Below are positions 1 through 64,000 of a stretch of DNA of 64,000 bases, piece by piece. The stretch comes from Hoeflea prorocentri (GTDB lineage: Bacteria > Pseudomonadota > Alphaproteobacteria > Rhizobiales > Rhizobiaceae), in the NCBI RefSeq assembly GCF_027944115.1, contig NZ_JAPJZI010000001.1, positions 1 through 64,000 on the forward strand, in the 5' to 3' direction. The notes beneath the pieces are model-generated. The model made no database searches, was not told where the DNA came from, and was given only the letters and a program-made list of their open reading frames with translations. How positions within the stretch are numbered: position 1 is the first letter of the stretch; every line of letters starts with the position of its first letter. A program made the position numbers and the translations under genes.

Positions 1-46
1 GGTACTTCGTCTCAAGACGCGGGAGAGTAGGGCGCCGCCAGGTCCG
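1..46 (+). rRNA. 5S rRNA, 3' end (partial)
   Basis: The first bases carry the conserved 3' half of alphaproteobacterial 5S rRNA: the ACGCGGGAGAGTAGG block, then the CGCCGCCAGGTC closing strand that pairs with the 5' end of the molecule. The 5' part lies outside the window, so this is the tail of an rRNA operon transcribed rightwards. The exact 3' end is estimated from the usual GACCTGG/CCAGGTC closing stem and may be off by a few bases. No tRNA-fMet follows, although one often does in this group. Confidence 0.85.
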
Positions 47-95
47 CAAAACGCAAAACAAAAATATCTTCTCTGAACAGTGACAATTCAAAAAG

Positions 96-129
96 GCGGC
101 CCGGACATTTTGCTCCGGGCCGCTTTTTT
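96..129 (+). terminator. Rho-independent terminator of the rRNA operon
   Basis: A perfect 10-bp GC-rich stem (GCGGCCCGGA / TCCGGGCCGC) with an 8-nt loop is followed at once by six T. It lies about 50 nt after the 5S end and suits termination of the rRNA transcript. Confidence 0.9.
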
Positions 130-236
130 GCGTTTGGACACGCCTGTCCTGCGCACACTACCCGTACCGTCACGGGGCTTGACCCGTGACAACTCTACAC
201 GGCAGGCTGATAACAGATGCAATTGAGGGATCTGTT

Positions 237-527
237 ATGGATGTGCGTGAAAAGCGCTCGGTTGAAAACCTGGTTCTGGCAATCGTGCGGACTGAACTTG
301 CAAACAGACGCACTCTTTTGTCCTATCTCAACACCTCGATCGCATTGTTTGTTTCAGGTGTCGGTCTTTTGAAGCTCAGCGGCAGTTCGTGGCTGGAATG
401 GATTGGTATTGTGCTGATCCCGGTATCGCTCATCGTGGCGGTGATCGGTGTTGTGGACTATCTGGTGCTGCGGCGCAGTATCGAAAATGAGAGAGAAAGA
501 GCCGCCGCCGAAGACATCGATACCTGA
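237..527 (+). CDS. DUF202 (YidH-like) small membrane protein
   Basis: A 96-residue protein with the DUF202 signature near its N terminus (RTELANRRTLLSYLNTSIAL). Two hydrophobic helices follow (about residues 32-50 and 56-76), then a charged C terminus. It is probably an inner-membrane protein; the family has no settled biochemical role. An upstream GTG at 186 also keeps the frame open, but the ATG at 237 is preceded by GAGGGA at good spacing and gives the usual family length. It stands alone after the rRNA operon. A short perfect hairpin (565-581) lies downstream but lacks a T-run. Confidence 0.75.
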   Translation: MDVREKRSVENLVLAIVRTELANRRTLLSYLNTSIALFVSGVGLLKLSGSSWLEWIGIVLIPVSLIVAVIGVVDYLVLRRSIENERERAAAEDIDT

Positions 528-1138
528 TGGCACCGGATACTTGACTGCCGGCGGCGGCCCGAGACGGCACGCGCCGTGCCGCCTGTTCCATTGGCCGCAA
601 ATCTTGCGGCCATCTATGATTAGGAGCGGTGTGCGGGTAACAGGCGGTTTGTCGGAACTCGAACGGCTCAGCCATCCGGAACGTTCGGCAAACGGTCTTT
701 GAAGGTGTTGCCCGCGCCTACACGACGTATATTGTGCCGGCAATCTTCGGTTGCAAATTACATTCTGGTAATGAGAAAGTAATGGCGTCAAATCAGATGC
801 TTATGCATCATCACGATCGCGCGATCCGAGTGGAGCGCCATTGTATCGACGTCTTCGGGCCGAGCTGGCCGGACATGACGAACCAGGCGGATATGGTTCG
901 CAGGATTTTGCATATGGGCTCAGAACCCAAAACCGTGGCCTTACGCCCTTTAAGGATGCGTTGACTGGAGGTCGACTACAATCGCACAAGGGTATTGTGG
1001 GCCTCAGTTTTTGTGGCGGTTTGGGGCATGTCGTTCAGACGGCCATTTATATGATTGACAGCTGCAATCCGTTTGATGGCCATGGAAGCCGTGTCGGGGC
1101 GACGCTTGGTTACTGAACCATTTCAGGAGGTATCCGAT
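528..1138. other. Unassigned intergenic region
   Basis: About 610 bp without a convincing gene. Short open frames exist on both strands but none has a ribosome binding site plus a recognisable protein family, and they overlap one another in conflict. The only clear structure is a 7-bp perfect hairpin at 565-581. It could hold a decayed gene, a small RNA or promoters for the cytochrome b561 gene; I cannot tell which from sequence alone. Confidence 0.5.
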
Positions 1139-1690
1139 ATGAAGACTTCCAAACCTGCTGCGTACGACCTGGTTTCCCGTTTCAATCACTGGATCGTCGC
1201 GTTCGCCATGATCGGCATGCTGGCTTTCGGGATCTACATTGATGATTTTGTTCCACGCGGTCCACAAGCCGGTGCGCTGCTGCAGACCCACAAGGCGCTT
1301 GGCGTGCTTGTGCTCGCTTACGGATTGTGGCGGGTCGGTTGGCGGCTTGCCCGAGGGTTCCTGGACTCTGCCGCGCGGATGCCCGCCTGGCAGGAGATCC
1401 TGTCGAAGATCACCCATTGGGTGTTGATTGCAGGTATCATCCTCATGCCGCTCTCCGGAATGACGACCTCACTGTTCGGCGGCCATGACATCAATATATT
1501 CGGACTGTTCACCATACCCGGATTCACCGAAAACAAGACGGTGTCGGATCTGGCCGGCGATGCTCATGGGACCATCGCCAATATCCTGATTGCGTTCATC
1601 GTGCTGCACATCGCAGGCGCGCTCAAGCATCATGTCATCGATCGTGACACGACGCTTGTGCGCATGACCACCGGACGGACGGAACGCTAG
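1139..1690 (+). CDS. Cytochrome b561 family protein
   Basis: A 183-residue di-haem b-type membrane cytochrome of the CybB/b561 family, which passes electrons from ubiquinol or other donors within the inner membrane. Four hydrophobic helices are visible. Candidate haem-ligand histidines are in SRFNHW (helix 1), LLQTHKALG (helix 2), KITHWVL (helix 3) and VLHIAGALKHH (helix 4). The start is set by AGGAGG at 1125-1130, 8 nt before ATG 1139; an upstream in-frame start at 1055 lacks such a site. It is a single gene, convergent with the oxidoreductase on its right. The electron partner is unknown. Confidence 0.88.
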   Translation: MKTSKPAAYDLVSRFNHWIVAFAMIGMLAFGIYIDDFVPRGPQAGALLQTHKALGVLVLAYGLWRVGWRLARGFLDSAARMPAWQEILSKITHWVLIAGIILMPLSGMTTSLFGGHDINIFGLFTIPGFTENKTVSDLAGDAHGTIANILIAFIVLHIAGALKHHVIDRDTTLVRMTTGRTER

Positions 1691-1714
1691 GCCGAAGCCG
1701 GTCAGGCTGCGCTA

Positions 1715-2734
1715 CTACGACACCTTCACAACAAGTTTGCCGAAGTTCTTGCCGTTGAGCATGCCGATGAAAGCCGCGGGGGCGTTCTCCAGCCCCTCCA
1801 CGACATCCTCGCGATACTTGACTTTCCCCTCGGCGAGCCAGCCCGTCATATCCTTGACGAAGTCCCGGTAGCGGCTTTCGTAGTGATCGAAGATGATGAA
1901 ACCCTGCATCTTGATGCGCTTGACGAGCAGCATGCCGATCAGCGCCGGGCTGCGGTCCGGCCCGTCCGGCAGGCTGGTCGCATTGTAGCTGGCAATCCGG
2001 CCGCAGACCGGAATACGCGCATGAACATTGAGCAGCGGCAGGACCGCATCAAAGACGGCACCACCGACATTTTCGAAATAGACGTCGATGCCGTCAGGGC
2101 AGGCGGCTGCAAGCTGTTCTTTAAGGTCTGCTTCGTGACGGTCGATACAGGCGTCGAACCCGAGTTCCTCAACGGCATAGCGGCATTTTTCAGCGCCGCC
2201 GGCGACGCCGATCACCCGGCACCCTTTGAGTTTTGCAATCTGGCCGACCGCCGATCCGACGGCACCGGTTGCCGCCGAGACGACGACTGTCTCGCCTGGC
2301 TTTGGTTCGCCGATATCCAACAGGCCGACATAGGCGGTAAAGCCGGGCATGCCCATGACGCCGAGCGCAAGGGAGGGATGCGGCATGTCGTTGTCCAGCC
2401 GGGCAAGGCCTGTCCCGTCGGATACGGCATAGTCCTGCCAACCGTTTGTGCTGAGTACCAGGTCGCCAACCGCGAATTTCGGGTTTTTGGATTCTTCTAC
2501 CCGGGTTACCGTTCCGCCGATCATTACCTCATCGATGTTCACGGGCGGGGCGTAGGATGGCGCATCGTTCATGCGGCCGCGCATATAGGGGTCGAGTGAC
2601 AGATAAAGCGTGCGCAACAGGACCTCACCTTCGGCCGGTTGAGGTATTTGGGATTCCTCCAGCCTGAAGTTCTGCGGTGTCGGGAACCCGGTCGGGCGCG
2701 AAGCAAGCACAAAACGGCGATTTGTGTTGGTCAT
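1715..2734 (-). CDS. NADP-dependent oxidoreductase, CurA/MDR family
   Basis: A 339-residue zinc-independent medium-chain reductase of the group that contains E. coli CurA and leukotriene B4 12-hydroxydehydrogenase. These reduce activated C=C bonds (enones, quinones, curcumin) with NADPH. Visible marks are the N-terminal ASRPTGFPTPQNFRLEE and the nucleotide-binding motif AATGAVGSAVGQIAKLKGC. The start at 2734 is chosen over 2755 because AGAGGA lies 8 nt upstream. Its own promoter region holds a 15-bp operator (2800-2814) identical to that of the adjacent NemR-like repressor, so electrophile-inducible control is likely. The substrate is inferred only from the family. Confidence 0.88.
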   Translation of the reverse strand: MTNTNRRFVLASRPTGFPTPQNFRLEESQIPQPAEGEVLLRTLYLSLDPYMRGRMNDAPSYAPPVNIDEVMIGGTVTRVEESKNPKFAVGDLVLSTNGWQDYAVSDGTGLARLDNDMPHPSLALGVMGMPGFTAYVGLLDIGEPKPGETVVVSAATGAVGSAVGQIAKLKGCRVIGVAGGAEKCRYAVEELGFDACIDRHEADLKEQLAAACPDGIDVYFENVGGAVFDAVLPLLNVHARIPVCGRIASYNATSLPDGPDRSPALIGMLLVKRIKMQGFIIFDHYESRYRDFVKDMTGWLAEGKVKYREDVVEGLENAPAAFIGMLNGKNFGKLVVKVS

Positions 2735-2799
2735 GGTGTTTTCCTCTGTTTCCATAATTCGCCGGTTCGTAGCCGGCTTGATTTACTTGAATTCTCCAG

Positions 2800-2814
2800 T
2801 AGACCAGTCGTCTA
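2800..2814. promoter_or_regulatory. NemR-like operator, copy 1 (oxidoreductase promoter)
   Basis: TAGACCAGTCGTCTA is an inverted repeat TAGAC-N5-GTCTA, identical base for base to 3485-3499. It lies 66 nt upstream of the oxidoreductase start. It resembles the TAGACC...GGTCTA box described for E. coli NemR. Confidence 0.75.
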
Positions 2815-2877
2815 TTTCGGGAAAGCCGTTAGTTTTCAATATTTTGTGTTACTCAAAGCTCCCGGGATGTCTCCGAT

Positions 2878-3465
2878 TTACTGGATTTGCAACATCTGGC
2901 GCGTCGCCAGGAGAGCGTTTTTGAATGCATGTGTATCGTGGCGCAGCTTGGTCATCAGTGTTGCGCCAAGCCAGAGATCATAGAGTGCCAGCGCAGCCTG
3001 CACCGGCTTCAGGGTTTGGGGCAGGGATCCGTCACGTATGCCTTCCATCAGACATTGCGCCAACCGTGTGACAACGCGCTCGGTACCATCATGCAGGATT
3101 TCCCGCATGTTCTCGGAAAGGTCCGACACCTCGGCGCCGAGTTTGACGACGAGACATCGTGTGCCGAATTCAAACGCTTCCTGCGATTCGGTCCACAAGG
3201 TCCAGTAGCGGATGATGCGTTCGGCGGCACTGCGCCCGTCAGGCTTTAGAATCCGATCCATTCGCTCCAGATACCGTTCGAAATAGTCTTCCAGAAGCGC
3301 TTCGCCGAAATTCTCCTTCGAGCGGAAGTAATGATAGAAGGACCCCTTGGGAACCCCGGCCACCGAGAGCAGCTCGGACAGCCCGACAGCTGTGAAACCC
3401 TTGCCGAGAATGACTTCCCGGCTGGAATCAAGAATGTGTTGACGCGTGTCTGTCTGCGCAGCCAT
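2878..3465 (-). CDS. TetR/AcrR family repressor, NemR-like
   Basis: A 195-residue TetR-family regulator. The N-terminal helix-turn-helix (GLSELLSVAGVPKGSFYHYF) and the block TRCLVVKLGAEVSDLSENMR are close to E. coli NemR, a repressor that senses reactive electrophiles and chlorine oxidants through Cys106. Cys104 here occupies the same place. It sits directly upstream of the CurA-type reductase, and identical operators precede both genes, implying autorepression plus control of the reductase. The ATG at 3465 is preferred over the upstream in-frame TTG at 3483. The inducer is inferred from similarity and not shown. Confidence 0.85.
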   Translation of the reverse strand: MAAQTDTRQHILDSSREVILGKGFTAVGLSELLSVAGVPKGSFYHYFRSKENFGEALLEDYFERYLERMDRILKPDGRSAAERIIRYWTLWTESQEAFEFGTRCLVVKLGAEVSDLSENMREILHDGTERVVTRLAQCLMEGIRDGSLPQTLKPVQAALALYDLWLGATLMTKLRHDTHAFKNALLATRQMLQIQ

Positions 3466-3484
3466 GCCTTCTTCTAGAATCAAT

Positions 3485-3499
3485 TAGACCAGTCGTCTA
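3485..3499. promoter_or_regulatory. NemR-like operator, copy 2 (regulator promoter)
   Basis: The same 15-bp inverted repeat as at 2800-2814 (TAGACCAGTCGTCTA), placed about 20 nt before the start of the TetR regulator, as expected for autorepression. Confidence 0.75.
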
Positions 3500-3589
3500 G
3501 CCTTGGCTTTGAGGGCCTGCATTTCAACGGGCAAGGGTGCAGTTCGTCGGTAAAGCGGGGGATCGTCCCTTACAGGCCCGATTTTGGGG

Positions 3590-4207
3590 CTATTTTGCCT
3601 CCAATCCACCGGCTTCGGTCAGGAACCGGACGATATCGTCGACCCCGTCACCGCGGCGCAGGTCGGTAAAGACACTCGGACGACCCTGTCTTCCCTTGTC
3701 GGCATCGCGCGCCATGACATCGAGATCCGCGCCGACATGAGGCGCAAGATCCGCCTTGTTGATAATCAGAAGATCCGAGCGGGTAATGGCCGGGCCGCCC
3801 TTGCGAGGGATTTCCTCGCCCTGGCACACGGAGATCACGTAAAGCGTCAGATCGGCGAGGTCCGGCGAGAAGGTGGCTGCCAGATTGTCGCCGCCCGATT
3901 CAATGAAAACGATATCGAGATCCGGATGTTTGCCTGAGAGGTCCTCAATGGCAGCGAGATTGATCGACGCGTCCTCCCGGATGGCTGTATGCGGGCAGCC
4001 GCCGGTTTCCACGCCAATAATCCGATCCGACGACAGCGCCTGCATGCGCACCAGCGCCTCCGCATCTTCGCGTGTGTAGATATCATTGGTGACGACGCCG
4101 ACCGACCAGCGTTCGCGCATTGCCTTGCAGAGCTTTTCGGTGAGCGTCGTCTTGCCTGATCCGACAGGACCGCCGATGCCCACACGCAATGGACCGTTTG
4201 AACTCAT
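3590..4207 (-). CDS. ureG: Urease accessory GTPase UreG
   Basis: A 205-residue SIMIBI GTPase that delivers nickel to apo-urease in the UreDFG complex, driven by GTP hydrolysis. The P-loop GPVGSGKT is at residues 13-20, the nickel-binding CPH motif at 71-73, ESGGDN at 103-108 and the guanine motif NKAD at 150-153. All key residues are present and the length is typical. It overlaps ureF by 4 nt and is the last gene of the urt-ure operon. Confidence 0.97.
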
Positions 4208-4875
4208 GATCGAAAGATCCTCGAATGTTGCATTTCGTGCTTCATGGCCGCGATCTCTGCAAGGAAGGTGGCGCTGCCAAGGTCATCCAGCGTGGCCGTA
4301 GCCGCGCGCCTGCCGGTCTCGGCAAGGACCGGCTCCAGCGCTGAGAGGACACTGACACCCTGTTTTTGGCCAATTGACGTCAGTCTCAAGCCGGCCTGGA
4401 TCAGGTTTGAGGTAAAGGCGTGAAGATAGGCGGTGACCGTCGCCTCCACTGAAATGCCATGTGCGCCCGCCAGTGCGCCGACCGCGACAGGCAGCGGGCA
4501 GTCCGGGCCAAGCTCGACGGGAACCGGTGCAGGCCAGGCTGAAGCGGCCTCAAGGAAAGCGGCGCCCTGGTTTACAGTTTCCAGATGCCTCTCGCTCGAC
4601 CCCGTTAGCGCTTCACCCAGCGCGCGCAGATCTTCAAGGTCCTCACCCGCCCTTGCTCGCCGCCAGCTTTCAGCGACAAGCACGGCGTCGTTCCAGGCCG
4701 AACCCCGTTCCAAAAGATCGCGGAGCCAGGCCTCAAGGTCTCCGGCGTCTGCAATGCGGCCATCATGCACCGCATATTCCAGCCCATGGCTATAGGAGAA
4801 GGCGCCGACCGGGAAACTCGGCGACAGCCAACTCATCAGGCGCAGCAGGGACTGGCTGGATAGGGTCTCATTCAT
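4204..4875 (-). CDS. ureF: Urease accessory protein UreF
   Basis: A 223-residue all-helical protein that bridges UreD and UreG and controls the GTPase during nickel insertion. The family signature [20 protein letters not shown] lies near the N terminus. The start is placed at ATG 4875, which overlaps ureE by 8 nt. An in-frame ATG at 4890 is possible, but neither has a strong ribosome binding site, so translation is probably coupled to ureE. Confidence 0.95.
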
Positions 4876-5323
4876 GGTGGTGATGTCCATGTGTACCCGA
4901 ATAGGCGCCGCCTTCCGGGTCGAACGGTCCTTCGATCTCCGTAACTTGAGCGCCCAAGCCTTCCAGCATGGCGCGCATGGTGTGATCCCGGCGGATCAGG
5001 ATGGACGTCTCACTGATCGCCGAAGGACAATGACGATTGCCCAGATGCCAGGCGAGCTGCAACAGATGGAGCCTGTCCCTTGCCGTCACGTGGTAGAGCG
5101 GCTCCGGTTCTGCCCGGACCTCAATGATGCGCCCATCACTCAGGAGCAGACCATCCCCGTGGCGCAGAAGCCGCGCCTCGGGAAGATCCAGCAGGAAGCC
5201 GATCCCGTTATCCGACGTCATGACAATGCGCCGACGATGCCGTCCGGTCTCGTCAAGCGTGATGGTGCCTGCAAGCTTGCCCGGATCGACCGGGACGATC
5301 CGGTTGACGGTGGGCTGTGTCAA
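4868..5323 (-). CDS. ureE: Urease nickel metallochaperone UreE
   Basis: A 151-residue nickel-binding chaperone with the peptide-binding N-terminal and metal-binding C-terminal domains of UreE. It ends in a short histidine tail (THGHHHHE, residues 144-151) that likely binds extra Ni. The only start compatible with full length is TTG at 5323, which overlaps the ureC stop as TTGA; the next ATG would remove a third of the first domain. A rare start plus overlap suggests coupling to, and lower yield than, the structural subunit. Confidence 0.93.
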
Positions 5324-7032
5324 AACAGGAAATACCTTTGTGCCATGGAGACGGTCTCAGCCGGCTCGCAGGTCAGAAGTTCACCATCGGCTCGCACTTC
5401 GTAGGTTTCCGGATCGACCTCGATCTCCGGGAGCGAGGCATTGAGCATCATTGCGCTCTTTCCGATCGAGCCGCGTGTGTTTTCCACCGGGATCATTGTT
5501 TTTTCAGCACCCAGTTTCCTGCCAAGATCCGAGGAGGCGGCGGCTGCCGAGACGAATGTGACGGACGAGTTTGTCAGCGCTTTGCCGAAAGCCCCGAACA
5601 TGGGTCGGTAATGGACCGGCTGCGGTGTCGGGATCGACGCATTCGGATCGCCCATCGGTGCGGCGGCAATCGTGCCGCCGATCAGAACGGTATCGGGTTT
5701 GACGCCGAAGAAGGCCGGGTTCCAGACAACGATGTCCGCGCGCTTACCCGGCTCGAGCGATCCGATATGGGCGGACATGCCGTGCGCAATAGCGGGGTTG
5801 ATCGTGTATTTCGCAATATATCTGCGCACCCGGAAGTTGTCGTTCTCTCCGGTTTCTTCCGGCAATCTGCCGCGTTGGCGCTTCATCTTGTCTGCGGTCT
5901 GCCACGTGCGGATCAGAACCTCGCCGACCCGGCCCATGGCCTGGCTGTCGGACGCGATGATCGAGAAGGCACCGAGATCGTGGAGAATGTCCTCCGCCGC
6001 AATTGTTTCGGGCCGGATTCGGCTTTCGGCGAAGGCAACGTCTTCGGGGATGTTGGCGTCGAGATGATGGCAGACCATCAGCATGTCGAGATGTTCCGCC
6101 GCCGTGTTGACGGTAAAGGGAAGGGTCGGATTGGTGGAGGACGGCAGAATATTCGGGAGCCCGCAAACCTTGATGATATCGGGTGCGTGGCCGCCGCCCG
6201 CGCCTTCCGTGTGGAAAGCGTGGATCGTGCGCCCGTCGATCGCGGCGATCGTATTTTCGACAAAACCGCTTTCGTTGAGCGTATCGGTATGGATCATCAC
6301 CTGAACGTCCATCGCGTCGGCAACGGAAAGGCATGTATCGATGGCGGCAGGTGTTGTGCCCCAATCCTCGTGGAGTTTCAGAGCGCAAGCGCCGGCATTG
6401 ACCATCTCTTCCAGAGCAGCCGGTTTTGACGCATTGCCCTTGCCGGCAAAGGCAAGGTTCATCGGGAAAGCGTCGGCGGCCTGGATCATGCGGCCGATGT
6501 GCCAGGGTCCGGGCGTGCAGGTCGTTGCAAGGGTGCCGTGCGCCGGCCCGGTGCCACCGCCCAGCATGGTGGTGACGCCCGACATCAGGGCTTCATCGAT
6601 CTGCTGCGGGCAAATGAAATGGATATGGGCATCGAAACCCCCGGCGGTCACGATCTTGCCTTCGCCGGCAATTGCTTCGGTTCCGGGTCCGATCACGATA
6701 TCGACGCCGGCCTGGGTATCGGGGTTTCCGGCCTTGCCGATCCGCTCGATGATCCCGTCCCGAATGCCGATATCGGCCTTGTAGATGCCGGTGTGATCGA
6801 CGATCAGGGCATTGGTGATCACGGTGTCCACGGCACCCTCGGCGCGGGTGGCCTGCGACTGGCCCATACCGTCGCGGATGACCTTGCCACCACCGAATTT
6901 TACCTCGTCGCCGTAGACTGTAAGGTCGCGCTCGACCTCGATGAAAAGCTCGGTATCGGCCAGGCGAACCTTATCGCCTGTTGTCGGGCCGAACATGTCC
7001 GCATAGGCGGCTCTTGAAATCGTTGCGGGCAT
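5320..7032 (-). CDS. ureC: Urease alpha subunit UreC
   Basis: The 570-residue catalytic subunit hydrolyses urea to ammonia and carbamate at a binuclear nickel centre. Visible active-site elements are HIHFICPQQ (Ni-binding histidines), the carbamylated lysine in [10 protein letters not shown] (Lys219), [10 protein letters not shown], the [15 protein letters not shown] segment, and the flap cysteine/histidine in MVCHHLD. Length and motifs are complete. It lies 6 nt after ureB and overlaps ureE by 4 nt. The enzyme is cytoplasmic, as an (ABC)3 trimer. Confidence 0.98.
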
Positions 7033-7038
7033 GGTTGT

Positions 7039-7344
7039 TTAGAGCTCCCCCATGATCTTCTTCTGGAAACCGAATATGTGTCTCGAACCGCCGAACGGTA
7101 CGAGCGTGACATCACGCTCCTGCCCGGGTTCGAAGCGCACAGCGGTGCCGGGTGCGATGTCGAGGCGCATGCCGCGCGCCTTTTCACGCTCGAAGACCAG
7201 CGCTTCATTGGTTTCGTGGAAATGGTAGTGGCTGCCGACCTGAACGGGCCGGTCGCCGCTGTTGGCAACGCGGATGACGATCGTTTCGGCCCCTTCATTG
7301 AAGGTGATGTCGCCTTGTGCGCAAATGATTTCGCCTGGGATCAT
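7039..7344 (-). CDS. ureB: Urease beta subunit UreB
   Basis: A 101-residue structural subunit beginning MIPGEI, with the conserved [11 protein letters not shown] and [10 protein letters not shown] blocks. It packs with UreA and UreC in the urease trimer of heterotrimers. It is separated from ureA by 8 nt and from ureC by 6 nt, the standard three-gene layout (ureA-ureB-ureC), with no fusion as found in Helicobacter. Confidence 0.97.
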
Positions 7345-7352
7345 GGAAGCAC

Positions 7353-7655
7353 CTATCGGATCGGGTGATGGACGGTGACGAGTTTTACGCCGTCGGGAAA
7401 GGTGGCCTCGACCTGAACGTCATGGATCATCTCTGCGATGCCCTCCATGACTTCGTCGCGTCCGATGACATGGGCGCCGGCTTCCATCAGGTCGGCCACG
7501 CTGCGTCCGTCCCTTGCCCCTTCGACGACAAAATCCGAGATCAACGCCACTGCTTCCGGATGGTTGAGCTTGACGCCCCTTGCGCGTCTCTTGCGCGCCA
7601 CTTCGGCTGCCATCGCGATGAGCAGCTTGTCCTTTTCCCGAGGTGTCAGGTTCAT
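7353..7655 (-). CDS. ureA: Urease gamma subunit UreA
   Basis: A 100-residue subunit beginning [20 protein letters not shown], the hallmark of UreA, with [17 protein letters not shown] and the C-terminal [14 protein letters not shown]. Length is exactly typical. A ribosome binding site (GGGAGAG) precedes the ATG. It sits 9 nt after ureD. Confidence 0.97.
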
Positions 7656-7664
7656 GTTCTCTCC

Positions 7665-8528
7665 CTAGGTATTCCATAATTTCGGCAGGCCTTGATGGGC
7701 GCCTGTCAGTTTCCGGTTGCACCAGTCGATCACCGGCACGAGTTGCCGGCGCAGATCCAGGCCGCTTTCTGCGATCATCCGCACAACAAGACGCTCTCCG
7801 GCCGAGTTGCGAATGGCGCTGGCGCCCGCGTTTTTCCCGAGCATTGCCCGAACCGGCTCAATCATGTCGGCCGCGTTCGGATGGACCAGCAGAACCGTTG
7901 CGATCGCGCTGGCTCCGGCCATGGTCGCAGGACGGCGCAGGACATCAAGGACGTCACCTTGAAGACGGGTGTCTTCGGCGTGCAGCACCTGTCCGCCGCG
8001 ATAGATGCGCCAACGGTCGAGAAACGACGCCTGATGAACGACCTCGTTCATTGCCCGGCGTCCGAAAATGACGGGCTCGACCAGTAACAGGGCGGCGTCC
8101 TTTGCCAGCTCGACATTCAGCTCTCGCGACAGTGCGGACCGGTCGAACAGGATTGTCTCCTGCGGTAGCCAGGATAAGGCCGCGCCGCCGCCGATTTTCA
8201 TGCCGACCGTGATGCGCGCCGTATCGCTTGCGGCGCGGTAGACCTTTTCGCAGGCCTGCGTTGTCATGACAGCGCGGGCGTTTTTTCCGATATCGATGGA
8301 CCAGTCCAGCCGGTCGCCACCGGTCACGCCGCCCGAGATATTGATCAGAACAGCGTCCAGCGCCGGGCCGTTATGGGTTTTCGGCAGCCGGATTTTCGCG
8401 GCACCCTGCTGATAGAGGCGTCCGAGCCTTGATTTGCCTTCGATATGGGCGACAGATATGCGAGCGGCTCCTTTAACCCGCTGGAGCCGTTTGTTCGGCA
8501 CGATCTCGTGACGCAATACTGCCTCCAT
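7665..8528 (-). CDS. ureD: Urease accessory protein UreD
   Basis: A 287-residue scaffold protein that binds apo-urease and, with UreF and UreG, forms the nickel-insertion complex. Family blocks are LQRVKGAARISVAH, NISGGVTGGDRLDW and AVMTTQACEKVYRA. An in-frame GTG at 8543 would add five residues; ATG 8528 is preferred, but neither has a clear ribosome binding site. Its closeness to urtE (under 25 nt) argues for one urea uptake and hydrolysis operon. Confidence 0.95.
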   Translation of the reverse strand: MEAVLRHEIVPNKRLQRVKGAARISVAHIEGKSRLGRLYQQGAAKIRLPKTHNGPALDAVLINISGGVTGGDRLDWSIDIGKNARAVMTTQACEKVYRAASDTARITVGMKIGGGAALSWLPQETILFDRSALSRELNVELAKDAALLLVEPVIFGRRAMNEVVHQASFLDRWRIYRGGQVLHAEDTRLQGDVLDVLRRPATMAGASAIATVLLVHPNAADMIEPVRAMLGKNAGASAIRNSAGERLVVRMIAESGLDLRRQLVPVIDWCNRKLTGAHQGLPKLWNT

Positions 8529-8551
8529 GGCCAATCCAATCACAAGCCGCT

Positions 8552-9253
8552 CTATACCATCAGGTGGCGGCGCACGTCAGGATTATCTAGATCGGCGGCG
8601 AGACCGCTGTGAACCATCTCGCCCCGGTCCATTATATAGACCCGGTCAGCGAGTTCGCGGCAGAAATCGAGATATTGCTCCACCAGCAGGATCGTCAGGC
8701 CGACGGTATCGCGCAGATAGGTCAGGGCACGGCCGATATCCTTGATGATGGATGGCTGGATGCCCTCGGTCGGCTCATCAAGGATCAAGAGTTTCGGGCG
8801 GGTCACAAGCGCTCTGCCGATTGCCAGTTGCTGTTGCTGGCCGCCCGACAGATCGCCGCCTCTTCGTGGCAGCATGGTCTCCAGAACAGGGAAGAGTTCG
8901 AAGACCTCAGGAGGGATGGTCCTCGATCTGCGGTCAAGGCAGGCAAAGCCGGTCTGAAGGTTTTCCTCAACGGTTAGAAGGGGAAAAATCTCGCGGCCCT
9001 GCGGGACCGTTGCAATACCCTTTGACGCGCGGACATAGGGCGCCTGGTTGTCCAGGTTGTCGCCATCGAAGGTGACCGCGCCTGAGGATGTCGCATGCTG
9101 GCCGGTGATGGCCCGCAGGAGCGAGGTCTTGCCGACGCCGTTGCGCCCGAGGACGCAGGTAATCGCCGAGGGTTCGGCGCTCATTGACACGCCGCGCAGC
9201 GCTTCGGCGGCGCCGTAGTGGAGATGCAGGTTTTCAACCGTAAGCGTTGCCAT
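8552..9253 (-). CDS. urtE: Urea ABC transporter ATPase UrtE
   Basis: A 233-residue ATP-binding subunit of the branched-chain-amino-acid (HAAT) type, one of two ATPases in the urea importer. Walker A GRNGVGKT is at residues 36-43, the signature LSGGQ at 135-139 and Walker B LLILDE at 155-160. The ATG at 9253 has AGGAGG just upstream; the longer open frame to 9352 runs into urtD and is not used. Assignment to urea rests on its position between urtD and ureD and on its LivF-like sequence. Confidence 0.95.
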   Translation of the reverse strand: MATLTVENLHLHYGAAEALRGVSMSAEPSAITCVLGRNGVGKTSLLRAITGQHATSSGAVTFDGDNLDNQAPYVRASKGIATVPQGREIFPLLTVEENLQTGFACLDRRSRTIPPEVFELFPVLETMLPRRGGDLSGGQQQQLAIGRALVTRPKLLILDEPTEGIQPSIIKDIGRALTYLRDTVGLTILLVEQYLDFCRELADRVYIMDRGEMVHSGLAADLDNPDVRRHLMV

Positions 9254-9266
9254 GATCTCCTCCTGA

Positions 9267-10019
9267 TCAACGTCCGAGATAGTTCTCGATGACCTTGGGG
9301 TGGGCGCTGACATGGTCGAGCGATCCTTCGGCGAGGACGGAGCCTTCCGCAAGGACGGTCACCTTCACATCCAGATCGCGCACAAATCCCATGTCGTGTT
9401 CGACGACGACGACGGAGTGGTTTTCGGCGATCTCGCGCAACAGGCGTGCCGTTTCTTCCGTTTCGGCGTCGGTCATGCCGGCAACGGGCTCATCGACCAG
9501 AAGCAATTTCGGGTTTTGAGCGAGCAGCATGCCGATCTCCAGCCATTGTTTCTGGCCGTGGGACAGGTTGGCGGCGTATTCATGCCGCCTTGCAGTCAGG
9601 CGGGTGACGTCCAGAATGCGGTCGATCTCGTCACGATCTTCCCGGGCGCTGCTGTAAAACAGTGTCGCCATGACGCCGCGACTGCGGTCGAGTGCCAGTT
9701 CCAGATTGTCCTCGACCGTATGGCTTTCAAAAACGGTCGGCTTCTGGAATTTGCGGCCGATGCCGAGCTCGGCGATGTCGGTTTCGTCATGCCGGGTCAG
9801 ATCGATCTCGCCGTCGAAGATCACGTCGCCGCTGTCGGGGCGCGTTTTTCCGGTGACGATATCCATCATCGTTGTCTTGCCTGCCCCGTTGGGTCCGATG
9901 ATCGCCCGCATTTCACCGGGTTCGAGCACCAGAGAGAGATTATTGATGGCCTTGAAGCCATCGAACGCCACGCTGACACCATCCAGATAGAGCAGGCTTC
10001 CGCTTGCGGCCTTTGTCAT
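9267..10019 (-). CDS. urtD: Urea ABC transporter ATPase UrtD
   Basis: A 250-residue LivG-like ATPase. Walker A GPNGAGKT is at 42-49, the signature LSHGQ at 152-156 (the Ser-His-Gly-Gln variant is normal for UrtD/LivG) and Walker B LLLVDEP at 172-178. It overlaps urtC by 4 nt, showing coupled translation. With UrtE it powers uptake of urea captured by UrtA. Confidence 0.95.
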   Translation of the reverse strand: MTKAASGSLLYLDGVSVAFDGFKAINNLSLVLEPGEMRAIIGPNGAGKTTMMDIVTGKTRPDSGDVIFDGEIDLTRHDETDIAELGIGRKFQKPTVFESHTVEDNLELALDRSRGVMATLFYSSAREDRDEIDRILDVTRLTARRHEYAANLSHGQKQWLEIGMLLAQNPKLLLVDEPVAGMTDAETEETARLLREIAENHSVVVVEHDMGFVRDLDVKVTVLAEGSVLAEGSLDHVSAHPKVIENYLGR

Positions 10020-11161
10020 TCGGCTGCCTCCCCGGCGGTTTTCGCGAGCGTTGGTTTCACCCGCCCTCCCGGCCGTTTCTTCAGCAGGCCGGAAACGGCC
10101 CCGACGATGCCCTTCGGCAGGAACAACGTGACGACGACAAACAGCGCGCCGAGCGCAAAAAGCCAGAATTCGGGGAAGGCGGCGGTAAAAACCGATTTGC
10201 CTGCATTGACGATGACCGCGCCGATGATCGGGCCAACCAGCGTTCCCCTGCCGCCAACCGCCGTCCAGATCACCACTTCGATGGAGTTCGCCGGCGCAAA
10301 CTCTCCGGGATTGATGATGCCGACCTGCGGGACGTAAAGGGCCCCGGCCACGCCGGCCATCATCGCCGAAACCACGAAGACGAAGAGTTTGACGTTTTCG
10401 ACCCGGTATCCGAAGAACCGTGAACGGCTCTCGGCATCGCGCACGGCGACAAGGATCTTGCCGAATTTGGAGCGCACAATGCCCGAGCAGATCAGGAAGG
10501 CTGCGGCGAGGGCGAGGGCGGAGGCGGAAAAGAGTCCTGCTCTTGTGGTGTTGGCCTGAATGTCGAAACCGAGAATGTCCTTGAAATCGGTCAGGCCGTT
10601 ATTGCCGCCGAAACCCATCTCGTTTCGGAAGAAGGCAAGCAGCAGGGCATAGGTCATCGCCTGGGTGATGATCGAGAGATAGACACCGGTGACACGGCTG
10701 CGGAAGGCAAACCAGCCGAAGGCGAAAGCAAGTGCGCCGGGCACCAGGACAATCATGATGGCGGCGAACCAGAACTGGTCAAAGCCGTACCAGAACCAGG
10801 GCAGTTCCTTCCAGTTAAGGAAGACCATGAAGTCCGGCAGGATCGGGTCTCCATAGACCCCGCGCGAGCCGATCTGGCGCATGAGATACATGCCCATCGC
10901 ATAGCCGCCGAGGGCAAAAAAAGCGCCATGGCCGAGCGAAAGAATGCCGCAGTAACCCCAGACAAGATCAAGCGCCAAGGCAAGCAGCGCATAGTTGAGA
11001 TACTTGCCCATCAGGCTGATTGTGTAGTTCGGCACGTGCAGGGGGTGGTCCGGCGGCAGGGCGAGATTGCAGATCGGCACCAGGATCGCCAGGCCGAAAA
11101 GGGCTGCGATCACCCAGATGGCGCGGCGATCGAGGGCCTTGAAAAGAAATGATGTGATCAT
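10016..11161 (-). CDS. urtC: Urea ABC transporter permease UrtC
   Basis: A 381-residue LivM-type inner-membrane permease with about ten hydrophobic helices. It carries typical HAAT permease stretches such as DLVWGYCGILSLGHGAFFAL and AVGGRGTLVGPIIGA. The C-terminal cytoplasmic tail is rich in Lys/Arg. It overlaps urtB and urtD by 4 nt each. Confidence 0.95.
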   Translation of the reverse strand: MITSFLFKALDRRAIWVIAALFGLAILVPICNLALPPDHPLHVPNYTISLMGKYLNYALLALALDLVWGYCGILSLGHGAFFALGGYAMGMYLMRQIGSRGVYGDPILPDFMVFLNWKELPWFWYGFDQFWFAAIMIVLVPGALAFAFGWFAFRSRVTGVYLSIITQAMTYALLLAFFRNEMGFGGNNGLTDFKDILGFDIQANTTRAGLFSASALALAAAFLICSGIVRSKFGKILVAVRDAESRSRFFGYRVENVKLFVFVVSAMMAGVAGALYVPQVGIINPGEFAPANSIEVVIWTAVGGRGTLVGPIIGAVIVNAGKSVFTAAFPEFWLFALGALFVVVTLFLPKGIVGAVSGLLKKRPGGRVKPTLAKTAGEAAE

Positions 11162-12762
11162 GCTTCGACGGCCCGGCCCTTGAGCGCGAAGAGCCCGCGC
11201 GGCCGCTTCTGGATAAACAGGATGATGAGGACGAGGATGAGGATCTTCGCAAGGACGGCGCCGGCAAAGGGCTCGAGGAACTTGTTGGCGATGCCGAGGG
11301 TCATAGCACCGACCAACGTTCCCCAGAGATTGCCGACGCCGCCGAACACGACGACCATGAAACTGTCGATGATGTAGCTCTGGCCAAGATTTGGCGAGAC
11401 ATTTGCGATCTGTGACAGGGCGACGCCGGCAATGCCTGCGATGCCGGACCCCAGGGCAAAGGTGAAGGCATCGACCCAGGGCGTGCGAATGCCCATGGAG
11501 GCGGCCATCTTCCGGTTCTGGGTCACGGCCCGCATCTGCAGGCCGAAGGCAGTCTTCTTAAGCACAAGAAAAAGGGCGGCGAAGACGACCATGGCAAATA
11601 CCACGATCCACAGCCTGTTGGCCGTGAGTGTCAGCCCGCCAAGCTCATACGCCCCCGACATCCATGACGGATTGCCGACCTCCCTGTTGGTGGGCCCGAA
11701 TATGGTGCGGATCGCCTGCTGCAGGATCAGCGAAATGCCCCAGGTTGCCAGCAGGGTTTCCAATGGTCTGCCGTAAAGAAAACGGATCACGCCGCGTTCG
11801 ATGGCGAGACCGCAGGCCCCGGCGACAAGAAATGCCAAAGGCAGGGCAAAAAGCAGCGAATAGTCAAAGAGGTCCGGCGCTGAGGCGCGGATGGCTTCCT
11901 GAACCACAAAGGTTGTGTAGGCGCCGAGCATGACCATCTCGCCATGGGCCATGTTGATGACGCCCATCACACCGAAGGTTACGGCCAGGCCGATGGCGGC
12001 GAGAAGGAGAACCGACCCGAGCGAAATGCCGTACCAGATGGTTTGCGCCGTGTTCCAGAGAGCCTCGGCCCGCTCGATCTCGGCGATCTGTGCCTGCGCC
12101 GCATCGGCGATGCTCTTGTCGCCGCCGGCGGCCAGTTCACGCAGCATCGGAAGGGCAGTGCGCCCGCCTTGTGTGCCGACCAGTTCCACGGCTCTTACCT
12201 TGTCGAACGTGTCAGCGTCAGTGTTAAGAATGGCCGCGGCCCTCGCAAGTTCCATGGCCTTTATGACATTGGCATCGGTTTCGCGTCCGAGCGCTGCATT
12301 GAGCGCTTCAAGGGCCGAACCGTCGCCGCGTTTGAATATGGTTTGAGCCGCTGCAAGACGTATCTGCGGATCAGAGCTTTCAAGCGTCATCGATCCGATC
12401 ACCCCGGCAAGCTGTCGACGCAGCCGGTTGTTGACCTTGATCTTGCGCACGGCGCTTTTTGAGAGTGTTTCCACCTCGACGCCTGTCAGCGGGTCGCTCA
12501 AAACAAAGTCCGATCCGGATTTTTCGGCAAGAAAAACCTTCTTGTCGGACTTTCGATAGAAGAGCGAGCCGTCCCTGAGAGCTTGGAGAACAGGAACGGC
12601 CCGCACGTCGCCGGTTTTCGAGATTGCTTCGATCTGAGCAGCGCGGTCCTTCAGTTTTCCGGTCGCCAGTGTGTCGATGAGGTTGAGTAACCCATCGTCG
12701 GCACCGGCGACGGAAAACAGCATTGGGAGGATGAACAGTGCAGCGATAAATCGTTTCAGCAT
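11158..12762 (-). CDS. urtB: Urea ABC transporter permease UrtB
   Basis: A 534-residue LivH-type permease. As in many proteobacterial UrtB proteins, it begins with a signal peptide (MLKRFIAALFILPMLFSVAGA) and a ~200-residue helical, HEAT-like periplasmic domain before the membrane part (SLGSVLLLAAIGLAVTFGVM onward). The start at 12762 gives a clean signal peptide; an ATG at 12783 is also possible and neither has a strong ribosome site. It is separated from urtA by 65 nt holding a hairpin. Confidence 0.94.
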   Translation of the reverse strand: MLKRFIAALFILPMLFSVAGADDGLLNLIDTLATGKLKDRAAQIEAISKTGDVRAVPVLQALRDGSLFYRKSDKKVFLAEKSGSDFVLSDPLTGVEVETLSKSAVRKIKVNNRLRRQLAGVIGSMTLESSDPQIRLAAAQTIFKRGDGSALEALNAALGRETDANVIKAMELARAAAILNTDADTFDKVRAVELVGTQGGRTALPMLRELAAGGDKSIADAAQAQIAEIERAEALWNTAQTIWYGISLGSVLLLAAIGLAVTFGVMGVINMAHGEMVMLGAYTTFVVQEAIRASAPDLFDYSLLFALPLAFLVAGACGLAIERGVIRFLYGRPLETLLATWGISLILQQAIRTIFGPTNREVGNPSWMSGAYELGGLTLTANRLWIVVFAMVVFAALFLVLKKTAFGLQMRAVTQNRKMAASMGIRTPWVDAFTFALGSGIAGIAGVALSQIANVSPNLGQSYIIDSFMVVVFGGVGNLWGTLVGAMTLGIANKFLEPFAGAVLAKILILVLIILFIQKRPRGLFALKGRAVEA

Positions 12763-12796
12763 AACTCTAAGCCAGCGACGCATTCTTTTTGGAGTA

Positions 12797-12818
12797 CGGC
12801 GGGCCTTGATGCCCGCCG
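12797..12818 (-). other. Intercistronic hairpin between urtA and urtB
   Basis: An 8-bp perfect stem (CGGCGGGC / GCCCGCCG) with a 6-nt loop, just after the urtA stop. It has no T-run, so it is more likely an mRNA 3'-stabilising or attenuating element that raises the ratio of binding protein to permease than a full terminator. Confidence 0.6.
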
Positions 12819-12827
12819 CGTGCGGCG

Positions 12828-14123
12828 TCAGCTTCCCTTGCCGCCGCAGGTCGAGGTTTCAACGTTGAAGTTTCCGCACTCGAGCGGCTTGCGCCAATCG
12901 GAGATCAGCTTTGCCGAATCCGGCAGATAGTCAGACCAGGCATCGCCCGCGACCAGTCCGTCGGTCTCATCGACGATGTCGAACTGGCCGTCTTCCTGGA
13001 TTTCACCGATCAGCACCGGTTTGGTGATGTGGTGGTTGGGCATCATGGTTGAGTAGCCGCCCGAAAGATTGGGCACGGCCACGCCGATGATCTCGTCGAT
13101 CACGGTATCAACATCGGTGGTGCCGGCTTTCTCAACCGCCTTAACCCACATGTTGAAGCCGATATAGTGAGCTTCCATCGGGTCATTGGTCACGCGGTTC
13201 TCGTCGCCGGTGAATTCGTGCCAGGCCTCGATGAAGGCATCGTTTTCATCCGATTCCACTGATTGGAAATAGTTCCAGGCGGCCAGGTGACCGACGAGCG
13301 GTGCAGTGTCGAGACCGGCCAGCTCCTCTTCACCGACGGAGAAGGCGACGACGGGGATATCCGTTGCGGAAATGCCCTGGTTGCCCAGTTCCTTGTAGAA
13401 AGGCACGTTGGCGTCGCCATTGATGGTGGACACGACGGCGGTCTTCTTGCCTTCCGAACCGAAGGCCTTGATGTCGGCGACGATCGTCTGCCAATCGGAG
13501 TGACCGAACGGCGTGTAGTTGATCATGATGTCTTCTTCGGCGACACCGTTCGACTTGAGATAGGCTTCAAGGATCTTGTTGGTCGTGCGCGGGTAGACAT
13601 AGTCGGTGCCGGCGAGTACCCAACGCTCAACGCCTTCGTTTTCCAAGAGATAATCGACCGCCGGAATGGCTTGCTGGTTCGGGGCCGCCCCGGTGTAGAA
13701 AACGTTGCGCTGGCTTTCCTCACCCTCATACTGAACCGGATAGAAGAGGATGCCGTTGAGCTCTGAAAAGACCGGCAGGACGGATTTGCGGCTGACCGAT
13801 GTCCAGTTTCCGAAGACGGCGGCAACCTCGTGGACATCGAGAAGTTCACGGGCCTTTTCGGCAAAGAGTGGCCAGTCGGACGCAGGGTCGACGACAACGG
13901 CTTCCAGCTTTTTACCCAAAAGGCCGCCTTTTTCGTTCTGCTCCTCGATGAGCATCAGCATGACGTCTTTCAAAGTCGTTTCGGAAATGGCCATGGTTCC
14001 GGACAGGGAATGAAGGATACCGACCTTGATCGTTTCCTCGGCCATGGCCGCGGTGGATGCCGTCATGCCTGCGACGACTGCGGCCATGCCGAAGGATCGA
14101 ATGCGGTTTTTCAGAGTGGTCAT
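12828..14123 (-). CDS. urtA: Urea ABC transporter substrate-binding protein UrtA
   Basis: A 431-residue periplasmic receptor with a signal peptide ending after about residue 28 (AAMA/EETIKV). The UrtA/FmdD-type blocks IKVGILHSLSGTMAISE, FGNWTSVSRKSVLPVF and LFYPVQYEGEE are present. It captures urea (or short amides) and is the first gene of the operon. A sigma-54 type promoter lies at 14163-14177, with predicted transcription start about 28 nt before the ATG, consistent with nitrogen-limitation control by NtrC. Confidence 0.95.
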   Translation of the reverse strand: MTTLKNRIRSFGMAAVVAGMTASTAAMAEETIKVGILHSLSGTMAISETTLKDVMLMLIEEQNEKGGLLGKKLEAVVVDPASDWPLFAEKARELLDVHEVAAVFGNWTSVSRKSVLPVFSELNGILFYPVQYEGEESQRNVFYTGAAPNQQAIPAVDYLLENEGVERWVLAGTDYVYPRTTNKILEAYLKSNGVAEEDIMINYTPFGHSDWQTIVADIKAFGSEGKKTAVVSTINGDANVPFYKELGNQGISATDIPVVAFSVGEEELAGLDTAPLVGHLAAWNYFQSVESDENDAFIEAWHEFTGDENRVTNDPMEAHYIGFNMWVKAVEKAGTTDVDTVIDEIIGVAVPNLSGGYSTMMPNHHITKPVLIGEIQEDGQFDIVDETDGLVAGDAWSDYLPDSAKLISDWRKPLECGNFNVETSTCGGKGS

Positions 14124-14133
14124 TAGGGTCTCC

Positions 14134-14150
14134 GTAGAAGTATTTGCACC
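14134..14150. repeat. 17-bp direct repeat, copy 1 (urtA leader)
   Basis: GTAGAAGTATTTGCACC, matched at 16 of 17 bases by 14408-14424. It contains TGCACC, an NtrC-like half-site, and lies in the urtA leader next to the predicted transcription start. Confidence 0.6.
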
Positions 14151-14162
14151 GCAGACCGCCCC

Positions 14163-14177
14163 GCAGGAATCGTGCCA
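14163..14177 (-). promoter_or_regulatory. Sigma-54 (RpoN) promoter of the urt-ure operon
   Basis: Read on the minus strand the sequence is TGGCACGATTCCTGC, matching the -24/-12 consensus TGGCAC-N5-TTGC at all but one base and keeping the obligatory GG-N10-GC spacing. Transcription would start near 14151, just before urtA. Confidence 0.75.
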
Positions 14178-14407
14178 GACTCGTTACCGGTTTGTTAATT
14201 TGCCTATAGCGTTTTGTTTTTACTTTATTTTTATTGGATGCGCGCCCCGATGATGGCCTGGTGGATCCGGCTGAGGTTGTGTTAAATTTTGTGCATGACA
14301 ACAAAATGCTTATTTTTTGTGCGATGCAATATGGTCAAAAAATATGCAGTGCACTGAACGTGACGGCGGCCATTCCATGGGTTAGACAGTCTGAACCGGC
14401 CTGACCG

Positions 14408-14424
14408 GTAGAGGTATTTGCACC
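14408..14424. repeat. 17-bp direct repeat, copy 2 (upstream of urtA)
   Basis: GTAGAGGTATTTGCACC, one mismatch from 14134-14150 and about 240 nt upstream of the sigma-54 promoter. It may be an enhancer-type activator site or the trace of a local duplication. A second candidate NtrC half-site, TGCAGTGCACTG, lies at 14345-14356. Confidence 0.55.
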
Positions 14425-14531
14425 AAGACCTCGGCCCTGCGCCCTGGCGCAGGGTTTGCCGGTTTTCCATTTAACTTGCAATGCCTGACTGAAGGCGGAT
14501 CATGTCTGTCGAAACGTTCGCGGCTGCTGTT

Positions 14532-14547
14532 TTGCAATCGATTACAA
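14532..14547. promoter_or_regulatory. LacI-type operator
   Basis: TTGCAATCGATTACAA is a 16-bp dyad with a central CG, symmetrical at 14 of 16 positions, the classic form of LacI/GalR-family operators. It lies 79 nt before the start of the LacI regulator, suggesting autoregulation. Confidence 0.7.
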
Positions 14548-14625
14548 TTCGGCTATAAGGGCTGCTTCGAACTGTGTGCCCGGAACGGATCGCATCAGCG
14601 GCGTCCGGTAAAAACGAAAGCCATC

Positions 14626-15642
14626 ATGAACCAGCGGACCAAGATCAAGGACATTGCCCGTGTCGCGGGCGTTTCGACCGCTACGGTGTCGCGTGCGTTG
14701 AGCGATTCTTCGCTGGTGACCGATGCGACCCGTGAGAAAGTGCGTGAGGCCGCCAATCAGCTCAATTACCGGACCAATGTACGGGCGCGCAATCTGCGCA
14801 TCCAGAAATCGATGGCCGTGTTGCTGGTCGTGCGCAATATGAGCAACCCGTTCTATCTTGAGATCTTCAAGGGTGTCGAAGCCGTTGCCCGTGCGGCTGG
14901 CTATGTTCTGCTGATGGGCAACACCGAGGACGACCCGGAACGCGAAGCCGAGTATTTCGACATGCTGCAGGACGGTCAGGCGGATGGCATGATCCTGATG
15001 ACCGGCGCCGTGCCGGACGGTCACGCGGTGTTGCAGCCGGAAAGCGGGCTGGCGCCGATCGTCGTGGCGCTGGAGGCGGTTGAAGACTGCGACCTTGCCC
15101 ATGTGCAGATCGACAATCAGGCGGCTGCAAAACGGGCAGTGGACTACCTGCAATCGCTTGGACACCGGCGCATTGCCCACATATGCGGACCATTGCCTGA
15201 AATTCTCGGCCGTTTGCGGCTCGACGGATATCGCACGGCCATGGCCGAAGCCGGGCTGGAGGTGCCGGATCATTATGCGCCGGTCGGCGACTATTCCAGC
15301 CAGAGCGGCCGTGAGTGCTGCGCCAGCCTGTTCGACCGGGCCGATCCGCCGACAGCCATTTTTGCAGCCAATGATGAAATGGCCTTTGGTGCCATCAGCG
15401 AGTTGCGGCGGCGTGGTCTCAGCGTGCCGGAAGATGTCTCGGTTGTCGGGTTCGACAACCTGTTTATCAGCGAGAGTTACAGCCCGGCTCTGACGACGGT
15501 CAACCAGCCGCGTATCGAGATCGGGCAGACGGCAATGACCATGCTTCTCGATATCATCTCGGCCCGCCAATCGGCGCCGCAGACCCTCGAAATGCCTACC
15601 GAACTGGTGGTTCGCCAATCAACCGGACCGGCGCCGCAATAG
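14626..15642 (+). CDS. LacI family transcriptional regulator
   Basis: A 338-residue LacI/GalR-type repressor. The N-terminal helix-turn-helix with hinge reads KIKDIARVAGVSTATVSRAL (residues ~4-23). A periplasmic-binding-protein-like effector domain follows, ending ELVVRQSTGPA. ATG 14626 aligns with the usual N terminus of the family; the frame stays open upstream without a domain. It is followed after 123 nt by a succinate-semialdehyde dehydrogenase, a plausible target. The effector cannot be told from sequence. Confidence 0.9.
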   Translation: MNQRTKIKDIARVAGVSTATVSRALSDSSLVTDATREKVREAANQLNYRTNVRARNLRIQKSMAVLLVVRNMSNPFYLEIFKGVEAVARAAGYVLLMGNTEDDPEREAEYFDMLQDGQADGMILMTGAVPDGHAVLQPESGLAPIVVALEAVEDCDLAHVQIDNQAAAKRAVDYLQSLGHRRIAHICGPLPEILGRLRLDGYRTAMAEAGLEVPDHYAPVGDYSSQSGRECCASLFDRADPPTAIFAANDEMAFGAISELRRRGLSVPEDVSVVGFDNLFISESYSPALTTVNQPRIEIGQTAMTMLLDIISARQSAPQTLEMPTELVVRQSTGPAPQ

Positions 15643-15765
15643 CGTATTTCCGAGGACCATAAATTCTCAATACCTGTCCTTGCTTTGGCACATGCAATGG
15701 TCAATACACATGGCCAAAGGCGCCGTGCCGCTTACCAAGATTTTGCCTGATCGTGGAGACCCGTT

Positions 15766-17253
15766 ATGAGCATATCCGATAAACTCCTTTCCAGACTGAC
15801 ACACCCAACGCTTCTCAAACCTGCCGGGCTTGTCGGCGGTGAATGGATTGCCGAATCTGACAGCGGCCGGCATTTCGATGTCACCAACCCATCGACCGGC
15901 GAGGAGATTGCCAGCCTTCCCGATATGGGCGCGCAGGATACACGCCAGGCGATCGATGCGGCGCATGAGGCCCAAAGGGGCTGGGCGGCCATGACCGCCA
16001 AGGAACGCGGCGCCATCATGCGGCGGCTTTACGAGCTTCAGATGGAGCATGCCGACGATCTGGCGATCATTTTGACCATGGAGATGGGAAAGCCGGTCGC
16101 CGAGGCGCGTGGCGAGATCGTTTACGGCGCTTCGTTCCTCGAATGGTTCGCGGAGGAAGCCAAGCGGGTCTATGGCGACACAATTCCCGGCCACCAAGGC
16201 GACAAGCGTATCGTCGTCGTCAAGCAGCCGATCGGCGTTGTTGGCGCAATCACACCGTGGAATTTTCCCAACGCGATGATTACCCGCAAGATCGCGCCGG
16301 CGCTTGCGACGGGCTGCACCGTCGTCGTCAAGCCCGCCGAACAAACGCCGCTTTCGGCCATCGCTTTCGGCGTTTTGGCTCAGCGCGCGGGCCTGCCGGC
16401 GGGCGTCTTGAACCTGATTGTCGGCGAAGACGGGCCTGCGATCGGCCGCGAGCTTTGTGACAATGACAAGGTGCGCAAGCTCACGTTCACCGGGTCCACC
16501 GAGGTTGGGCGCATCCTCATGCGCCAGTGTTCAGACCAGATCAAGAAAGTCGGTCTTGAGCTCGGCGGCAATGCGCCGTTCATCGTTTTCGACGATGCCG
16601 ATATCGATGCGGCGGTCGATGGGGCGATGATTTCCAAATACCGCAATGCCGGTCAGACCTGTGTGTGCGCCAATCGCATCTATGTCCAGTCCGCCGTCTA
16701 TGACGAGTTTGCCGAAAAGCTGGCCGTCAAGGTGCGCGAGTTGAAGGTTGGAGACGGGTTCGAGGAGGGCGTGACAACGGGACCGCTGATTGACGATCAG
16801 GGACTGGCCAAGGTCGAAGAACATGTGGCCGATGCGATCTCCGGCGGTGCGACTGTCCTGACCGGTGGCAAGGCCGATCCCCATGGCGGAACATTCTACG
16901 AGCCGACCGTTTTGACCGGTATTACCAGCGATATGAAAGTGGCCCGTGAGGAGACTTTCGGGCCGGTTGCTCCGCTCTTCCGCTTTGACACGGTTGAAGA
17001 AGTAATTGAATTGGCCAATGCCACCGAGTTCGGCCTTGCATCCTATTTTTATGCGCGCGACCTGTCGCGCGTTTGGACGGTTGCCGAAGCGCTGGAATAC
17101 GGCATGGTGGGCGTCAACACCGGGCTGATCTCAACGGAGGTCGCGCCCTTCGGCGGCGTCAAACAATCGGGCCTTGGCCGTGAAGGTTCGAAATATGGCA
17201 TCGATGACTTCGTGGAGATCAAATATCTCTGCTTCGGCGGTATTGGCGCCTGA
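15766..17253 (+). CDS. gabD: NAD(P)-dependent succinate-semialdehyde dehydrogenase GabD
   Basis: A 495-residue aldehyde dehydrogenase that oxidises succinate semialdehyde to succinate, the last step of GABA or 4-hydroxybutyrate breakdown. Catalytic Glu265 (LELGGNAP) and Cys299 (NAGQTCVCANR) are present, the latter with the Cys-X-Cys pair typical of GabD. The substrate-binding region WNFPNAMITRKIAPAL also fits GabD better than other families. GGAG precedes the ATG. A bidirectional terminator follows at 17275. No GABA aminotransferase is nearby. Confidence 0.9.
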   Translation: MSISDKLLSRLTHPTLLKPAGLVGGEWIAESDSGRHFDVTNPSTGEEIASLPDMGAQDTRQAIDAAHEAQRGWAAMTAKERGAIMRRLYELQMEHADDLAIILTMEMGKPVAEARGEIVYGASFLEWFAEEAKRVYGDTIPGHQGDKRIVVVKQPIGVVGAITPWNFPNAMITRKIAPALATGCTVVVKPAEQTPLSAIAFGVLAQRAGLPAGVLNLIVGEDGPAIGRELCDNDKVRKLTFTGSTEVGRILMRQCSDQIKKVGLELGGNAPFIVFDDADIDAAVDGAMISKYRNAGQTCVCANRIYVQSAVYDEFAEKLAVKVRELKVGDGFEEGVTTGPLIDDQGLAKVEEHVADAISGGATVLTGGKADPHGGTFYEPTVLTGITSDMKVAREETFGPVAPLFRFDTVEEVIELANATEFGLASYFYARDLSRVWTVAEALEYGMVGVNTGLISTEVAPFGGVKQSGLGREGSKYGIDDFVEIKYLCFGGIGA

Positions 17254-17274
17254 GTCCGGAAGCTGCCGAAATTG

Positions 17275-17299
17275 AAACGGGGCCGAAAGGCCCCGTTTT
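17275..17299. terminator. Bidirectional terminator between gabD and the aminotransferase
   Basis: A 10-bp stem AAACGGGGCC / GGCCCCGTTT closed by a GAAA tetraloop, flanked by T-runs on both strands and lying between convergent genes. Confidence 0.85.
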
Positions 17300-17306
17300 A
17301 GTTGGT

Positions 17307-18491
17307 TCAGCCGGTCACCGAGACAATTGCCCGGGCAAGCTCGTCGAGCCTGTCGCCCGGCAGGCCGGCAATGTTGATGCGGCTGTCTCCGACAATGTAG
17401 ATTCCACGTTCATTGCGCAGTGTATCGATCTGGTCCGGGCTGAGACCGAGGCGCGAGAACATGCCCTTTTGCCCTGCTATGAAGTCGAAGCGCGAGCTGT
17501 TGGATTCCCGACGCAGGGCATCGGCAAAGTCCTGGCGCAGAACCGTCATGCGCGTGCGCATGGTTTCAAGTTCCGCTTTCCAATCGGCTTTCAGCTCTGC
17601 ATCCTCAAGAACGATGCGAACGGCAGCGGCCCCATGATCCGGCGGCATGGAGTAGACGCTTCTTGTCACCGACAGCAATTGACCAAATGCGGTATCCAGC
17701 TGTTTGGTGTCAGCGCCAACCAGGATGGCCGCCCCGAGGCGCTCGCGGTAGACGGCAAAGTTCTTTGAGCAGCTCGCGGCGATCGCGCATTCGGGGACCG
17801 TTTTCGCCATCAGCCGGACGCCGGCGGCGTCTTCCTCAAGCCCGTCGCCAAAACCGAGATAGGCAAGGTCGATAAAGGGAAAGAGTCCCTTGTCCCAACA
17901 GAGCTCCGTGACGGCTTTCCACTGGTCAAGTGTGAGATCCGCTCCCGTCGGATTGTGGCAGCAACCATGCAGGAGCAGGATGTCGCCTGCCTCAGCCTCC
18001 TGCAGTGTAGCGATCATTTCATCGAAACGGATCTTGCCGGTTTCGGGATCGTAATAGGGATAGGATTTCGGCTTCAGGCCGGCTCCTGCCAGCAGCGGGA
18101 TGTGATTTGGCCAGGAAGGGTCTGAAATCCATACTGTCGCGCCCGGGCGGGCACGGTTGAGCATCATGGCGACAATACTCAGCGCGCCCGATCCGCCGGG
18201 AGCCTGGCACACCCGGTAGTTGTCCGGCGAGACTGTATTGCCGAGCACCAGTTCGCCCATCGCTGCACAGAACGACTTGTCGCCCTGAAGGCCGACATAG
18301 GTCTTGGTTTTCTGTTCGTCATAGAGCCGCTTTTCAGCCGCGCGGATTGAGCGCATGATCACGGTCTCACCGTACTGGTCCTTGTAGACGCCGACACCGA
18401 GGTCCGTCTTGTTCTCGCGTTCGTCTTCGCGAAATTGCGCCATCAGCGCGAGGATCTTGTCGGGCGGGGCGGGCTGCAGGGCTTCAAACAT
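17307..18491 (-). CDS. Aromatic amino acid / aspartate aminotransferase, class I
   Basis: A 394-residue PLP enzyme of the TyrB/AspC Ialpha group. The Schiff-base lysine is Lys243 (ASCSKNFAVYRERLGA), with the family blocks TDLGVGVYKDQYG, CHNPTGADLT and DLAYLGFGDG. It transfers amino groups between aromatic amino acids or aspartate and 2-oxoglutarate. Its first codons overlap the end of the indolepyruvate oxidoreductase gene by 8 nt, so it most likely produces the aryl-pyruvates that the neighbour oxidises. Confidence 0.92.
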   Translation of the reverse strand: MFEALQPAPPDKILALMAQFREDERENKTDLGVGVYKDQYGETVIMRSIRAAEKRLYDEQKTKTYVGLQGDKSFCAAMGELVLGNTVSPDNYRVCQAPGGSGALSIVAMMLNRARPGATVWISDPSWPNHIPLLAGAGLKPKSYPYYDPETGKIRFDEMIATLQEAEAGDILLLHGCCHNPTGADLTLDQWKAVTELCWDKGLFPFIDLAYLGFGDGLEEDAAGVRLMAKTVPECAIAASCSKNFAVYRERLGAAILVGADTKQLDTAFGQLLSVTRSVYSMPPDHGAAAVRIVLEDAELKADWKAELETMRTRMTVLRQDFADALRRESNSSRFDFIAGQKGMFSRLGLSPDQIDTLRNERGIYIVGDSRINIAGLPGDRLDELARAIVSVTG

Positions 18492-21400
18492 GATGTGCTT
18501 CCTGTTGTGGTGCGGCAGCGCCCAGATCGGCGAGGCCGGCCTCCATTCGGGTCTTCACCTTTGCTATCGCGTCTTCTTTCACAGGTCCATAGCCGCGTAT
18601 GTGCATGGGCAATTCAAAGAGCTCACACCATGCCTGCGCGTTGTCCGCTGTGACATGCCGGAGGCCTTTGTCGACGATGTCCTCGAACCAGACGATCAGT
18701 CCCCGCTCAACGCGGCGGTCATGGCCATAGCCGAAGGGATCAAAAACGGTTCCACGCAGGCGTTTCATCCGCGCCAAGACATGAAAGGCGGGAAGCATCC
18801 AGGCTCCGAAGCGCCGCTTTTTCGGCCGGCCGCGCGCATCGAGGTCGGCGTTGAGAAAGGGCGGCGCCATATAGTAGTTGACCTTGAAGTTGCCGGAAAA
18901 ACGATCCTTCAGGGTCTTCATGAATTTCGGATCGGCATGCAGTCGCGCCACTTCATATTCATCCTTGTAGGCCATCAGCTTGAAAAGAGAACGGGCGATG
19001 GCCTTTGTTATTCCTTGCGCCCCGGTCTTTTTTTCTTTGGCCAGAACCGTGTCCATCAATTTGCGGTAGCGCGCGGCATAGGCCCGATCCTGATAGTCGA
19101 TCAGAAAGTCCTCGCGCCGTTTGACAACTTCGTCCGGCGAGCCGGCGGCCTCCGGTTTCTGGCTCGGGTCAGCAGGCAGAAGGTCCGGTTTGGCAAAGGC
19201 GATCCGGCCCCAGGAGAAGGCCCTTTTGTTTGCTTCGATGGCAACATTGTTCAGTTCGATGGCCCGCATGAGCGCCTGGTGGGAGACGGGAACGGCTCCG
19301 CTTTGCCAGGCATAACCGAGCAGGATGATATTGGCGAAGACCGTGTCGCCAAGCAGACGTTCCGACAGGCGGTTTGCGTCGAAGCTTGAAACATTGTCCG
19401 CACCGACCGCATCTTCGATTTCCCGGCAGCGTCGATCGACGGCAAGGCTGGCGTCGCGATGGCGGACGATGTCACCGGTCGGAGATTCGGCGAGGTTCAG
19501 CAAGGCACGCATTCCGTTTCGATAGGTGCCGGAGGCCTTGGGCGAGGTTGAGACGACAATATCGCCGCCGATCAGTGCGTCCGCCGAATGATCATCGATG
19601 CGGACCTGGTTGATGTCGCCGGGCGCGGCAGCCAGGCGAATGAAACTGAGGACCGGGCCGAACTTTTGTGCAAAGCCGGTAAAATCAAGTACCGAGGCAC
19701 CCTTTTCCTCAAGGTGGGCGGCCATGGTGATCAGTGCGCCGACCGTGACAACACCTGTGCCGCCGACGCCGGTCACCAGCAGATTGTACGGCCGTTCGAG
19801 TGAGGCCATTTGGGGTTGCGGCAGGTCGGTTGCCAGTTCCTCCGCATCTTCGGCTGCTGCCGTGCCCTTGCGGCGCTCGGCGCCCTCGACGGTGACGAAG
19901 CTCGGGCAAAAGCCGTCAAGGCAACTGAAGTCCTTGTTGCAGGACGAGAGATTAACCCGGCGTTTGCGGCCGAACTCCGTCTCGACCGGCTCGATGCTCA
20001 AGCAATTGGAGGCCACGGAGCAATCGCCGCAGCCCTCGCAGACCAGCTCATTGATGAAGGCAAACCGTTTCGGGTCTTCCACCTGGCCGCGCTTGCGGCG
20101 GCGGCGTTTTTCCGTGGCGCAGGCCTGTTCGTAGATCAGCACCGTCACGCCTTCGATCTCGCGCAACTCGCGCTGTACCGCGTCGAGCTCGCCGCGGTGA
20201 TGCAACGTCGTTGCGGGCGGGAAGTCTGGAAGGTTGAATTTTTCCGGTTCGTCCGAGACAAGGGCGATGCGCTCGACACCCTCCGCCCTGACCTCGTGAG
20301 CGATGGCCTGAACACTGACAGGGCCGTCAACCGGCTGGCCGCCCGTCATGGCGACGGCGTCGTTAAAGAGGATCTTGTAGGTAATGTTCGCCCCGGCGGC
20401 GATGGACTGGCGGATCGCCATGGAGCCGGAATGATAGTACGTGCCTTCGCCCAGATTCTGGAAGATATGACCCTTGCCGGTGAAACGTGACGAGGCCGCC
20501 CAATTGACACCTTCGCCGCCCATCTGGATGAGCGAGGTGGTCTCGCGGTCCATCCAGCTTGCCATGAAGTGGCAGCCGATGCCGGCCAGTGCCTTTGAGC
20601 CTTCCGGCACCCTGGTCGACGTGTTGTGCGGGCAGCCGGAGCAGAAATAGGGTGTGCGGGTCGCGCCTTCGACGGTGATGGGTGCGAGCCGGTTTTCGGC
20701 CAGGTGGCGTGCCCGTTCGGAAAACTTATTCGTACCGAAGAGTTTGTCGAGCCGTCCGGCAACGATGGGTGCGAGCTGCAATGGCGACAGCTCGCCGGTC
20801 CACGGCACCAGCCGCTCGCCATTCTCATCGCGCTTGCCGACCATAAAATCGGGTTTGTCGCCGGGATAATCGTAGAAGTATTCCTTGAACTGACTTTCGA
20901 TGATGCCGCGTTTTTCTTCGACCACCAGCACTTCGCGCTTGCCGCGCACGAAGGCAAGGGCGTCCTGGCGCGCCAGGGGCCAGACCATGCCCACCTTGTA
21001 GATATCGATGCCAAGCTCGCGGCAGGCTTGATTGTCCAAACCGAGTAGACGCAGTGCTTCCATCAGGTCGAGGTGACCCTTGCCGGTGGTCACGATGCCG
21101 AAGGTTGCGTCGTCATTGTTGTAAATGCGGCGGTCGATGGGGTTGGTGTGAGCAAAGGCGAAGACGGCCTGTTTTTTCGCCTCCATCCGCTCCTCGATCT
21201 GAGGGCCGGGCAGGTCCGGCCAGCGATAGTGCAGGCCGGTTGGCGGCATGTCGAAGGCGGGCGCTGCGAAGACGCGGTCCGGACGGATGTCCATGGACGC
21301 TGCCGACTCCACCGTTTCGGAAACGGCCTTGAAGCCGACCCACATTCCGGAATAGCGGCTGAGCGCATAACCATATTCGCCAAATTGCAGATATTCGGAG

Positions 21401-21945
21401 ACACTTGCCGGGTTCAGTGTCGGCATGAACCAGGCCATGAAGGCGACGTCCGACTGATGCGGCATGGATGAGGAGACGCATCCGTGATCATCTCCGGCAA
21501 CGACGAGAACACCTCCCGTCGGAGAAGAACCATAGGCATTGCCGTGTTTGAGGGCGTCGCCTGCCCGGTCGACGCCGGGACCCTTGCCGTACCAAAGACC
21601 GAAAACGCCATCCACGGTGCGGTTCGGATCGGTCTCGACCTGTTGGGATCCAAGAACTGCGGTGGCTGCAAGATCTTCATTGACCGCCGGCAGGAACTCG
21701 ATACGGGCTTCCCGGAGCAGGTCGCTGCTGCGCCACATCTCAAGGTCGACGCCGCCGAGCGGAGAGCCGCGATAGCCCGATACAAACCCGGCGGTGTTCA
21801 GTCCCGCCTGACGGTCGCGGCGAGCCTGGTCGAGCACGATCCTGGTCATCGCCTGGGTGCCGGTCATGTAGACCCGACCTGATCGAAGCCGGAACCGGTC
21901 CTCCAGGCTGTACTGCAGGAGCGGCATTGGTGCGTGAATGTTCAT
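18484..21945 (-). CDS. Indolepyruvate:ferredoxin oxidoreductase, fused IorAB type
   Basis: A 1153-residue fusion that oxidatively decarboxylates aryl-pyruvates (indole-, phenyl-, hydroxyphenylpyruvate) to aryl-acyl-CoA. In order it has an N-terminal pyrimidine-binding domain (NTAGFVSGYRGSPLGGVD), a TPP-binding domain with FCSGCPHNT, a ferredoxin-like cluster region (CEGCGDCSVASNC), and a C-terminal gamma-type domain (LVTGVGGTGVVTVGALI). It is divergent from an Lrp/AsnC regulator and overlaps an aromatic aminotransferase, forming an amino-acid degradation module. A second paralogue starts at 63768. Confidence 0.93.
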   Translation of the reverse strand: MNIHAPMPLLQYSLEDRFRLRSGRVYMTGTQAMTRIVLDQARRDRQAGLNTAGFVSGYRGSPLGGVDLEMWRSSDLLREARIEFLPAVNEDLAATAVLGSQQVETDPNRTVDGVFGLWYGKGPGVDRAGDALKHGNAYGSSPTGGVLVVAGDDHGCVSSSMPHQSDVAFMAWFMPTLNPASVSEYLQFGEYGYALSRYSGMWVGFKAVSETVESAASMDIRPDRVFAAPAFDMPPTGLHYRWPDLPGPQIEERMEAKKQAVFAFAHTNPIDRRIYNNDDATFGIVTTGKGHLDLMEALRLLGLDNQACRELGIDIYKVGMVWPLARQDALAFVRGKREVLVVEEKRGIIESQFKEYFYDYPGDKPDFMVGKRDENGERLVPWTGELSPLQLAPIVAGRLDKLFGTNKFSERARHLAENRLAPITVEGATRTPYFCSGCPHNTSTRVPEGSKALAGIGCHFMASWMDRETTSLIQMGGEGVNWAASSRFTGKGHIFQNLGEGTYYHSGSMAIRQSIAAGANITYKILFNDAVAMTGGQPVDGPVSVQAIAHEVRAEGVERIALVSDEPEKFNLPDFPPATTLHHRGELDAVQRELREIEGVTVLIYEQACATEKRRRRKRGQVEDPKRFAFINELVCEGCGDCSVASNCLSIEPVETEFGRKRRVNLSSCNKDFSCLDGFCPSFVTVEGAERRKGTAAAEDAEELATDLPQPQMASLERPYNLLVTGVGGTGVVTVGALITMAAHLEEKGASVLDFTGFAQKFGPVLSFIRLAAAPGDINQVRIDDHSADALIGGDIVVSTSPKASGTYRNGMRALLNLAESPTGDIVRHRDASLAVDRRCREIEDAVGADNVSSFDANRLSERLLGDTVFANIILLGYAWQSGAVPVSHQALMRAIELNNVAIEANKRAFSWGRIAFAKPDLLPADPSQKPEAAGSPDEVVKRREDFLIDYQDRAYAARYRKLMDTVLAKEKKTGAQGITKAIARSLFKLMAYKDEYEVARLHADPKFMKTLKDRFSGNFKVNYYMAPPFLNADLDARGRPKKRRFGAWMLPAFHVLARMKRLRGTVFDPFGYGHDRRVERGLIVWFEDIVDKGLRHVTADNAQAWCELFELPMHIRGYGPVKEDAIAKVKTRMEAGLADLGAAAPQQEAHHV

Positions 21946-22033
21946 GGCTCATATCCCGAGTTTTTGGTTGTGATATTTTACCCGGAGACTGATGGTGATT
22001 CTGTCCAGTTTATTTGAATATTTGGTATTTTTC

Positions 22034-22046
22034 GGATAAATTATCC
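22034..22046. promoter_or_regulatory. Candidate Lrp/AsnC operator
   Basis: GGATAAATTATCC is a perfect 6-1-6 dyad in the AT-rich divergent region between the oxidoreductase (start 21945) and the Lrp-family gene (start 22084). It is a good candidate binding site for the latter. Confidence 0.5.
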
Positions 22047-22083
22047 TAGAAGCGGGCTTTCTTTGGAATATGCGGAGGAAATT

Positions 22084-22542
22084 ATGCAGCTGGACAAGCA
22101 CGATCGCCACATACTCAGGGAGCTTCAGAAGGATTGCCAGATCACCAATCAGGCGCTGGCCGATACGGTGGGACTGTCTGCGTCCGTATGCTGGCGGCGC
22201 GTCAATGCGCTGGAAAAGTCAGGCATTATCCGGCGTTATTCGGCAATCGTGGACGGCCCATCAACTGGACTGGGCTTTCAGGCTATCGTCTACGTATCCC
22301 TGGTGCGGCACGAGACGAGCCGTCTGCAGGAGTTCATCGCTGCGGTCACGCAGCGTGAAGAGGTATTGGAGTGTCTGGCAACGACGGGAGATGCGGATTA
22401 CCACCTGCGGGTCATCTGTGAGGACCAGGCCGCCTATAACCAGCTTCTGGAGGAGTTTTTGTTCCAGTTGCCGGGCATAGCGCATGTGAGGACGAGCCTC
22501 ATTCTGAAGGAAATCAAGTCGCAGGCATATATACCCGTATGA
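22084..22542 (+). CDS. Lrp/AsnC family transcriptional regulator
   Basis: A 152-residue feast/famine regulator: an N-terminal helix-turn-helix (LDKHDRHILRELQKDCQITN, then LSASVCWRRVNALEKSGII) and a C-terminal ligand-binding RAM domain. GGAGGA lies just before ATG 22084; the TTG at 22063 has no such site. It is divergent from the aminotransferase/oxidoreductase pair and probably controls it in response to an aromatic amino acid, although the effector is inferred. Confidence 0.92.
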   Translation: MQLDKHDRHILRELQKDCQITNQALADTVGLSASVCWRRVNALEKSGIIRRYSAIVDGPSTGLGFQAIVYVSLVRHETSRLQEFIAAVTQREEVLECLATTGDADYHLRVICEDQAAYNQLLEEFLFQLPGIAHVRTSLILKEIKSQAYIPV

Positions 22543-22548
22543 CCGGGT

Positions 22549-23001
22549 TCAGGCCGGTGCGTTTTCCTCGAAAATGGCCGCAAAGTTGGTGAAGAACTGA
22601 CCGGCCAGCTTTTTCGACGTCGAGTCGATCAGCCGGCTGCCGAGTTGGGCGAGCTTGCCGCCGATGTCGGCCTTCACATCATATTGCAGGATGGTGTCCT
22701 CACCGTCCTCGCTCAGCTGCACGGTCGCCCCGCCCTTGGCGAAGCCGGCAACACCGCCCTTGCCCTCGCCGCTGATCGTGTAGCCCTCCGGCGGGTTCAG
22801 GTCGGACAGTTCAACCGTGCCCTTGAAGCGCGCCTTGACCGGACCGACACGCAAAAGCACAGTCGCTTTCATCTCTGTTTCGGAGATCATTTCCAACTCC
22901 TCGCAGCCTGGAATGCACTGCTTGAGGACTTCTGGGTTGTTGAGTGCATCATAAACGGCCTGGCGGGACGCGCGAATGCGTTGAGAGTCGTGCATTTCCA
23001 T
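22549..23001 (-). CDS. coxG: CO dehydrogenase accessory protein CoxG (SRPBCC fold)
   Basis: A 150-residue protein of the CoxG/SRPBCC group (IRASRQAVYDALNNPEVLKQ, CIPGCEELE, VGPVKARFKGTVEL). CoxG is linked to aerobic CO dehydrogenase, and a role in membrane attachment or quinone handling has been proposed. It is the last gene of the cox cluster, 21 nt after the MocA-like gene, and convergent with the Lrp regulator. Confidence 0.88.
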   Translation of the reverse strand: MEMHDSQRIRASRQAVYDALNNPEVLKQCIPGCEELEMISETEMKATVLLRVGPVKARFKGTVELSDLNPPEGYTISGEGKGGVAGFAKGGATVQLSEDGEDTILQYDVKADIGGKLAQLGSRLIDSTSKKLAGQFFTNFAAIFEENAPA

Positions 23002-23022
23002 GGGGTGTATCCTTGTCTTTGT

Positions 23023-23661
23023 TCAGCCGCAGCAGGGGGCAACCGGGAAGCGGGACGACATTGCGCGGCCGTAATCGGCTGCCGTATCAATGTCTGTGAT
23101 GAATGCGGAATTGTTCATATCCGCCGCTTGGACATCGGCGGGACGTTTGTCGATCAGGTGCCGGCAACCGCTTCGTATGCCGCCCCGGGCTGCCTGTGCG
23201 CAAAGCTGTTGCGGCAGGATGACCGGATTTCCGCGCTTGCCGAGGAACTCCGGCACAATGATCTTTCTGCAGACCTTGTCTGCAAATACGCCGGCAAGGC
23301 TGCAATAGTCCCGCGCCTGGAGATAGGGCATGTCGGCCAGGGCGATCATCACACCCTCCGGCTGCGGCGATGTGCTCAACACGGCGTTTAGTCCGCAAGC
23401 AACGGTCGACATCTGTCCGGACGCATAGTCCGGATTGAAAAGTGTCTTGAGCGGCAATCCGTCCAGTGCTGATCGAACAGCATCCGCTTCATGGCCGGTA
23501 ACGACGACAAGGCTTCGGCAGCCGGACGCCAGGATCGTTTGTGCCGTGTGCCGGACCAGCGGGACACCTTCAAACGGCAGCAGCAGTTTGTTTTCATCGC
23601 CCATGCGTCTCGACAGGCCGGCTGCGAGCAAAACCACGTCGATGTTTGTCATCGGATTCAT
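23023..23661 (-). CDS. MocA-like molybdenum cofactor cytidylyltransferase
   Basis: A 212-residue nucleotidyltransferase of the MobA/MocA fold. The NTP-binding motif LLAAGLSRRMG with Lys25 lies at residues 11-25, and LADMPYLQ holds the metal-binding Asp. It likely attaches CMP to molybdopterin, making the MCD cofactor that CO dehydrogenase binds. The start overlaps the coxF stop as ATGA. The C terminus ends in an unusual PVAPCCG. Other sugar- or nucleotide-activating roles are possible but unlikely here. Confidence 0.85.
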   Translation of the reverse strand: MNPMTNIDVVLLAAGLSRRMGDENKLLLPFEGVPLVRHTAQTILASGCRSLVVVTGHEADAVRSALDGLPLKTLFNPDYASGQMSTVACGLNAVLSTSPQPEGVMIALADMPYLQARDYCSLAGVFADKVCRKIIVPEFLGKRGNPVILPQQLCAQAARGGIRSGCRHLIDKRPADVQAADMNNSAFITDIDTAADYGRAMSSRFPVAPCCG

Positions 23662-24497
23662 CCTTGCCCGGCCGCCTCCTGTTGACTGCCGGCTTCGTGG
23701 TGCATTTGCCCGCTGCGCCGCAGGGCAATGACTTCCCCCATGATCGAAAGGGCGATTTCCTCCGGCTCGACAGCTTTTATGTCAAGACCCGCCGGAGCGT
23801 GGATGACTTCGGCGCGCGCCCGCAATTGGGGTTCATCCGGTAGGTCGGCCACCAGCGATGCAAATTTGCGTCGGCTCGCCACCATGCCGATATAGCCGGC
23901 CCTGGAGGCAAGCGCGGCCTTCAGTGCTTCGCGGTCCCGCCGGCCCTGAGTGGACAGGATCAGGGCATCTTCCGGCCCGGCCTGCGATGCGGCTTTTGCA
24001 AAATCGTCGAAACAGGCATCGGCCCTTGCCATTTCGCCGGTCTCGTCCTGCGGTGTGCCGGAAATGGTGCGATAGCCGATGGCGCCGGCAATTGCGATGA
24101 GTGTTCTGGCAATGGGCGAGGATCCCAGGATGATCAGGCGCCGTGTGGCCTTCATGGGCTCGAGGAAAATCTCAACGGTTCCGCCGCTGGGGCAGGAGGA
24201 TTTGTGCAGGGTCGTGCCATCCGTGTCGACGGGTGCAACAACTTCTTCTTTCGGCCTGATGCGGATCATCTTGGGTTGCTGCGCCTCGAGCGCCTGCAGC
24301 GCCTCTTTTCGCACGGCGCCGGTCACGCAGTTTCCGCCGAGGAAACCATGCAGTTCGCCATCCACGGTGATCACGGCCTTTGCACCGGGTTTAGCCGATG
24401 TGGCGTCCTTTGTGCGCACGACCGTTGCGACGCAGAAACTCTGTCCGCTGTTGCGCAGCTGTTCAATGAGGTCGAGCGTGTTTTCCGAAAGCTTCAT
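23658..24497 (-). CDS. coxF: XdhC/CoxF family Mo-cofactor maturation protein
   Basis: A 279-residue XdhC-type protein. The N-terminal XdhC domain has VATVVRTKDATSAKPGAKAV and LGGNCVTGAV; the C-terminal Rossmann-type domain has LIILGSSPIARTLIAIAG. Such proteins bind and protect the sulphurated molybdenum cofactor and hand it to xanthine/CO dehydrogenases. In the canonical Oligotropha order coxF follows coxE, as here. It overlaps coxE by 4 nt. Confidence 0.87.
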   Translation of the reverse strand: MKLSENTLDLIEQLRNSGQSFCVATVVRTKDATSAKPGAKAVITVDGELHGFLGGNCVTGAVRKEALQALEAQQPKMIRIRPKEEVVAPVDTDGTTLHKSSCPSGGTVEIFLEPMKATRRLIILGSSPIARTLIAIAGAIGYRTISGTPQDETGEMARADACFDDFAKAASQAGPEDALILSTQGRRDREALKAALASRAGYIGMVASRRKFASLVADLPDEPQLRARAEVIHAPAGLDIKAVEPEEIALSIMGEVIALRRSGQMHHEAGSQQEAAGQG

Positions 24498-25690
24498 GAC
24501 ATTGCCGCCAGTTCCGGCTCGATTGCTGCAAGGCTTTCCAGCGAATTGGCCGCCGCAAAATGATCGATATAGGGGCGAGCTGCCTGCATGGCGGCGGTGA
24601 CAGGTTCGTAGTTGCGCCAGCCGAGGAGCGGGTTGAGCCAGATGAGCCGCCGGATATGTTTCTTCATCTGCGCCAGTTCGTCTGTGAGCTGTTGCGGCGT
24701 GCCGGTGTCATATCCGTCGCTGAGAATAATCGCGACCGTTCGCGAATTGGTCAGACGGCGGGCATAATTTCGGTTGAAGGTTGCCAGACTTTCGCCAAGC
24801 CGCGTGCCGCCTCCGAAGCCTTCCGCCATCAGCGCCAGCCGCGTCATGGCGCGCGCCGAGTTGCGGTCGCGAACGGCATCAGTGACGCGGATGAGGCGGG
24901 TGTGGAAGACGAAGGCCTCCGAGTGCATCCAGGTACAAACCAGCCCTTTGACGAACTGCAGGAAAAAGCGGCTGTAGTGTTTCATGGAGCCGGACACGTC
25001 CAGGAAGACGATAATGTGCACGGGCCTGTCAGGCGTGGCGCGCCGGAACAGCTCGATCGGCTCGCCGCCGCGTGGCAGTGCGTGACGAATTGTTCGCCGC
25101 AGATCGATGCGGCGTCCCTTGCGCGCCATGCGTTGACGTCTTGAAAGGCGATATCGCATGGCCTGAGCCAGCCGCAGCGCCAGCAATTCGGCCCGCCTGA
25201 TCTCATCGGGATCGACTATATGTTTCAAATCGGTTTTGCGATCGATCGACTGTCTCGCTGCGATCAATCGGCCCGAGGCATCACCGGTCGCCTCGTTTTG
25301 CGTCTCGCTCTCGACCTGCGGCGCATCACCGTTGCCAGGCTGTCCATCGGCCAGATGATCCTGCCATATTGGTGTCTGACGCAGGGGGTTCTTCACATGC
25401 GGTGACGTTGTGCGCTTGCTGTTTATACGAACCTTGCCGGACGGAAGCCAATAGGCCTCGAAGAGGTCGTCAAAGCGCTGCCATTCTTCCCGGTTGCCGG
25501 TCAGCAGGGTCTTCAGTTCCAGCCGTATCTGCGCCAGTCGCGTCAATCGTCTGGCGCCCAGATGGGCGGCGATGCCACCGCATTCCTCAATGCCCACGGT
25601 AAAGCCGTTGACGCGCAAATGATCGATAAAGCCGACGACGCGGTCGGTCAGGCGTGTGTTTTCCGCATGTCCGGCCGCCACTGCCATCAT
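24494..25690 (-). CDS. coxE: CoxE, von Willebrand factor A domain protein
   Basis: A 398-residue protein with a C-terminal vWA domain containing the metal-ion-dependent adhesion motif DVSGS (residues 231-235). It works with the MoxR-type ATPase CoxD in assembling the Cu-S-Mo active site of CO dehydrogenase. The N-terminal ~200 residues are basic and poorly defined. It starts with ATGATG and overlaps coxD and coxF by 4 nt each. Confidence 0.9.
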   Translation of the reverse strand: MMAVAAGHAENTRLTDRVVGFIDHLRVNGFTVGIEECGGIAAHLGARRLTRLAQIRLELKTLLTGNREEWQRFDDLFEAYWLPSGKVRINSKRTTSPHVKNPLRQTPIWQDHLADGQPGNGDAPQVESETQNEATGDASGRLIAARQSIDRKTDLKHIVDPDEIRRAELLALRLAQAMRYRLSRRQRMARKGRRIDLRRTIRHALPRGGEPIELFRRATPDRPVHIIVFLDVSGSMKHYSRFFLQFVKGLVCTWMHSEAFVFHTRLIRVTDAVRDRNSARAMTRLALMAEGFGGGTRLGESLATFNRNYARRLTNSRTVAIILSDGYDTGTPQQLTDELAQMKKHIRRLIWLNPLLGWRNYEPVTAAMQAARPYIDHFAAANSLESLAAIEPELAAMS

Positions 25691-26568
25691 GCCGCCTTTC
25701 CGGCCAGCCGCGAGACCGTTTCCTTTGGAACGGATTTGATGTCCTTTTCCGTCTTTAGAAGGCAGATCATGGTCTCGGTGACCTTGGAGATATCATCCTG
25801 AAGCGCTTTGACGCCAAGGCCGCACAGCGCTGCAGCCCAGTCCAGCGTCTCGGCGATACCTGGTTTTTTCTCAAGATCTTCCTTGCGCAATTGCTGGACG
25901 AAACCGATGACGGCTTCGGCCAGTTTTTCCTCGAGATCGGGCATCCGTGCCCGCAGAATGGCCAGCTCGCGTGCGTGATCGGGAAACTCGACATAGGAAT
26001 AGAGGCAGCGCCGGCGCAGCGCGTCCGACAGTTCCCGCGTTCCGTTGGATGTCAGGATCACATAGGGGCGGCTCTTTGCCGCCATGGTACCGAGTTCGGG
26101 AATGGTGACCTGAAAGTCGGAGAGAATTTCCAGAAGATAGGCTTCAAACTCCTCATCGGCCCTGTCGATTTCGTCGATCAGCAACACCGGACTCTTGGGC
26201 TGGCTAATTGCTTCCAGCAAGGGGCGGTGCAGCAGGAAATCCTCAGAAAAAATGTGCTTCTCGATCGTGTCGGCTGATTGGCCCTCATGTTCGCGGGCGC
26301 GTATGGCCAGAAGCTGTTTTTGATAGTTCCATTCGTAGATGGTCGAGCTCGCATCGAGCCCCTCATAACATTGCAGACGGATCAGCTTCGTATCCAGCGC
26401 GCTTGCGAGCGCCTTGGCGGTTTCGGTCTTGCCGACTCCGGCTTCGCCCTCAAGCAGAAGCGGGCGTTGCAGCGACAGGGTGAGTTCGAGTGCCGTTGCA
26501 AGCGCGTCGTCCGCCACATAACCGGCGTTTGCCAGCCGGGGCGCGATATCGGTCGAAGTGGTCATCAA
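25687..26568 (-). CDS. coxD: CoxD, MoxR-type AAA+ ATPase
   Basis: A 293-residue AAA+ chaperone of the MoxR group. Walker A GEAGVGKT is at residues 41-48; Walker B is in PVLLIDEIDRADEEFEAYLL. CoxD is needed to insert sulphur and copper into the CO dehydrogenase active site in Oligotropha. It begins 72 nt after coxL and overlaps coxE by 4 nt, so the two products are likely made together as a complex. Confidence 0.92.
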   Translation of the reverse strand: MMTTSTDIAPRLANAGYVADDALATALELTLSLQRPLLLEGEAGVGKTETAKALASALDTKLIRLQCYEGLDASSTIYEWNYQKQLLAIRAREHEGQSADTIEKHIFSEDFLLHRPLLEAISQPKSPVLLIDEIDRADEEFEAYLLEILSDFQVTIPELGTMAAKSRPYVILTSNGTRELSDALRRRCLYSYVEFPDHARELAILRARMPDLEEKLAEAVIGFVQQLRKEDLEKKPGIAETLDWAAALCGLGVKALQDDISKVTETMICLLKTEKDIKSVPKETVSRLAGKAA

Positions 26569-26640
26569 CAGATCTCTGCAAATAACTATTATCTGTCGCG
26601 GTACCGCCCGGTTTCAATGTCGGGCGGTACCGCGATGGTT

Positions 26641-29064
26641 TCAGCCTGTCAGTCCCAGTTTCTGGGCTGTTTTCCACACGCGCCAGTGATCGTGCGGCAT
26701 CTGTGTGTGCGTCAGGCCCTTATGGGCGAAGGCGTCGTTGACCGCGTTGGAAAAGGCCGGTACGCCACCGACATTCGGGCTTTCTCCGACACCCTTGGCA
26801 CCGATCGGATGATGCGGGCTCGGCGTTGTCGTGTGATCGGTCTGCCAGAGCGGTGTTTCAACGGCGGTCGGCAGGTAGAAATCCATCAGGCTGCCGCCCT
26901 GCACATTGCCGATCTCGTCATAGGAGATGTCCTGCCCCATGGCGATGGCCAGCGCCTCGGTCAGGCCGCCGTGGACCTGACCCTCGATGATCATCGGATT
27001 GATGCGGGTACCACAATCGTCGAGCGCATAGAAGCTGCGCACATCGGTCACGCCCGTGTCGACATCGATATCGACGACGCAGATATAGGCACCGAACGGG
27101 TAGGTCATGTTCGGCGGGTCATAATAGGATACGGCCTCCAGACCGGGTTCAAGACCGGGGATTGCCTGATTGTAGGATGCGAAGGCGATTTCCTTCATCG
27201 TCTTGTGTGCTTCCGGATTGCCCTTCACCTGGAAGCGGTCGATGTCCCACTCCAGATCGCCCTCGTGGACCTCGAGCAGATAGGCGGCGATCATCTGCGC
27301 CTTGGCGCGGATCTTGCGGCCGGCCATGGCGGTGGCCGCACCGGCAACGGGCGTCGAGCGTGAGCCGTAGGTGCCGAGCCCGTAGGGCGCGGTGTCGGTG
27401 TCGCCTTCCTCGAGCGTGATGTCCTCGGCGGGTATGCCGATCTCGGTGGCCAGAATCTGCGCGAAGGTGGTGGCATGGCCCTGACCCTGGCTGATCGTGC
27501 CGAGTCTGGCGATCGCCGAGCCGGTCGGATGGATGCGAATCTCGCAGCTGTCGAACATGCCAAGACCGAGGATATCGCAGTTCTTGACGGGGCCTGCGCC
27601 GACGATCTCGGTGAAATGGGCGATGCCGATACCCATCAGTTTGCGGGTCTCGCCGCGTTCGAAGGCTGCGCGGTTTTCCGCTTGTTCGGCTCTCAAGGCC
27701 TGATAGTCAACGGCTTCAAGCGCCTTTTCCATGGCCGTGTGATAGTCACCGCTGTCATATTCCCAGCCCAGTGCGGATGTGTATGGGAACTGATCCTTGT
27801 TGATGAAGTTCTTCATCCGCAGTTCGACCGGGTCCATATCGAGCTTGCGGGCCAGAATGTCGATCATGCGCTCGATCATGTAGGCCGCTTCCGTCACGCG
27901 GAACGAGCAGCGATAGGCAACGCCGCCCGGCGCCTTGTTCGTATAGACGCCATCGACGCCACAATAGGCGACCGGGATGTCATAGGATCCGGTACAGATA
28001 TGGAAAAAGCCGGCCGGGAACTTGGTCGGATCGGCGCAGGCGTCGAAGGCGCCGTGATCTGCCAGCACATGGCAGTGCAGCCCGGTGATCGTTCCGTCCT
28101 TTTTTGCCGCCAGCTTGCCGGTCATGTGATAGTCGCGGGCAAAGGCCGTCGCCGTGAGGTTTTCAATCCTGTCCTCGACCCACTTGATCGGAACGCCGGT
28201 GACGATGGACGCAACCGCCGAGCAGATATAACCGGGATAAACGCCGACCTTGTTGCCGAAGCCGCCGCCGATATCGGGGGAGACGACGCGGATATTGTGC
28301 TCGGGGATATTGGTGATGAGCGAGGCGACGGTGCGCACGGCATGCGGCGCCTGGAATGTACCCCACAGTGTCAGCTTGCCGTTGATTTTGTCCATGGAGG
28401 CGACGCATCCGCAGGTTTCAAGCGGGCAAGGATGAACACGCTGATAGGTGATCATCTCCTCGACCGTTACCTCGGCATCTTGGAGCGCCTTGTTCGTGCC
28501 GGCCTCATCGCCCTCTTCCCAATGGAAGATGTGATTGTGATGCTTGCGCGGCCCGTGCGCGCCTTCCATCTTGTCCTTGATGTCTTCGCGAAGCAGGGGA
28601 GCGTCGTCATCCATCGCCTTGAAAGCGTCGACGAGTGCGGGCAGTTCCTCATATTCAACTTCGACAAGTTCGGTGGCGTCGGCGGCGATGTAACGGTCCT
28701 CAGCCACCACGAAGGCCACTTCCTGGTTCTGGAAAAGTACTTTCTCATCGGCAAGCACCGCCTGAACGTCGCCGGCCAGGGTCGGCATGTAGTGCAGGTT
28801 CAGCGGCTTGAGATCCTCGGCGGTCAGAACCGCGACCACGCCGGGCATTGCAAGCGCTGCATCCTTGTTGATGGAATTGATCCGCGCGTGACCATAGGGG
28901 GAGCGGACAAAGTCGCCGAACAGCATACCGGGCAGCTTTATATCGTCTACATAGTTGCCCTTGCCCTGGGTGAAGCGTGCGTCCTCGACGCGCTTGCGCG
29001 ACGAGCCGAGGCCCTGGAGCTTTTCAACGCGTTCGGCATCGGTGGGGGGTGTCTGGACGTTCAT
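26641..29064 (-). CDS. coxL: Aerobic CO dehydrogenase large subunit CoxL, form I
   Basis: An 807-residue molybdenum-copper subunit oxidising CO with water to CO2, two protons and two electrons. The active-site loop reads VAYRCSFR with Cys386, the form I signature; form II homologues have AYRGAGR and no such Cys. The Mo-ligand region GAKGVGESP is intact, as are QGQGHATT and [12 protein letters not shown]. The sequence is very close to what I recall of Oligotropha carboxidovorans CoxL. The real start is ATG 29064 (overlapping coxS as ATGA); the open frame to 29250 is spurious. Confidence 0.97.
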
Positions 29065-29552
29065 TCTGCTGCCTCCTTCACCGAAAGTTCCTCGGCGGCG
29101 GCCTGGATGGCCTTGACGATGTTCTGATAGCCGGTGCAGCGGCACAGATTGCCGCTGATGCCGAAGCGGATTTCCTCTTCGCTCGGGTTGGGGTTTTCCT
29201 GCAGCAGACGCCAGGCGCGGGTAATCATGCCCGGAGTGCAAAAGCCGCATTGCAGCCCGTGATGCTGTCGGAATGCCTCCTGAACGGCATGCAGCGTTCC
29301 GTCCGGCTGGGCGATGCCTTCGATCGTGGTCACGTCAGCACCTTCGGCCTGGCCGACAAAAACAGTGCAGGATTTGACGGACTTGCCATCGATATCGACG
29401 GTACAGGCACCGCAATGGCTGGTTTCACAGCCGATATGCGGGCCGGTGAGGTTGAGTTCTTCCCGCAGGAAATGGATGAGCAGGGTGCGTGGCTCGGCCA
29501 GGGCTTCTACGGCCTTGCCGTTCACCGTCATCTTGACATGGGTCTTTGACAT
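29061..29552 (-). CDS. coxS: CO dehydrogenase small iron-sulphur subunit CoxS
   Basis: A 163-residue protein carrying two [2Fe-2S] clusters: Cys42, 47, 50 and 62 (plant ferredoxin type) and Cys102, 105, 137 and 139 (the proximal helical cluster). This is the cysteine spacing known for CoxS. It passes electrons from the Mo-Cu site of CoxL to the FAD of CoxM. It lies 27 nt after coxM and overlaps coxL by 4 nt. Confidence 0.97.
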
Positions 29553-29579
29553 GGAATTCTCCGAAACGTCTGGCGCTGC

Positions 29580-30443
29580 TCAGGCAGCGCGTTCATGGGC
29601 GGTTTCGATGGCGCGCTGCACCATGATGCCGGCAACATGTGTGCGGTACTCGGCCGGTCCGCGTCCGTCGGACGCCGGGTCTGTGATCGAGCGGGCCGCA
29701 TCGACGGCCGCAGCGATCGCAGCGGTATCGAGGCCCGTGCCGACAAGCGCCTGGGCTGCTGCCTCGGCCCAAAGCGGTGTATCAGCCACATTGGTCAGGG
29801 CGATGGATGCGCTGGTGCACTGGCCACCGGAGACCGTCAGGATGACACCCGCCGCAGCCGTCGCATAGTCGCCGATCTTGCGTTTTTGCTTCTGATAGCT
29901 GTAGCCGTGGCCGGCGGCCGGCGTCGGTATGTGGACCGATGTCAGGATCTCGGCCTCGTCACGCGCGGTAAAATAGGCCGCTTCATAAAATTCCCGTGCC
30001 TTGACGGTGCGGCTTCCGGTCTTGCCCCGCAGGACATATTCCGCATCAAGCAATTGCATGATGGCCGGCATGTCGTTGCCGGGATCGCCATTGGCGACAT
30101 TTCCGCCGATTGTGCCGACATTGCGGATTTGGGGATCGGCAATCTGGTAGGATGTTTCGCGCAGGATGGGGCAGGCGGCTGCAAGCTCATCCGATGCTAT
30201 GAGGTCCGCCTGGGTAACCGCCGCGCCGATCTCGATGCGGTCGCCAGTGACCCTAATGCCGGAGAGTTCGTCGATGCCCTGAATGTCGATCAGGTGTTCG
30301 GGTGTCGCCATGCGCAGCTTCATCATGGGGATGAGGCTGTGTCCGCCGGCAAGTATCAGCGCATCGCCGCCATGATCGGATAACAGTCCGACGGCCTCGT
30401 CGATACTGCTTGGCCGGTGGTAGTCAAATGAACCGGGTATCAT
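29580..30443 (-). CDS. coxM: CO dehydrogenase FAD-binding medium subunit CoxM
   Basis: A 287-residue FAD subunit with both flavin-binding motifs at the expected positions, AGGHS (32-36) and TIGGN (111-115). It passes electrons on to the respiratory chain. The start is ATG 30443, preceded by GGGAGGAA; the longer open frame to 30542 covers the promoter and its repeats. It is the first structural gene of the cluster, order M-S-L. Confidence 0.96.
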   Translation of the reverse strand: MIPGSFDYHRPSSIDEAVGLLSDHGGDALILAGGHSLIPMMKLRMATPEHLIDIQGIDELSGIRVTGDRIEIGAAVTQADLIASDELAAACPILRETSYQIADPQIRNVGTIGGNVANGDPGNDMPAIMQLLDAEYVLRGKTGSRTVKAREFYEAAYFTARDEAEILTSVHIPTPAAGHGYSYQKQKRKIGDYATAAAGVILTVSGGQCTSASIALTNVADTPLWAEAAAQALVGTGLDTAAIAAAVDAARSITDPASDGRGPAEYRTHVAGIMVQRAIETAHERAA

Positions 30444-30514
30444 TGCGTTCCTCCCAAACCTCACAATGGTATGGGACCAGTCTGAACACGCGATGCCTAT
30501 GGAAGAAACGGCGC

Positions 30515-30564
30515 TGCACCAACGAACGGCATTTTGCACCAACGGTCCTTATTCTGCACGAATG
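30515..30564 (-). promoter_or_regulatory. Triplet direct repeat upstream of coxM (candidate LytTR-regulator site)
   Basis: TGCACCAACG occurs at 30515-30524 and again at 30535-30544, and the related TGCACGAATG at 30555-30564: three copies with an exact 20-bp period. They lie 72-121 nt upstream of the coxM start and directly after the coxC stop. LytTR domains bind spaced direct repeats, and the CO regulators of the RcoM group use repeats of this kind, so the neighbouring MHYT-LytTR protein is the natural candidate binder. Confidence 0.65.
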
Positions 30565-30574
30565 GCATACGGTG

Positions 30575-31741
30575 CTAGACGCCGAGCCGGTTTCGCAGAT
30601 CCTTGGCGCGGGAGCGGCTGACGGGAACCTCCAGCTCCGCTGCCTCGCCGACATAACAGAACAGTTGGTCGCCGACTTTCTTCAAACCGTTGATGTGGGC
30701 CGGGTTCACAAGGTAGCGGCGGTGTGTCTTCAAGAACCGGCCGGCAAGTTGGCTCTTTTCCACTTTCGACAGGGACCAAGGGCAGAACAGCGCATCCTCG
30801 TCGGTGCGGATCTTGGTGTAGTGGCCGTCGCTCTCGATTGCCAGAATGCGGTCCGTGTTCATGAAACGGACTGTCCCCTCCTTTTCGTAGGGAATGCTGT
30901 TCTTGGCCGGGGAGATCATCTGGCCGGCACGGCTGAGCGGCACGCTCTGTGCCCGGGCCGGCTGGCGTTTTTCCGTCTCCGTCTGTACAGGCTCCGCGTT
31001 GTCCGGTCCCTCCGCGGTGGCAGTCTTTCCGGCTTCCTCCATGGGAACGGCCAGCAGCAGAAACAACCCGCAAATGACAAAGGCGCTCAGGCTCACCGAC
31101 ATGGCTAGAACCTGCGGATCGAGGGCCGGGATCGGTTCGGCGACAAATTCGGCAGCCTGGGCAAAAGACGTACCCAGCATAGCCGCGTAATGCATTGCCG
31201 AGATCGACAATCCAAGGACAACCGCACCGATGGCGGTGCGCAGGAGCGAGCGTGTTGAATAGGCAAGCCACATGGCAAGCGTCGATGCGGCAATTGCGAT
31301 CACCACGGACGAAATGATGCCGCGTGCGCTGTAGGTCACGATGCAATTGGCCGAGATGGCGGCCATGCCGGTATAATGCATGGACGCGATGCCAATGCCG
31401 GTCAGGCTGCCCGAGGTCAGGATACGCAGGTTGGTCCGCTCACCGAAATGCAAAAGCAGCAATCCGCAGCCTGTGATCAGGATTGCGATCAGCGCGGAAC
31501 TGAGTGTGAGCAGGGGGTCGTAGGTGACAAAAAACGGCAGGGTTACGGCCAGCATGCCAATGAAATGCATAGACCAGATGCCGCCGCCCAGAGCAATCGC
31601 GGCTTGAGCAATCCGCAGCTTGCGGCGCGGCACCGGAAGATTACGAAGACCGTCGGTCAGTCTCAGGCAGGTAAATGCCGCCATGATGGCGACCAGTATC
31701 GACGCACCGACAAGGAACGGCGAGTAGTGCACCTCCACCAT
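30575..31741 (-). CDS. coxC: CoxC-like regulator: MHYT sensor with LytTR DNA-binding domain
   Basis: A 388-residue membrane-bound one-component regulator. Seven hydrophobic segments (to about residue 235) include three MHYT-type motifs (WSMHFIGM, ASMHYTGM, SAMHYAAM) whose Met/His residues are thought to bind a metal and sense a diatomic gas. After a linker, residues ~285-388 form a LytTR DNA-binding domain (RILAIESDGHYTKIRTDEDA, FLKTHRRYLVNPAHINGLKK). CoxC and CoxH of Oligotropha share this design. It lies directly upstream of coxM and probably activates it in response to CO or oxygen. Confidence 0.88.
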   Translation of the reverse strand: MVEVHYSPFLVGASILVAIMAAFTCLRLTDGLRNLPVPRRKLRIAQAAIALGGGIWSMHFIGMLAVTLPFFVTYDPLLTLSSALIAILITGCGLLLLHFGERTNLRILTSGSLTGIGIASMHYTGMAAISANCIVTYSARGIISSVVIAIAASTLAMWLAYSTRSLLRTAIGAVVLGLSISAMHYAAMLGTSFAQAAEFVAEPIPALDPQVLAMSVSLSAFVICGLFLLLAVPMEEAGKTATAEGPDNAEPVQTETEKRQPARAQSVPLSRAGQMISPAKNSIPYEKEGTVRFMNTDRILAIESDGHYTKIRTDEDALFCPWSLSKVEKSQLAGRFLKTHRRYLVNPAHINGLKKVGDQLFCYVGEAAELEVPVSRSRAKDLRNRLGV

Positions 31742-32265
31742 CTGATGCTCACTTTCCTCCCGGGTTTGCGCCCGTTTTTTCGCGGGCGCAGCGGATGTCC
31801 GAACCGGTTCCTCCCAGAACCTGTTAGTGAACGGCGATTCGCATGTCCCTTATAAGGATAGCTCGGCGCCATGTCGGGATGGTGTCCAGACCCGCCATTT
31901 TTAGAACCAATCTGATGGGCACGTTATCAACAAGGGTGCTCCAAGAGCAAGTGACAGCCTGCTTTCAATGTCTGTCTTGAGTTTCGCTCCGGCCTATCTG
32001 TCCTGGGTTGCGACGGGTTTGGCGTCGCAACGGTAAAGGCTCGGTATTGCCGGATGGGCGGATTTTCAGAAAATTGTCTGTTCTTTGAGACCCGGTATTC
32101 GAGAAATATTCTTTTTCTACAGTTGGTTAGCTGTTTTTTTCGGGCAGGTGAACGTGCTTTAAGGGCATTGCCGCGGGGGTTTACCAATATGTAATCAATT
32201 GTTTTGTTTTTTTGGCGCGCCGGGGTCGTTCCTGATAAGATGCGACGAAAATCATCGGGGAATGA
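31742..32265. other. Intergenic region between coxC and a TetR gene
   Basis: About 520 bp between divergent genes, AT-richer than its surroundings toward the right end. No open frame with a ribosome site and a recognisable family, and no strong hairpin followed by a T-run. It should hold the promoters of coxC (leftward) and the TetR gene (rightward); I see no convincing operator. Confidence 0.5.
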
Positions 32266-32931
32266 ATGCCAGGTACAAAGTCACAAGAAACGAATCCTCT
32301 GATGGTTCCGGGGCGCAGAATGCCGAAGCAGAAGCGCTCCAAGAAGACGGTCAGCCAGATTCTCGAGGCAACGATAGAGCTGCTTGAAGAAGCCGGCTTT
32401 TCCGGTGTCACGATGCAGAAGATCGCTGACCGGGCAGGCATCAATGTGGCTGCCGTCTACAGCTATTTTCCGAACAAGCACCACGTTATCCTCGAGTTGA
32501 ACAACCGGATATTTGAACAGCGCAACGATGTCCGGATTGAGCAGCTTGAGGAGCTGTTTGGCCAAGACGGGCACTGGGCGGATAATTTTGCCGAATCCTT
32601 GCGGGATCTGGCGGTGCTTCTGGAAAATCAGCGCGGTGCGGCGGCGGTGCATGCCGCGATGCGGGCTTCGCCTGCGTTGGCGGAGATGAGCGCAAAAAGC
32701 CTCGATCGGGCGAGTGACCGGATCAAGTCGTTTCTGGAGCGGGCCGATCCGGATTATCCGGGGGATCAGTGGTTGCGGGCGCGAGTCATTTCCGAAGCGG
32801 TCACATCTGTCTTCGATTTGATGCAGACCGCCGAGGACGCCGACAACAACGCGCTCTTAAATGAGGCGATTTTGATGGTGAGAGCCTATCTGAAGTACCC
32901 TGCCGAGGAAGCAAAGACACAGCCGGATTAG
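32266..32931 (+). CDS. TetR family transcriptional regulator
   Basis: A 221-residue TetR-type regulator. The DNA-binding domain is at about residues 25-75 (ILEATIELLEEAGFSGVTMQ, DRAGINVAAVYSYFPNKHHV), followed by an all-helical effector domain of no recognised specificity. The N terminus before the helix-turn-helix is basic and slightly long; an internal ATG at residue 13 or 19 could be the true start. It converges on the acyl-CoA dehydrogenase gene with only 24 nt between stops, so it need not regulate it. The target is unknown. Confidence 0.85.
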   Translation: MPGTKSQETNPLMVPGRRMPKQKRSKKTVSQILEATIELLEEAGFSGVTMQKIADRAGINVAAVYSYFPNKHHVILELNNRIFEQRNDVRIEQLEELFGQDGHWADNFAESLRDLAVLLENQRGAAAVHAAMRASPALAEMSAKSLDRASDRIKSFLERADPDYPGDQWLRARVISEAVTSVFDLMQTAEDADNNALLNEAILMVRAYLKYPAEEAKTQPD

Positions 32932-32955
32932 TTGGCGATGCGTGTCCCGTCTGGA

Positions 32956-34107
32956 TCAATCGCCGGCGGGTAAGGTTCCTTCCAGCTTACAGATAATCCC
33001 CAGCATGATCTCGTCTGCGCCACCGCCGATGGAGCCGAGACGGCCGTCGCGGTACGCCCGGCTGACCGGATTGTCCGCGGTGAAGCCCATGCCGCCCCAA
33101 TATTGCAGGCAGGAATCTGCAACCTCCCGGTAGAGCCGCCCGCTTTTCAGCTTCGCCATCGAAGCCAGCCGCGTGGCGTCCTTGCCGTTCACATAATCTT
33201 CGATGGCGCGCCAGGTCAGGGCGCGTAGCGCCTCGACTTCGGTGCGCAGTTCCGACAACCGGAAATGGACGGCCTGATTGTCGAGGATGGGCCGCCCGAA
33301 TGTCTTCCGGTCACGGGTGTAATCGATTGTCTGGTCAATCAGCCGATCGAGTGCGAGAAGGCTTGACGCTGCGACCCAGAGCCTTTCTTCCTGGAATTGC
33401 AGCATCTGCATGGTGAAGCCCATGCCTTCCTGTCCGACCAGGTTTCGCCTCTGTACGCGCACATCGTCGAAGAACAGCTGCGCGGTGTCGGAAGAGTGCA
33501 TGCCGATCTTGTGGATTTTCTGCCGTTCAACGCCCTTTGCGTCGAGAGGCACCATGATGAGGGACTTGTTCTTGTGGACAGGTCCTTCGCCGGTATTGGC
33601 GAGAAGGCAGCACCAGTCGGCCTGCATGCCGTTGGTGATCCACATTTTCGAACCGTTGATGACATAGTCGTCGCCATCGACCCTTGCCATTGTCTTGACC
33701 GCTGCAACATCCGATCCGCCTCCGGCCTCCGAAACACCGATACATCCGACCATGTCACCGGCGATCGACGGGGTGAGCCATTCCTGCTTGAGTTCATCGG
33801 TTCCGAACCGGTTGAGCGCCGGTGTGCACATATCGGTCTGAACGCCGATGGCCATCGGCACACCGCCGCAATTGACGCTGCCAAGCGCTTCCGCCATCAC
33901 CATCGAATAGGAGAAATCCAGCCCGAGGCCGCCGCATTGAGGGTCGTATTTGATGCCGAGAAGGCCCAGTTTTCCCAGCTTTGCAAAGACTTCATGCGCC
34001 GGAAACTGTTCTGCAGCCTCCCACTCGTCCACGTAAGGGTTGATGTCCGTCTCGATGAATTTCTCGACGGTGCTGCGCAGTTGTTCGTGTTCTTGCGTTA
34101 GCTGCAT
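32956..34107 (-). CDS. Acyl-CoA dehydrogenase
   Basis: A 383-residue FAD enzyme that introduces the alpha-beta double bond in an acyl-CoA. Family signatures are CIGVSEAGGGSDVAAVKTMA (FAD/substrate region) and the C-terminal LQYWGGMGFTADNPVSRAYR. The catalytic base region fits the general or citronellyl-CoA type, not a clear short-chain class. It is divergent from an SCP2-like protein and a MerR regulator, with a dyad between them, which suggests an acyl-CoA or branched-chain degradation unit of LiuR-like type. Confidence 0.9.
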   Translation of the reverse strand: MQLTQEHEQLRSTVEKFIETDINPYVDEWEAAEQFPAHEVFAKLGKLGLLGIKYDPQCGGLGLDFSYSMVMAEALGSVNCGGVPMAIGVQTDMCTPALNRFGTDELKQEWLTPSIAGDMVGCIGVSEAGGGSDVAAVKTMARVDGDDYVINGSKMWITNGMQADWCCLLANTGEGPVHKNKSLIMVPLDAKGVERQKIHKIGMHSSDTAQLFFDDVRVQRRNLVGQEGMGFTMQMLQFQEERLWVAASSLLALDRLIDQTIDYTRDRKTFGRPILDNQAVHFRLSELRTEVEALRALTWRAIEDYVNGKDATRLASMAKLKSGRLYREVADSCLQYWGGMGFTADNPVSRAYRDGRLGSIGGGADEIMLGIICKLEGTLPAGD

Positions 34108-34180
34108 AGACGCCTTCTCCCATGACCTGTCCGGCGCCCTGAAAGCCGAAATCCGCCGTCGATAAGGATCATTCCACTTC

Positions 34181-34196
34181 TTTACCTATAGGTCAA
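34181..34196. promoter_or_regulatory. Candidate MerR-family operator in divergent promoter
   Basis: TTTACCTATAGGTCAA is a near-perfect 16-bp dyad (core ACCTATAGGT). On the minus strand its TTGACC end forms a good -35 with AATGAT 17 nt on, reading into the acyl-CoA dehydrogenase. The MerR-type gene downstream of the divergent SCP2 gene is the likely binder. Confidence 0.6.
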
Positions 34197-34220
34197 TTGA
34201 TTCATCTTTGCGAAAACTCG

Positions 34221-34249
34221 TTGCGGTGGACTTTCACTCGGCGTATATC
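34221..34249 (+). promoter_or_regulatory. Sigma-70 type promoter of the SCP2-MerR genes
   Basis: TTGCGG, a 17-nt spacer and TATATC form a plausible housekeeping promoter 35 nt before the SCP2-like start. Confidence 0.5.
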
Positions 34250-34283
34250 TTGCGGCAACTCACCAAAGCCAAGGAGCAAAGAC

Positions 34284-34565
34284 ATGAGTGTTGCTGAGAT
34301 TGCGGAATCGATTAAGGATCGCGTTGCCGCCGGATCGTTCGACAGTGTTGTAAAGTTCAATTGCGGCGATGACGGCGTGCTCGTTGTCGATAACCAGACG
34401 GTCAGCACGGAGGACCAGGAAGCCGATTGCACGATCGGCATCAGCCTTGAGGACCTTCAGTCGATTGTTGCCGGCGAGCTCGACCCGACCGGCGCTTTCA
34501 TGCAGGGCAAGCTGCAGATCGAGGGTGACATGAGCGTGGCCATGAAGCTTGGGCAGGTGCTCTGA
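34284..34565 (+). CDS. SCP2 sterol-binding-domain protein
   Basis: A 93-residue single-domain SCP2-like protein. The family ending GAFMQGKLQIEGDMSVAMKL is clear. It probably binds acyl-CoA or another hydrophobic ligand and may act as a carrier for the divergent acyl-CoA dehydrogenase. AAGGAG precedes ATG 34284, which rules out the longer open frame from 34197. Four nucleotides separate it from the MerR gene. Confidence 0.9.
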   Translation: MSVAEIAESIKDRVAAGSFDSVVKFNCGDDGVLVVDNQTVSTEDQEADCTIGISLEDLQSIVAGELDPTGAFMQGKLQIEGDMSVAMKLGQVL

Positions 34566-34568
34566 GCC

Positions 34569-35018
34569 GTGAACGGCATTCGTGAACAGGATGGGGCGCG
34601 GGCCGCAGAAACGGCCGCGGTGAAGCCGGGACGTGCCGAGGGCCGGGATCTATTCGGCATCGCGGATCTTGCCGAGGAGTTCGGCATCACCACCCGGACC
34701 ATCCGTTTTTACGAAAACAAAGACCTCATTCACCCGGCGCGGGTGAATGGGGCACGCGTCTACACACGGCGCGACCGCGCGCGGCTGGCTTTGATCCTGC
34801 GCGCCAAGGCCATCGGCTCGACTCTCTCCCAGATAAGACATTTCCTCGATCTTTATGGCGAACATGGCGAGGGGCAAAAGTCGCAGCTTGAATATGTGGT
34901 CAGCGAATCCACCAAGGCGATTGACGACCTTGAGACAAAACGTGCCCTGATCGACGACACGCTCAGCGAACTCAAGGCGATCCGAAAAAGCTGTCTTGAG
35001 TGCCTGAAGGACCTGTGA
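34569..35018 (+). CDS. MerR family transcriptional regulator (LiuR-like context)
   Basis: A 149-residue MerR-type regulator starting at GTG 34569. The winged helix-turn-helix begins at about residue 28 (LFGIADLAEEFGITTRTIRF, YENKDLIHPARVNGARVYTR), followed by a dimerisation coil ending KAIRKSCLECLKDL. The Cys pair near the end is not the metal loop of CueR or ZntR. With the acyl-CoA dehydrogenase and SCP2 neighbours it recalls LiuR-type regulators of branched-chain acyl-CoA catabolism. The ligand is not known. Confidence 0.85.
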   Translation: MNGIREQDGARAAETAAVKPGRAEGRDLFGIADLAEEFGITTRTIRFYENKDLIHPARVNGARVYTRRDRARLALILRAKAIGSTLSQIRHFLDLYGEHGEGQKSQLEYVVSESTKAIDDLETKRALIDDTLSELKAIRKSCLECLKDL

Positions 35019-35049
35019 ACCCTCCGGCTGCTTCGGCGGAGCCTTGCCG

Positions 35050-35721
35050 ATGACCGAATTCGCACTGGTTTTGATTTTGTTTGTCGGCTCGCATGTTTTC
35101 CCCGCGGCAACCGGGCTGCGTGAGCGTCTGATGTTGCGTTTCGGCAGGCCGCTTTACCTTACCGTCTATTCCGGTCTTTCCGTCGTGCTGCTGATATGGC
35201 TTGTCTCGGCTGCTTCCAGAGCGCCCTATATCGGCGTGTGGCAGACGACGCGGTATCTGGTCGTCGGCTCCATGGCGCTTAACCTGCTGGCGGCCATTCT
35301 TCTTGCCTGCGGTGTGTTGCGTGCCAATCCCCTGTCCATTTCGCTTCAGTCGGGACCGACAGACGTTGAGCATCCAGGTGTCCTTGCCGTGACGCGGCAT
35401 CCTATCCTGTGGGCATTGTTCCTTTGGGCGCTGGCTCACTGTCTCGTCAACGGAGATGTCGTTTCGCTGACGATGTTCGGCGGATTTGCGCTTCTTTGCG
35501 TTGTCAGCCGGCCGGTTCTGGAAAAGCGTGCCGCACGACGTCTCGGGCTTGAAGGCTACCGTTCGGCAATGGCTGTGAGGGAAGGGGATCTGAGCCAACG
35601 ACTGGGCAGGGCGGCTTCAAGGCAATTGGCAATGGAGATCATCGCCGGCATTGTGGTCTTTGGCCTCATGCTGATGTTTCACGAAGCGCTTTTGGGCGTT
35701 GATCCGCTGGTCTACCTGTAG
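35050..35721 (+). CDS. NnrU family membrane protein
   Basis: A 223-residue inner-membrane protein with about six hydrophobic helices and the NnrU/isoprenylcysteine-methyltransferase-like block EHPGVLAVTRHPILWALFLW. NnrU was first found near nitric-oxide and nitrite reductase genes, but its role is not established, and no denitrification gene is in the window. ATG 35050 is preferred to the in-frame TTG at 35044. It is convergent with rirA, 6 nt apart. Confidence 0.85.
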   Translation: MTEFALVLILFVGSHVFPAATGLRERLMLRFGRPLYLTVYSGLSVVLLIWLVSAASRAPYIGVWQTTRYLVVGSMALNLLAAILLACGVLRANPLSISLQSGPTDVEHPGVLAVTRHPILWALFLWALAHCLVNGDVVSLTMFGGFALLCVVSRPVLEKRAARRLGLEGYRSAMAVREGDLSQRLGRAASRQLAMEIIAGIVVFGLMLMFHEALLGVDPLVYL

Positions 35722-35727
35722 GCCGGT

Positions 35728-36189
35728 TTACGATATGTGGGCAGTCGGCGGCGGGGTGCCGAGCCCGAGCCGGCTGCCGATATCAAAGCGGGCCGCCGAC
35801 AGATCGGCGATTGTATGCTTCGACAGGGCGTTGAGAAATGCATCCAGAGCTTCGCGCCAGGCAGAGTTCAGGGCGCAACTGTTGACCAGAGGGCATTCGG
35901 CCGCATCGTTCTCGAAACACTCGGCCATGGCGAAACTGTCCTCGGTAACCCGGATCACATCAAACAGAGTGATTTCTTCAGCCGGCCGGCCAAGCTTGAT
36001 GCCGCCATTGCGGCCGCGCACCGTTTCGACGATGCCTGCCTTGACGAGCGGCTTGAGGATCTTGAACAGAAACAGTTCCGAGACGCCATAGGCTTTTGCG
36101 ATCTCGGGAACACGGCTGAGTTCACTGGAGTCAGCCGCGCAATACATCAGCATCCGCACGGCGTAGTTGGTTTGTTTTGTGACACGCAT
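35728..36189 (-). CDS. rirA: Rhizobial iron regulator RirA (Rrf2 family)
   Basis: A 153-residue Rrf2-type repressor of iron uptake genes, the main iron-responsive regulator of Rhizobiales, sensing iron through an Fe-S cluster. The N terminus MRVTKQTNYAVRMLMYCAA and the helix-turn-helix SELFLFKILKPLVKAGIVET match RirA. The cluster cysteines are at 91, 99 and 105, the established RirA positions. An Irr-type box lies upstream at 36229-36245, in line with known Irr-RirA cross-control. Confidence 0.94.
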   Translation of the reverse strand: MRVTKQTNYAVRMLMYCAADSSELSRVPEIAKAYGVSELFLFKILKPLVKAGIVETVRGRNGGIKLGRPAEEITLFDVIRVTEDSFAMAECFENDAAECPLVNSCALNSAWREALDAFLNALSKHTIADLSAARFDIGSRLGLGTPPPTAHIS

Positions 36190-36228
36190 TTCATTCCATC
36201 CTGACAGTCATGCACGGCGCGCCTGATA

Positions 36229-36245
36229 TTTAGAATCGTTCTACA
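36229..36245. promoter_or_regulatory. Irr box (ICE-like motif) upstream of rirA
   Basis: TTTAGAATCGTTCTACA matches the inverted-repeat form TTTAGAA-N3-TTCTAAA at all but one arm position. It sits 40 nt before rirA, in the divergent region shared with the iron-binding protein gene. Confidence 0.7.
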
Positions 36246-36380
36246 AAATCCGATTATTTTCGTCAAGTTTTGTGGGTGCGATATTCCGCGTGACCTGATG
36301 CTGAAAGATACGATCTTTTATCGATTTTGTGCCGAATTTTCAGATAGTTATTAGAATAGTTATAAACTGATGAAATAATT

Positions 36381-36395
36381 TGATTTTTTTTATCA
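36381..36395. promoter_or_regulatory. Iron-responsive operator (IRO box)
   Basis: TGA-N9-TCA (TGATTTTTTTTATCA) matches the RirA recognition pattern. It lies 78 nt before the iron-binding protein start, in the right place for repression under iron-replete conditions. Confidence 0.6.
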
Positions 36396-36472
36396 TCTTT
36401 TGTTGCAATGGCCGATTAAAATGGAGTAACAGCCTCATATTATCAATTTTTCGCATGTACTGGGGAAGCGAT

Positions 36473-37498
36473 ATGAACGTCAAATCTGTCATTGCAGCCG
36501 CCACGGGCGCGTTTATGGCGGCGTCGGCCGGCGCAACGGCCTTCGCCGAGGAAGTCAACATCTACTCCTACCGTCAGCCGGACCTGATTGCTCCACTGCT
36601 GGACGCCTTCACGAAGGAAACAGGCATCGAGACCAATGTTCTTTTTCTGAACAAGGGTCTTGTTGAGCGGATGAAGGCTGAAGGCGCGAATTCGCCCGCT
36701 GATCTGATCATGACGGTCGACATCGGCCGCCTGAGCAACGCGAAAGACGAAGGCGTGACGCAGCCGGTTGAGAGCGCGGCGATCAATGGCACGATCCCGG
36801 AGAATTACCGCGATCCCGAAGGTCACTGGTACGGCCTGACCACACGTGGCCGGGTCATCTACGCCTCCAAGGATCGGGTGGAGCAGGATGCGATCACCTA
36901 TGAAGAACTGGCGGACCCGAAGTGGAAGGGCAAGATTTGCATCCGCAGCGGACAGCACATCTACAATGTGGCTCTTATTGCCTCGGTCATCGCCCATCTT
37001 GGCGAAGACAAGGCTGAGGCCTGGCTCTCAGGCGTCAAGGACAATCTGGCACGTAAGCCGAACGGCAACGACCGGGCCCAGGCAAAAGGTGTTTATTCCG
37101 GTGAATGCGATATCGGCATCGGCAACACCTATTATGTCGGCCTGATGATGACCAATGAGAAGGAGCCGGAGCAGAAAGAATGGGCCGACGCCATCAAGGT
37201 GCTCTTCCCCAATGCGGAAGATCGCGGCACCCATGTGAACATCTCAGGCATGGCGCTTGCAAAACATGCGCCCAACAAGGACGCAGCTGTCAAGCTGATG
37301 GAGTTTCTGGCAAGTCCCAAGGGCCAGGAACTCTATGCCGAGAGGGTGTTTGAATATCCGGTCGACCCAAATGCTTCGGCCTCCGACATCGTCAAATCAT
37401 TCGGCGACATCAATGCCGATCCGTTGAGCCTCGACGAGATTGCCAAGAACCGCGCCGCGGCATCGGCAATGGTCGACAAGGTTGGCTTCAACAACTGA
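36473..37498 (+). CDS. Ferric iron ABC transporter substrate-binding protein (FbpA/AfuA type)
   Basis: A 341-residue periplasmic protein with a signal peptide ending after residue 25 (ATAFA/EEVN). The tyrosine pair Tyr220-Tyr221 in GNTYYVGL is the classic Fe(III)-binding pair of the transferrin-like FbpA family. It should bind free ferric ion for an ABC importer. ATG 36473 with GGGGAAG upstream is the start. No permease or ATPase gene follows, since a strong terminator comes next, so the membrane partners lie elsewhere. The IRO box upstream points to RirA control. Confidence 0.92.
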   Translation: MNVKSVIAAATGAFMAASAGATAFAEEVNIYSYRQPDLIAPLLDAFTKETGIETNVLFLNKGLVERMKAEGANSPADLIMTVDIGRLSNAKDEGVTQPVESAAINGTIPENYRDPEGHWYGLTTRGRVIYASKDRVEQDAITYEELADPKWKGKICIRSGQHIYNVALIASVIAHLGEDKAEAWLSGVKDNLARKPNGNDRAQAKGVYSGECDIGIGNTYYVGLMMTNEKEPEQKEWADAIKVLFPNAEDRGTHVNISGMALAKHAPNKDAAVKLMEFLASPKGQELYAERVFEYPVDPNASASDIVKSFGDINADPLSLDEIAKNRAAASAMVDKVGFNN

Positions 37499-37533
37499 TT
37501 TCGAGCTTTTTGCCTGACATATGGAAGAGAATC

Positions 37534-37559
37534 CGGGCGGCCTTTGGCCGCCCGTTTTT
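37534..37559 (+). terminator. Rho-independent terminator after the iron-binding protein
   Basis: A 9-bp stem CGGGCGGCC / GGCCGCCCG with a TTT loop, followed by five T. It ends the single-gene transcript and lies between convergent genes. Confidence 0.9.
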
Positions 37560-37569
37560 ATTGCAGGGC

Positions 37570-38511
37570 TTACCGGCCCATATGAACCTGGCCCCGTTTT
37601 TTCGCCAGAACCATCTGCTTTTGCCGTTCGCGGAAGCGTTCCCGGTCTTCCCTGCTGCGTTCGCCGATGCAATGGGGGCACGAAACGCCAGCCTCGTAGG
37701 CCGGGTGCTCGGTTTCCTGTGGTGTGAGCGGGTGGCGGCAGGCATGGCAAAGGACGTGATCGCCCGGTTCGAGACCGTGGTTTACCGACACGCGTTCGTC
37801 GAACACAAAACATGAGCCATCCCAAAGGCTTTCGTCTTCCGGCACCTCTTCAAGATATTTCAGGATGCCGCCCTTGAGGTGGAACACGTCCTCGAAGCCT
37901 TCCGCCTTCATGAAGGCAGTGGCCTTCTCGCAACGGATGCCGCCGGTACAGTACATGGCGATTTTCGGCTTGTTGTGCAGGCCGGTATTGTTGCGGACCC
38001 AGTCGGGAAACTCGCGGAATGTCGTGGTGTGGGGATCGACCGCGCCGCGGAAGGTGCCGATGGCGGTCTCATATTCGTTGCGGGTGTCGATGACGATGGT
38101 ATCGGGATCGGTGATCAGCGCGTTCCAGTCCTTCGGATCGACATAGGTTCCGACACTTTCCAGCGGATCGATGCCCTCGACGCCCATGGTCACGATCTCC
38201 TTTTTCAGCCGCACCTTCATGCGCAGAAACGGCATTTTGGCGGCGCGGCTTTCCTTGTGCTCGAGACCGTTGAACTCCGGGATCGAGCGAAGGGACCCAA
38301 GGACCGTGGAAATGCCGGCATCGGGACCGGCGATTGTCCCGTTGATGCCCTCGCTTGCAAGAAGCAGCGTTCCGCGGACCGCGTTTTCCTCGCACAGAGT
38401 CTGAATCTGCGGCTGCAGGTCGCGATAGCGCGCCAGCGGCGTAAAATGATAAAGCGCGGCAACCAGAAAACCGGAACCGGTTACTTCGGGTTTTGTATCC
38501 TCTGTCGTCAT
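37570..38511 (-). CDS. trhO: tRNA uridine(34) hydroxylase TrhO (rhodanese family)
   Basis: A 313-residue rhodanese-type oxygenase that makes 5-hydroxyuridine at the tRNA wobble position. An N-terminal acylphosphatase-like domain ([14 protein letters not shown]) is followed by the rhodanese domain with catalytic Cys188 in [12 protein letters not shown]-terminal zinc-binding-like segment ([16 protein letters not shown]) ends in a basic tail. ATG 38511 is preferred; a TTG at 38559 would add 16 residues that do not resemble the family. Confidence 0.92.
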
Positions 38512-38632
38512 ATCCGTCGCATACAGCCTCTCAACGCACTGTGCAATATTGTCACCCAAGACCCCTTTGCCGTTCCGGGGCGTGGATACCGGCAGTGCCG
38601 CAACTTGCCGCCGATAGCCGATTTTTCAAAAT

Positions 38633-40438
38633 TCATTCCGTTTGCGAAGCGCTCTGGTTTAACAGCGCGACAACCTTTTCCGTATGGCTCAGGGAAATAT
38701 ACCGTCCCGCATCCTGGAAGACATGCCACCGCGCGCCCGGGAGCTTTGCGGTCCAGTAGGATCGAATCTCTTCGATGTCATGAATCGGATCACTGTTGCC
38801 AAGCAGGACAGTCCAGTTATGCGCCGATTCAAGTCCTTCAATCTCCTTCTGTAGAACGTAACCCTTCTGTTCGCGAATGAAGCCGCTCAGGCGGCCGGTG
38901 GAAAACGGCATGATTGAGCGGAGATAGTCATCGAAATTCCGGGCGTCGGCAAAACTCTCAAGATCGGCCGGCGCATCGCCGATACCGACGCGAATAATCG
39001 TGGCGATGCGCTTTCTTGACATTGTCGACGCGATCCAGCGTGCAACCTTTTCAATGCTGTCCGGGTAACGGTCGAACGCGTAGCGCACCATGCCCAGATA
39101 GCCTTTACGTTGTGAACAATCATGCTGCAGAAGGTCCGGGTTGATAACCAGAACCCGGTCTAGTCGCTCAGGGGCGGACCGGGCCAGTGCCAGAACATGG
39201 AACGCGCCGCCGCGCGTGATGGCATGGATCTTTTCGAAGCCGAACTTATCGCAAACCGTGACGACATCATCGGTGCCGGTGGCAAAGCGGTCCGGCAGTT
39301 CTTCCAGATCATCCGTCAATCCGAAGCCGGGACGATCGATCGAAAAGGGACGGTAGCCATTTTGCTGAAGGCAATCGACCACGGTCTGGAATGCGTGACG
39401 CGTCGACAGGCTTGAATGGGCAATCAGGACCGGTTGACCTGTTTCCGGCCCGTAGTCGTTGACGGCAATAACACGGTTGTCCGTGCTGCGTATGAGCCTC
39501 AACGGTGCGCGGGCCCTGCGCCCCGTCTCAATCAAAGCCGGTGTTTCTTGTAGGAGCATGGCTGACGCAAAAGCCCCCATCACCAAAGGCGGAAGGTCTG
39601 TTGCGCTGGCGATATCAAGACGCAGAAATATGTGTGCGAACCGGTCTTTCGCGATGGCAGCCGACATGCCCGCGACCTTTGCAGCTTCGCTACGGCTATA
39701 TCCCTCGCACAGCAAATGCACGAGCTTGGCATCCCGCCGTGTCAAATCGAACACATCTATGAGGATGTTTTCGACCGCTGCGCGCGGTGGCGCGGACACG
39801 GTGGCAAGTTCCGAAAGCCTTCGCATGAGTGAGGTTTGTCGGGACACGCCGACAGATTTCATCGCACCCGAAAGCGCCTTTCGCGCCGTATGGTAGGTGA
39901 CACCCGCCTGCGCTGCGGCGCGTTTGATCGAACCTTGCGCAAACAAGGCCGCGCTGACACGCGCCTCCAGATTGGACATTCCTAGCGCGCGTGCCGCGTA
40001 TTCGATTTCATCGGTCATATGACTGAGAGAAACGGCCGCAACGACAATCGTGTCGGATGTGCGGACATGCGTGCTCAGTTTCGGTTCCAGGACGAACCAG
40101 CGCTGCGCGAGGTCTGCCGAGGCATATGTCAAAAGCGCGGGGCGCTGTGACCGGTCCTTTATCAGCGCATGTGCCGCTTCCCTTTTCTTCGAAACAGCTG
40201 CGCCGATTTCGATATCGATGTCATCTTGCCGGAGCCAGTCGTCAAATTTTCGATCGGTCCAGATGATCGTTCCTGCAGAATCGATGACCGCGAAAGATAT
40301 GGTTTTCTCAAACAAAAACGGCCGCACGGTATTTTCTGTGTCCGGGCGCGCAATGGCAGCTTCCAACCGGTCTTCGAACTCGGCTTTGAACTGTTCCTCG
40401 AGGGGATCATGCAAGCTGATTGGGTCGATGTCTGCCAT
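38633..40438 (-). CDS. Regulator with PAS-like domain, two LuxR-like HTH segments and a nucleophile-less alpha/beta hydrolase domain
   Basis: About 601 residues from ATG 40438. Residues ~40-135 look PAS-like. Residues ~150-210 (LGMSNLEARVSAALFAQGSI...) and ~228-285 (FDLTRRDAKLVHLLCEGYSR...) each resemble a LuxR-type helix-turn-helix. Residues ~315-600 form an alpha/beta hydrolase (LIAHSSLSTRHAF, SIDRPGFGLTD, C-terminal SLSHTEKVVALL). The expected nucleophile elbow GxSxG reads ITRGGAF (407-413), with no Ser, Cys or Asp, so catalysis is unlikely and a ligand-sensing role is more probable. Alternative starts lie at 40483, 40501 and 40531. It is divergent from the HAF-repeat surface protein. Confidence 0.8.
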   Translation of the reverse strand: MADIDPISLHDPLEEQFKAEFEDRLEAAIARPDTENTVRPFLFEKTISFAVIDSAGTIIWTDRKFDDWLRQDDIDIEIGAAVSKKREAAHALIKDRSQRPALLTYASADLAQRWFVLEPKLSTHVRTSDTIVVAAVSLSHMTDEIEYAARALGMSNLEARVSAALFAQGSIKRAAAQAGVTYHTARKALSGAMKSVGVSRQTSLMRRLSELATVSAPPRAAVENILIDVFDLTRRDAKLVHLLCEGYSRSEAAKVAGMSAAIAKDRFAHIFLRLDIASATDLPPLVMGAFASAMLLQETPALIETGRRARAPLRLIRSTDNRVIAVNDYGPETGQPVLIAHSSLSTRHAFQTVVDCLQQNGYRPFSIDRPGFGLTDDLEELPDRFATGTDDVVTVCDKFGFEKIHAITRGGAFHVLALARSAPERLDRVLVINPDLLQHDCSQRKGYLGMVRYAFDRYPDSIEKVARWIASTMSRKRIATIIRVGIGDAPADLESFADARNFDDYLRSIMPFSTGRLSGFIREQKGYVLQKEIEGLESAHNWTVLLGNSDPIHDIEEIRSYWTAKLPGARWHVFQDAGRYISLSHTEKVVALLNQSASQTE

Positions 40439-40662
40439 TTTTCGGAGTGTCGTGCGGCAAGCGACAGGACGCAAGTCGCACATCTCTATTTCAGCCCTCA
40501 TTTGGGGGTGAAGCGAGATTTGTTCACACAATAAACTTCAACGCGAAACGTCACGAGCGCCTTTAGCGGAAGGCGGAAATCACGAAACGCCAAGATCTGG
40601 GCGGGTGGGGAACCTGCCATTTGGCGCGCGCGGTGCCCGGCACCGCAACGAGGGGATGGGGA
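40439..40662. promoter_or_regulatory. Divergent promoter region between the regulator and the HAF-repeat protein
   Basis: About 220 bp between divergent starts. It should carry both promoters. I found no strong dyad or consensus promoter; the left part may instead be coding if the regulator starts at 40531. Confidence 0.4.
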
Positions 40663-42891
40663 ATGCATTTCAAATTGTTGAAGCTATTAACTGCAAGTAC
40701 GGCTCTGATTGGCGCAGCGGCGATCGCTGCCGGCGCGCAAGACGCCGGGTCTTTCGATGTTTACGGAACCGGTTCGCCGAAGATGATCGCCTGGGATGTG
40801 TCAGGCGACGGCAATATTATCGTCGGCGAATTCGGTGCGCAGGCGCTTCGCCTGACCCTCGGCGGCACCCCGACCCAGATTGGCGGACAGGATGCGCTGG
40901 CCATATCAGGCGACGGCTCGACCATCGTCGGTTATGAACTGGATAGTCTCGACGCATTCGCCGTGCGCTGGGCCGGCGACGGCACGGGCAGGACACGGCT
41001 CGCAACCCAGATATCCGGCACCAGCACCACGGTTGAGCGTTCCTGGGCGCATGGCGCGTCCTGGGACGGCAGTGTGATTGTCGGCCGCGCCGAGTATTCG
41101 GGCGTTATTGATGCGGCACGATGGACATCCGGCGGGCTGGAGATCCTCAGCGGACTTCCCACCGGCTCGGCCTCGATTGCCAATGATGTATCCGGTGACG
41201 GTCAGACCATCGTTGGCAGCTGGTTCATGAACCATCCGGGTATTGACGGTATGGCGTTCAGCTGGACGCAAACCGGCGGCCTTGTCGATCTTGGCAGGCT
41301 CAATGGCGGCGCTTATTCGGAGGCGACGGCCATCTCGCGCGACGGACGGGTGATTGTCGGCAATGCATTCGACCCGACGCTGGCTCAGCGCCAGGCCGTG
41401 CGATGGGTTGACGGCGGAACAATCGAGAGCCTTGGCGGTATCCTCAGCGCTGGAACCGGAAATTCAGAGGCCTACGGCGCATCCGATGATGGCAGTGTCA
41501 TCGTCGGCAACGCCATGGTTTTCAGAGGCGGCATCAGAACCCGTGCCATGCGCTATGAGAACGGCACCATGCAGACCGTCGAGGACTGGCTTCGCGATAA
41601 TGGTGTCACGATCACCGAAGATGTGACCAATACCGCCTACAGCACCAATTCGGACGGAAGCGTTGTTGTCGGCAAGACCGGTGACGAACGCATGTTTGTC
41701 GCACGCGTGCCGTCGAGCGGTAGCGGAGGAAGTGGCGGAAGCGGTGGAAGTGGCGGTACCGGTGGCGGTGATGGTGGCAGTGGAAGCGGCGGCAGCGACG
41801 GCGGAAGTGGAAGCGGCGGTAGTGGTGGAAGCGACAGCGGCGGTAGTGGTGGAAGCGACGGCGGTGGAAGCGGTGGCGGCAGTGGAAGCGGTGGCGGCAG
41901 TGGAAGTGGCGGTAGCGGTGGAAGTGGTGGCAGTGGCGGAAGTGGAGGCAGTGGCGGTCTGATCGTCATCGACGATCTTGCGCAATCCCTGTCCGGTACA
42001 AGCATGGCCAACACCGCAACGCTCAGCGGGCTCAATATTCTTCTCAACGGTGCCGGCAGCCGGCCGCTGGACCGCCGTGCAAATCTCGACGGATCCATCC
42101 TTTGGGCAACAGGCGATCTCGGCCGTGCCGATCACGGCGCCCAGGATGGCTGGTTTGGCCTGGGCGAGGTGGGAATTGGTCGCGACTTTGATTCGTTTCA
42201 GTTCAACGCGGCTGTGGGCGCCTCCCATCAGGAGCAAAATACGGCACTCGGCGGTGAGACGGATATCGATACAGTCTATGCGAAACTCGAGGCACTGGCT
42301 CTGCTCCACTCTTCGGGCAAAGGCGGTATCTGGGCCGTGCTGACCGGCACAGGCGCCTATGGAAAAGCAGACATTGACCGCAACTATCTGGCAAATGGCG
42401 GTGCAACCGTCCGCTCATCGGGATCGACCAATCTTACCGGATATGGTGTGCGTGGCCGGCTTCAGTGGGAACATCTCGTTCCCCATGTCTCACCCTATAC
42501 GGAACTGAGCTGGTCGCGATCCTGCATGGATGGCTACAGCGAAAGCGGCGGCCCGTTTCCCGCCTCATTTAATCGACAATGTGCATCCGAAACGCTTGCG
42601 CGCTACGGCGCAGACGCGACTGTGCCGGTCACCGAGCGCTTCCGAGTGATCGGTACGCTGGAGGGCGTCCACCGGGTCGCCGGCTCGGCGGACGCCTCCA
42701 GCGGTGTGGTTGCCGGTATCGGCAATTTCAACTTCAACGCACCGGACCAGAAGGACAATTGGGCGCGTGCCGGTGTCGGGTTTGAAACGGATGTCGGTGA
42801 AGCCTCAATACTGAGCGTCATGGTCAACGGCACGACACAAAGCAGCGCGCCGAGCGCCTGGATGTCGGCTTCCTGGCGCAAAAAATTCTGA
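40663..42891 (+). CDS. Autotransporter-type outer-membrane protein with HAF repeats and Gly/Ser linker
   Basis: A 742-residue secreted protein. A signal peptide (MHFKLLKLLTASTALIGAAA) is followed by seven HAF-type repeats of the form S-x-DG-x-x-IVG (AWDVSGDGNIIVGEF, ALAISGDGSTIVGYE, GASWDGSVIVGRA, ANDVSGDGQTIVGSW and others). Then come ~82 residues almost only Gly, Ser and Asp (about 351-432) and a C-terminal beta-barrel domain ending in ASWRKKF with the terminal Phe typical of outer-membrane barrels. GAGGGG precedes ATG 40663. The passenger is probably displayed on the cell surface; no binding partner is known. Confidence 0.85.
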   Translation: MHFKLLKLLTASTALIGAAAIAAGAQDAGSFDVYGTGSPKMIAWDVSGDGNIIVGEFGAQALRLTLGGTPTQIGGQDALAISGDGSTIVGYELDSLDAFAVRWAGDGTGRTRLATQISGTSTTVERSWAHGASWDGSVIVGRAEYSGVIDAARWTSGGLEILSGLPTGSASIANDVSGDGQTIVGSWFMNHPGIDGMAFSWTQTGGLVDLGRLNGGAYSEATAISRDGRVIVGNAFDPTLAQRQAVRWVDGGTIESLGGILSAGTGNSEAYGASDDGSVIVGNAMVFRGGIRTRAMRYENGTMQTVEDWLRDNGVTITEDVTNTAYSTNSDGSVVVGKTGDERMFVARVPSSGSGGSGGSGGSGGTGGGDGGSGSGGSDGGSGSGGSGGSDSGGSGGSDGGGSGGGSGSGGGSGSGGSGGSGGSGGSGGSGGLIVIDDLAQSLSGTSMANTATLSGLNILLNGAGSRPLDRRANLDGSILWATGDLGRADHGAQDGWFGLGEVGIGRDFDSFQFNAAVGASHQEQNTALGGETDIDTVYAKLEALALLHSSGKGGIWAVLTGTGAYGKADIDRNYLANGGATVRSSGSTNLTGYGVRGRLQWEHLVPHVSPYTELSWSRSCMDGYSESGGPFPASFNRQCASETLARYGADATVPVTERFRVIGTLEGVHRVAGSADASSGVVAGIGNFNFNAPDQKDNWARAGVGFETDVGEASILSVMVNGTTQSSAPSAWMSASWRKKF
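41716..41958 (+). repeat. Gly/Ser-coding imperfect tandem repeat
   Basis: About 240 bp of GGN-AGY codon repeats (GGTGGAAGTGGCGG-like units) coding for (GGS)n with a few Asp and one Thr. It lies inside the autotransporter gene. Such tracts are prone to slippage, so linker length may vary between strains. Confidence 0.9.
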
Positions 42892-43104
42892 ACCCGGGGC
42901 GCGGCGCCGCGACCGTCGGCGGGCAAACCTTACTGTCCGCCGGCGTTGTCGTGCTGCTGACCTGACACGCCACGCCGCCCGGTGCGCGGCGCCTTGCCGG
43001 CCGCGTGGATTGCCCATCATCATATGCTGCAATCCAATCGAGACTTGCCCTGACAGCCGGTGCGGGGTAATCGGTCGCCATGTTTCTTTTATCTATGGTG
43101 TGAA

Positions 43105-43746
43105 ATGGGCAAGAAGACTGAAGCTCTGCTGGCGATCCTGCAATTGCAGCCGGTGGTTCCGGTTCTGGTGGTGGACAGGGTCGCGACCGCAATTCCGTTG
43201 GCGCGGGCGCTGGTCGATGGCGGTCTGAAGGCAATCGAGATCACATTGCGCACCGATGCAGCGCTGGATGCAATCAAGGCGGTCGCCGATGAGGTGGAGG
43301 GCGCTGAAGTGGGTGCCGGAACTATCCTCAACGCACGGCAGTATGAGGCCGCTGTGAAGGCGGGATCGCGCTTCATTGTCAGTCCGGGCACGACCCAGGA
43401 GCTGCTCGATGCGGCAACGCAATCAGAAGTGCCGCTGCTTCCGGGTGCTGCCACGCCGAGCGAGGTCATGGCATTGCGTGAGGAAGGCTATGCAGTGATG
43501 AAATTCTTCCCGGCCGAGCAGGCCGGCGGCGCTGCCTATCTGAAATCGCTGGCATCGCCGCTCGGCGGTATCAGCTTCTGTCCGACCGGCGGCATTACGG
43601 TGAAAACCGCGAAGGATTACCTGTCATTGCCCAATGTCATCTGTGTCGGCGGGTCATGGGTCGCGCCGAAAGCATTGGTCGAGGCCGGCGACTGGGCCGC
43701 CGTGACCGAGCTTGCCGTGCAGGCAAAGGCACTGGCAACGACTTAG
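43105..43746 (+). CDS. eda: 2-dehydro-3-deoxy-phosphogluconate aldolase (KDPG aldolase)
   Basis: A 213-residue class I aldolase cleaving KDPG to pyruvate and glyceraldehyde 3-phosphate in the Entner-Doudoroff pathway. Catalytic Glu45 (KAIEITLRT) and Schiff-base Lys133 (AVMKFFPAE) are present, as is PTGGI for phosphate binding. ATG 43105 is chosen; the open frame from 43060 adds an unrelated stretch. No edd gene is adjacent. A KDPGal aldolase role is possible, as the families share these motifs. Confidence 0.92.
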   Translation: MGKKTEALLAILQLQPVVPVLVVDRVATAIPLARALVDGGLKAIEITLRTDAALDAIKAVADEVEGAEVGAGTILNARQYEAAVKAGSRFIVSPGTTQELLDAATQSEVPLLPGAATPSEVMALREEGYAVMKFFPAEQAGGAAYLKSLASPLGGISFCPTGGITVKTAKDYLSLPNVICVGGSWVAPKALVEAGDWAAVTELAVQAKALATT

Positions 43747-43841
43747 ACGGGCCTCACAACCACGATCTTCGGATTTGAAACACAGGCCGGGCGCACCTAT
43801 CTGGGCAGGAGACACCGCACCGCTCAGAAAGGCCTTATCTC

Positions 43842-44549
43842 ATGTTCGATCCCAAGACGCTTCTTGATCAGTTTCTCGGCTCGAAGGTTCCCGGAACCGA
43901 GGATACGGTGCGCGGCAAGGCTGGTCAGGCCGTGCAATTGGCAAAGGACAACCCGCTGGCAACCGGTGCAATCGGTGCGCTGCTGCTTGGAACGAAAGGC
44001 GGGCGTTCGCTGACCGGATCCGCCCTGAAGATCGGCGGCCTCGCCGTGGTCGCGGGGCTCGGATACCAGGCCTACAAGAACTACAAGGCCGGCAAGGCGC
44101 CGGGTGAAGATACGACGCCGCTCATCGATACGGATGTGGTGCCGGAGGCGCAAAGATCAGGTTTTGACACGCAGGCAAGCGATGTGGATGACAGTTTCGC
44201 GCTGGCCCTGATGCGGGCAATGATTGCTGCAGCGCGCGCCGATGGGCATGTGGACGATGATGAGCGTGCCCGCATTGCCGACCGTTTGGCCGTCTCCGGT
44301 CTTGAAGACGATGCGCGGGACTTCATCAACCGGGAACTGAAAGAGCCGACCGATCTCGACGAAATCGTCGCGGCCGCCCGGACGGAAGAACAACGGGTCG
44401 AGCTCTATACAGCCTCCCGGCTTGCGATTGATCCCGATACGCGCGCCGAACGTGGCTATCTCGATATGCTGGCCGGCCGTTTGAAACTGCCCGATGCGTT
44501 GGTCGATCATATCGAGGCGACGGTTGCGGGCGCGCCGAGCCAGGGCTGA
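43842..44549 (+). CDS. DUF533 / TerB-like protein
   Basis: A 235-residue protein of the YebE/DUF533 group. A Gly/Ala-rich N-terminal stretch with a likely membrane segment (about residues 42-80, GAIGALLLGTKGGRSLTGSA) is followed by a helical TerB-like domain (ALMRAMIAAARADGHVDDDE, LAIDPDTRAERGYLDMLAGR) with acidic putative metal-binding positions. Function unknown; TerB-like domains bind metals and act in stress responses. It stands alone between eda and mod. Confidence 0.8.
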   Translation: MFDPKTLLDQFLGSKVPGTEDTVRGKAGQAVQLAKDNPLATGAIGALLLGTKGGRSLTGSALKIGGLAVVAGLGYQAYKNYKAGKAPGEDTTPLIDTDVVPEAQRSGFDTQASDVDDSFALALMRAMIAAARADGHVDDDERARIADRLAVSGLEDDARDFINRELKEPTDLDEIVAAARTEEQRVELYTASRLAIDPDTRAERGYLDMLAGRLKLPDALVDHIEATVAGAPSQG

Positions 44550-44717
44550 CATCCTCATTTTTTTGCATCTTGCCGCATAACACCTGCGCCTGGCCCGGCG
44601 AAGGCGTTAACGCTCTTCGAGGGTTGACCGCTGGCGGGTCGATCAGTCGCACCGCGCCAGTTCAATTTGGTTGTGTCTTGTTCTAATGTCGCCACGTCTA
44701 ACCGTGTGGGACAGCTT

Positions 44718-45482
44718 ATGCTTTGGCGATTGACCGTGGCGATCATGGCGCTTTGCGCAACGCTTGCATCAGTGCAGGCGAGCGAACGCACGCTCGTTTT
44801 TGCAGCGGCGAGCATGAAAGATGCCGTTGAAGCGGTCGCCCGTGCCTACGAGGCGGAAACCGGCAATGCGGTCGCGGTGTCGTTTGCCGGCTCCGGCGCA
44901 TTGGCCCGGCAGATCGAGGCCGGGGCGCCGGCCGATCTTTATCTTGCGGCCAATGCTGAATGGATGGATTATCTCGAAGCACGAGAACTGATCGATGCCG
45001 AGAGCCGGTTAGATGTCGCCGGCAATGAGCTGGTCGCGGTCGCGCGATCGGATGGCTCAAACAAGACCAAAACCGGAGCGCCCGATGTGCTTAGAACCGG
45101 GCGTTTTGCCATGGGCGATCCTTCGCATGTTCCGGCCGGAATCTATGCGCGTCAGGCCCTTGAAACATTGCAATTGTGGAATGAACTTCAATCCCTCGCG
45201 GCGTTCGGGGAAAATGTTCGAATAGCCCTGGCGCTTGCCGCCCGCGGTGATGTCGCCTTTGCGCTGGTCTACCGCAGCGATGCCGCCATGCGTGACGACG
45301 TGGATGTCGTCTACCGGTTTTCCGGCGATCTGCACGCACCGATCGTTTATCCGCTGGCGCTTACGGCTGACGCGAACGCGGGCGCGCAAGCCTTCTACGA
45401 CTATTTCACCTTACAGGCCGAAAGCGGAGCACTTGAGCCCTTTGGCTTCACCAAACCCGCAACCGTCGGCAAGGGATCCTAG
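44718..45482 (+). CDS. modA: Molybdate ABC transporter substrate-binding protein ModA
   Basis: A 254-residue periplasmic receptor with a signal peptide ending near residue 22 (SVQA/SERTL). The oxyanion-binding loops AAASMKDAVEAVA and FAGSGALARQIEAGAPADLY match ModA. It binds molybdate (or tungstate). The ATG at 44718 is chosen, as the upstream in-frame start at 44667 lies before the signal peptide. It is the first gene of modABC and supplies metal for CO dehydrogenase and other Mo enzymes. No ModE box was recognised. Confidence 0.94.
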   Translation: MLWRLTVAIMALCATLASVQASERTLVFAAASMKDAVEAVARAYEAETGNAVAVSFAGSGALARQIEAGAPADLYLAANAEWMDYLEARELIDAESRLDVAGNELVAVARSDGSNKTKTGAPDVLRTGRFAMGDPSHVPAGIYARQALETLQLWNELQSLAAFGENVRIALALAARGDVAFALVYRSDAAMRDDVDVVYRFSGDLHAPIVYPLALTADANAGAQAFYDYFTLQAESGALEPFGFTKPATVGKGS

Positions 45483-45485
45483 CTG

Positions 45486-46169
45486 ATGCCGGAGAGTGCA
45501 GTCGCGGGCATCGTGCTCCTGTCGCTGAGGGTTTCGGCCGTGGCCATGCTGTTTGCCGTTCCTGCGGCATTTGCCATTGCCTGGGTTCTGGCGCGGCACG
45601 ACTTTTACGGCAAAAGCGTGCTGCAGGCCCTGGTGACCTTGCCGCTGGTCCTGCCGCCGGTCGTTACGGGCTATTTTCTGCTCATCCTTTTTGGTGCGGG
45701 CGGTCCTCTGGGGCACCTGTTCGATGCCCTCGGCATTGATTTCGCCTTCCGCTGGACCGGCGCGGCGCTGGCTGCGGCGGTCATGGCCTTTCCTCTGCTG
45801 GTGCGCCCGATGCGCCTTTCCATCGAAGCGCTCGACACCGGGCTTGAAGAGGCCGCAGCGACGCTGGGCGCGGGGCGGATAACGCGGTTTTTCACCATTA
45901 CCCTGCCCATGGTGCTGCCCGGCGTGATCGCCGGCGGCGTGCTGGGCTTTGCAAAGGCACTGGGCGAATTCGGTGCGACCATTACGTTCGTGTCGAATAT
46001 ACCGGGAGAAACGCGAACGCTGTCTTTGGCAATCTACACGATGCTGCAAAGCCCGGCAGGCGATGGAACCATGGCGCTGCTGATCGCGGTTTCCGCGTGT
46101 CTGGCGATCGGGTCAGTTCTGTTGTCCGAATGGTTGGGCCGGCGGGTTGACATCAGGAGGCGCGCATGA
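45486..46169 (+). CDS. modB: Molybdate ABC transporter permease ModB
   Basis: A 227-residue inner-membrane permease with five or six hydrophobic helices and the binding-protein-dependent transport (EAA) loop LDTGLEEAAATLGAGRITRF before a PMVLPGVIAGGVLGFAKALG helix. It starts 3 nt after modA and overlaps modC by 4 nt. Confidence 0.95.
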   Translation: MPESAVAGIVLLSLRVSAVAMLFAVPAAFAIAWVLARHDFYGKSVLQALVTLPLVLPPVVTGYFLLILFGAGGPLGHLFDALGIDFAFRWTGAALAAAVMAFPLLVRPMRLSIEALDTGLEEAAATLGAGRITRFFTITLPMVLPGVIAGGVLGFAKALGEFGATITFVSNIPGETRTLSLAIYTMLQSPAGDGTMALLIAVSACLAIGSVLLSEWLGRRVDIRRRA

Positions 46170-47275
46170 GCCTCGATGTCCGGCTGACCTCGCAATTGGG
46201 CTCGTTCAGGATCGAAGCCGATTTTCGCGCCGAGGCGGGCGTGACGGCGCTGTTCGGTCATTCGGGGTCCGGCAAGACCAGCATCTTGAAGATGATTGCC
46301 GGGCTCGTGCGACCGCAGGAAGGCCGCATCAGCGCCGAAGACCTTGTCATGTTCGACAGCAGCAACGGGACCGATGTTCCCGCTCAAAACCGCCGGGTGG
46401 GCATGGTCTTTCAGGACGCGCGGCTGTTCCCGCACATGACGGTCGCACGCAATCTGACCTATGGGCGGTGGGCCGGGCGGCGTGCGGAAACGGTAGATTT
46501 TTCGCGGATCTGCAACCTCCTCGGGATCGCCGATCTGCTGAACCGCTATCCCGCGACCCTTTCGGGTGGAGAAAAACAGCGTGTCGCCATCGGCCGGGCG
46601 CTGCTTGCCGACCCGGCGCTGCTGCTGATGGATGAACCGCTTGCCTCACTGGATCAGGACCGGAAACGTGAGATTTTGCCCTATCTGGAGGAAGTGCGCG
46701 ACGAAACCGGCCTGCCTATTGTCTATGTCAGCCACGAAGTGGATGAGGTCGCGCGGCTTGCCGATACGCTGGTGCTGCTGAACGAGGGAAAGGTGCTCGG
46801 ATCGGGCGACGCCGCCGATATGTTCTCACGGCTCGACTTCGGTCCGGCGCTTGGACGGCACGAAGCAAGTTCGTTGCTTTCGGGAATGGTGAACAGAGTG
46901 GACAGCTCATATGGCCTGTCCGAGATTACGCTCGAAGGCGGCCATCAACTCTATATCGTAAGTGATCGTCTGCGGATCGGGGATCGGTTGCGTATGCGCA
47001 TCAAGGCGCGCGATGTTGCTCTTTCGCTCAGGGCTCCCGAGGATGTCAGCGTGCGTAATGTTTTGCCTGCAGCGGTGAGCGACTTTGTGGTTGAGGACAG
47101 CCCCTTTGTGGAAATCGTGCTTGACGTGTCCGGACAGGCCCTGCGCGCGCGCGTCACTCGGCACGCCTTTGATGAATTGAGCATTCACCAGGGGCAGAAT
47201 GTTTTTGCCATGATCAAGTCCGTTGCGATCGGCCAGCGCATGCTGTCCGGACGTGTGGCGGCCAGGGGCGGCTGA
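46166..47275 (+). CDS. modC: Molybdate ABC transporter ATPase ModC
   Basis: A 369-residue ATPase. Walker A GHSGSGKT is at residues 31-38, the signature LSGGEKQRVAIGRAL in the middle and Walker B ALLLMDEPLASLD. A C-terminal molybdate-binding TOBE-type domain (RMRIKARDVALSLRAPEDVS) typical of ModC follows. It drives molybdate import with ModB. A GC-rich hairpin at 47301-47325 without T-run lies after the gene. Confidence 0.95.
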   Translation: MSLDVRLTSQLGSFRIEADFRAEAGVTALFGHSGSGKTSILKMIAGLVRPQEGRISAEDLVMFDSSNGTDVPAQNRRVGMVFQDARLFPHMTVARNLTYGRWAGRRAETVDFSRICNLLGIADLLNRYPATLSGGEKQRVAIGRALLADPALLLMDEPLASLDQDRKREILPYLEEVRDETGLPIVYVSHEVDEVARLADTLVLLNEGKVLGSGDAADMFSRLDFGPALGRHEASSLLSGMVNRVDSSYGLSEITLEGGHQLYIVSDRLRIGDRLRMRIKARDVALSLRAPEDVSVRNVLPAAVSDFVVEDSPFVEIVLDVSGQALRARVTRHAFDELSIHQGQNVFAMIKSVAIGQRMLSGRVAARGG

Positions 47276-47312
47276 AGGCGTTGGACAACAACCGCCTGAG
47301 CGGCGGCAATGT

Positions 47313-48515
47313 TCAGTTGCCGCCGGTCTCTGTTTCCAGAAATGCCGCCATGCGGTCGATGGCAACGGATATTCTTTCCTCCGAAGCGGCGCAGGACAGC
47401 CGGATATAGCCTTCGCCGAAATCGCCGAAGTCGGGACCGCCTACCAATGCGACGCCGGCTTCTTCAAGCAGGCGGGAGGCCAGCTCTTTTGCCTTGAAGC
47501 CGGTCGCGGAGATATTCGGAAACGCGTAGAACGCACCTTTCGGCGTTGCGCAGCTTATGTTCGCGATTGCGTTCAGTCGCTCCGTCACGAGCAGCCGGCG
47601 GCGGTCGAAAGCGGCGATCATTGCGTTCACCTCGTCCTGGGGCCCGTCGATTGCCGCAATGCCGGCAAACTGGCTCGGTGTGTTGACGCAGGACCAGCAA
47701 TTGACCGCCAGTTTGCGGACCTTGTCGTAAAGATATGCGCCATCCGGGCCGTTTGGCCAGATCGACCAACCCATGCGCCATCCGGTCATTGCCCAGGTCT
47801 TGGACCAGCCGTTGAGAACGATGAGCCGGTTGCGGATCTCGGGAAAGGTCAGAAGCGAGGTGTGCGCCTCGCCGTCATAGGTCATGACGTCGTAAATCTC
47901 GTCGGAAAGAACAGCGACATTCGGATGGTTCTGAAGGCCGGCGACGAGCTTTTCGATCTCGGCGCGCGGGGTGACGCCGCCGGTCGGATTTGCCGGTGAA
48001 TTGACGATCAGGAGACGCGTTGCGGGCGTAATCCTAGACAACGTCTCCTCTGCCGAGAAGGCAAAACCGTTTTCCTCGCGGATCGGTACAGGGATGGCCT
48101 TCGCGCCAGTGTAGTCGATCATCGAGCGATAGATGGGAAAGCCCGGATCGGGGTAGAGGATTTCCGCGCCCGGTTCGCCGAACATGGTGATGGCCGCGAA
48201 CATGGCCGGTTTGCCACCCGGCATGATCATTACTGTGTCGGGAGACACTTCGACGCCGGTCGTGGTCAAGGTCCGGCGGACGACGGCTTCGCGGGCCTCC
48301 GGAAGCCCGTTGGCCGGCGTGTAGCCGTGATGTCCGTCGCGCAACGCCCTGATGGCCGCTTCGACAATATGGGGCGGCGTTTTGAAATCAGGCTGTCCAA
48401 TCCCCAGATTGACGATATCGCGCCCCTCGGCCTGCAGTGCTGCGGCGCGTGCCAGAACGGCGAAGGCGTTTTCTTCGCCGATACGATCGAAAGCGGCGAC
48501 TGTTTGCATCTTCAT
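47313..48515 (-). CDS. PLP-dependent aminotransferase, class I/II
   Basis: A 400-residue fold-type I aminotransferase with the blocks NLGIGQPDFKTPPHIVEA, NSPANPTGG, the DEIYD cofactor-contact motif and the Schiff-base lysine in LNGWSKTWAMTGWRMGW. It resembles the aspartate/aromatic Igamma group, but the substrate cannot be read from sequence. ATG 48515 starts the gene. It converges on modC. Confidence 0.88.
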   Translation of the reverse strand: MKMQTVAAFDRIGEENAFAVLARAAALQAEGRDIVNLGIGQPDFKTPPHIVEAAIRALRDGHHGYTPANGLPEAREAVVRRTLTTTGVEVSPDTVMIMPGGKPAMFAAITMFGEPGAEILYPDPGFPIYRSMIDYTGAKAIPVPIREENGFAFSAEETLSRITPATRLLIVNSPANPTGGVTPRAEIEKLVAGLQNHPNVAVLSDEIYDVMTYDGEAHTSLLTFPEIRNRLIVLNGWSKTWAMTGWRMGWSIWPNGPDGAYLYDKVRKLAVNCWSCVNTPSQFAGIAAIDGPQDEVNAMIAAFDRRRLLVTERLNAIANISCATPKGAFYAFPNISATGFKAKELASRLLEEAGVALVGGPDFGDFGEGYIRLSCAASEERISVAIDRMAAFLETETGGN

Positions 48516-48615
48516 TCCCCATTTGAGACCGGTTGGGTCTTCATGGCGTATCGGGCCTGTTATTTCAATGCGATGTATGGGATGAGGGGACGCATCAACG
48601 AGGAAGGTTCAATCT

Positions 48616-48837
48616 ATGTCCGGCAATAACGTGAAATCTTCGGCGATAGCGGCGGCTCTCATTCTTGCAGCTGTAGCCATCCTGTTTCTCGTCATGCCGC
48701 GCATTGTTCTGGCCCTCGGAGAAATCTCCCCCTGGCTTGGCTATGCCGTCACCGTGCTTTTTGTCCTTGGCTTCTTCGCCATCTTCTGGCTGCGTGCCCG
48801 CCATCAGCGGCGAAACCGGACTGACGACACCGTGTGA
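48616..48837 (+). CDS. Small two-helix membrane protein
   Basis: A 73-residue protein with two hydrophobic helices (about residues 9-34 and 42-58) and a basic tail (RARHQRRNR). AGGAAGG lies upstream of the ATG at good spacing, and codon use matches the neighbours. It belongs to no family I recognise. It sits between two minus-strand genes and has its own promoter region. Confidence 0.6.
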   Translation: MSGNNVKSSAIAAALILAAVAILFLVMPRIVLALGEISPWLGYAVTVLFVLGFFAIFWLRARHQRRNRTDDTV

Positions 48838-48844
48838 CGCCGCC

Positions 48845-50041
48845 CTATCCGGCCTCAGGGATACCCTCACGCAGCGGGATCAGGCGCGACAGCACAAACG
48901 CGGCAATACCGCAAAGCGTAATCGCTGCGATCATGGGTGTTGCCGTTCCGTCGAAGAACGGGCTTGCGGCGGCAATCATCGCGCCGCCTGCGACCATTTG
49001 AAGTGTTCCACCCAGTGATGAGGCGAGACCGGCAATGTCACCATGGTTGTCGAGCGCCAGGACCATCGTGGTCGGGATGACCAGACCGAGGCAGGCATTG
49101 GCCGCAAAGAGAAATCCGACGATGACCACCAATGAACCGTATCCGGCAAGGGTCAGAGCAAACAGGATGATCGTCAGCACACAAAAGCCGGCAACCGCCG
49201 CGGACACAACTCTTGCCATGCCGAAACGCTTGCCGAAACCGGCTGCCGTCTGGGACGCGGCAAAGAAGCCGATGGCGTTGATGGCGAAGGCAATGCTGAA
49301 CCCGGTCGGTGAGAGACCGAACTGATCGCTGTAAACAAAAGAGGCGCTGGCGATGAAGACGAAGAAGCTTGCCATGCCGAACCCGCCGATGAAGGTCAGT
49401 CCCATGAACTCCGTATCGGTGAGAAGGGTGCGGGCGCCTTTCATGAAACTGCGCCGGTTGAACACGACCCGGTTTTCCGGTTTCAGCGTTTCGGGCAGCA
49501 TGAATCCGGTCAACAACAGGCTGCACACGGCTGCGACGCAAAGCAGCAGGAAGATCGACCGCCAACCGGCCAGCAGGATCATGCCACTGCCGGCGAGCGG
49601 CGCCAGCATGGGCGACACGCTGATGACCAGCATGATCAGCGCCATCAGGCGCGTCGCTTCAACGCCCGTATGCAGATCGCGGATGATCGCGCGCGGTATG
49701 ACCATGAGGACGGCCGCACCAAGCCCTTGAACGAACCGTGCAGCCATCAGTACCTCGATATTCGGTGCCATGGCGCAGCCGACGGAACCGAGAATGAAGA
49801 TTGCCAGCCCGAAATAGAGCGGTGGCTTGCGCCCGACCTGGTCAGCGATCGGGCCATAGACCAATTGCGATGCGCCGAAGGCAATGAAGAACACGGTCAA
49901 TGTCATCTGCACAGCACCGACGGTCGAGTCGAGATGGTCGGCAACCGTGGGAAGCGCCGGCAGATACATGTCAATCGAAAGCGGACCGACACAGGACAAC
50001 AGGCCGAGGATAAGGGCCGAGCGTAGCATTCCGGCTGACAT
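48845..50041 (-). CDS. Bcr/CflA family multidrug efflux MFS transporter
   Basis: A 398-residue 12-helix major facilitator. The Bcr/CflA signature SIDMYLPALPTVADHLDS follows helix 1, and the MFS loop motif GPIADQVGRKPPLYFG follows helix 2. It probably exports drugs or sulphonamide-like compounds by proton antiport. ATG 50041 with GAGGA upstream fits family length; the frame open to 50161 adds an unrelated basic stretch. Confidence 0.9.
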   Translation of the reverse strand: MSAGMLRSALILGLLSCVGPLSIDMYLPALPTVADHLDSTVGAVQMTLTVFFIAFGASQLVYGPIADQVGRKPPLYFGLAIFILGSVGCAMAPNIEVLMAARFVQGLGAAVLMVIPRAIIRDLHTGVEATRLMALIMLVISVSPMLAPLAGSGMILLAGWRSIFLLLCVAAVCSLLLTGFMLPETLKPENRVVFNRRSFMKGARTLLTDTEFMGLTFIGGFGMASFFVFIASASFVYSDQFGLSPTGFSIAFAINAIGFFAASQTAAGFGKRFGMARVVSAAVAGFCVLTIILFALTLAGYGSLVVIVGFLFAANACLGLVIPTTMVLALDNHGDIAGLASSLGGTLQMVAGGAMIAAASPFFDGTATPMIAAITLCGIAAFVLSRLIPLREGIPEAG

Positions 50042-50213
50042 GGCGAAGGTCCTCAGTGTTCTGATCCGGCAACGCACGCCGGAGAGCGCAAGCGGTCCTT
50101 TTATCCCGATTCGAGAGAGTGGGCCACACGCAATGCAGCCGAACCGTGACGCTCCTGACAAATCATCCTATGGGTGAGGCGAACTGCTCGGTTTGGTTTT
50201 TGTGTTCCGACGC

Positions 50214-51284
50214 CTACGCCTGAAGGGCGGCGAATAGAAGCGTCAAGCCGATCAACAGGACGAACAACGCTCCCGTTATCTCGATAGCGGTTCCAACGCG
50301 TGCTGCGGCCGATTGGCTGCTGGCGAAGCGGACAGCCGTGTTCTTGGCCATCACAGCAAGGGTTGCCAGGATAGAAACGGTGATCGCGGTGCCGATCGAC
50401 ATGGCGGCAACAGAGAGGACCCCGCCGACAAACAAACCGTTCAGCAAGGCAAAGGTCAGAACAATCAGCGCGCCCGAGCAGGGGCGCAAGCCGATGGCCA
50501 CGATGGCCGACCAGGCCTCGCGCAGGTCCAGCCGTTCGGCCTGTAGCCGCGCCGGGTCCGGGGCATGGCTGTGACCGCAGGTCGAGCACACTCCATCGGC
50601 GCCGATCTCGTGGCCGTGGCTATGGTCGTGATCGTGACTGTGCGCGTGGCTGTGATGGATGTGGGAATGATCGTGATCGTGATGATGATGGGGGGCACCT
50701 GCCGCCTCGGCATGGGCGAAGGCGGGCGTCACAGCACGCATGAGCGGTCGCAGTTTGCGAATGAGAAGCCAGGCCCCGAAAGCTGCGATCAGCGCGTAGC
50801 TGGCGATTTCGAGCGTATGGGTCGCATCGCGCATGGATATGCTTGTGCCGTGAAGCGCAAGGTAGGTTACCCCCACAATAGCGATGGCGACGACCCCCTG
50901 CATGAAGGCAGCGAGAAATGAGATCACCACGCCGCGGCGCAGTGTCTGTTCGTTCGCAATGACGTAGGATGAAATCACCGCCTTGCCGTGACCGGGCCCG
51001 GCGGCGTGGAATACGCCATAAGCAAAGGACAGGCCGATCAGCACCCAGAGTTTGGCCGGGTCCTCGCGCATAGCTTTCAATGCGCCGGACATTGCGCGGT
51101 AAAACTCCTGTTGCTGCGCGTTGATCCAGCTGAAGACAGATGCAAACGTGCCGCCGCCGGCAATGCTCGGCTCGGCTGTGCCGATCCCCAGCGAGGATTG
51201 CGCCAGCCCTGGCGATGCGGCGAGTGCGCAAAGGCACAAGCCAAGAATCACAGTGGTTGCTGGCCGCACGTTTTGCTTCAACAT
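50214..51284 (-). CDS. NicO-type nickel/cobalt transporter
   Basis: A 356-residue membrane protein with a signal-like N terminus, about six helices, the NicO family motif FHAAGPGHGKAV (residues 92-103) and a histidine-rich cytoplasmic loop (199-240, >15 His) ending in CSTCGHSH. NicO/RcnA proteins move Ni or Co; direction (uptake or export) is not decidable from sequence. It overlaps its DUF1007 partner by 7 nt, an arrangement found in putative uptake systems. Nickel supply for the urease in this window is a possible role. Confidence 0.87.
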   Translation of the reverse strand: MLKQNVRPATTVILGLCLCALAASPGLAQSSLGIGTAEPSIAGGGTFASVFSWINAQQQEFYRAMSGALKAMREDPAKLWVLIGLSFAYGVFHAAGPGHGKAVISSYVIANEQTLRRGVVISFLAAFMQGVVAIAIVGVTYLALHGTSISMRDATHTLEIASYALIAAFGAWLLIRKLRPLMRAVTPAFAHAEAAGAPHHHHDHDHSHIHHSHAHSHDHDHSHGHEIGADGVCSTCGHSHAPDPARLQAERLDLREAWSAIVAIGLRPCSGALIVLTFALLNGLFVGGVLSVAAMSIGTAITVSILATLAVMAKNTAVRFASSQSAAARVGTAIEITGALFVLLIGLTLLFAALQA

Positions 51285-51940
51285 TTCAACTCGAGCCGGG
51301 TTGCGAAGAACTTTGAAAAGTCATTCCCCTCGGGATCATTGAAGAATGCCTCGGTCAATGATTCCTGGTTTTGGGCCAGGATCTCATCGGGGTCGGGCCG
51401 AATGACGGAGCGCTGACAAGCGCCCAGACGGCCCTCGACGACAAGATCGCTGTCATTGAGGAAATCGATGGCCGTGTACATGGTTGGGTCGTATACGCCA
51501 AAGCTTATCGTTCCGTTCAACGGGACCGGACGGTCAGGCGTAACTGCAAACAACATCAAAAGCTGGCCGTCGGCGAAGTCGACATGGATAGCGTCGGGTG
51601 CGGAGATGCCGACATCTTTGCCGTTGCTTATGATCGATGTGTAGTAGTCGAAATCAGCCAGCGATGCGTGCACGATCTTGCCGACCTCGGCCAGTTCTTC
51701 CGGTTCGAATTTCAAATTCGCGTTCATGTCGAACTCGAGAAGCACGGTTGAGGAGAACAGCTCGTCAAAGCGCCAGACATGTCGCAGTTCACCGATGGAG
51801 CCGTCGTCAGTAATACTGACCTCGAGGCGAGCCTCGGCGAAGACATGCGGATGGGCCTTGGCTGCCGTGTTGCCCACGGCCGCCAATACGCAGGTCCATC
51901 CCAATATCTTCAGGCCGTCCTTAGCCAGTGTCACAGGCAT
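51278..51940 (-). CDS. DUF1007 periplasmic protein, partner of NicO transporter
   Basis: A 220-residue DUF1007 protein. The signal peptide (LKILGWTCVLAAVGNTAAKA) is followed at once by HPHVFAEARLEV, a His-X-His N terminus likely to bind metal once processed. ATG 51940 gives this signal peptide cleanly; the TTG at 51997 would bury it behind 19 polar residues. It overlaps the NicO gene, and the pair probably forms a metal transport system with the DUF1007 protein as periplasmic binder. Confidence 0.83.
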   Translation of the reverse strand: MPVTLAKDGLKILGWTCVLAAVGNTAAKAHPHVFAEARLEVSITDDGSIGELRHVWRFDELFSSTVLLEFDMNANLKFEPEELAEVGKIVHASLADFDYYTSIISNGKDVGISAPDAIHVDFADGQLLMLFAVTPDRPVPLNGTISFGVYDPTMYTAIDFLNDSDLVVEGRLGACQRSVIRPDPDEILAQNQESLTEAFFNDPEGNDFSKFFATRLELKC

Positions 51941-52063
51941 ACTCCGGTTATGGTTTTCCGTTGCCTTAAAATTTGGGCCGGAATTGGACTGTTCCAAGAC
52001 CTGCCTGCCTAATTTAGTTGAATTTGCCGGTCTTGTGAATCGCCTGACGTTATTGAGATTCTA

Positions 52064-52972
52064 TTAACGATCGCAATATCCGCCATATTGCTTGAACCAG
52101 GCGGCAAGATAGTCGACAAAAGCGCGTACTTTCGCCGGCAGATAACGCCGGTGTGGATAAACGGCATAGATACCGGCATCGTCCGGCATGTATTCGTCGA
52201 ACAGCGTGACAATCTCGCCGCTCTTCAATAGCGGCCAGGCGACGAAATCAGGCAGTGCGGAGACGCCGACACCCGCCCTGACGGCCTTCATGCTTGCCGA
52301 CGGGCTGTTGACCTCAATCGGACCTTTCACGGAGACCGTTTCCGTCGCGCCGGATTCTCCACGAAAATGCCAATTGTTGAGAGAACGGCTGTTTGTGTCG
52401 GTGATGCACGGCACATTGGCCAGGTCCGACGGGTGTTTGAGCTCCGGGTGGCGTTTGATGAAATCGGGGCTGGCGCAGATATAGGCCTTGAACGGGGCAA
52501 GCTTGCGGGCGATCAGTCCCGAATCGGCCAGCCTTGTGATGCGGATGGCAACGTCAAATCCTTCCTCGACGAGATCGACGAAACGGTCATCCGATGTGAT
52601 TTCGAGTTTGATCTCCGGGTTTTCTATGGCGAAATCGATCATCGAACGGCCGATATCGGCGTCGGTGAACGTACGCGGGGCTGAGACGCGGATCGTTCCC
52701 TTCAGGTCCCGGTTCGATTCGCGCACCAGATCCGCCAGGTTATCGATCTCCTTGAGGATATCCGATGCGGACCGGTAATAGGTGTGCCCGGCCTCGGTCA
52801 GGGAGAATTGCCGCGTGGTCCGGTTGAGAAGCAGAGCGCCGAGATCGTCTTCCAGCTCCCGCACATATTTCGAGAGCAGCGCCTTTGAGCGGCCGTTCTT
52901 TCGGGCAGCGGCGGAAAAACCCTCGGCCTCGACGACGTCAATGAATGCCCGGATGCGTGTCAGTGTATCCAT
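52064..52972 (-). CDS. LysR family transcriptional regulator
   Basis: A 302-residue LysR-type regulator. The N-terminal winged helix-turn-helix (RIRAFIDVVEAEGFSAAARK, then SKALLSKYVRELEDDLGALL) is followed by the CrgA-like effector domain (KGTIRVSAPRTFTDADIG). It lies 2 nt after the amidase stop on the same strand, so it may be co-transcribed with that gene rather than divergent from a target. The effector is unknown. Confidence 0.9.
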   Translation of the reverse strand: MDTLTRIRAFIDVVEAEGFSAAARKNGRSKALLSKYVRELEDDLGALLLNRTTRQFSLTEAGHTYYRSASDILKEIDNLADLVRESNRDLKGTIRVSAPRTFTDADIGRSMIDFAIENPEIKLEITSDDRFVDLVEEGFDVAIRITRLADSGLIARKLAPFKAYICASPDFIKRHPELKHPSDLANVPCITDTNSRSLNNWHFRGESGATETVSVKGPIEVNSPSASMKAVRAGVGVSALPDFVAWPLLKSGEIVTLFDEYMPDDAGIYAVYPHRRYLPAKVRAFVDYLAAWFKQYGGYCDR

Positions 52973-52974
52973 GT

Positions 52975-54219
52975 TTACTCCCCGTTTGCCACGGCTAAGT
53001 TCATGATGGTCCTGCCGAGCGCGAGCAGGGCAAGGTCGGAACCTCCGGGGCCCAGAAGTGATATTCCGAGCGGAGCGCCGTCAACGTGCGCGATCGGCAG
53101 TGTAAGCTGCGGCAGACCGGTGAGCCCAGACAGACACAGGAGGCGGATGGCCCGCTCGCGATAATCCTGCAAGTCGTCGAACGATGCGGCGGCAAGCGGC
53201 GCAGCGCCCGGTACCGTTGGCATGACGATCAGTCCGTCATTGCCGAGCAGGTCCTCAAGTTCCGATCTGAGGGCAGCGCGTTTCATGATTTCAGCATCAT
53301 AGATATCGGCGCTGATGGTCTCGCCATAGGCAAAGCGCTCCTTGATGCCGGGGCCGAGCCGTCGATCGGCGCCGGCAATCCATGTTCCGTGATTGCGCCA
53401 GGCCTCGAATGCCTGGGTCTTTCGCAAACACCAGTATCGCGCCTCGACATCCAGTGATGTCAGGGTCTTGTCGTCGGCATTGCCCAAAAGCTCGTGGACA
53501 TCTCTTATGGCACGCCTATAGGCGTCCATTTCGCGCGTTCCGGCCAACAAAGTTTCCTGTTCATCAAGCCGGATCAGTCGTGACGGTTTGGAAGCCGCGG
53601 GCGGCAGGAGAAGCTCGGCAACCTGAATGTAGAGGTCGATGTCCCGGGCGAACCAGCCGAACACGTCAAAGCTCTCGGCCAACGGCATGGTGCCGTCAAG
53701 CGGGATAAGGCCATGGGTGGTCCGCAATCCGACCAGCCCGCAATAGGAGGCCGGGGCGCGGATTGAACCGCCTGTGTCTGATCCTGTGGCGATGTCCGTC
53801 AGGCCACCGGCCACAGCCGCGGCCGAGCCGGATGAGGACCCGCCCGTCACCCGGTCCGGCGCAGCCGGATTGATGGCGCGCGGGAAGTGTGCATTCTGGC
53901 CGGTCAGGGAAAAGGCCAGTTCATCGGTTTGCGTCTTGCCGATGAAGCTGGCTCCGGCATCAAGCAGCATCTGGACCGCCGGCGCCGTCGTCTTGGCCGG
54001 GGCGGTTCCGGCCTGTTTATCCGGATTGCCGCATCCTGTCTTGTGCCCCGCAACATCGAAAATGTCCTTGACCGCGAGCGTGCAGCCGGACAAAGGCCCC
54101 CTGGCCAGAGTTTCAATGGCAGGACCTTTCGAATCCACAAAGGCATTGAGCGGATCGTTTCGCATCAGATCCATGGCGATTGTCTCTAATTGTTGAACTG
54201 AAATCTTCTGGTTGTTCAT
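52975..54219 (-). CDS. Amidase signature family hydrolase
   Basis: A 414-residue amidase with the Ser-cisSer-Lys triad: Lys in LAVKDIFDVAG, the Ser/Gly-rich TGGSSSGSAAAVAGG, and the nucleophile Ser in SDTGGSIRAPAS. It hydrolyses an amide to acid and ammonia; the exact substrate is not evident, and it lacks the GatA context. The start is ATG 54219. The frame is open to 54645, but that stretch is the non-coding leader of the divergent decarboxylase. It is shorter than GatA-type amidases, as are many catabolic ones. Confidence 0.88.
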   Translation of the reverse strand: MNNQKISVQQLETIAMDLMRNDPLNAFVDSKGPAIETLARGPLSGCTLAVKDIFDVAGHKTGCGNPDKQAGTAPAKTTAPAVQMLLDAGASFIGKTQTDELAFSLTGQNAHFPRAINPAAPDRVTGGSSSGSAAAVAGGLTDIATGSDTGGSIRAPASYCGLVGLRTTHGLIPLDGTMPLAESFDVFGWFARDIDLYIQVAELLLPPAASKPSRLIRLDEQETLLAGTREMDAYRRAIRDVHELLGNADDKTLTSLDVEARYWCLRKTQAFEAWRNHGTWIAGADRRLGPGIKERFAYGETISADIYDAEIMKRAALRSELEDLLGNDGLIVMPTVPGAAPLAAASFDDLQDYRERAIRLLCLSGLTGLPQLTLPIAHVDGAPLGISLLGPGGSDLALLALGRTIMNLAVANGE

Positions 54220-54289
54220 TTTTTCGCAAATGCGAAGGAATGTCCATAAGCGAATCCGAAAAACCGCTTGATTGTGACACCATGACGCC

Positions 54290-54700
54290 TTATGTCCGCA
54301 GCTGCCCAAAGTCGCACGTGCCTGTGGGTGTCCGCCGACCCTCGTAAAGGTGAGGAAATCGGTAAGGTACCTGGAACTAACCCCTCCAGTCGGTTTGTCG
54401 GCCAACCGCCAAATCGAGGACATCTTGAAGCAACGACGGTGCGGGCCTTTATGGTGTCTGCCGGCTGTCCAAAGGCCGGGGTTACTGCAGAGGCACACCT
54501 TCATTGCCGGACGTGCGGTCGGGGTTCCCAACCAATCCAAGGCAGACAAAGCAGGAGCATTCGGACCGGTTTCGGCCCGGGGTTCCATCGTCGCATCGAC
54601 CATGTGTCGCGGAGCCGGTTTTTCCACCCGTCGGTTCCCTGACAAGTGATCGAATGCACTTTGTCATCCGGAGTGATCCGGATTTGATTGGGAGAACCCG
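54290..54700 (+). ncRNA. Candidate speF-type leader RNA upstream of ornithine decarboxylase
   Basis: About 400 nt of non-coding sequence precede the type III ornithine decarboxylase. The speF motif is a known structured leader at exactly this place in Rhizobiales. Visible elements are the stem CTGGA...TCCAG near 54370-54390 and two mutually exclusive stems: GGCCTTT (54444-54450) with AAAGGCC (54471-54477), or CCGGC (54461-54465) with GCCGG (54475-54479). A stem GGAGCCG/CGGTTCC (54611-54638) lies ahead of the ribosome site. I recall the motif by location, not by full consensus, so the identity is tentative. Confidence 0.5.
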
Positions 54701-55834
54701 ATGACCACTGAGCGTATTATCGACTTTCTGAACACACGACGACCGGACGGACCGTGCCTCGTTGTCGATCTGGATGTCGTCAGAGACAATTTCACCGCCT
54801 TTCGCCGCGCGCTGCCGGACAGTGCGATCTATTATGCGGTCAAGGCCAATCCATCGCCTGAAATCCTGCGGTTGCTTGCGTCGATGGGATCGAATTTCGA
54901 CGCCGCATCGGTGAGCGAAATCGAAATGGCGCTGGAGGCCGGGGCAACGCCCGACCGCATCTCTTTCGGCAATACGATCAAGAAGGAGCGCGATATTGCG
55001 CGCGCCCATGAGCTGGGCGTGACGATGTTCGCTGTCGATGCTGTTGAAGAGGTGGAGAAGATTGCGCGGGCCGCACCCGGCGCGCGCGTTTTCTGCCGTG
55101 TGCTGACTGATTGTGAAGGTGCGGAATGGCCGCTGTCGCGCAAATTCGGCTGTGCGCCTGATATGGCGCTGGACGTATTGCGTGTGGCCCACACGCTCGG
55201 GCTGACGGCCCATGGCGTTTCGTTTCACGTCGGCTCTCAGCAGACCGATATCAATGCCTGGGACAGGGCGCTCGGCGATGCGCGTGGCGTCTTCGACAGC
55301 CTTGCGGCGGACGGTATTGTCCTGAAAATGGTCAATCTGGGCGGCGGGTTTCCGACCCGTTACCTCAAGGATGTACCGGCGGCGGAAGCCTATGGGCAGG
55401 CGATTTTCGAAGCGCTCAGCCGGCATTTCGGCAACCGGATTCCCGAGACGATTATCGAGCCCGGGCGCGGCATGGTGGGCAATGCCGGGGTGATCAAGGC
55501 CGAGGTGGTTCTTGTCTCGCGCAAGGCCGACAATGACAATCTGCGCTGGGTCTATCTTGATATCGGCAAATTTGGCGGTCTTGCGGAGACCATGGATGAA
55601 GCGATCCGCTATCCGATCCGCACCGCTCGCGACGATGACCGGTTCGAACCCTGTGTTCTGGCCGGCCCGACCTGCGACAGCGCCGATGTCCTCTACGAAA
55701 AGACACCTTATCCATTGCCGGTTTCTCTGACGATCGGCGATGAGGTGCTGATTGAGGGAACGGGTGCCTATACGACCACTTATTCGTCAGTGGCGTTTAA
55801 CGGGTTCGAGCCGCTCAAATCCTACGTGATCTGA
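54701..55834 (+). CDS. Type III PLP-dependent ornithine/lysine decarboxylase
   Basis: A 377-residue alanine-racemase-fold decarboxylase that makes putrescine (or cadaverine). The PLP lysine is Lys48 (YYAVKANPSP); the Gly-rich phosphate loop is NLGGGFPTRY (212-221) and EPGRGMV (253-259); the active-site cysteine of the other subunit is Cys325 (GPTCDSAD). GGGAG precedes ATG 54701. The long upstream leader suggests control of translation or transcription by polyamine level. Confidence 0.94.
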   Translation: MTTERIIDFLNTRRPDGPCLVVDLDVVRDNFTAFRRALPDSAIYYAVKANPSPEILRLLASMGSNFDAASVSEIEMALEAGATPDRISFGNTIKKERDIARAHELGVTMFAVDAVEEVEKIARAAPGARVFCRVLTDCEGAEWPLSRKFGCAPDMALDVLRVAHTLGLTAHGVSFHVGSQQTDINAWDRALGDARGVFDSLAADGIVLKMVNLGGGFPTRYLKDVPAAEAYGQAIFEALSRHFGNRIPETIIEPGRGMVGNAGVIKAEVVLVSRKADNDNLRWVYLDIGKFGGLAETMDEAIRYPIRTARDDDRFEPCVLAGPTCDSADVLYEKTPYPLPVSLTIGDEVLIEGTGAYTTTYSSVAFNGFEPLKSYVI

Positions 55835-55878
55835 CCGTTTCGGCCAGAATCAACCAGTAAAGAAGAGGTGCGGAAAGC

Positions 55879-56823
55879 TCAGCTTTTCGCACGCTTCGAC
55901 AGTTCATGAAGCCAGGGTGCATCGGCACCGGAGCGTGAAACGGTTATCGCCGCAACTTCTGTTCCGAAGGTCAGGGCGGCTTTAAGCAGCGCTGCGTCGA
56001 TCTCGGCAATGCCGGGTTTTGTCAGAACGCCGAGATCGGAGAGTTTCGCCAGAAGCCCGGCGTTGAATGTGTCTCCGGCGCCAACTGTGTCGACAACCTT
56101 TACCCGTTTTGGTTTTACGCTGATGCGTTCTCCGTCCGACATGAGCGCGGTCACCTCATCACCGCCGCGTGTCAGAACGATCAGGGACGGCCCCATTCTT
56201 TGCAGCATGCGGCATTTGTGATCGAGTGTACCTTCGCCCGGAACGAGCCAGGATAGATCCTCATCGGACACCTTGACGATGTCGCTCAACTCGATCATCG
56301 CGTTGATGCGCTTGCGGTAGGTCTTGGTGTCGGAGATGAAGCCTGTGCGGATGTTGGGATCGAGCATGATCACCCGGTCGCGGGCTTCGCGTCTTTGCAG
56401 ATAGGCAAGCGTTTCCGCACAGGGTTCGTTGATCAGGCTGATGCCGCCGAAAAAGAGGGCGGAGACATCGGCCGGTATGGACGGCAGCCGCTCTGCCGTC
56501 AGCATCCGCCCGGCGCTCATCTCATCATAGAATGTGTAGCTTGCCTGGCCGTCAGTAAGTTCGACAAAGGCCAGGGTCGTGGGCCGGTCGCTCGAAACGC
56601 AAAGGCTGTGGTCCACCTTGCTGCTTTCCAGCGTTGCCTTCAATTGCTGGCCGAACAGATCCGTTGACAGGCCAAAAAAGAACCCGGCGGACTTTTCCAG
56701 CCGCCCAAGCGCAATCGCGGTGTTGAAGACCGCCCCGCCGGCGAGCGGTTGAAAGCCCCGGACGCCGTCAGCGCCGGTCATCGGGATCATATCGATCAGT
56801 GCTTCTCCGCAGCAAAGGATCAT
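55879..56823 (-). CDS. PfkB family sugar kinase (fructokinase-like)
   Basis: A 314-residue ribokinase-fold kinase. The N terminus MILCCGEALIDMIP and the C-terminal signature DTVGAGDTFNAGLLAKL with the catalytic Asp are intact. It likely phosphorylates fructose or a related ketose. It overlaps the upstream isomerase gene by 4 nt, so the ketose made there is the probable substrate. Confidence 0.9.
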   Translation of the reverse strand: MILCCGEALIDMIPMTGADGVRGFQPLAGGAVFNTAIALGRLEKSAGFFFGLSTDLFGQQLKATLESSKVDHSLCVSSDRPTTLAFVELTDGQASYTFYDEMSAGRMLTAERLPSIPADVSALFFGGISLINEPCAETLAYLQRREARDRVIMLDPNIRTGFISDTKTYRKRINAMIELSDIVKVSDEDLSWLVPGEGTLDHKCRMLQRMGPSLIVLTRGGDEVTALMSDGERISVKPKRVKVVDTVGAGDTFNAGLLAKLSDLGVLTKPGIAEIDAALLKAALTFGTEVAAITVSRSGADAPWLHELSKRAKS

Positions 56824-57512
56824 GAGGCGCTCCGGTTGATATGGGTGTCATAGTCTGAGACGAGAAGATGAACGGGCGGTGTGTCTTCCTCAGCGGTCGA
56901 AAACCGCTTGATCGGCATTTCGAAGACATTGTCCGTCTTGTCGTCGTTGACGGTGGAGACCTCGCCGATCAGCACATCCTCTTTCTCGGCCCAGAATGCG
57001 TGCCAGACGCCGGGCACAAGGGTAACGCTTTCGCCGGGATCGAGCTTGAGCAGGCCGCCGGCTTCAAGTGTGCGCATCCGTCCGTCAACCGGAACGCTGA
57101 CCTTTGCGGACCGGTCAATCGAGCCATCTTCTTCAGACTCAAAGAGCTCCAGCACCAGCTTGCCGCCGCCGCGATTGATGATGTCTTCCGCCTTGATATT
57201 GTGGCGATGCATGGGACTGAGCTGGTCCTTGCGCGAGATCATGATTTTTTCGGCATACAACATGCCGCGGCCGGAAGCGAGGTCGGCGGCGTCTCCATTC
57301 CTGACCGTAAACAGAAAAAGGCCCATTTCGTCGAACCGGCCCTCGCCATAGTCGGTAATGTCCCAACCCATGCCTCGTTCGATGATCATTGAATCAGCAT
57401 TGGCCTGCATGTCTTCGGGCGTCCAATAGGCAAAAGGCGGCATGACATATCCGAAGGATCGGATAAAGGCATCGCCGCTTTTCAGGATTTCGTTGATCTG
57501 TGAGCGTTTCAT
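56820..57512 (-). CDS. D-lyxose/D-mannose-type ketol isomerase (cupin)
   Basis: A 230-residue cupin isomerase of the D-lyxose isomerase group. The N terminus MKRSQINEILKSGDAFIRSF, the metal-binding HRHNIKAEDIINRGGGK and the later PGVWHAFWAE with its His fit the family. It would convert D-lyxose to D-xylulose or D-mannose to D-fructose, using Mn. Coupling by a 4-nt overlap to a PfkB kinase favours mannose to fructose to fructose phosphate. Confidence 0.87.
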   Translation of the reverse strand: MKRSQINEILKSGDAFIRSFGYVMPPFAYWTPEDMQANADSMIIERGMGWDITDYGEGRFDEMGLFLFTVRNGDAADLASGRGMLYAEKIMISRKDQLSPMHRHNIKAEDIINRGGGKLVLELFESEEDGSIDRSAKVSVPVDGRMRTLEAGGLLKLDPGESVTLVPGVWHAFWAEKEDVLIGEVSTVNDDKTDNVFEMPIKRFSTAEEDTPPVHLLVSDYDTHINRSAS

Positions 57513-57609
57513 TGTTTCTTCCGTGGCAGCGCCATTGTCGACACACGGTTCCCCGTGTCTTTCTTAGCATCCATTGCCGGGAGGATAAGAGGCCAAATGG
57601 GCCTGTATA

Positions 57610-58584
57610 TCAAGCGGTCAGATCGGCGACCCCACAGTCTCCGGTCTCAGTGCCGAAAACCAGCTGTACACCCCGGCGGCTCCAGCCCATCGTGCTGACC
57701 GCCCCGCGTCCGCCGCGCCGCAGCACCGCTTCCTTGCCGTCCGAGATCCTTGCAACGGTGATCATGCCGTCGCCGTAGCCGATGGCGACGGCATCGTCGG
57801 TCGGATGGCAGGCGACGCATGTCACCGTGGTATCGCCGCGGGTGCCGAGCTCAAGCGGCGCCTTGCCCATGGGGCCGTCCTTGCCCGAAAACGGCCAGAC
57901 GATGGCTGCCGGTGCGCCTGAAGAGGCCAGCCATTTGCCTTTGGCGCTCCAGCTGAGCGATTTGACCTTCGCAGGATAGCCCGACATGCGCATGTGCTTG
58001 CCGTCTTTCAGGCGCCAGCCGTGCAAGGCGTTCTCCTGCATCGAGGAGACGAGATATTTGCCGTCCGGGGAAAATGTGACAAGTGTGTGCGCGCCCTTCC
58101 AGTCAAGGTCGACGGGTTCGGTCTGAAGGCCGGCCCAATGCAGTGAGACGCCGTTATAGCGCGCGGCGGCGATACGCATGCCTTTGGGCGCAAAGGCCAG
58201 ACCTTCCACGGTGCGCTGCTCCTGGAACTCAACGAGAGTGCCGTCGGATTTACGCACCATAGCCGCGCGGCCGGTCGCAAAGGCGACCGCACCTTGAGGC
58301 CCGGCAGCCACACAGGTGATCCATTTGCCGGGATATTCCGCAAGCACCGTCGTCGCGCCACTTCTGTCCGTGGCTGTCACCTTGCCGTCTTCTCCGCCCG
58401 TTATGAGTTGATCGCCAGCCGGAGTGCGCGCGGCGCAAAGCAGGCCGTCATGCGGATTTGAGGAATGGGCACCGTGATCAAGCCGGTGGACTGTTCCGTC
58501 GGCCAGGGCAAAAAACGGACTGTCCCAGAGATAGGCCGCGGCGATACAGTGCCCGCTCAGTTCGAAAGGTGCGATTGTCGGCAT
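57610..58584 (-). CDS. WD40 repeat protein, CobW-linked
   Basis: A 324-residue cytoplasmic protein made of degenerate WD40-type beta-propeller repeats (for example TLVTFSPDGKYLVSSMQENA and SLSWSAKGKWLASSGAPAAI, each ending in an Ala- or Trp-rich strand). No signal peptide. It follows the CobW-type gene by 8 nt, a pairing I recall from other alphaproteobacteria. It could be a scaffold for metal transfer to a client, but no function is proven. Confidence 0.82.
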   Translation of the reverse strand: MPTIAPFELSGHCIAAAYLWDSPFFALADGTVHRLDHGAHSSNPHDGLLCAARTPAGDQLITGGEDGKVTATDRSGATTVLAEYPGKWITCVAAGPQGAVAFATGRAAMVRKSDGTLVEFQEQRTVEGLAFAPKGMRIAAARYNGVSLHWAGLQTEPVDLDWKGAHTLVTFSPDGKYLVSSMQENALHGWRLKDGKHMRMSGYPAKVKSLSWSAKGKWLASSGAPAAIVWPFSGKDGPMGKAPLELGTRGDTTVTCVACHPTDDAVAIGYGDGMITVARISDGKEAVLRRGGRGAVSTMGWSRRGVQLVFGTETGDCGVADLTA

Positions 58585-58592
58585 GGGCCGTC

Positions 58593-59633
58593 CTATGCCT
58601 GGCAGGCCTCGAAGGTCCGTTTGAGCTTTTCGTGATCGAGGTCGCGGCCGATGAACACGATGCGGCTCTCGCGCTCTTCCCCGGCGTTCCACGGGCGCTG
58701 GTGATCGCCTTCGACGATCATATGGATACCTTGGACGACGTAGCGGTCGTCGTCACCGTCAAAGGCAATGATCCCCTTGAGCCGCAGGATGTTCGGTCCG
58801 TCGATCTGCGTCGTTTTCTGGATCCAGGGAAAGAACAGATCGGGTTTGACGGGGCCGGCCCGCAATGAGATCGACTGAACGGATGTGTCGTGAATGTCCG
58901 ACACCTTGGCATGCTCATGATGGTGTTCATGCTCGTGATCATGATCGCAGCCCGGTCCGCAGGCGTGGTCCGCATGGCCGTGTTCGAGAAAATGCGGGTC
59001 ATTGTCGAGGGCGCGCTGCAGATCGAAGGCGCCGCGGTCGAGTACCTCGGGGAGTGAAATCGCCGCGCGCTCGGTGCGGTGGATGCGGGCGGACGGGTTG
59101 ATCGCGCGGATGCTTGCTTCCACCGAGGCGAGCTGTTCCGCATCGACGAGGTCCGTTTTGTTCAATAGCACCACATCGGAGAAGGCGATCTGATCCTCCG
59201 CTTCCTGGCTGTCTTTCAGGCGCAAAGGCAGGTGTTTGGCATCGACAAGCGCCACCACCGCATCCAGGCGCGTCTTGGCGCGCACGTCGTCGTCCATGAA
59301 AAAAGTCTGGGCAACCGGTGCCGGATCGGCAAGGCCGGTTGTTTCCACGATGATGGCGTCGAAGCGGCCCGGCCGGCGCATCAGGCCTTCCACGACACGG
59401 ATAAGGTCACCGCGTACCGTGCAGCATACGCAGCCATTGTTCATCTCGTAGATTTCTTCGTCCGATTCGACGATGAGATCATTATCGATGCCGATTTCGC
59501 CGAACTCGTTGACGATGACCGCATACCGTTTGCCATGGTCTTCGGAGAGGATCCGGTTGAGAAGGGTCGTTTTGCCCGATCCGAGGTAACCGGTCAGTAC
59601 GGTCACCGGAATGGAATTGGCGGCTTCGTTCAT
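58593..59633 (-). CDS. CobW/ZigA-type GTP-binding metallochaperone
   Basis: A 346-residue COG0523 G3E GTPase. The P-loop GYLGSGKT is at residues 15-22, the metal motif GCVCC at 67-71 (Cys68/70/71) and NKTD for guanine. A histidine-rich insert (HADHACGPGCDHDHEHEHHH) and the CobW C-terminal domain follow. Such proteins deliver zinc or cobalt. Two adjacent ATGs exist (59636 and 59633); the ribosome site AGGAG is best spaced for 59633. The gene pairs with the WD40 gene, and a creatininase-like Zn enzyme lies just upstream. Confidence 0.9.
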   Translation of the reverse strand: MNEAANSIPVTVLTGYLGSGKTTLLNRILSEDHGKRYAVIVNEFGEIGIDNDLIVESDEEIYEMNNGCVCCTVRGDLIRVVEGLMRRPGRFDAIIVETTGLADPAPVAQTFFMDDDVRAKTRLDAVVALVDAKHLPLRLKDSQEAEDQIAFSDVVLLNKTDLVDAEQLASVEASIRAINPSARIHRTERAAISLPEVLDRGAFDLQRALDNDPHFLEHGHADHACGPGCDHDHEHEHHHEHAKVSDIHDTSVQSISLRAGPVKPDLFFPWIQKTTQIDGPNILRLKGIIAFDGDDDRYVVQGIHMIVEGDHQRPWNAGEERESRIVFIGRDLDHEKLKRTFEACQA

Positions 59634-59696
59634 CATAAGCTCCTGACGTTGGAACCGCATATAGGCGATCACTGGCTCGCGCGCCAGCCACAGCGT

Positions 59697-60488
59697 TCAA
59701 CGCAGGCGGCTGATATCGAAGCTGTGAATGTCCTGCAGCAACTCGATCAGCCCGGCAACGCTGTGGGAAATCAGGGCCTCGCCCTTATCAGCGGTCGCTG
59801 CAAGGGCGTTTCCGGTGGCGCCGTGCGGGTTCAGATCGGAGATTTTCCAGCCGAAGGCGTGGGGCCCGTAGGCGCGAAGGTGCCTTGCCGAATTCTGAAG
59901 CGTCTCCTGATAGGATTCAAAATCCTCAGCCTTGGCGATATCCACGAGGTCGGGACGCAGCGCCAGCATCACTGAGGTTTCGATGTCGCCGGCATGGATG
60001 CCGATGTCTTTTTCCCGTTTGGAAATGAGTCCATCGGGCAGGCCGAAGCGGGTCCAGCTTGTCGCCACTGCGAGCATGGAAAAGCGTATGCGGGCCTCGG
60101 TGGCAACCACAGTCATCAAGGGCGAATTGCCGCCATGGGCGTTGAGCATGACACATTTGCGCACACCCATTTGCGACAACGATCCGGCGATGTCGAGCCA
60201 GCGATTGATCGCCTCGTCCCAACTCAGGCTGCGTGTGCCTGCAAAGTCCATATGTTCGACAGAATACCCGACTGCCTCCACCGGAAGGAAGGTCACGGGC
60301 AGGTCTTCGGGAAGAGCCTTTGCAGCCGCTTCGGCTATGCCACCGGCGATGATGCTGTCGGTTTCGAACGGAAGATGCGGACCATGCTGCTCATGCGCAC
60401 CGAGCGGGAGAACGGCGATCCAGTCAAGGCGCTCTTCGGCCGGAAGGCCGGGGTCGTTTTCGTTCCATATCGGATGGGGGAAAGCCAT
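59697..60488 (-). CDS. Creatininase family amidohydrolase
   Basis: A 263-residue metal-dependent amidohydrolase with the metal ligands GAHEQHGPHLP, LNAHGGNSP and HAGDIETS. Family members open cyclic amides (creatinine) or act in riboflavin, F420 and mycofactocin pathways; the substrate here is undetermined. It is 63 nt upstream of the CobW-type gene on the same strand, so the metallochaperone might serve this Zn/Mn enzyme, though that is inference. Confidence 0.88.
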   Translation of the reverse strand: MAFPHPIWNENDPGLPAEERLDWIAVLPLGAHEQHGPHLPFETDSIIAGGIAEAAAKALPEDLPVTFLPVEAVGYSVEHMDFAGTRSLSWDEAINRWLDIAGSLSQMGVRKCVMLNAHGGNSPLMTVVATEARIRFSMLAVATSWTRFGLPDGLISKREKDIGIHAGDIETSVMLALRPDLVDIAKAEDFESYQETLQNSARHLRAYGPHAFGWKISDLNPHGATGNALAATADKGEALISHSVAGLIELLQDIHSFDISRLR

Positions 60489-60774
60489 CGGATGAACCTT
60501 TCCTGCTATTTTGTCCGTGCGCAGCCGGACCGGTCATGGAATCGACACGTCCTGAACGTATTCGCATGTGGCGGCGGTTTCAAACCATCCCGTTGAGGTG
60601 TTAGCGGGCTAAAATCTGCCGAGAAGCCTTAAAGTGGCCGCAACCTTTGGGTGAAATTGAAAGATCGTTGATCGCGATTCGGTCAGCGGTCAGATTTTGA
60701 AAAGAAGCCAAGCAAGGTTATAATTCCGTTGCCCAGCAATGCCCGGTTCAGGGCATGTGGATCAGGAGGCCGCC
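60489..60774. other. Divergent intergenic region (creatininase/MarR)
   Basis: About 285 bp with promoters for both neighbours. The only clear element is the sigma-70 type promoter at 60697-60724 for the MarR gene. No further gene seen. Confidence 0.5.
60697..60724 (+). promoter_or_regulatory. Sigma-70 type promoter of the MarR gene
   Basis: TTGAAA, a 16-nt spacer and a perfect TATAAT lie 50 nt before the MarR start. Confidence 0.6.
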
Positions 60775-61242
60775 ATGGCCAAAAAAAGTAAATCCGGCGA
60801 AGACAAGAAAAACAACGAAGACAAAGTCGAGCTGTTTTCTCAGCTTGCGGCTTCGGCGCGCTGTTCGCGCACCCTGCTGTCCAGGCAGCTCCTGTCATGC
60901 GGGCTCTATGCCGGGCAGGATGCGGTTATCCTGGCTCTTGATGCGGAGGATGGATTGTCATTGTCGGTGATTGCCGAGCGATTGGGCGTAAGAGCGCCGA
61001 CGATGACCAAGACGATTAACCGGCTTGCAGCCCAGGGCTTCGTTGACAAAAGGGATTCTGAATCGGACGCCCGCCTATCTCATGTCTTTTTGACAGACAC
61101 GGGCCGCGAAGCCGTGAAGTCGGTCAGAAAGGCCATCCGGAAATCGCAAAAACTCGCGTTGCGGGAAATGAGCCCCAAGGACATCAAATCGCTGACCAAG
61201 CTGTTGCGGCGCGTTGAACAGAACATCGCTTCGGCTCTTTGA
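60775..61242 (+). CDS. MarR family transcriptional regulator
   Basis: A 155-residue winged-helix regulator with a charged, lysine-rich N terminus. The MarR core is LSLSVIAERLGVRAPTMTKT, INRLAAQGFVDKRDSESDAR (wing) and VFLTDTGREAVKSVRKAIRK. AGGAGG precedes ATG 60775. No divergent target with a clear link; the LacI gene follows about 100 nt on. The effector is unknown. Confidence 0.9.
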   Translation: MAKKSKSGEDKKNNEDKVELFSQLAASARCSRTLLSRQLLSCGLYAGQDAVILALDAEDGLSLSVIAERLGVRAPTMTKTINRLAAQGFVDKRDSESDARLSHVFLTDTGREAVKSVRKAIRKSQKLALREMSPKDIKSLTKLLRRVEQNIASAL

Positions 61243-61346
61243 CAAGGCAGCCTTCGACCATCCCTTTTAAAATTTCAGGTTTCAATTTAAAACGGGCGGA
61301 TTGAGGGGTCATATCAGGGCCGCGCAAGCGGCCATGCTGCCATGGG

Positions 61347-62369
61347 GTGTGGTTTTTGGGCCAGAAGGTCAAACTGTCAACAATTGCCGATTCTCTTGGT
61401 CTGTCGACCGCGACCGTGTCGCTGGCTTTGCGCGACAGCCCGCTTGTTGCCGATGCGACGCGGGAGCGGATCAAGGAGCAGGCGCAGGCGCTCGGCTATA
61501 TCTACAACCGCCGCGCAGCCAGCCTGCGCACATCTCGGTCAGGTATTATCGGTGTCGTTGTTCACGACATCATGAACCCGTTCTACGCGGAAATCCTGCG
61601 GGCTATCGAGAGCGAACTCGATCGCAACCGCCAGACTTTCATCCTGTCCAATCACTACGATTCGGTCGAAAAGCAGCGCAATTTCATCGAGACGCTGCTC
61701 CAGCTCGGCGGTGACGGTGTCATCATGTCGCCGGCTATCGGTACGCCCAAACGCGATATCGAACTGGCCGAAGACAACGGCATGCCGGCGATCCTGATTG
61801 CCCGGTCTGTCGACGATGTCCCCGTCCCGACCTATCGCGGAGACGATGCCTATGGAATTGCTCTGGCGACCAATCACCTGATTGGTCTCGGTCACCGCTG
61901 CATCGCTATGGTTGGCGGCACGGATCAGACGTCGACCGGCCGGCACCGCTACCAGGGCTATGTCCAGGCATTGCAGAAAGCCAATATCAAGGTCGATCCG
62001 GATTTGAGAATACCGGGTCCGCGCACCAAGCAGGCAGGCTTTGAGGCGGCGGTCAATTTTCTGTCGCTGCCACAAAAGCCGACGGCTGCCGTGTGCTGGA
62101 ATGATCTGGTTGCCATTGGCCTGATGAACGGTATTGCGCGCGCCGGACTGGTGCCGGGTCAGGATATTTCGGTAACCGGCTATGACGATCTTGAAGAAGC
62201 CTCGATCGCAACGCCGTCGTTGACAACGGTGTGGAACGGCCAGGCGGAAGTGGGCCGTATGGCAGCGCGTGCGCTGCTCGACAAACTCAACGGCTCGAAA
62301 GATGCTGACGGCCTGCATCTTATCCGGCCGGAAATGCGCATTCGGCAGTCGACGTCGCCCCTTAAGTGA
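61347..62369 (+). CDS. LacI family transcriptional regulator
   Basis: A 340-residue LacI/GalR regulator. The helix-turn-helix is at residues ~8-30 (VKLSTIADSLGLSTATVSLA), followed by the hinge and a sugar-binding-like effector domain ending LIRPEMRIRQSTS. The start is uncertain: GTG 61347, or TTG 61356, which is better placed relative to GGGGTG at 61342. It is 154 nt upstream of a TRAP solute receptor that it probably controls. No clean operator dyad was found. Confidence 0.88.
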   Translation: MWFLGQKVKLSTIADSLGLSTATVSLALRDSPLVADATRERIKEQAQALGYIYNRRAASLRTSRSGIIGVVVHDIMNPFYAEILRAIESELDRNRQTFILSNHYDSVEKQRNFIETLLQLGGDGVIMSPAIGTPKRDIELAEDNGMPAILIARSVDDVPVPTYRGDDAYGIALATNHLIGLGHRCIAMVGGTDQTSTGRHRYQGYVQALQKANIKVDPDLRIPGPRTKQAGFEAAVNFLSLPQKPTAAVCWNDLVAIGLMNGIARAGLVPGQDISVTGYDDLEEASIATPSLTTVWNGQAEVGRMAARALLDKLNGSKDADGLHLIRPEMRIRQSTSPLK

Positions 62370-62523
62370 TTCGTCGCTGATGCTTCCCGGCAGGGTTTGC
62401 AGGAGCAAAGGGGCAGGCCATATCGTTTGCATGGGCAGCGACAAGGTGTAATCTTGAGCAAGACCCGTTCGGCCTGCTATTGGCCGGGTCCGGCTATCCG
62501 CAGAACCCGACAGGAGGACAAGC

Positions 62524-63630
62524 ATGAACCGTCGCTCATTTATCAAGAGGGCGGGTGCGGCAGGCACCGGCGCGGCAGCTTCCGTGGCGCTGGCAGCGCC
62601 CGCGCTGGCTCAGTCGCAGCCGGAGGTAACGTGGCAGCTTTCGTCGGGTTACCCCAAGTTGCTCGACACGATTTATGGCGCCTCCGAGACGTTTGCCGAC
62701 ACGGTGCGGGAACTGACCGACGGCAAGTTCGACATCAAGGTTTTTCCGGCCGGTGAAATCGTCGACACATCCGATGGTTTGGACGCGGTACAGGAAGGCA
62801 AGATCGAGATCGCCAGCACGGCGTCCAACTATTTCTGGGAAAAGGACCCGGCCTTTGCATTTGGAACCGGCGTGCCGTTCGGTCTCAACCAAAGAATGAT
62901 GAACTCCTGGCTTTACGAAGGCGGTGGTCTTGAGCTCCTGAACGGTTTTTACAAGAAATTCAATATTATTGGATTTCCGAGCGGTAACACCGGTGCGCAA
63001 ATGGGTGGCTGGTTCCGCCGCGAAATCAATTCCCTCGACGACTTGCAGGGCCTGAAGTTCCGCATCGGCGGTTTTGGCGGCACGATTATCGAGAAAATCG
63101 GGGTTCAGCCGGTCGATCTTCCACCAGAAAGGATTTACGGCGCGCTGGAGAACGGCACGATTGACGCGGCCGAATTCGTCGGCCCCTATGACGACGACAG
63201 GCTCGGCCTCAACCGTGTGGCGAAATACTATTACTACCCCGGCTGGTGGGAAGGTGGCGTCACGCTGATGAACCTGGTCAATCTGGACAAGTGGAACGCG
63301 CTTCCGAAGTCTTACCAGGCGGCGATCCGCAGCGCTTCGGCACAGGCCAACGCCACCATGATTGCACGGTACGATTCGCTCAATCCGCCGACGTTACGCC
63401 AGCTCGTTCAGTTTGGAACGGTGCTGCGGCCCTATTCGCACGATATCATGCTCGCCTGCTTCAACGCGGCCGAGGAGACCTACAAGGAACTGGCCAGCGA
63501 CAATGCGGATTTCAAGGCGTTGCTCGATTCCTATATGAGCTATCGCCGGGACGCCTATCTATGGTTCCAGTTGTCGGAATATGCGCAGGATGCGTTTTTG
63601 ATGCTGCAACAAAGGGCAGGGCGGCTCTGA
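62524..63630 (+). CDS. TRAP transporter solute-binding protein, TakP-like (DctP family)
   Basis: A 368-residue periplasmic receptor with a twin-arginine signal (MNRRSFIKRAG...LAAPALAQ), which suggests export in folded form. Sequence blocks such as FPSGNTGAQMGGWFRREIN and EFVGPYDDDRLGL, then YYYYPGWWEGG, closely match TakP of Rhodobacter, which binds 2-oxoacids such as pyruvate with a cation. GGAGG precedes the ATG. No DctQ or DctM gene follows; instead a 2-oxoacid:ferredoxin oxidoreductase gene begins, which fits import and oxidation of a 2-oxoacid. Confidence 0.9.
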   Translation: MNRRSFIKRAGAAGTGAAASVALAAPALAQSQPEVTWQLSSGYPKLLDTIYGASETFADTVRELTDGKFDIKVFPAGEIVDTSDGLDAVQEGKIEIASTASNYFWEKDPAFAFGTGVPFGLNQRMMNSWLYEGGGLELLNGFYKKFNIIGFPSGNTGAQMGGWFRREINSLDDLQGLKFRIGGFGGTIIEKIGVQPVDLPPERIYGALENGTIDAAEFVGPYDDDRLGLNRVAKYYYYPGWWEGGVTLMNLVNLDKWNALPKSYQAAIRSASAQANATMIARYDSLNPPTLRQLVQFGTVLRPYSHDIMLACFNAAEETYKELASDNADFKALLDSYMSYRRDAYLWFQLSEYAQDAFLMLQQRAGRL

Positions 63631-63767
63631 CCGGCTTTTGTGTCCTGGCCGCACGTTGCAGTGCACAATCGATTTCATTTGACGTGCAGACGTCGGGACC
63701 CAAAATAAGCCGAAAGCCTTAACGGCGGAACGATGCCGGCCTTCCGGGCTGAGCTGCGGAGGACTGG

Positions 63768-64000
63768 ATGACACTGCATGACGTCTCGCTGGACGACAAG
63801 TACGACCTTTCCAAAAACAGGATATTCGTTACCGGAACGCAGGCCGTTGTGCGGCTCCTGCTCATGCAGAAGGCGCTTGATCACCGGGCCGGTCTGAATA
63901 CGGCGGGGTTTGTCTCCGGTTACCGCGGCTCGCCGCTGGGTGCGTTCGATCAGCAATTGTCCCTCGCGAAGCGGCAGCTTGAAGCCAGCGATATCGTTTT
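63768..64000 (+). CDS. Second indolepyruvate:ferredoxin oxidoreductase (partial, N terminus)
   Basis: An open frame runs to the window edge from ATG 63768, preceded by GGAGG. Its 77 visible residues (NRIFVTGTQAVVRLLLMQKA, then LNTAGFVSGYRGSPLGAFDQ) align with the start of the fused oxidoreductase at 18484-21945, clearly a paralogue. It would decarboxylate an aryl- or alkyl-2-oxoacid. It lies downstream of the TakP-like receptor and a LacI regulator. The rest, including cofactor domains, is outside the window. Confidence 0.88.
   Translation, partial: MTLHDVSLDDKYDLSKNRIFVTGTQAVVRLLLMQKALDHRAGLNTAGFVSGYRGSPLGAFDQQLSLAKRQLEASDIV

Follow-up and report, generated by a model that had tools for sequence, protein, structure and literature searches.

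Three short direct repeats lie between coxC and coxM in a 64,000-nt stretch of the Hoeflea prorocentri genome (the window), and they raise the question of which protein binds there and what that binding does to the coxMSL genes that follow. The first-pass annotation of this DNA described three direct repeats with an exact 20-bp period, placed just after the stop of the regulator gene and 72-121 nt before coxM. The sequence bears this out, with start-to-start distances of 20 and 20 bp, the coxC TAG at 30577-30575 and the coxM ATG at 30443-30441 (Table 1). CoxC is encoded directly upstream of coxMSL and has Pfam matches to MHYT (5e-42) and LytTR (2e-15). Two LytTR genes were matched in the genome, coxC and one encoding LytTR alone in Pfam; the product of the latter (G000:C1:4267520-4267750; L002 1474-2250) is a protein of 258 aa with a hydrophobic N-terminal half. 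Elsewhere in the window (40621-42891, +) there is a 756-aa ORF in which a long Gly-Ser repeat linker joins an N-terminal repeat region to a C-terminal part that, from its sequence, looks like an autotransporter barrel.

Table 1. Positions of the repeats, genes and predicted promoter elements in the window, and of the triplets at rhizobial EAL loci. Boxes 1 to 3 follow their order on the coding (-) strand (30562-30555, 30542-30535, 30522-30515).
Feature	Sequence	Position	Strand	Remark
Repeats of the first-pass annotation	TGCACCAACG	30515-30524 and 30535-30544		sequence check
Repeat of the first-pass annotation	TGCACGAATG	30555-30564		sequence check
Box 1	TTCGTGCA	30555..30562	-	most conserved box; model score 16.3 with flanks 30554-30568
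Box 2	TTGGTGCA	30535..30542	-	score 10.3; flank GGACCG deviates from consensus CGC flank
Box 3	TTGGTGCA	30515..30522	-	score 3.6, weak against the general model
-35-like hexamer, weak	TTTCTT	30503..30508	-	+34 from box 2; position chosen by comparison with the +35 TTG peak
-10-like hexamer	CAGACT	30479..30484	-	+58 from box 2
coxC		30575..31741	-	388 aa, MHYT and C-terminal LytTR; likely binding protein
coxM		29580..30443	-	first gene of coxMSL; promoter target
coxS		29061..29552	-	
coxL		26641..29067	-	tentative start codon; listed ORF begins further upstream
EAL-locus triplets		L131 5743-5790; L236 4742-4789; L237 4713-4760; L238 4660-4707; L239 4692-4739		spacing 21, 19; directly after the regulator

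The 10-mer alone is not rare, with 11 matches in the window at up to one mismatch vs 22 expected, and the unusual feature is the phased triplet only, not the single 10-mer. TTNGTG repeated three times with a period of 20 and at most two mismatches was matched once in the window, compared with a mean of 0.05 over 100 dinucleotide shuffles, five of which contained at least one match. At up to one mismatch the triplet is unique in the 5.04 Mb genome (reversed control, 0 matches), and the two-box pattern gave seven matches genome-wide, two of them at the triplet site, with two for the reversed control. What is conserved is a unit of about 13 bp on the - strand, cGC[A/c]NTTCGTGCA, longer than the 10-mer originally noted. 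In the window the CGC flanks of boxes 2 and 3 are poor, and the TTGGTG of box 3 is invariant in an alignment of the eight genus members.

Relatives of CoxC were sought, in overlapping sets, in the order (297 genomes, 47 with a match), in 61 relatives (20 with a match), in the class (385 genomes, 12 at E <= 1e-50), the genus (8 genomes, 8), named genome contigs (80 loci kept, mostly other kinds of MHYT protein) and plasmids (21 records). The comparison used 66 distinct coxC-coxM gaps (60-600 in length, with CoxC at more than 100 bits and a query end beyond 360, each gap sequence counted once); loci were left out if CoxC was truncated or if the stretch retrieved did not include coxM. A strict scan for TTNNNGC three times at a spacing of 18-22 was dropped as a detector; it missed most relatives because box 3 is degenerate in many of them, and was therefore replaced by a motif-free lag test (10-letter windows in which 8 or more positions agree at the lag in question) and a PWM. 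The lag test bore directly on whether the 20-bp period extends to the coxC-coxM gaps of related genomes, and across the 66 gaps it peaked only at lags 20 (37) and 21 (27), the other lags from 6 to 60 giving 11 at most. The degenerate third box could be followed as [TC]TNGTG: counted from box 2, the offsets +19 to +21 hold 20 occurrences in 64 sequences, with a mean of 0.03 per offset elsewhere.

The PWM found box pairs at p <= 0.01 in 65 of the 66 gaps, and the best pair was spaced 20 or 21 bp in 65 of the 66, although these in-sample scores lean towards sites because the PWM was trained on the same gaps. Fairer tests were provided by leave-one-out, by holding out the genus, by three loci outside training (L214, L217 and L218, all bearing strong sites) and by the PcoxB promoter described below. 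With leave-one-out, none of 200 shuffles reached the score in 64 of 66 gaps, the other two being L021 (1/200) and L026 of genome G033 (66/200). When the genus was held out of training, 0/1000 shuffles reached the score in each of its eight members, window included. One site listing was restricted to sites less than 160 bp from coxM, and L021, L026 and L116 were left out of it. G033 (L173 / L026) is the sole exception among the 66, having CoxC upstream of coxM with no recognisable boxes in a 513-bp AT-rich gap, where a search for other repeats at lags 17-23 returned only T-rich low-complexity or isolated matches. A single good box was found in G256 (17.8 and 0.9) and in G210 (20.0 and 0.8). The first-pass annotation had staked its proposal on conservation in close relatives, and boxes were found in 8/8 genus genomes.

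The presence of the boxes was then compared with the presence of a LytTR gene. No site was found before coxM in 5/5 loci of genomes without a LytTR match (G041, G081, G274, G634 and G667), a control of five loci only, in which G667 is 83% complete and offers 298 bp of upstream DNA. Where CoxC is encoded on another contig or about 12 kb away, a strong site still lies before coxM (3/3; G043, G167, G595), and in G256, with CoxC about 9 kb away, the good box has a weak partner. Genomes G042 and G147 have no CoxC match at E <= 1e-30, but in both there is a LytTR gene beside coxM and the site is present; the gene in G147 encodes a divergent MHYT-LytTR protein and that in G042 is cut by the contig end. 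G514 has two coxM copies, the one adjoining CoxC with a site and the second without. A Fisher test of 75 loci with a site and two without, against 0/5, gave p 8e-7, for hand-tallied counts that ignore shared ancestry and take as sites the two weak ones (G256, G210) and a G271 site 511 bp from coxM. In 53 loci the 1200 bp upstream of coxC contained no operator (best pair 9.1), which leaves autoregulation from a site of this type unsupported. Afipia PcoxB falls beyond this range, as it precedes coxB and is some 1.8 kb upstream of coxC.

The distance from the boxes to the promoter was examined on 69 anchored sites, namely 65 of the 66 gaps (L026 out) with L174, L180, L181 and L182, of which 64 were kept after removal of those more than 80% alike. 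Measured from box 2, 21 of 64 sequences have [CT]ANNNT at +59, against an average of 1.45 for a single offset, and the offsets from +57 to +61 together hold 43 occurrences, against an average of 7.7 for five offsets; the stricter TANNNT was present at +57 to +61 in 18 of 64 compared with 0 to 3 in the thirteen other five-offset windows listed. The invariance of letters in the aligned -10-like elements is circular because they were selected by their A and T, but the offset peak is not. There is also a TTG peak at +35, in 12 of 64 sequences (mean 1.75). On this register coxM transcription is predicted to start near 30472, and the implied layout is boxes 1, 2 and 3 starting at about -91, -71 and -51, followed by the -35, an 18-bp spacer and the -10. 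The predicted -35 begins 6 nt downstream of box 3 and is not overlapped by the operator, such an overlap being a published feature of PcoxB. No published coxM transcription start was found in a literature search.

An operator of this kind has been described for Afipia carboxidovorans, in which CoxC, an MHYT-LytTR protein, binds three direct repeats (TTNNNGCN) at PcoxB (PMC11347149, NAR 2024). There CoxC represses PcoxB in E. coli and is released from DNA by CO with copper, the operator is placed over the -35, and CoxC is presented as the first MHYT protein for which a role as a transcription regulator has been shown (PMC11347149). The first-pass annotation was wrong to expect that a defined MHYT-LytTR target would be new, because PMC11347149 already shows a CoxC operator, published in 2024. 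No other papers on CoxC operators were found in a search of freely available literature. Both operators belong to the MHYT-LytTR regulator of a cox cluster and consist of three TTNNNGCN-type direct repeats about two helical turns apart, a pattern matched by all three boxes of the window (TTCGTGCA, TTGGTGCA, TTGGTGCA), whereas the PcoxB operator sits before coxB and that of the window between coxC and coxM. The two CoxC proteins are 32% identical.

When the PWM was run on 13 kb of Afipia cox DNA, the PcoxB triplet, which is outside training, came top (TT at L123 4183, 4204 and 4224; score 25.3), and 0/200 shuffles of the PcoxB region reached this score (largest 2.5). The second-best triplet, which is in training, lies in the Afipia coxC-coxM gap (L123 7223, 7243, 7263; 7223-7270; score 23.4), and the next distinct triplet in the 13 kb scores 7.2. 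The accessible text of PMC11347149 contains no description of an operator between Afipia coxC and coxM. In the PWM register PcoxB has TTGATG at +35 and TATCGT at +59, that is, the same boxes, -35 at +35 and -10 at +59 as in the coxM register of the relatives; in the Afipia coxC-coxM gap, position +59 shows no clear [CT]ANNNT. The published PcoxB repeats, as taken from the mutagenic primers (TTACCGCC, TTTGGGCA and TTTGCGGC), score -19.7, -1.3 and -15.4; the second alone falls on a PWM-register box (box 3). However, the first published mutant also alters a conserved G in the flank of PWM-register box 2 and the second alters box 3, so the binding results in the accessible text fit the PWM and published registers equally. 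Judging from the comparison, the boxes of PcoxB have probably been assigned out of register in the published work. As PcoxB in the PWM register is also without a -35 overlap, it is the overlap as a feature that is questioned, and not membership among CoxC operators.

Triplets also occur on plasmids of Sinorhizobium meliloti and Rhizobium leguminosarum, at five loci where an EAL-like gene, not coxM, is downstream of the MHYT-LytTR relative. The triplet is the top-scoring one of each of these loci (15.3 to 37.5; next best <= 4.4). The EAL matches are partial, and of the three proteins scanned two fall below the Pfam cut-off of 31.3 (30.0 and 29.5 bits) and one above (44.7). No coxM of either species was found among 49 plasmid records with a match, a search of plasmids only. 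From these sequences, the same regulator-operator pair may serve another target in the rhizobial plasmid loci.

Taken with the published work, there is a high probability that this segment serves the coxMSL promoter as its CoxC operator and that CoxC couples coxMSL transcription to CO. The earlier suggestion that CoxC binds here is strongly supported by comparison, as the boxes extend across the class, track the LytTR gene and yield a model that finds the experimentally shown PcoxB operator, and direct binding of CoxC to the triplet is very likely on this evidence. A membrane-anchored CoxC would bind, through its LytTR domain, the three boxes, which are spaced by two helical turns and lie shortly before a weak -35, and its MHYT domain would sense CO and so link CO to coxMSL transcription. 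Direct binding, the need for an intact repeat set and copper-dependent CO sensing would be carried over by analogy from the Afipia orthologue (PMC11347149). As for the sign of regulation, we infer that CO-relieved repression is somewhat more likely than CO-dependent activation, the former being favoured because the sole orthologue experiment, in E. coli, shows it, and the latter because of the geometry and the poor -35. The cooperative activation by the triplet that was first proposed is unproven, the tested CoxC being a repressor relieved by CO and the geometry being activator-like.

The alternative that survives best keeps the same operator with the opposite sign: CoxC would be a CO-dependent activator or a dual regulator, and the triplet would recruit RNA polymerase, as RcoM does, to a promoter whose -35 is not a good one. 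It is a possible reading, to which we give rather less than an even chance. The boxes are upstream of the -35 and at a fixed distance from the -10, a geometry resembling that of an activator. The -35 and -10 of the window are also poor and a consensus scan for a sigma-70 promoter at the triplet/coxM segment found none, but promoters of alphaproteobacteria often match the E. coli consensus poorly. RcoM sites are TTCNNGCA at about 20-21 bp and RcoM1 is an activator binding upstream of the -35 (PMC11347149); activation by RcoM is also described in PMC9670170. A literature search for RcoM footprint papers yielded nothing useful. Like that of the window, the RcoM operator of Paraburkholderia xenovorans consists of three LytTR boxes that precede cox genes as direct repeats spaced by about 20-21 bp, but the sensor of RcoM, a described activator, is haem-PAS and that of CoxC is MHYT, and although the window triplet has the RcoM layout in its spacing and its position upstream of the -35, boxes 2 and 3 do not fit TTCNNGCA. 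Canonical LytTR operators, pairs of 9-bp direct repeats separated by 10-13 bp (cited in PMC11347149), share the direct repeats and two-turn phasing, whereas the window has three boxes.

A near-identical layout was found at RcoM-like cox promoters of two betaproteobacteria, Paraburkholderia aromaticivorans and Caballeronia sp. SBC1, whose LytTR protein has a weak PAS_4 match (E 0.16; the Caballeronia relative is 79.5% identical over 85%). Each locus has two triplets, and after them, counting from box 2, come TTGAA (+34 to +35) and GAAAT (about +56 to +57). The better triplet is the top match of each locus (16.8 and 20.3, low for the CoxC model), but the second triplets (12.7 and 11.8) stay at the level of the best chance match on the minus strand (13.5 and 10.6). 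This comparison is suggestive only, because it covers four promoters in two organisms and the second triplets are at chance level. Against an activating CoxC, the Afipia orthologue behaves as a repressor that leaves DNA on CO (PMC11347149), at a promoter that has the same layout in the PWM register.

A broader reading joins several of these points, namely that CoxC and RcoM share one promoter module of three LytTR boxes at a fixed distance from the -10, that CoxC is an activator or dual at coxM, that PcoxB is repressed other than by covering the -35, that the published PcoxB register is off and that rhizobia carry the same pair before an EAL-domain gene. We regard this combination as unlikely to hold in full; if true, it would mean that two CO sensors with unrelated chemistries, the membrane one copper-MHYT and the cytoplasmic one haem-PAS, use one module.

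It is very improbable that the triplet is bound by a different LytTR protein, such as an RcoM or the other LytTR protein encoded in the genome. RcoM sites, with their sequence and spacing, do resemble the boxes (PMC11347149), and a second LytTR gene exists, but no PAS-LytTR (RcoM) protein was found in the genome, the non-CoxC member of the two matched LytTR genes is without PAS in Pfam, and CoxC adjoins the site in most loci examined. Scarcely credible is the notion that the repeats are a chance occurrence or an RNA or terminator signal at the coxC end, for although two weak terminator-like stems overlap box 3 (shuffle mean 0.3) and a box overlaps the coxC end in some relatives, e.g. L127, the repeats are direct and not inverted, their period, sequence and distance to the -10-like element are conserved over distant genomes, and sites are absent where LytTR is absent.

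The comparisons thus argue that the window site, as a CoxC operator, is a real and conserved example of the kind first shown in 2024. What the comparison adds is the refined box, the fixed promoter register and the conserved site before coxM. Re-mapping of the PcoxB operator register as published is suggested, and the sharper box cGC[A/c]NTTCGTGCA, together with the promoter register, would reduce the question of repressor or activator to one reporter experiment. The presence of the operator before coxM in dozens of alphaproteobacterial loci suggests that this is where CoxC usually acts.
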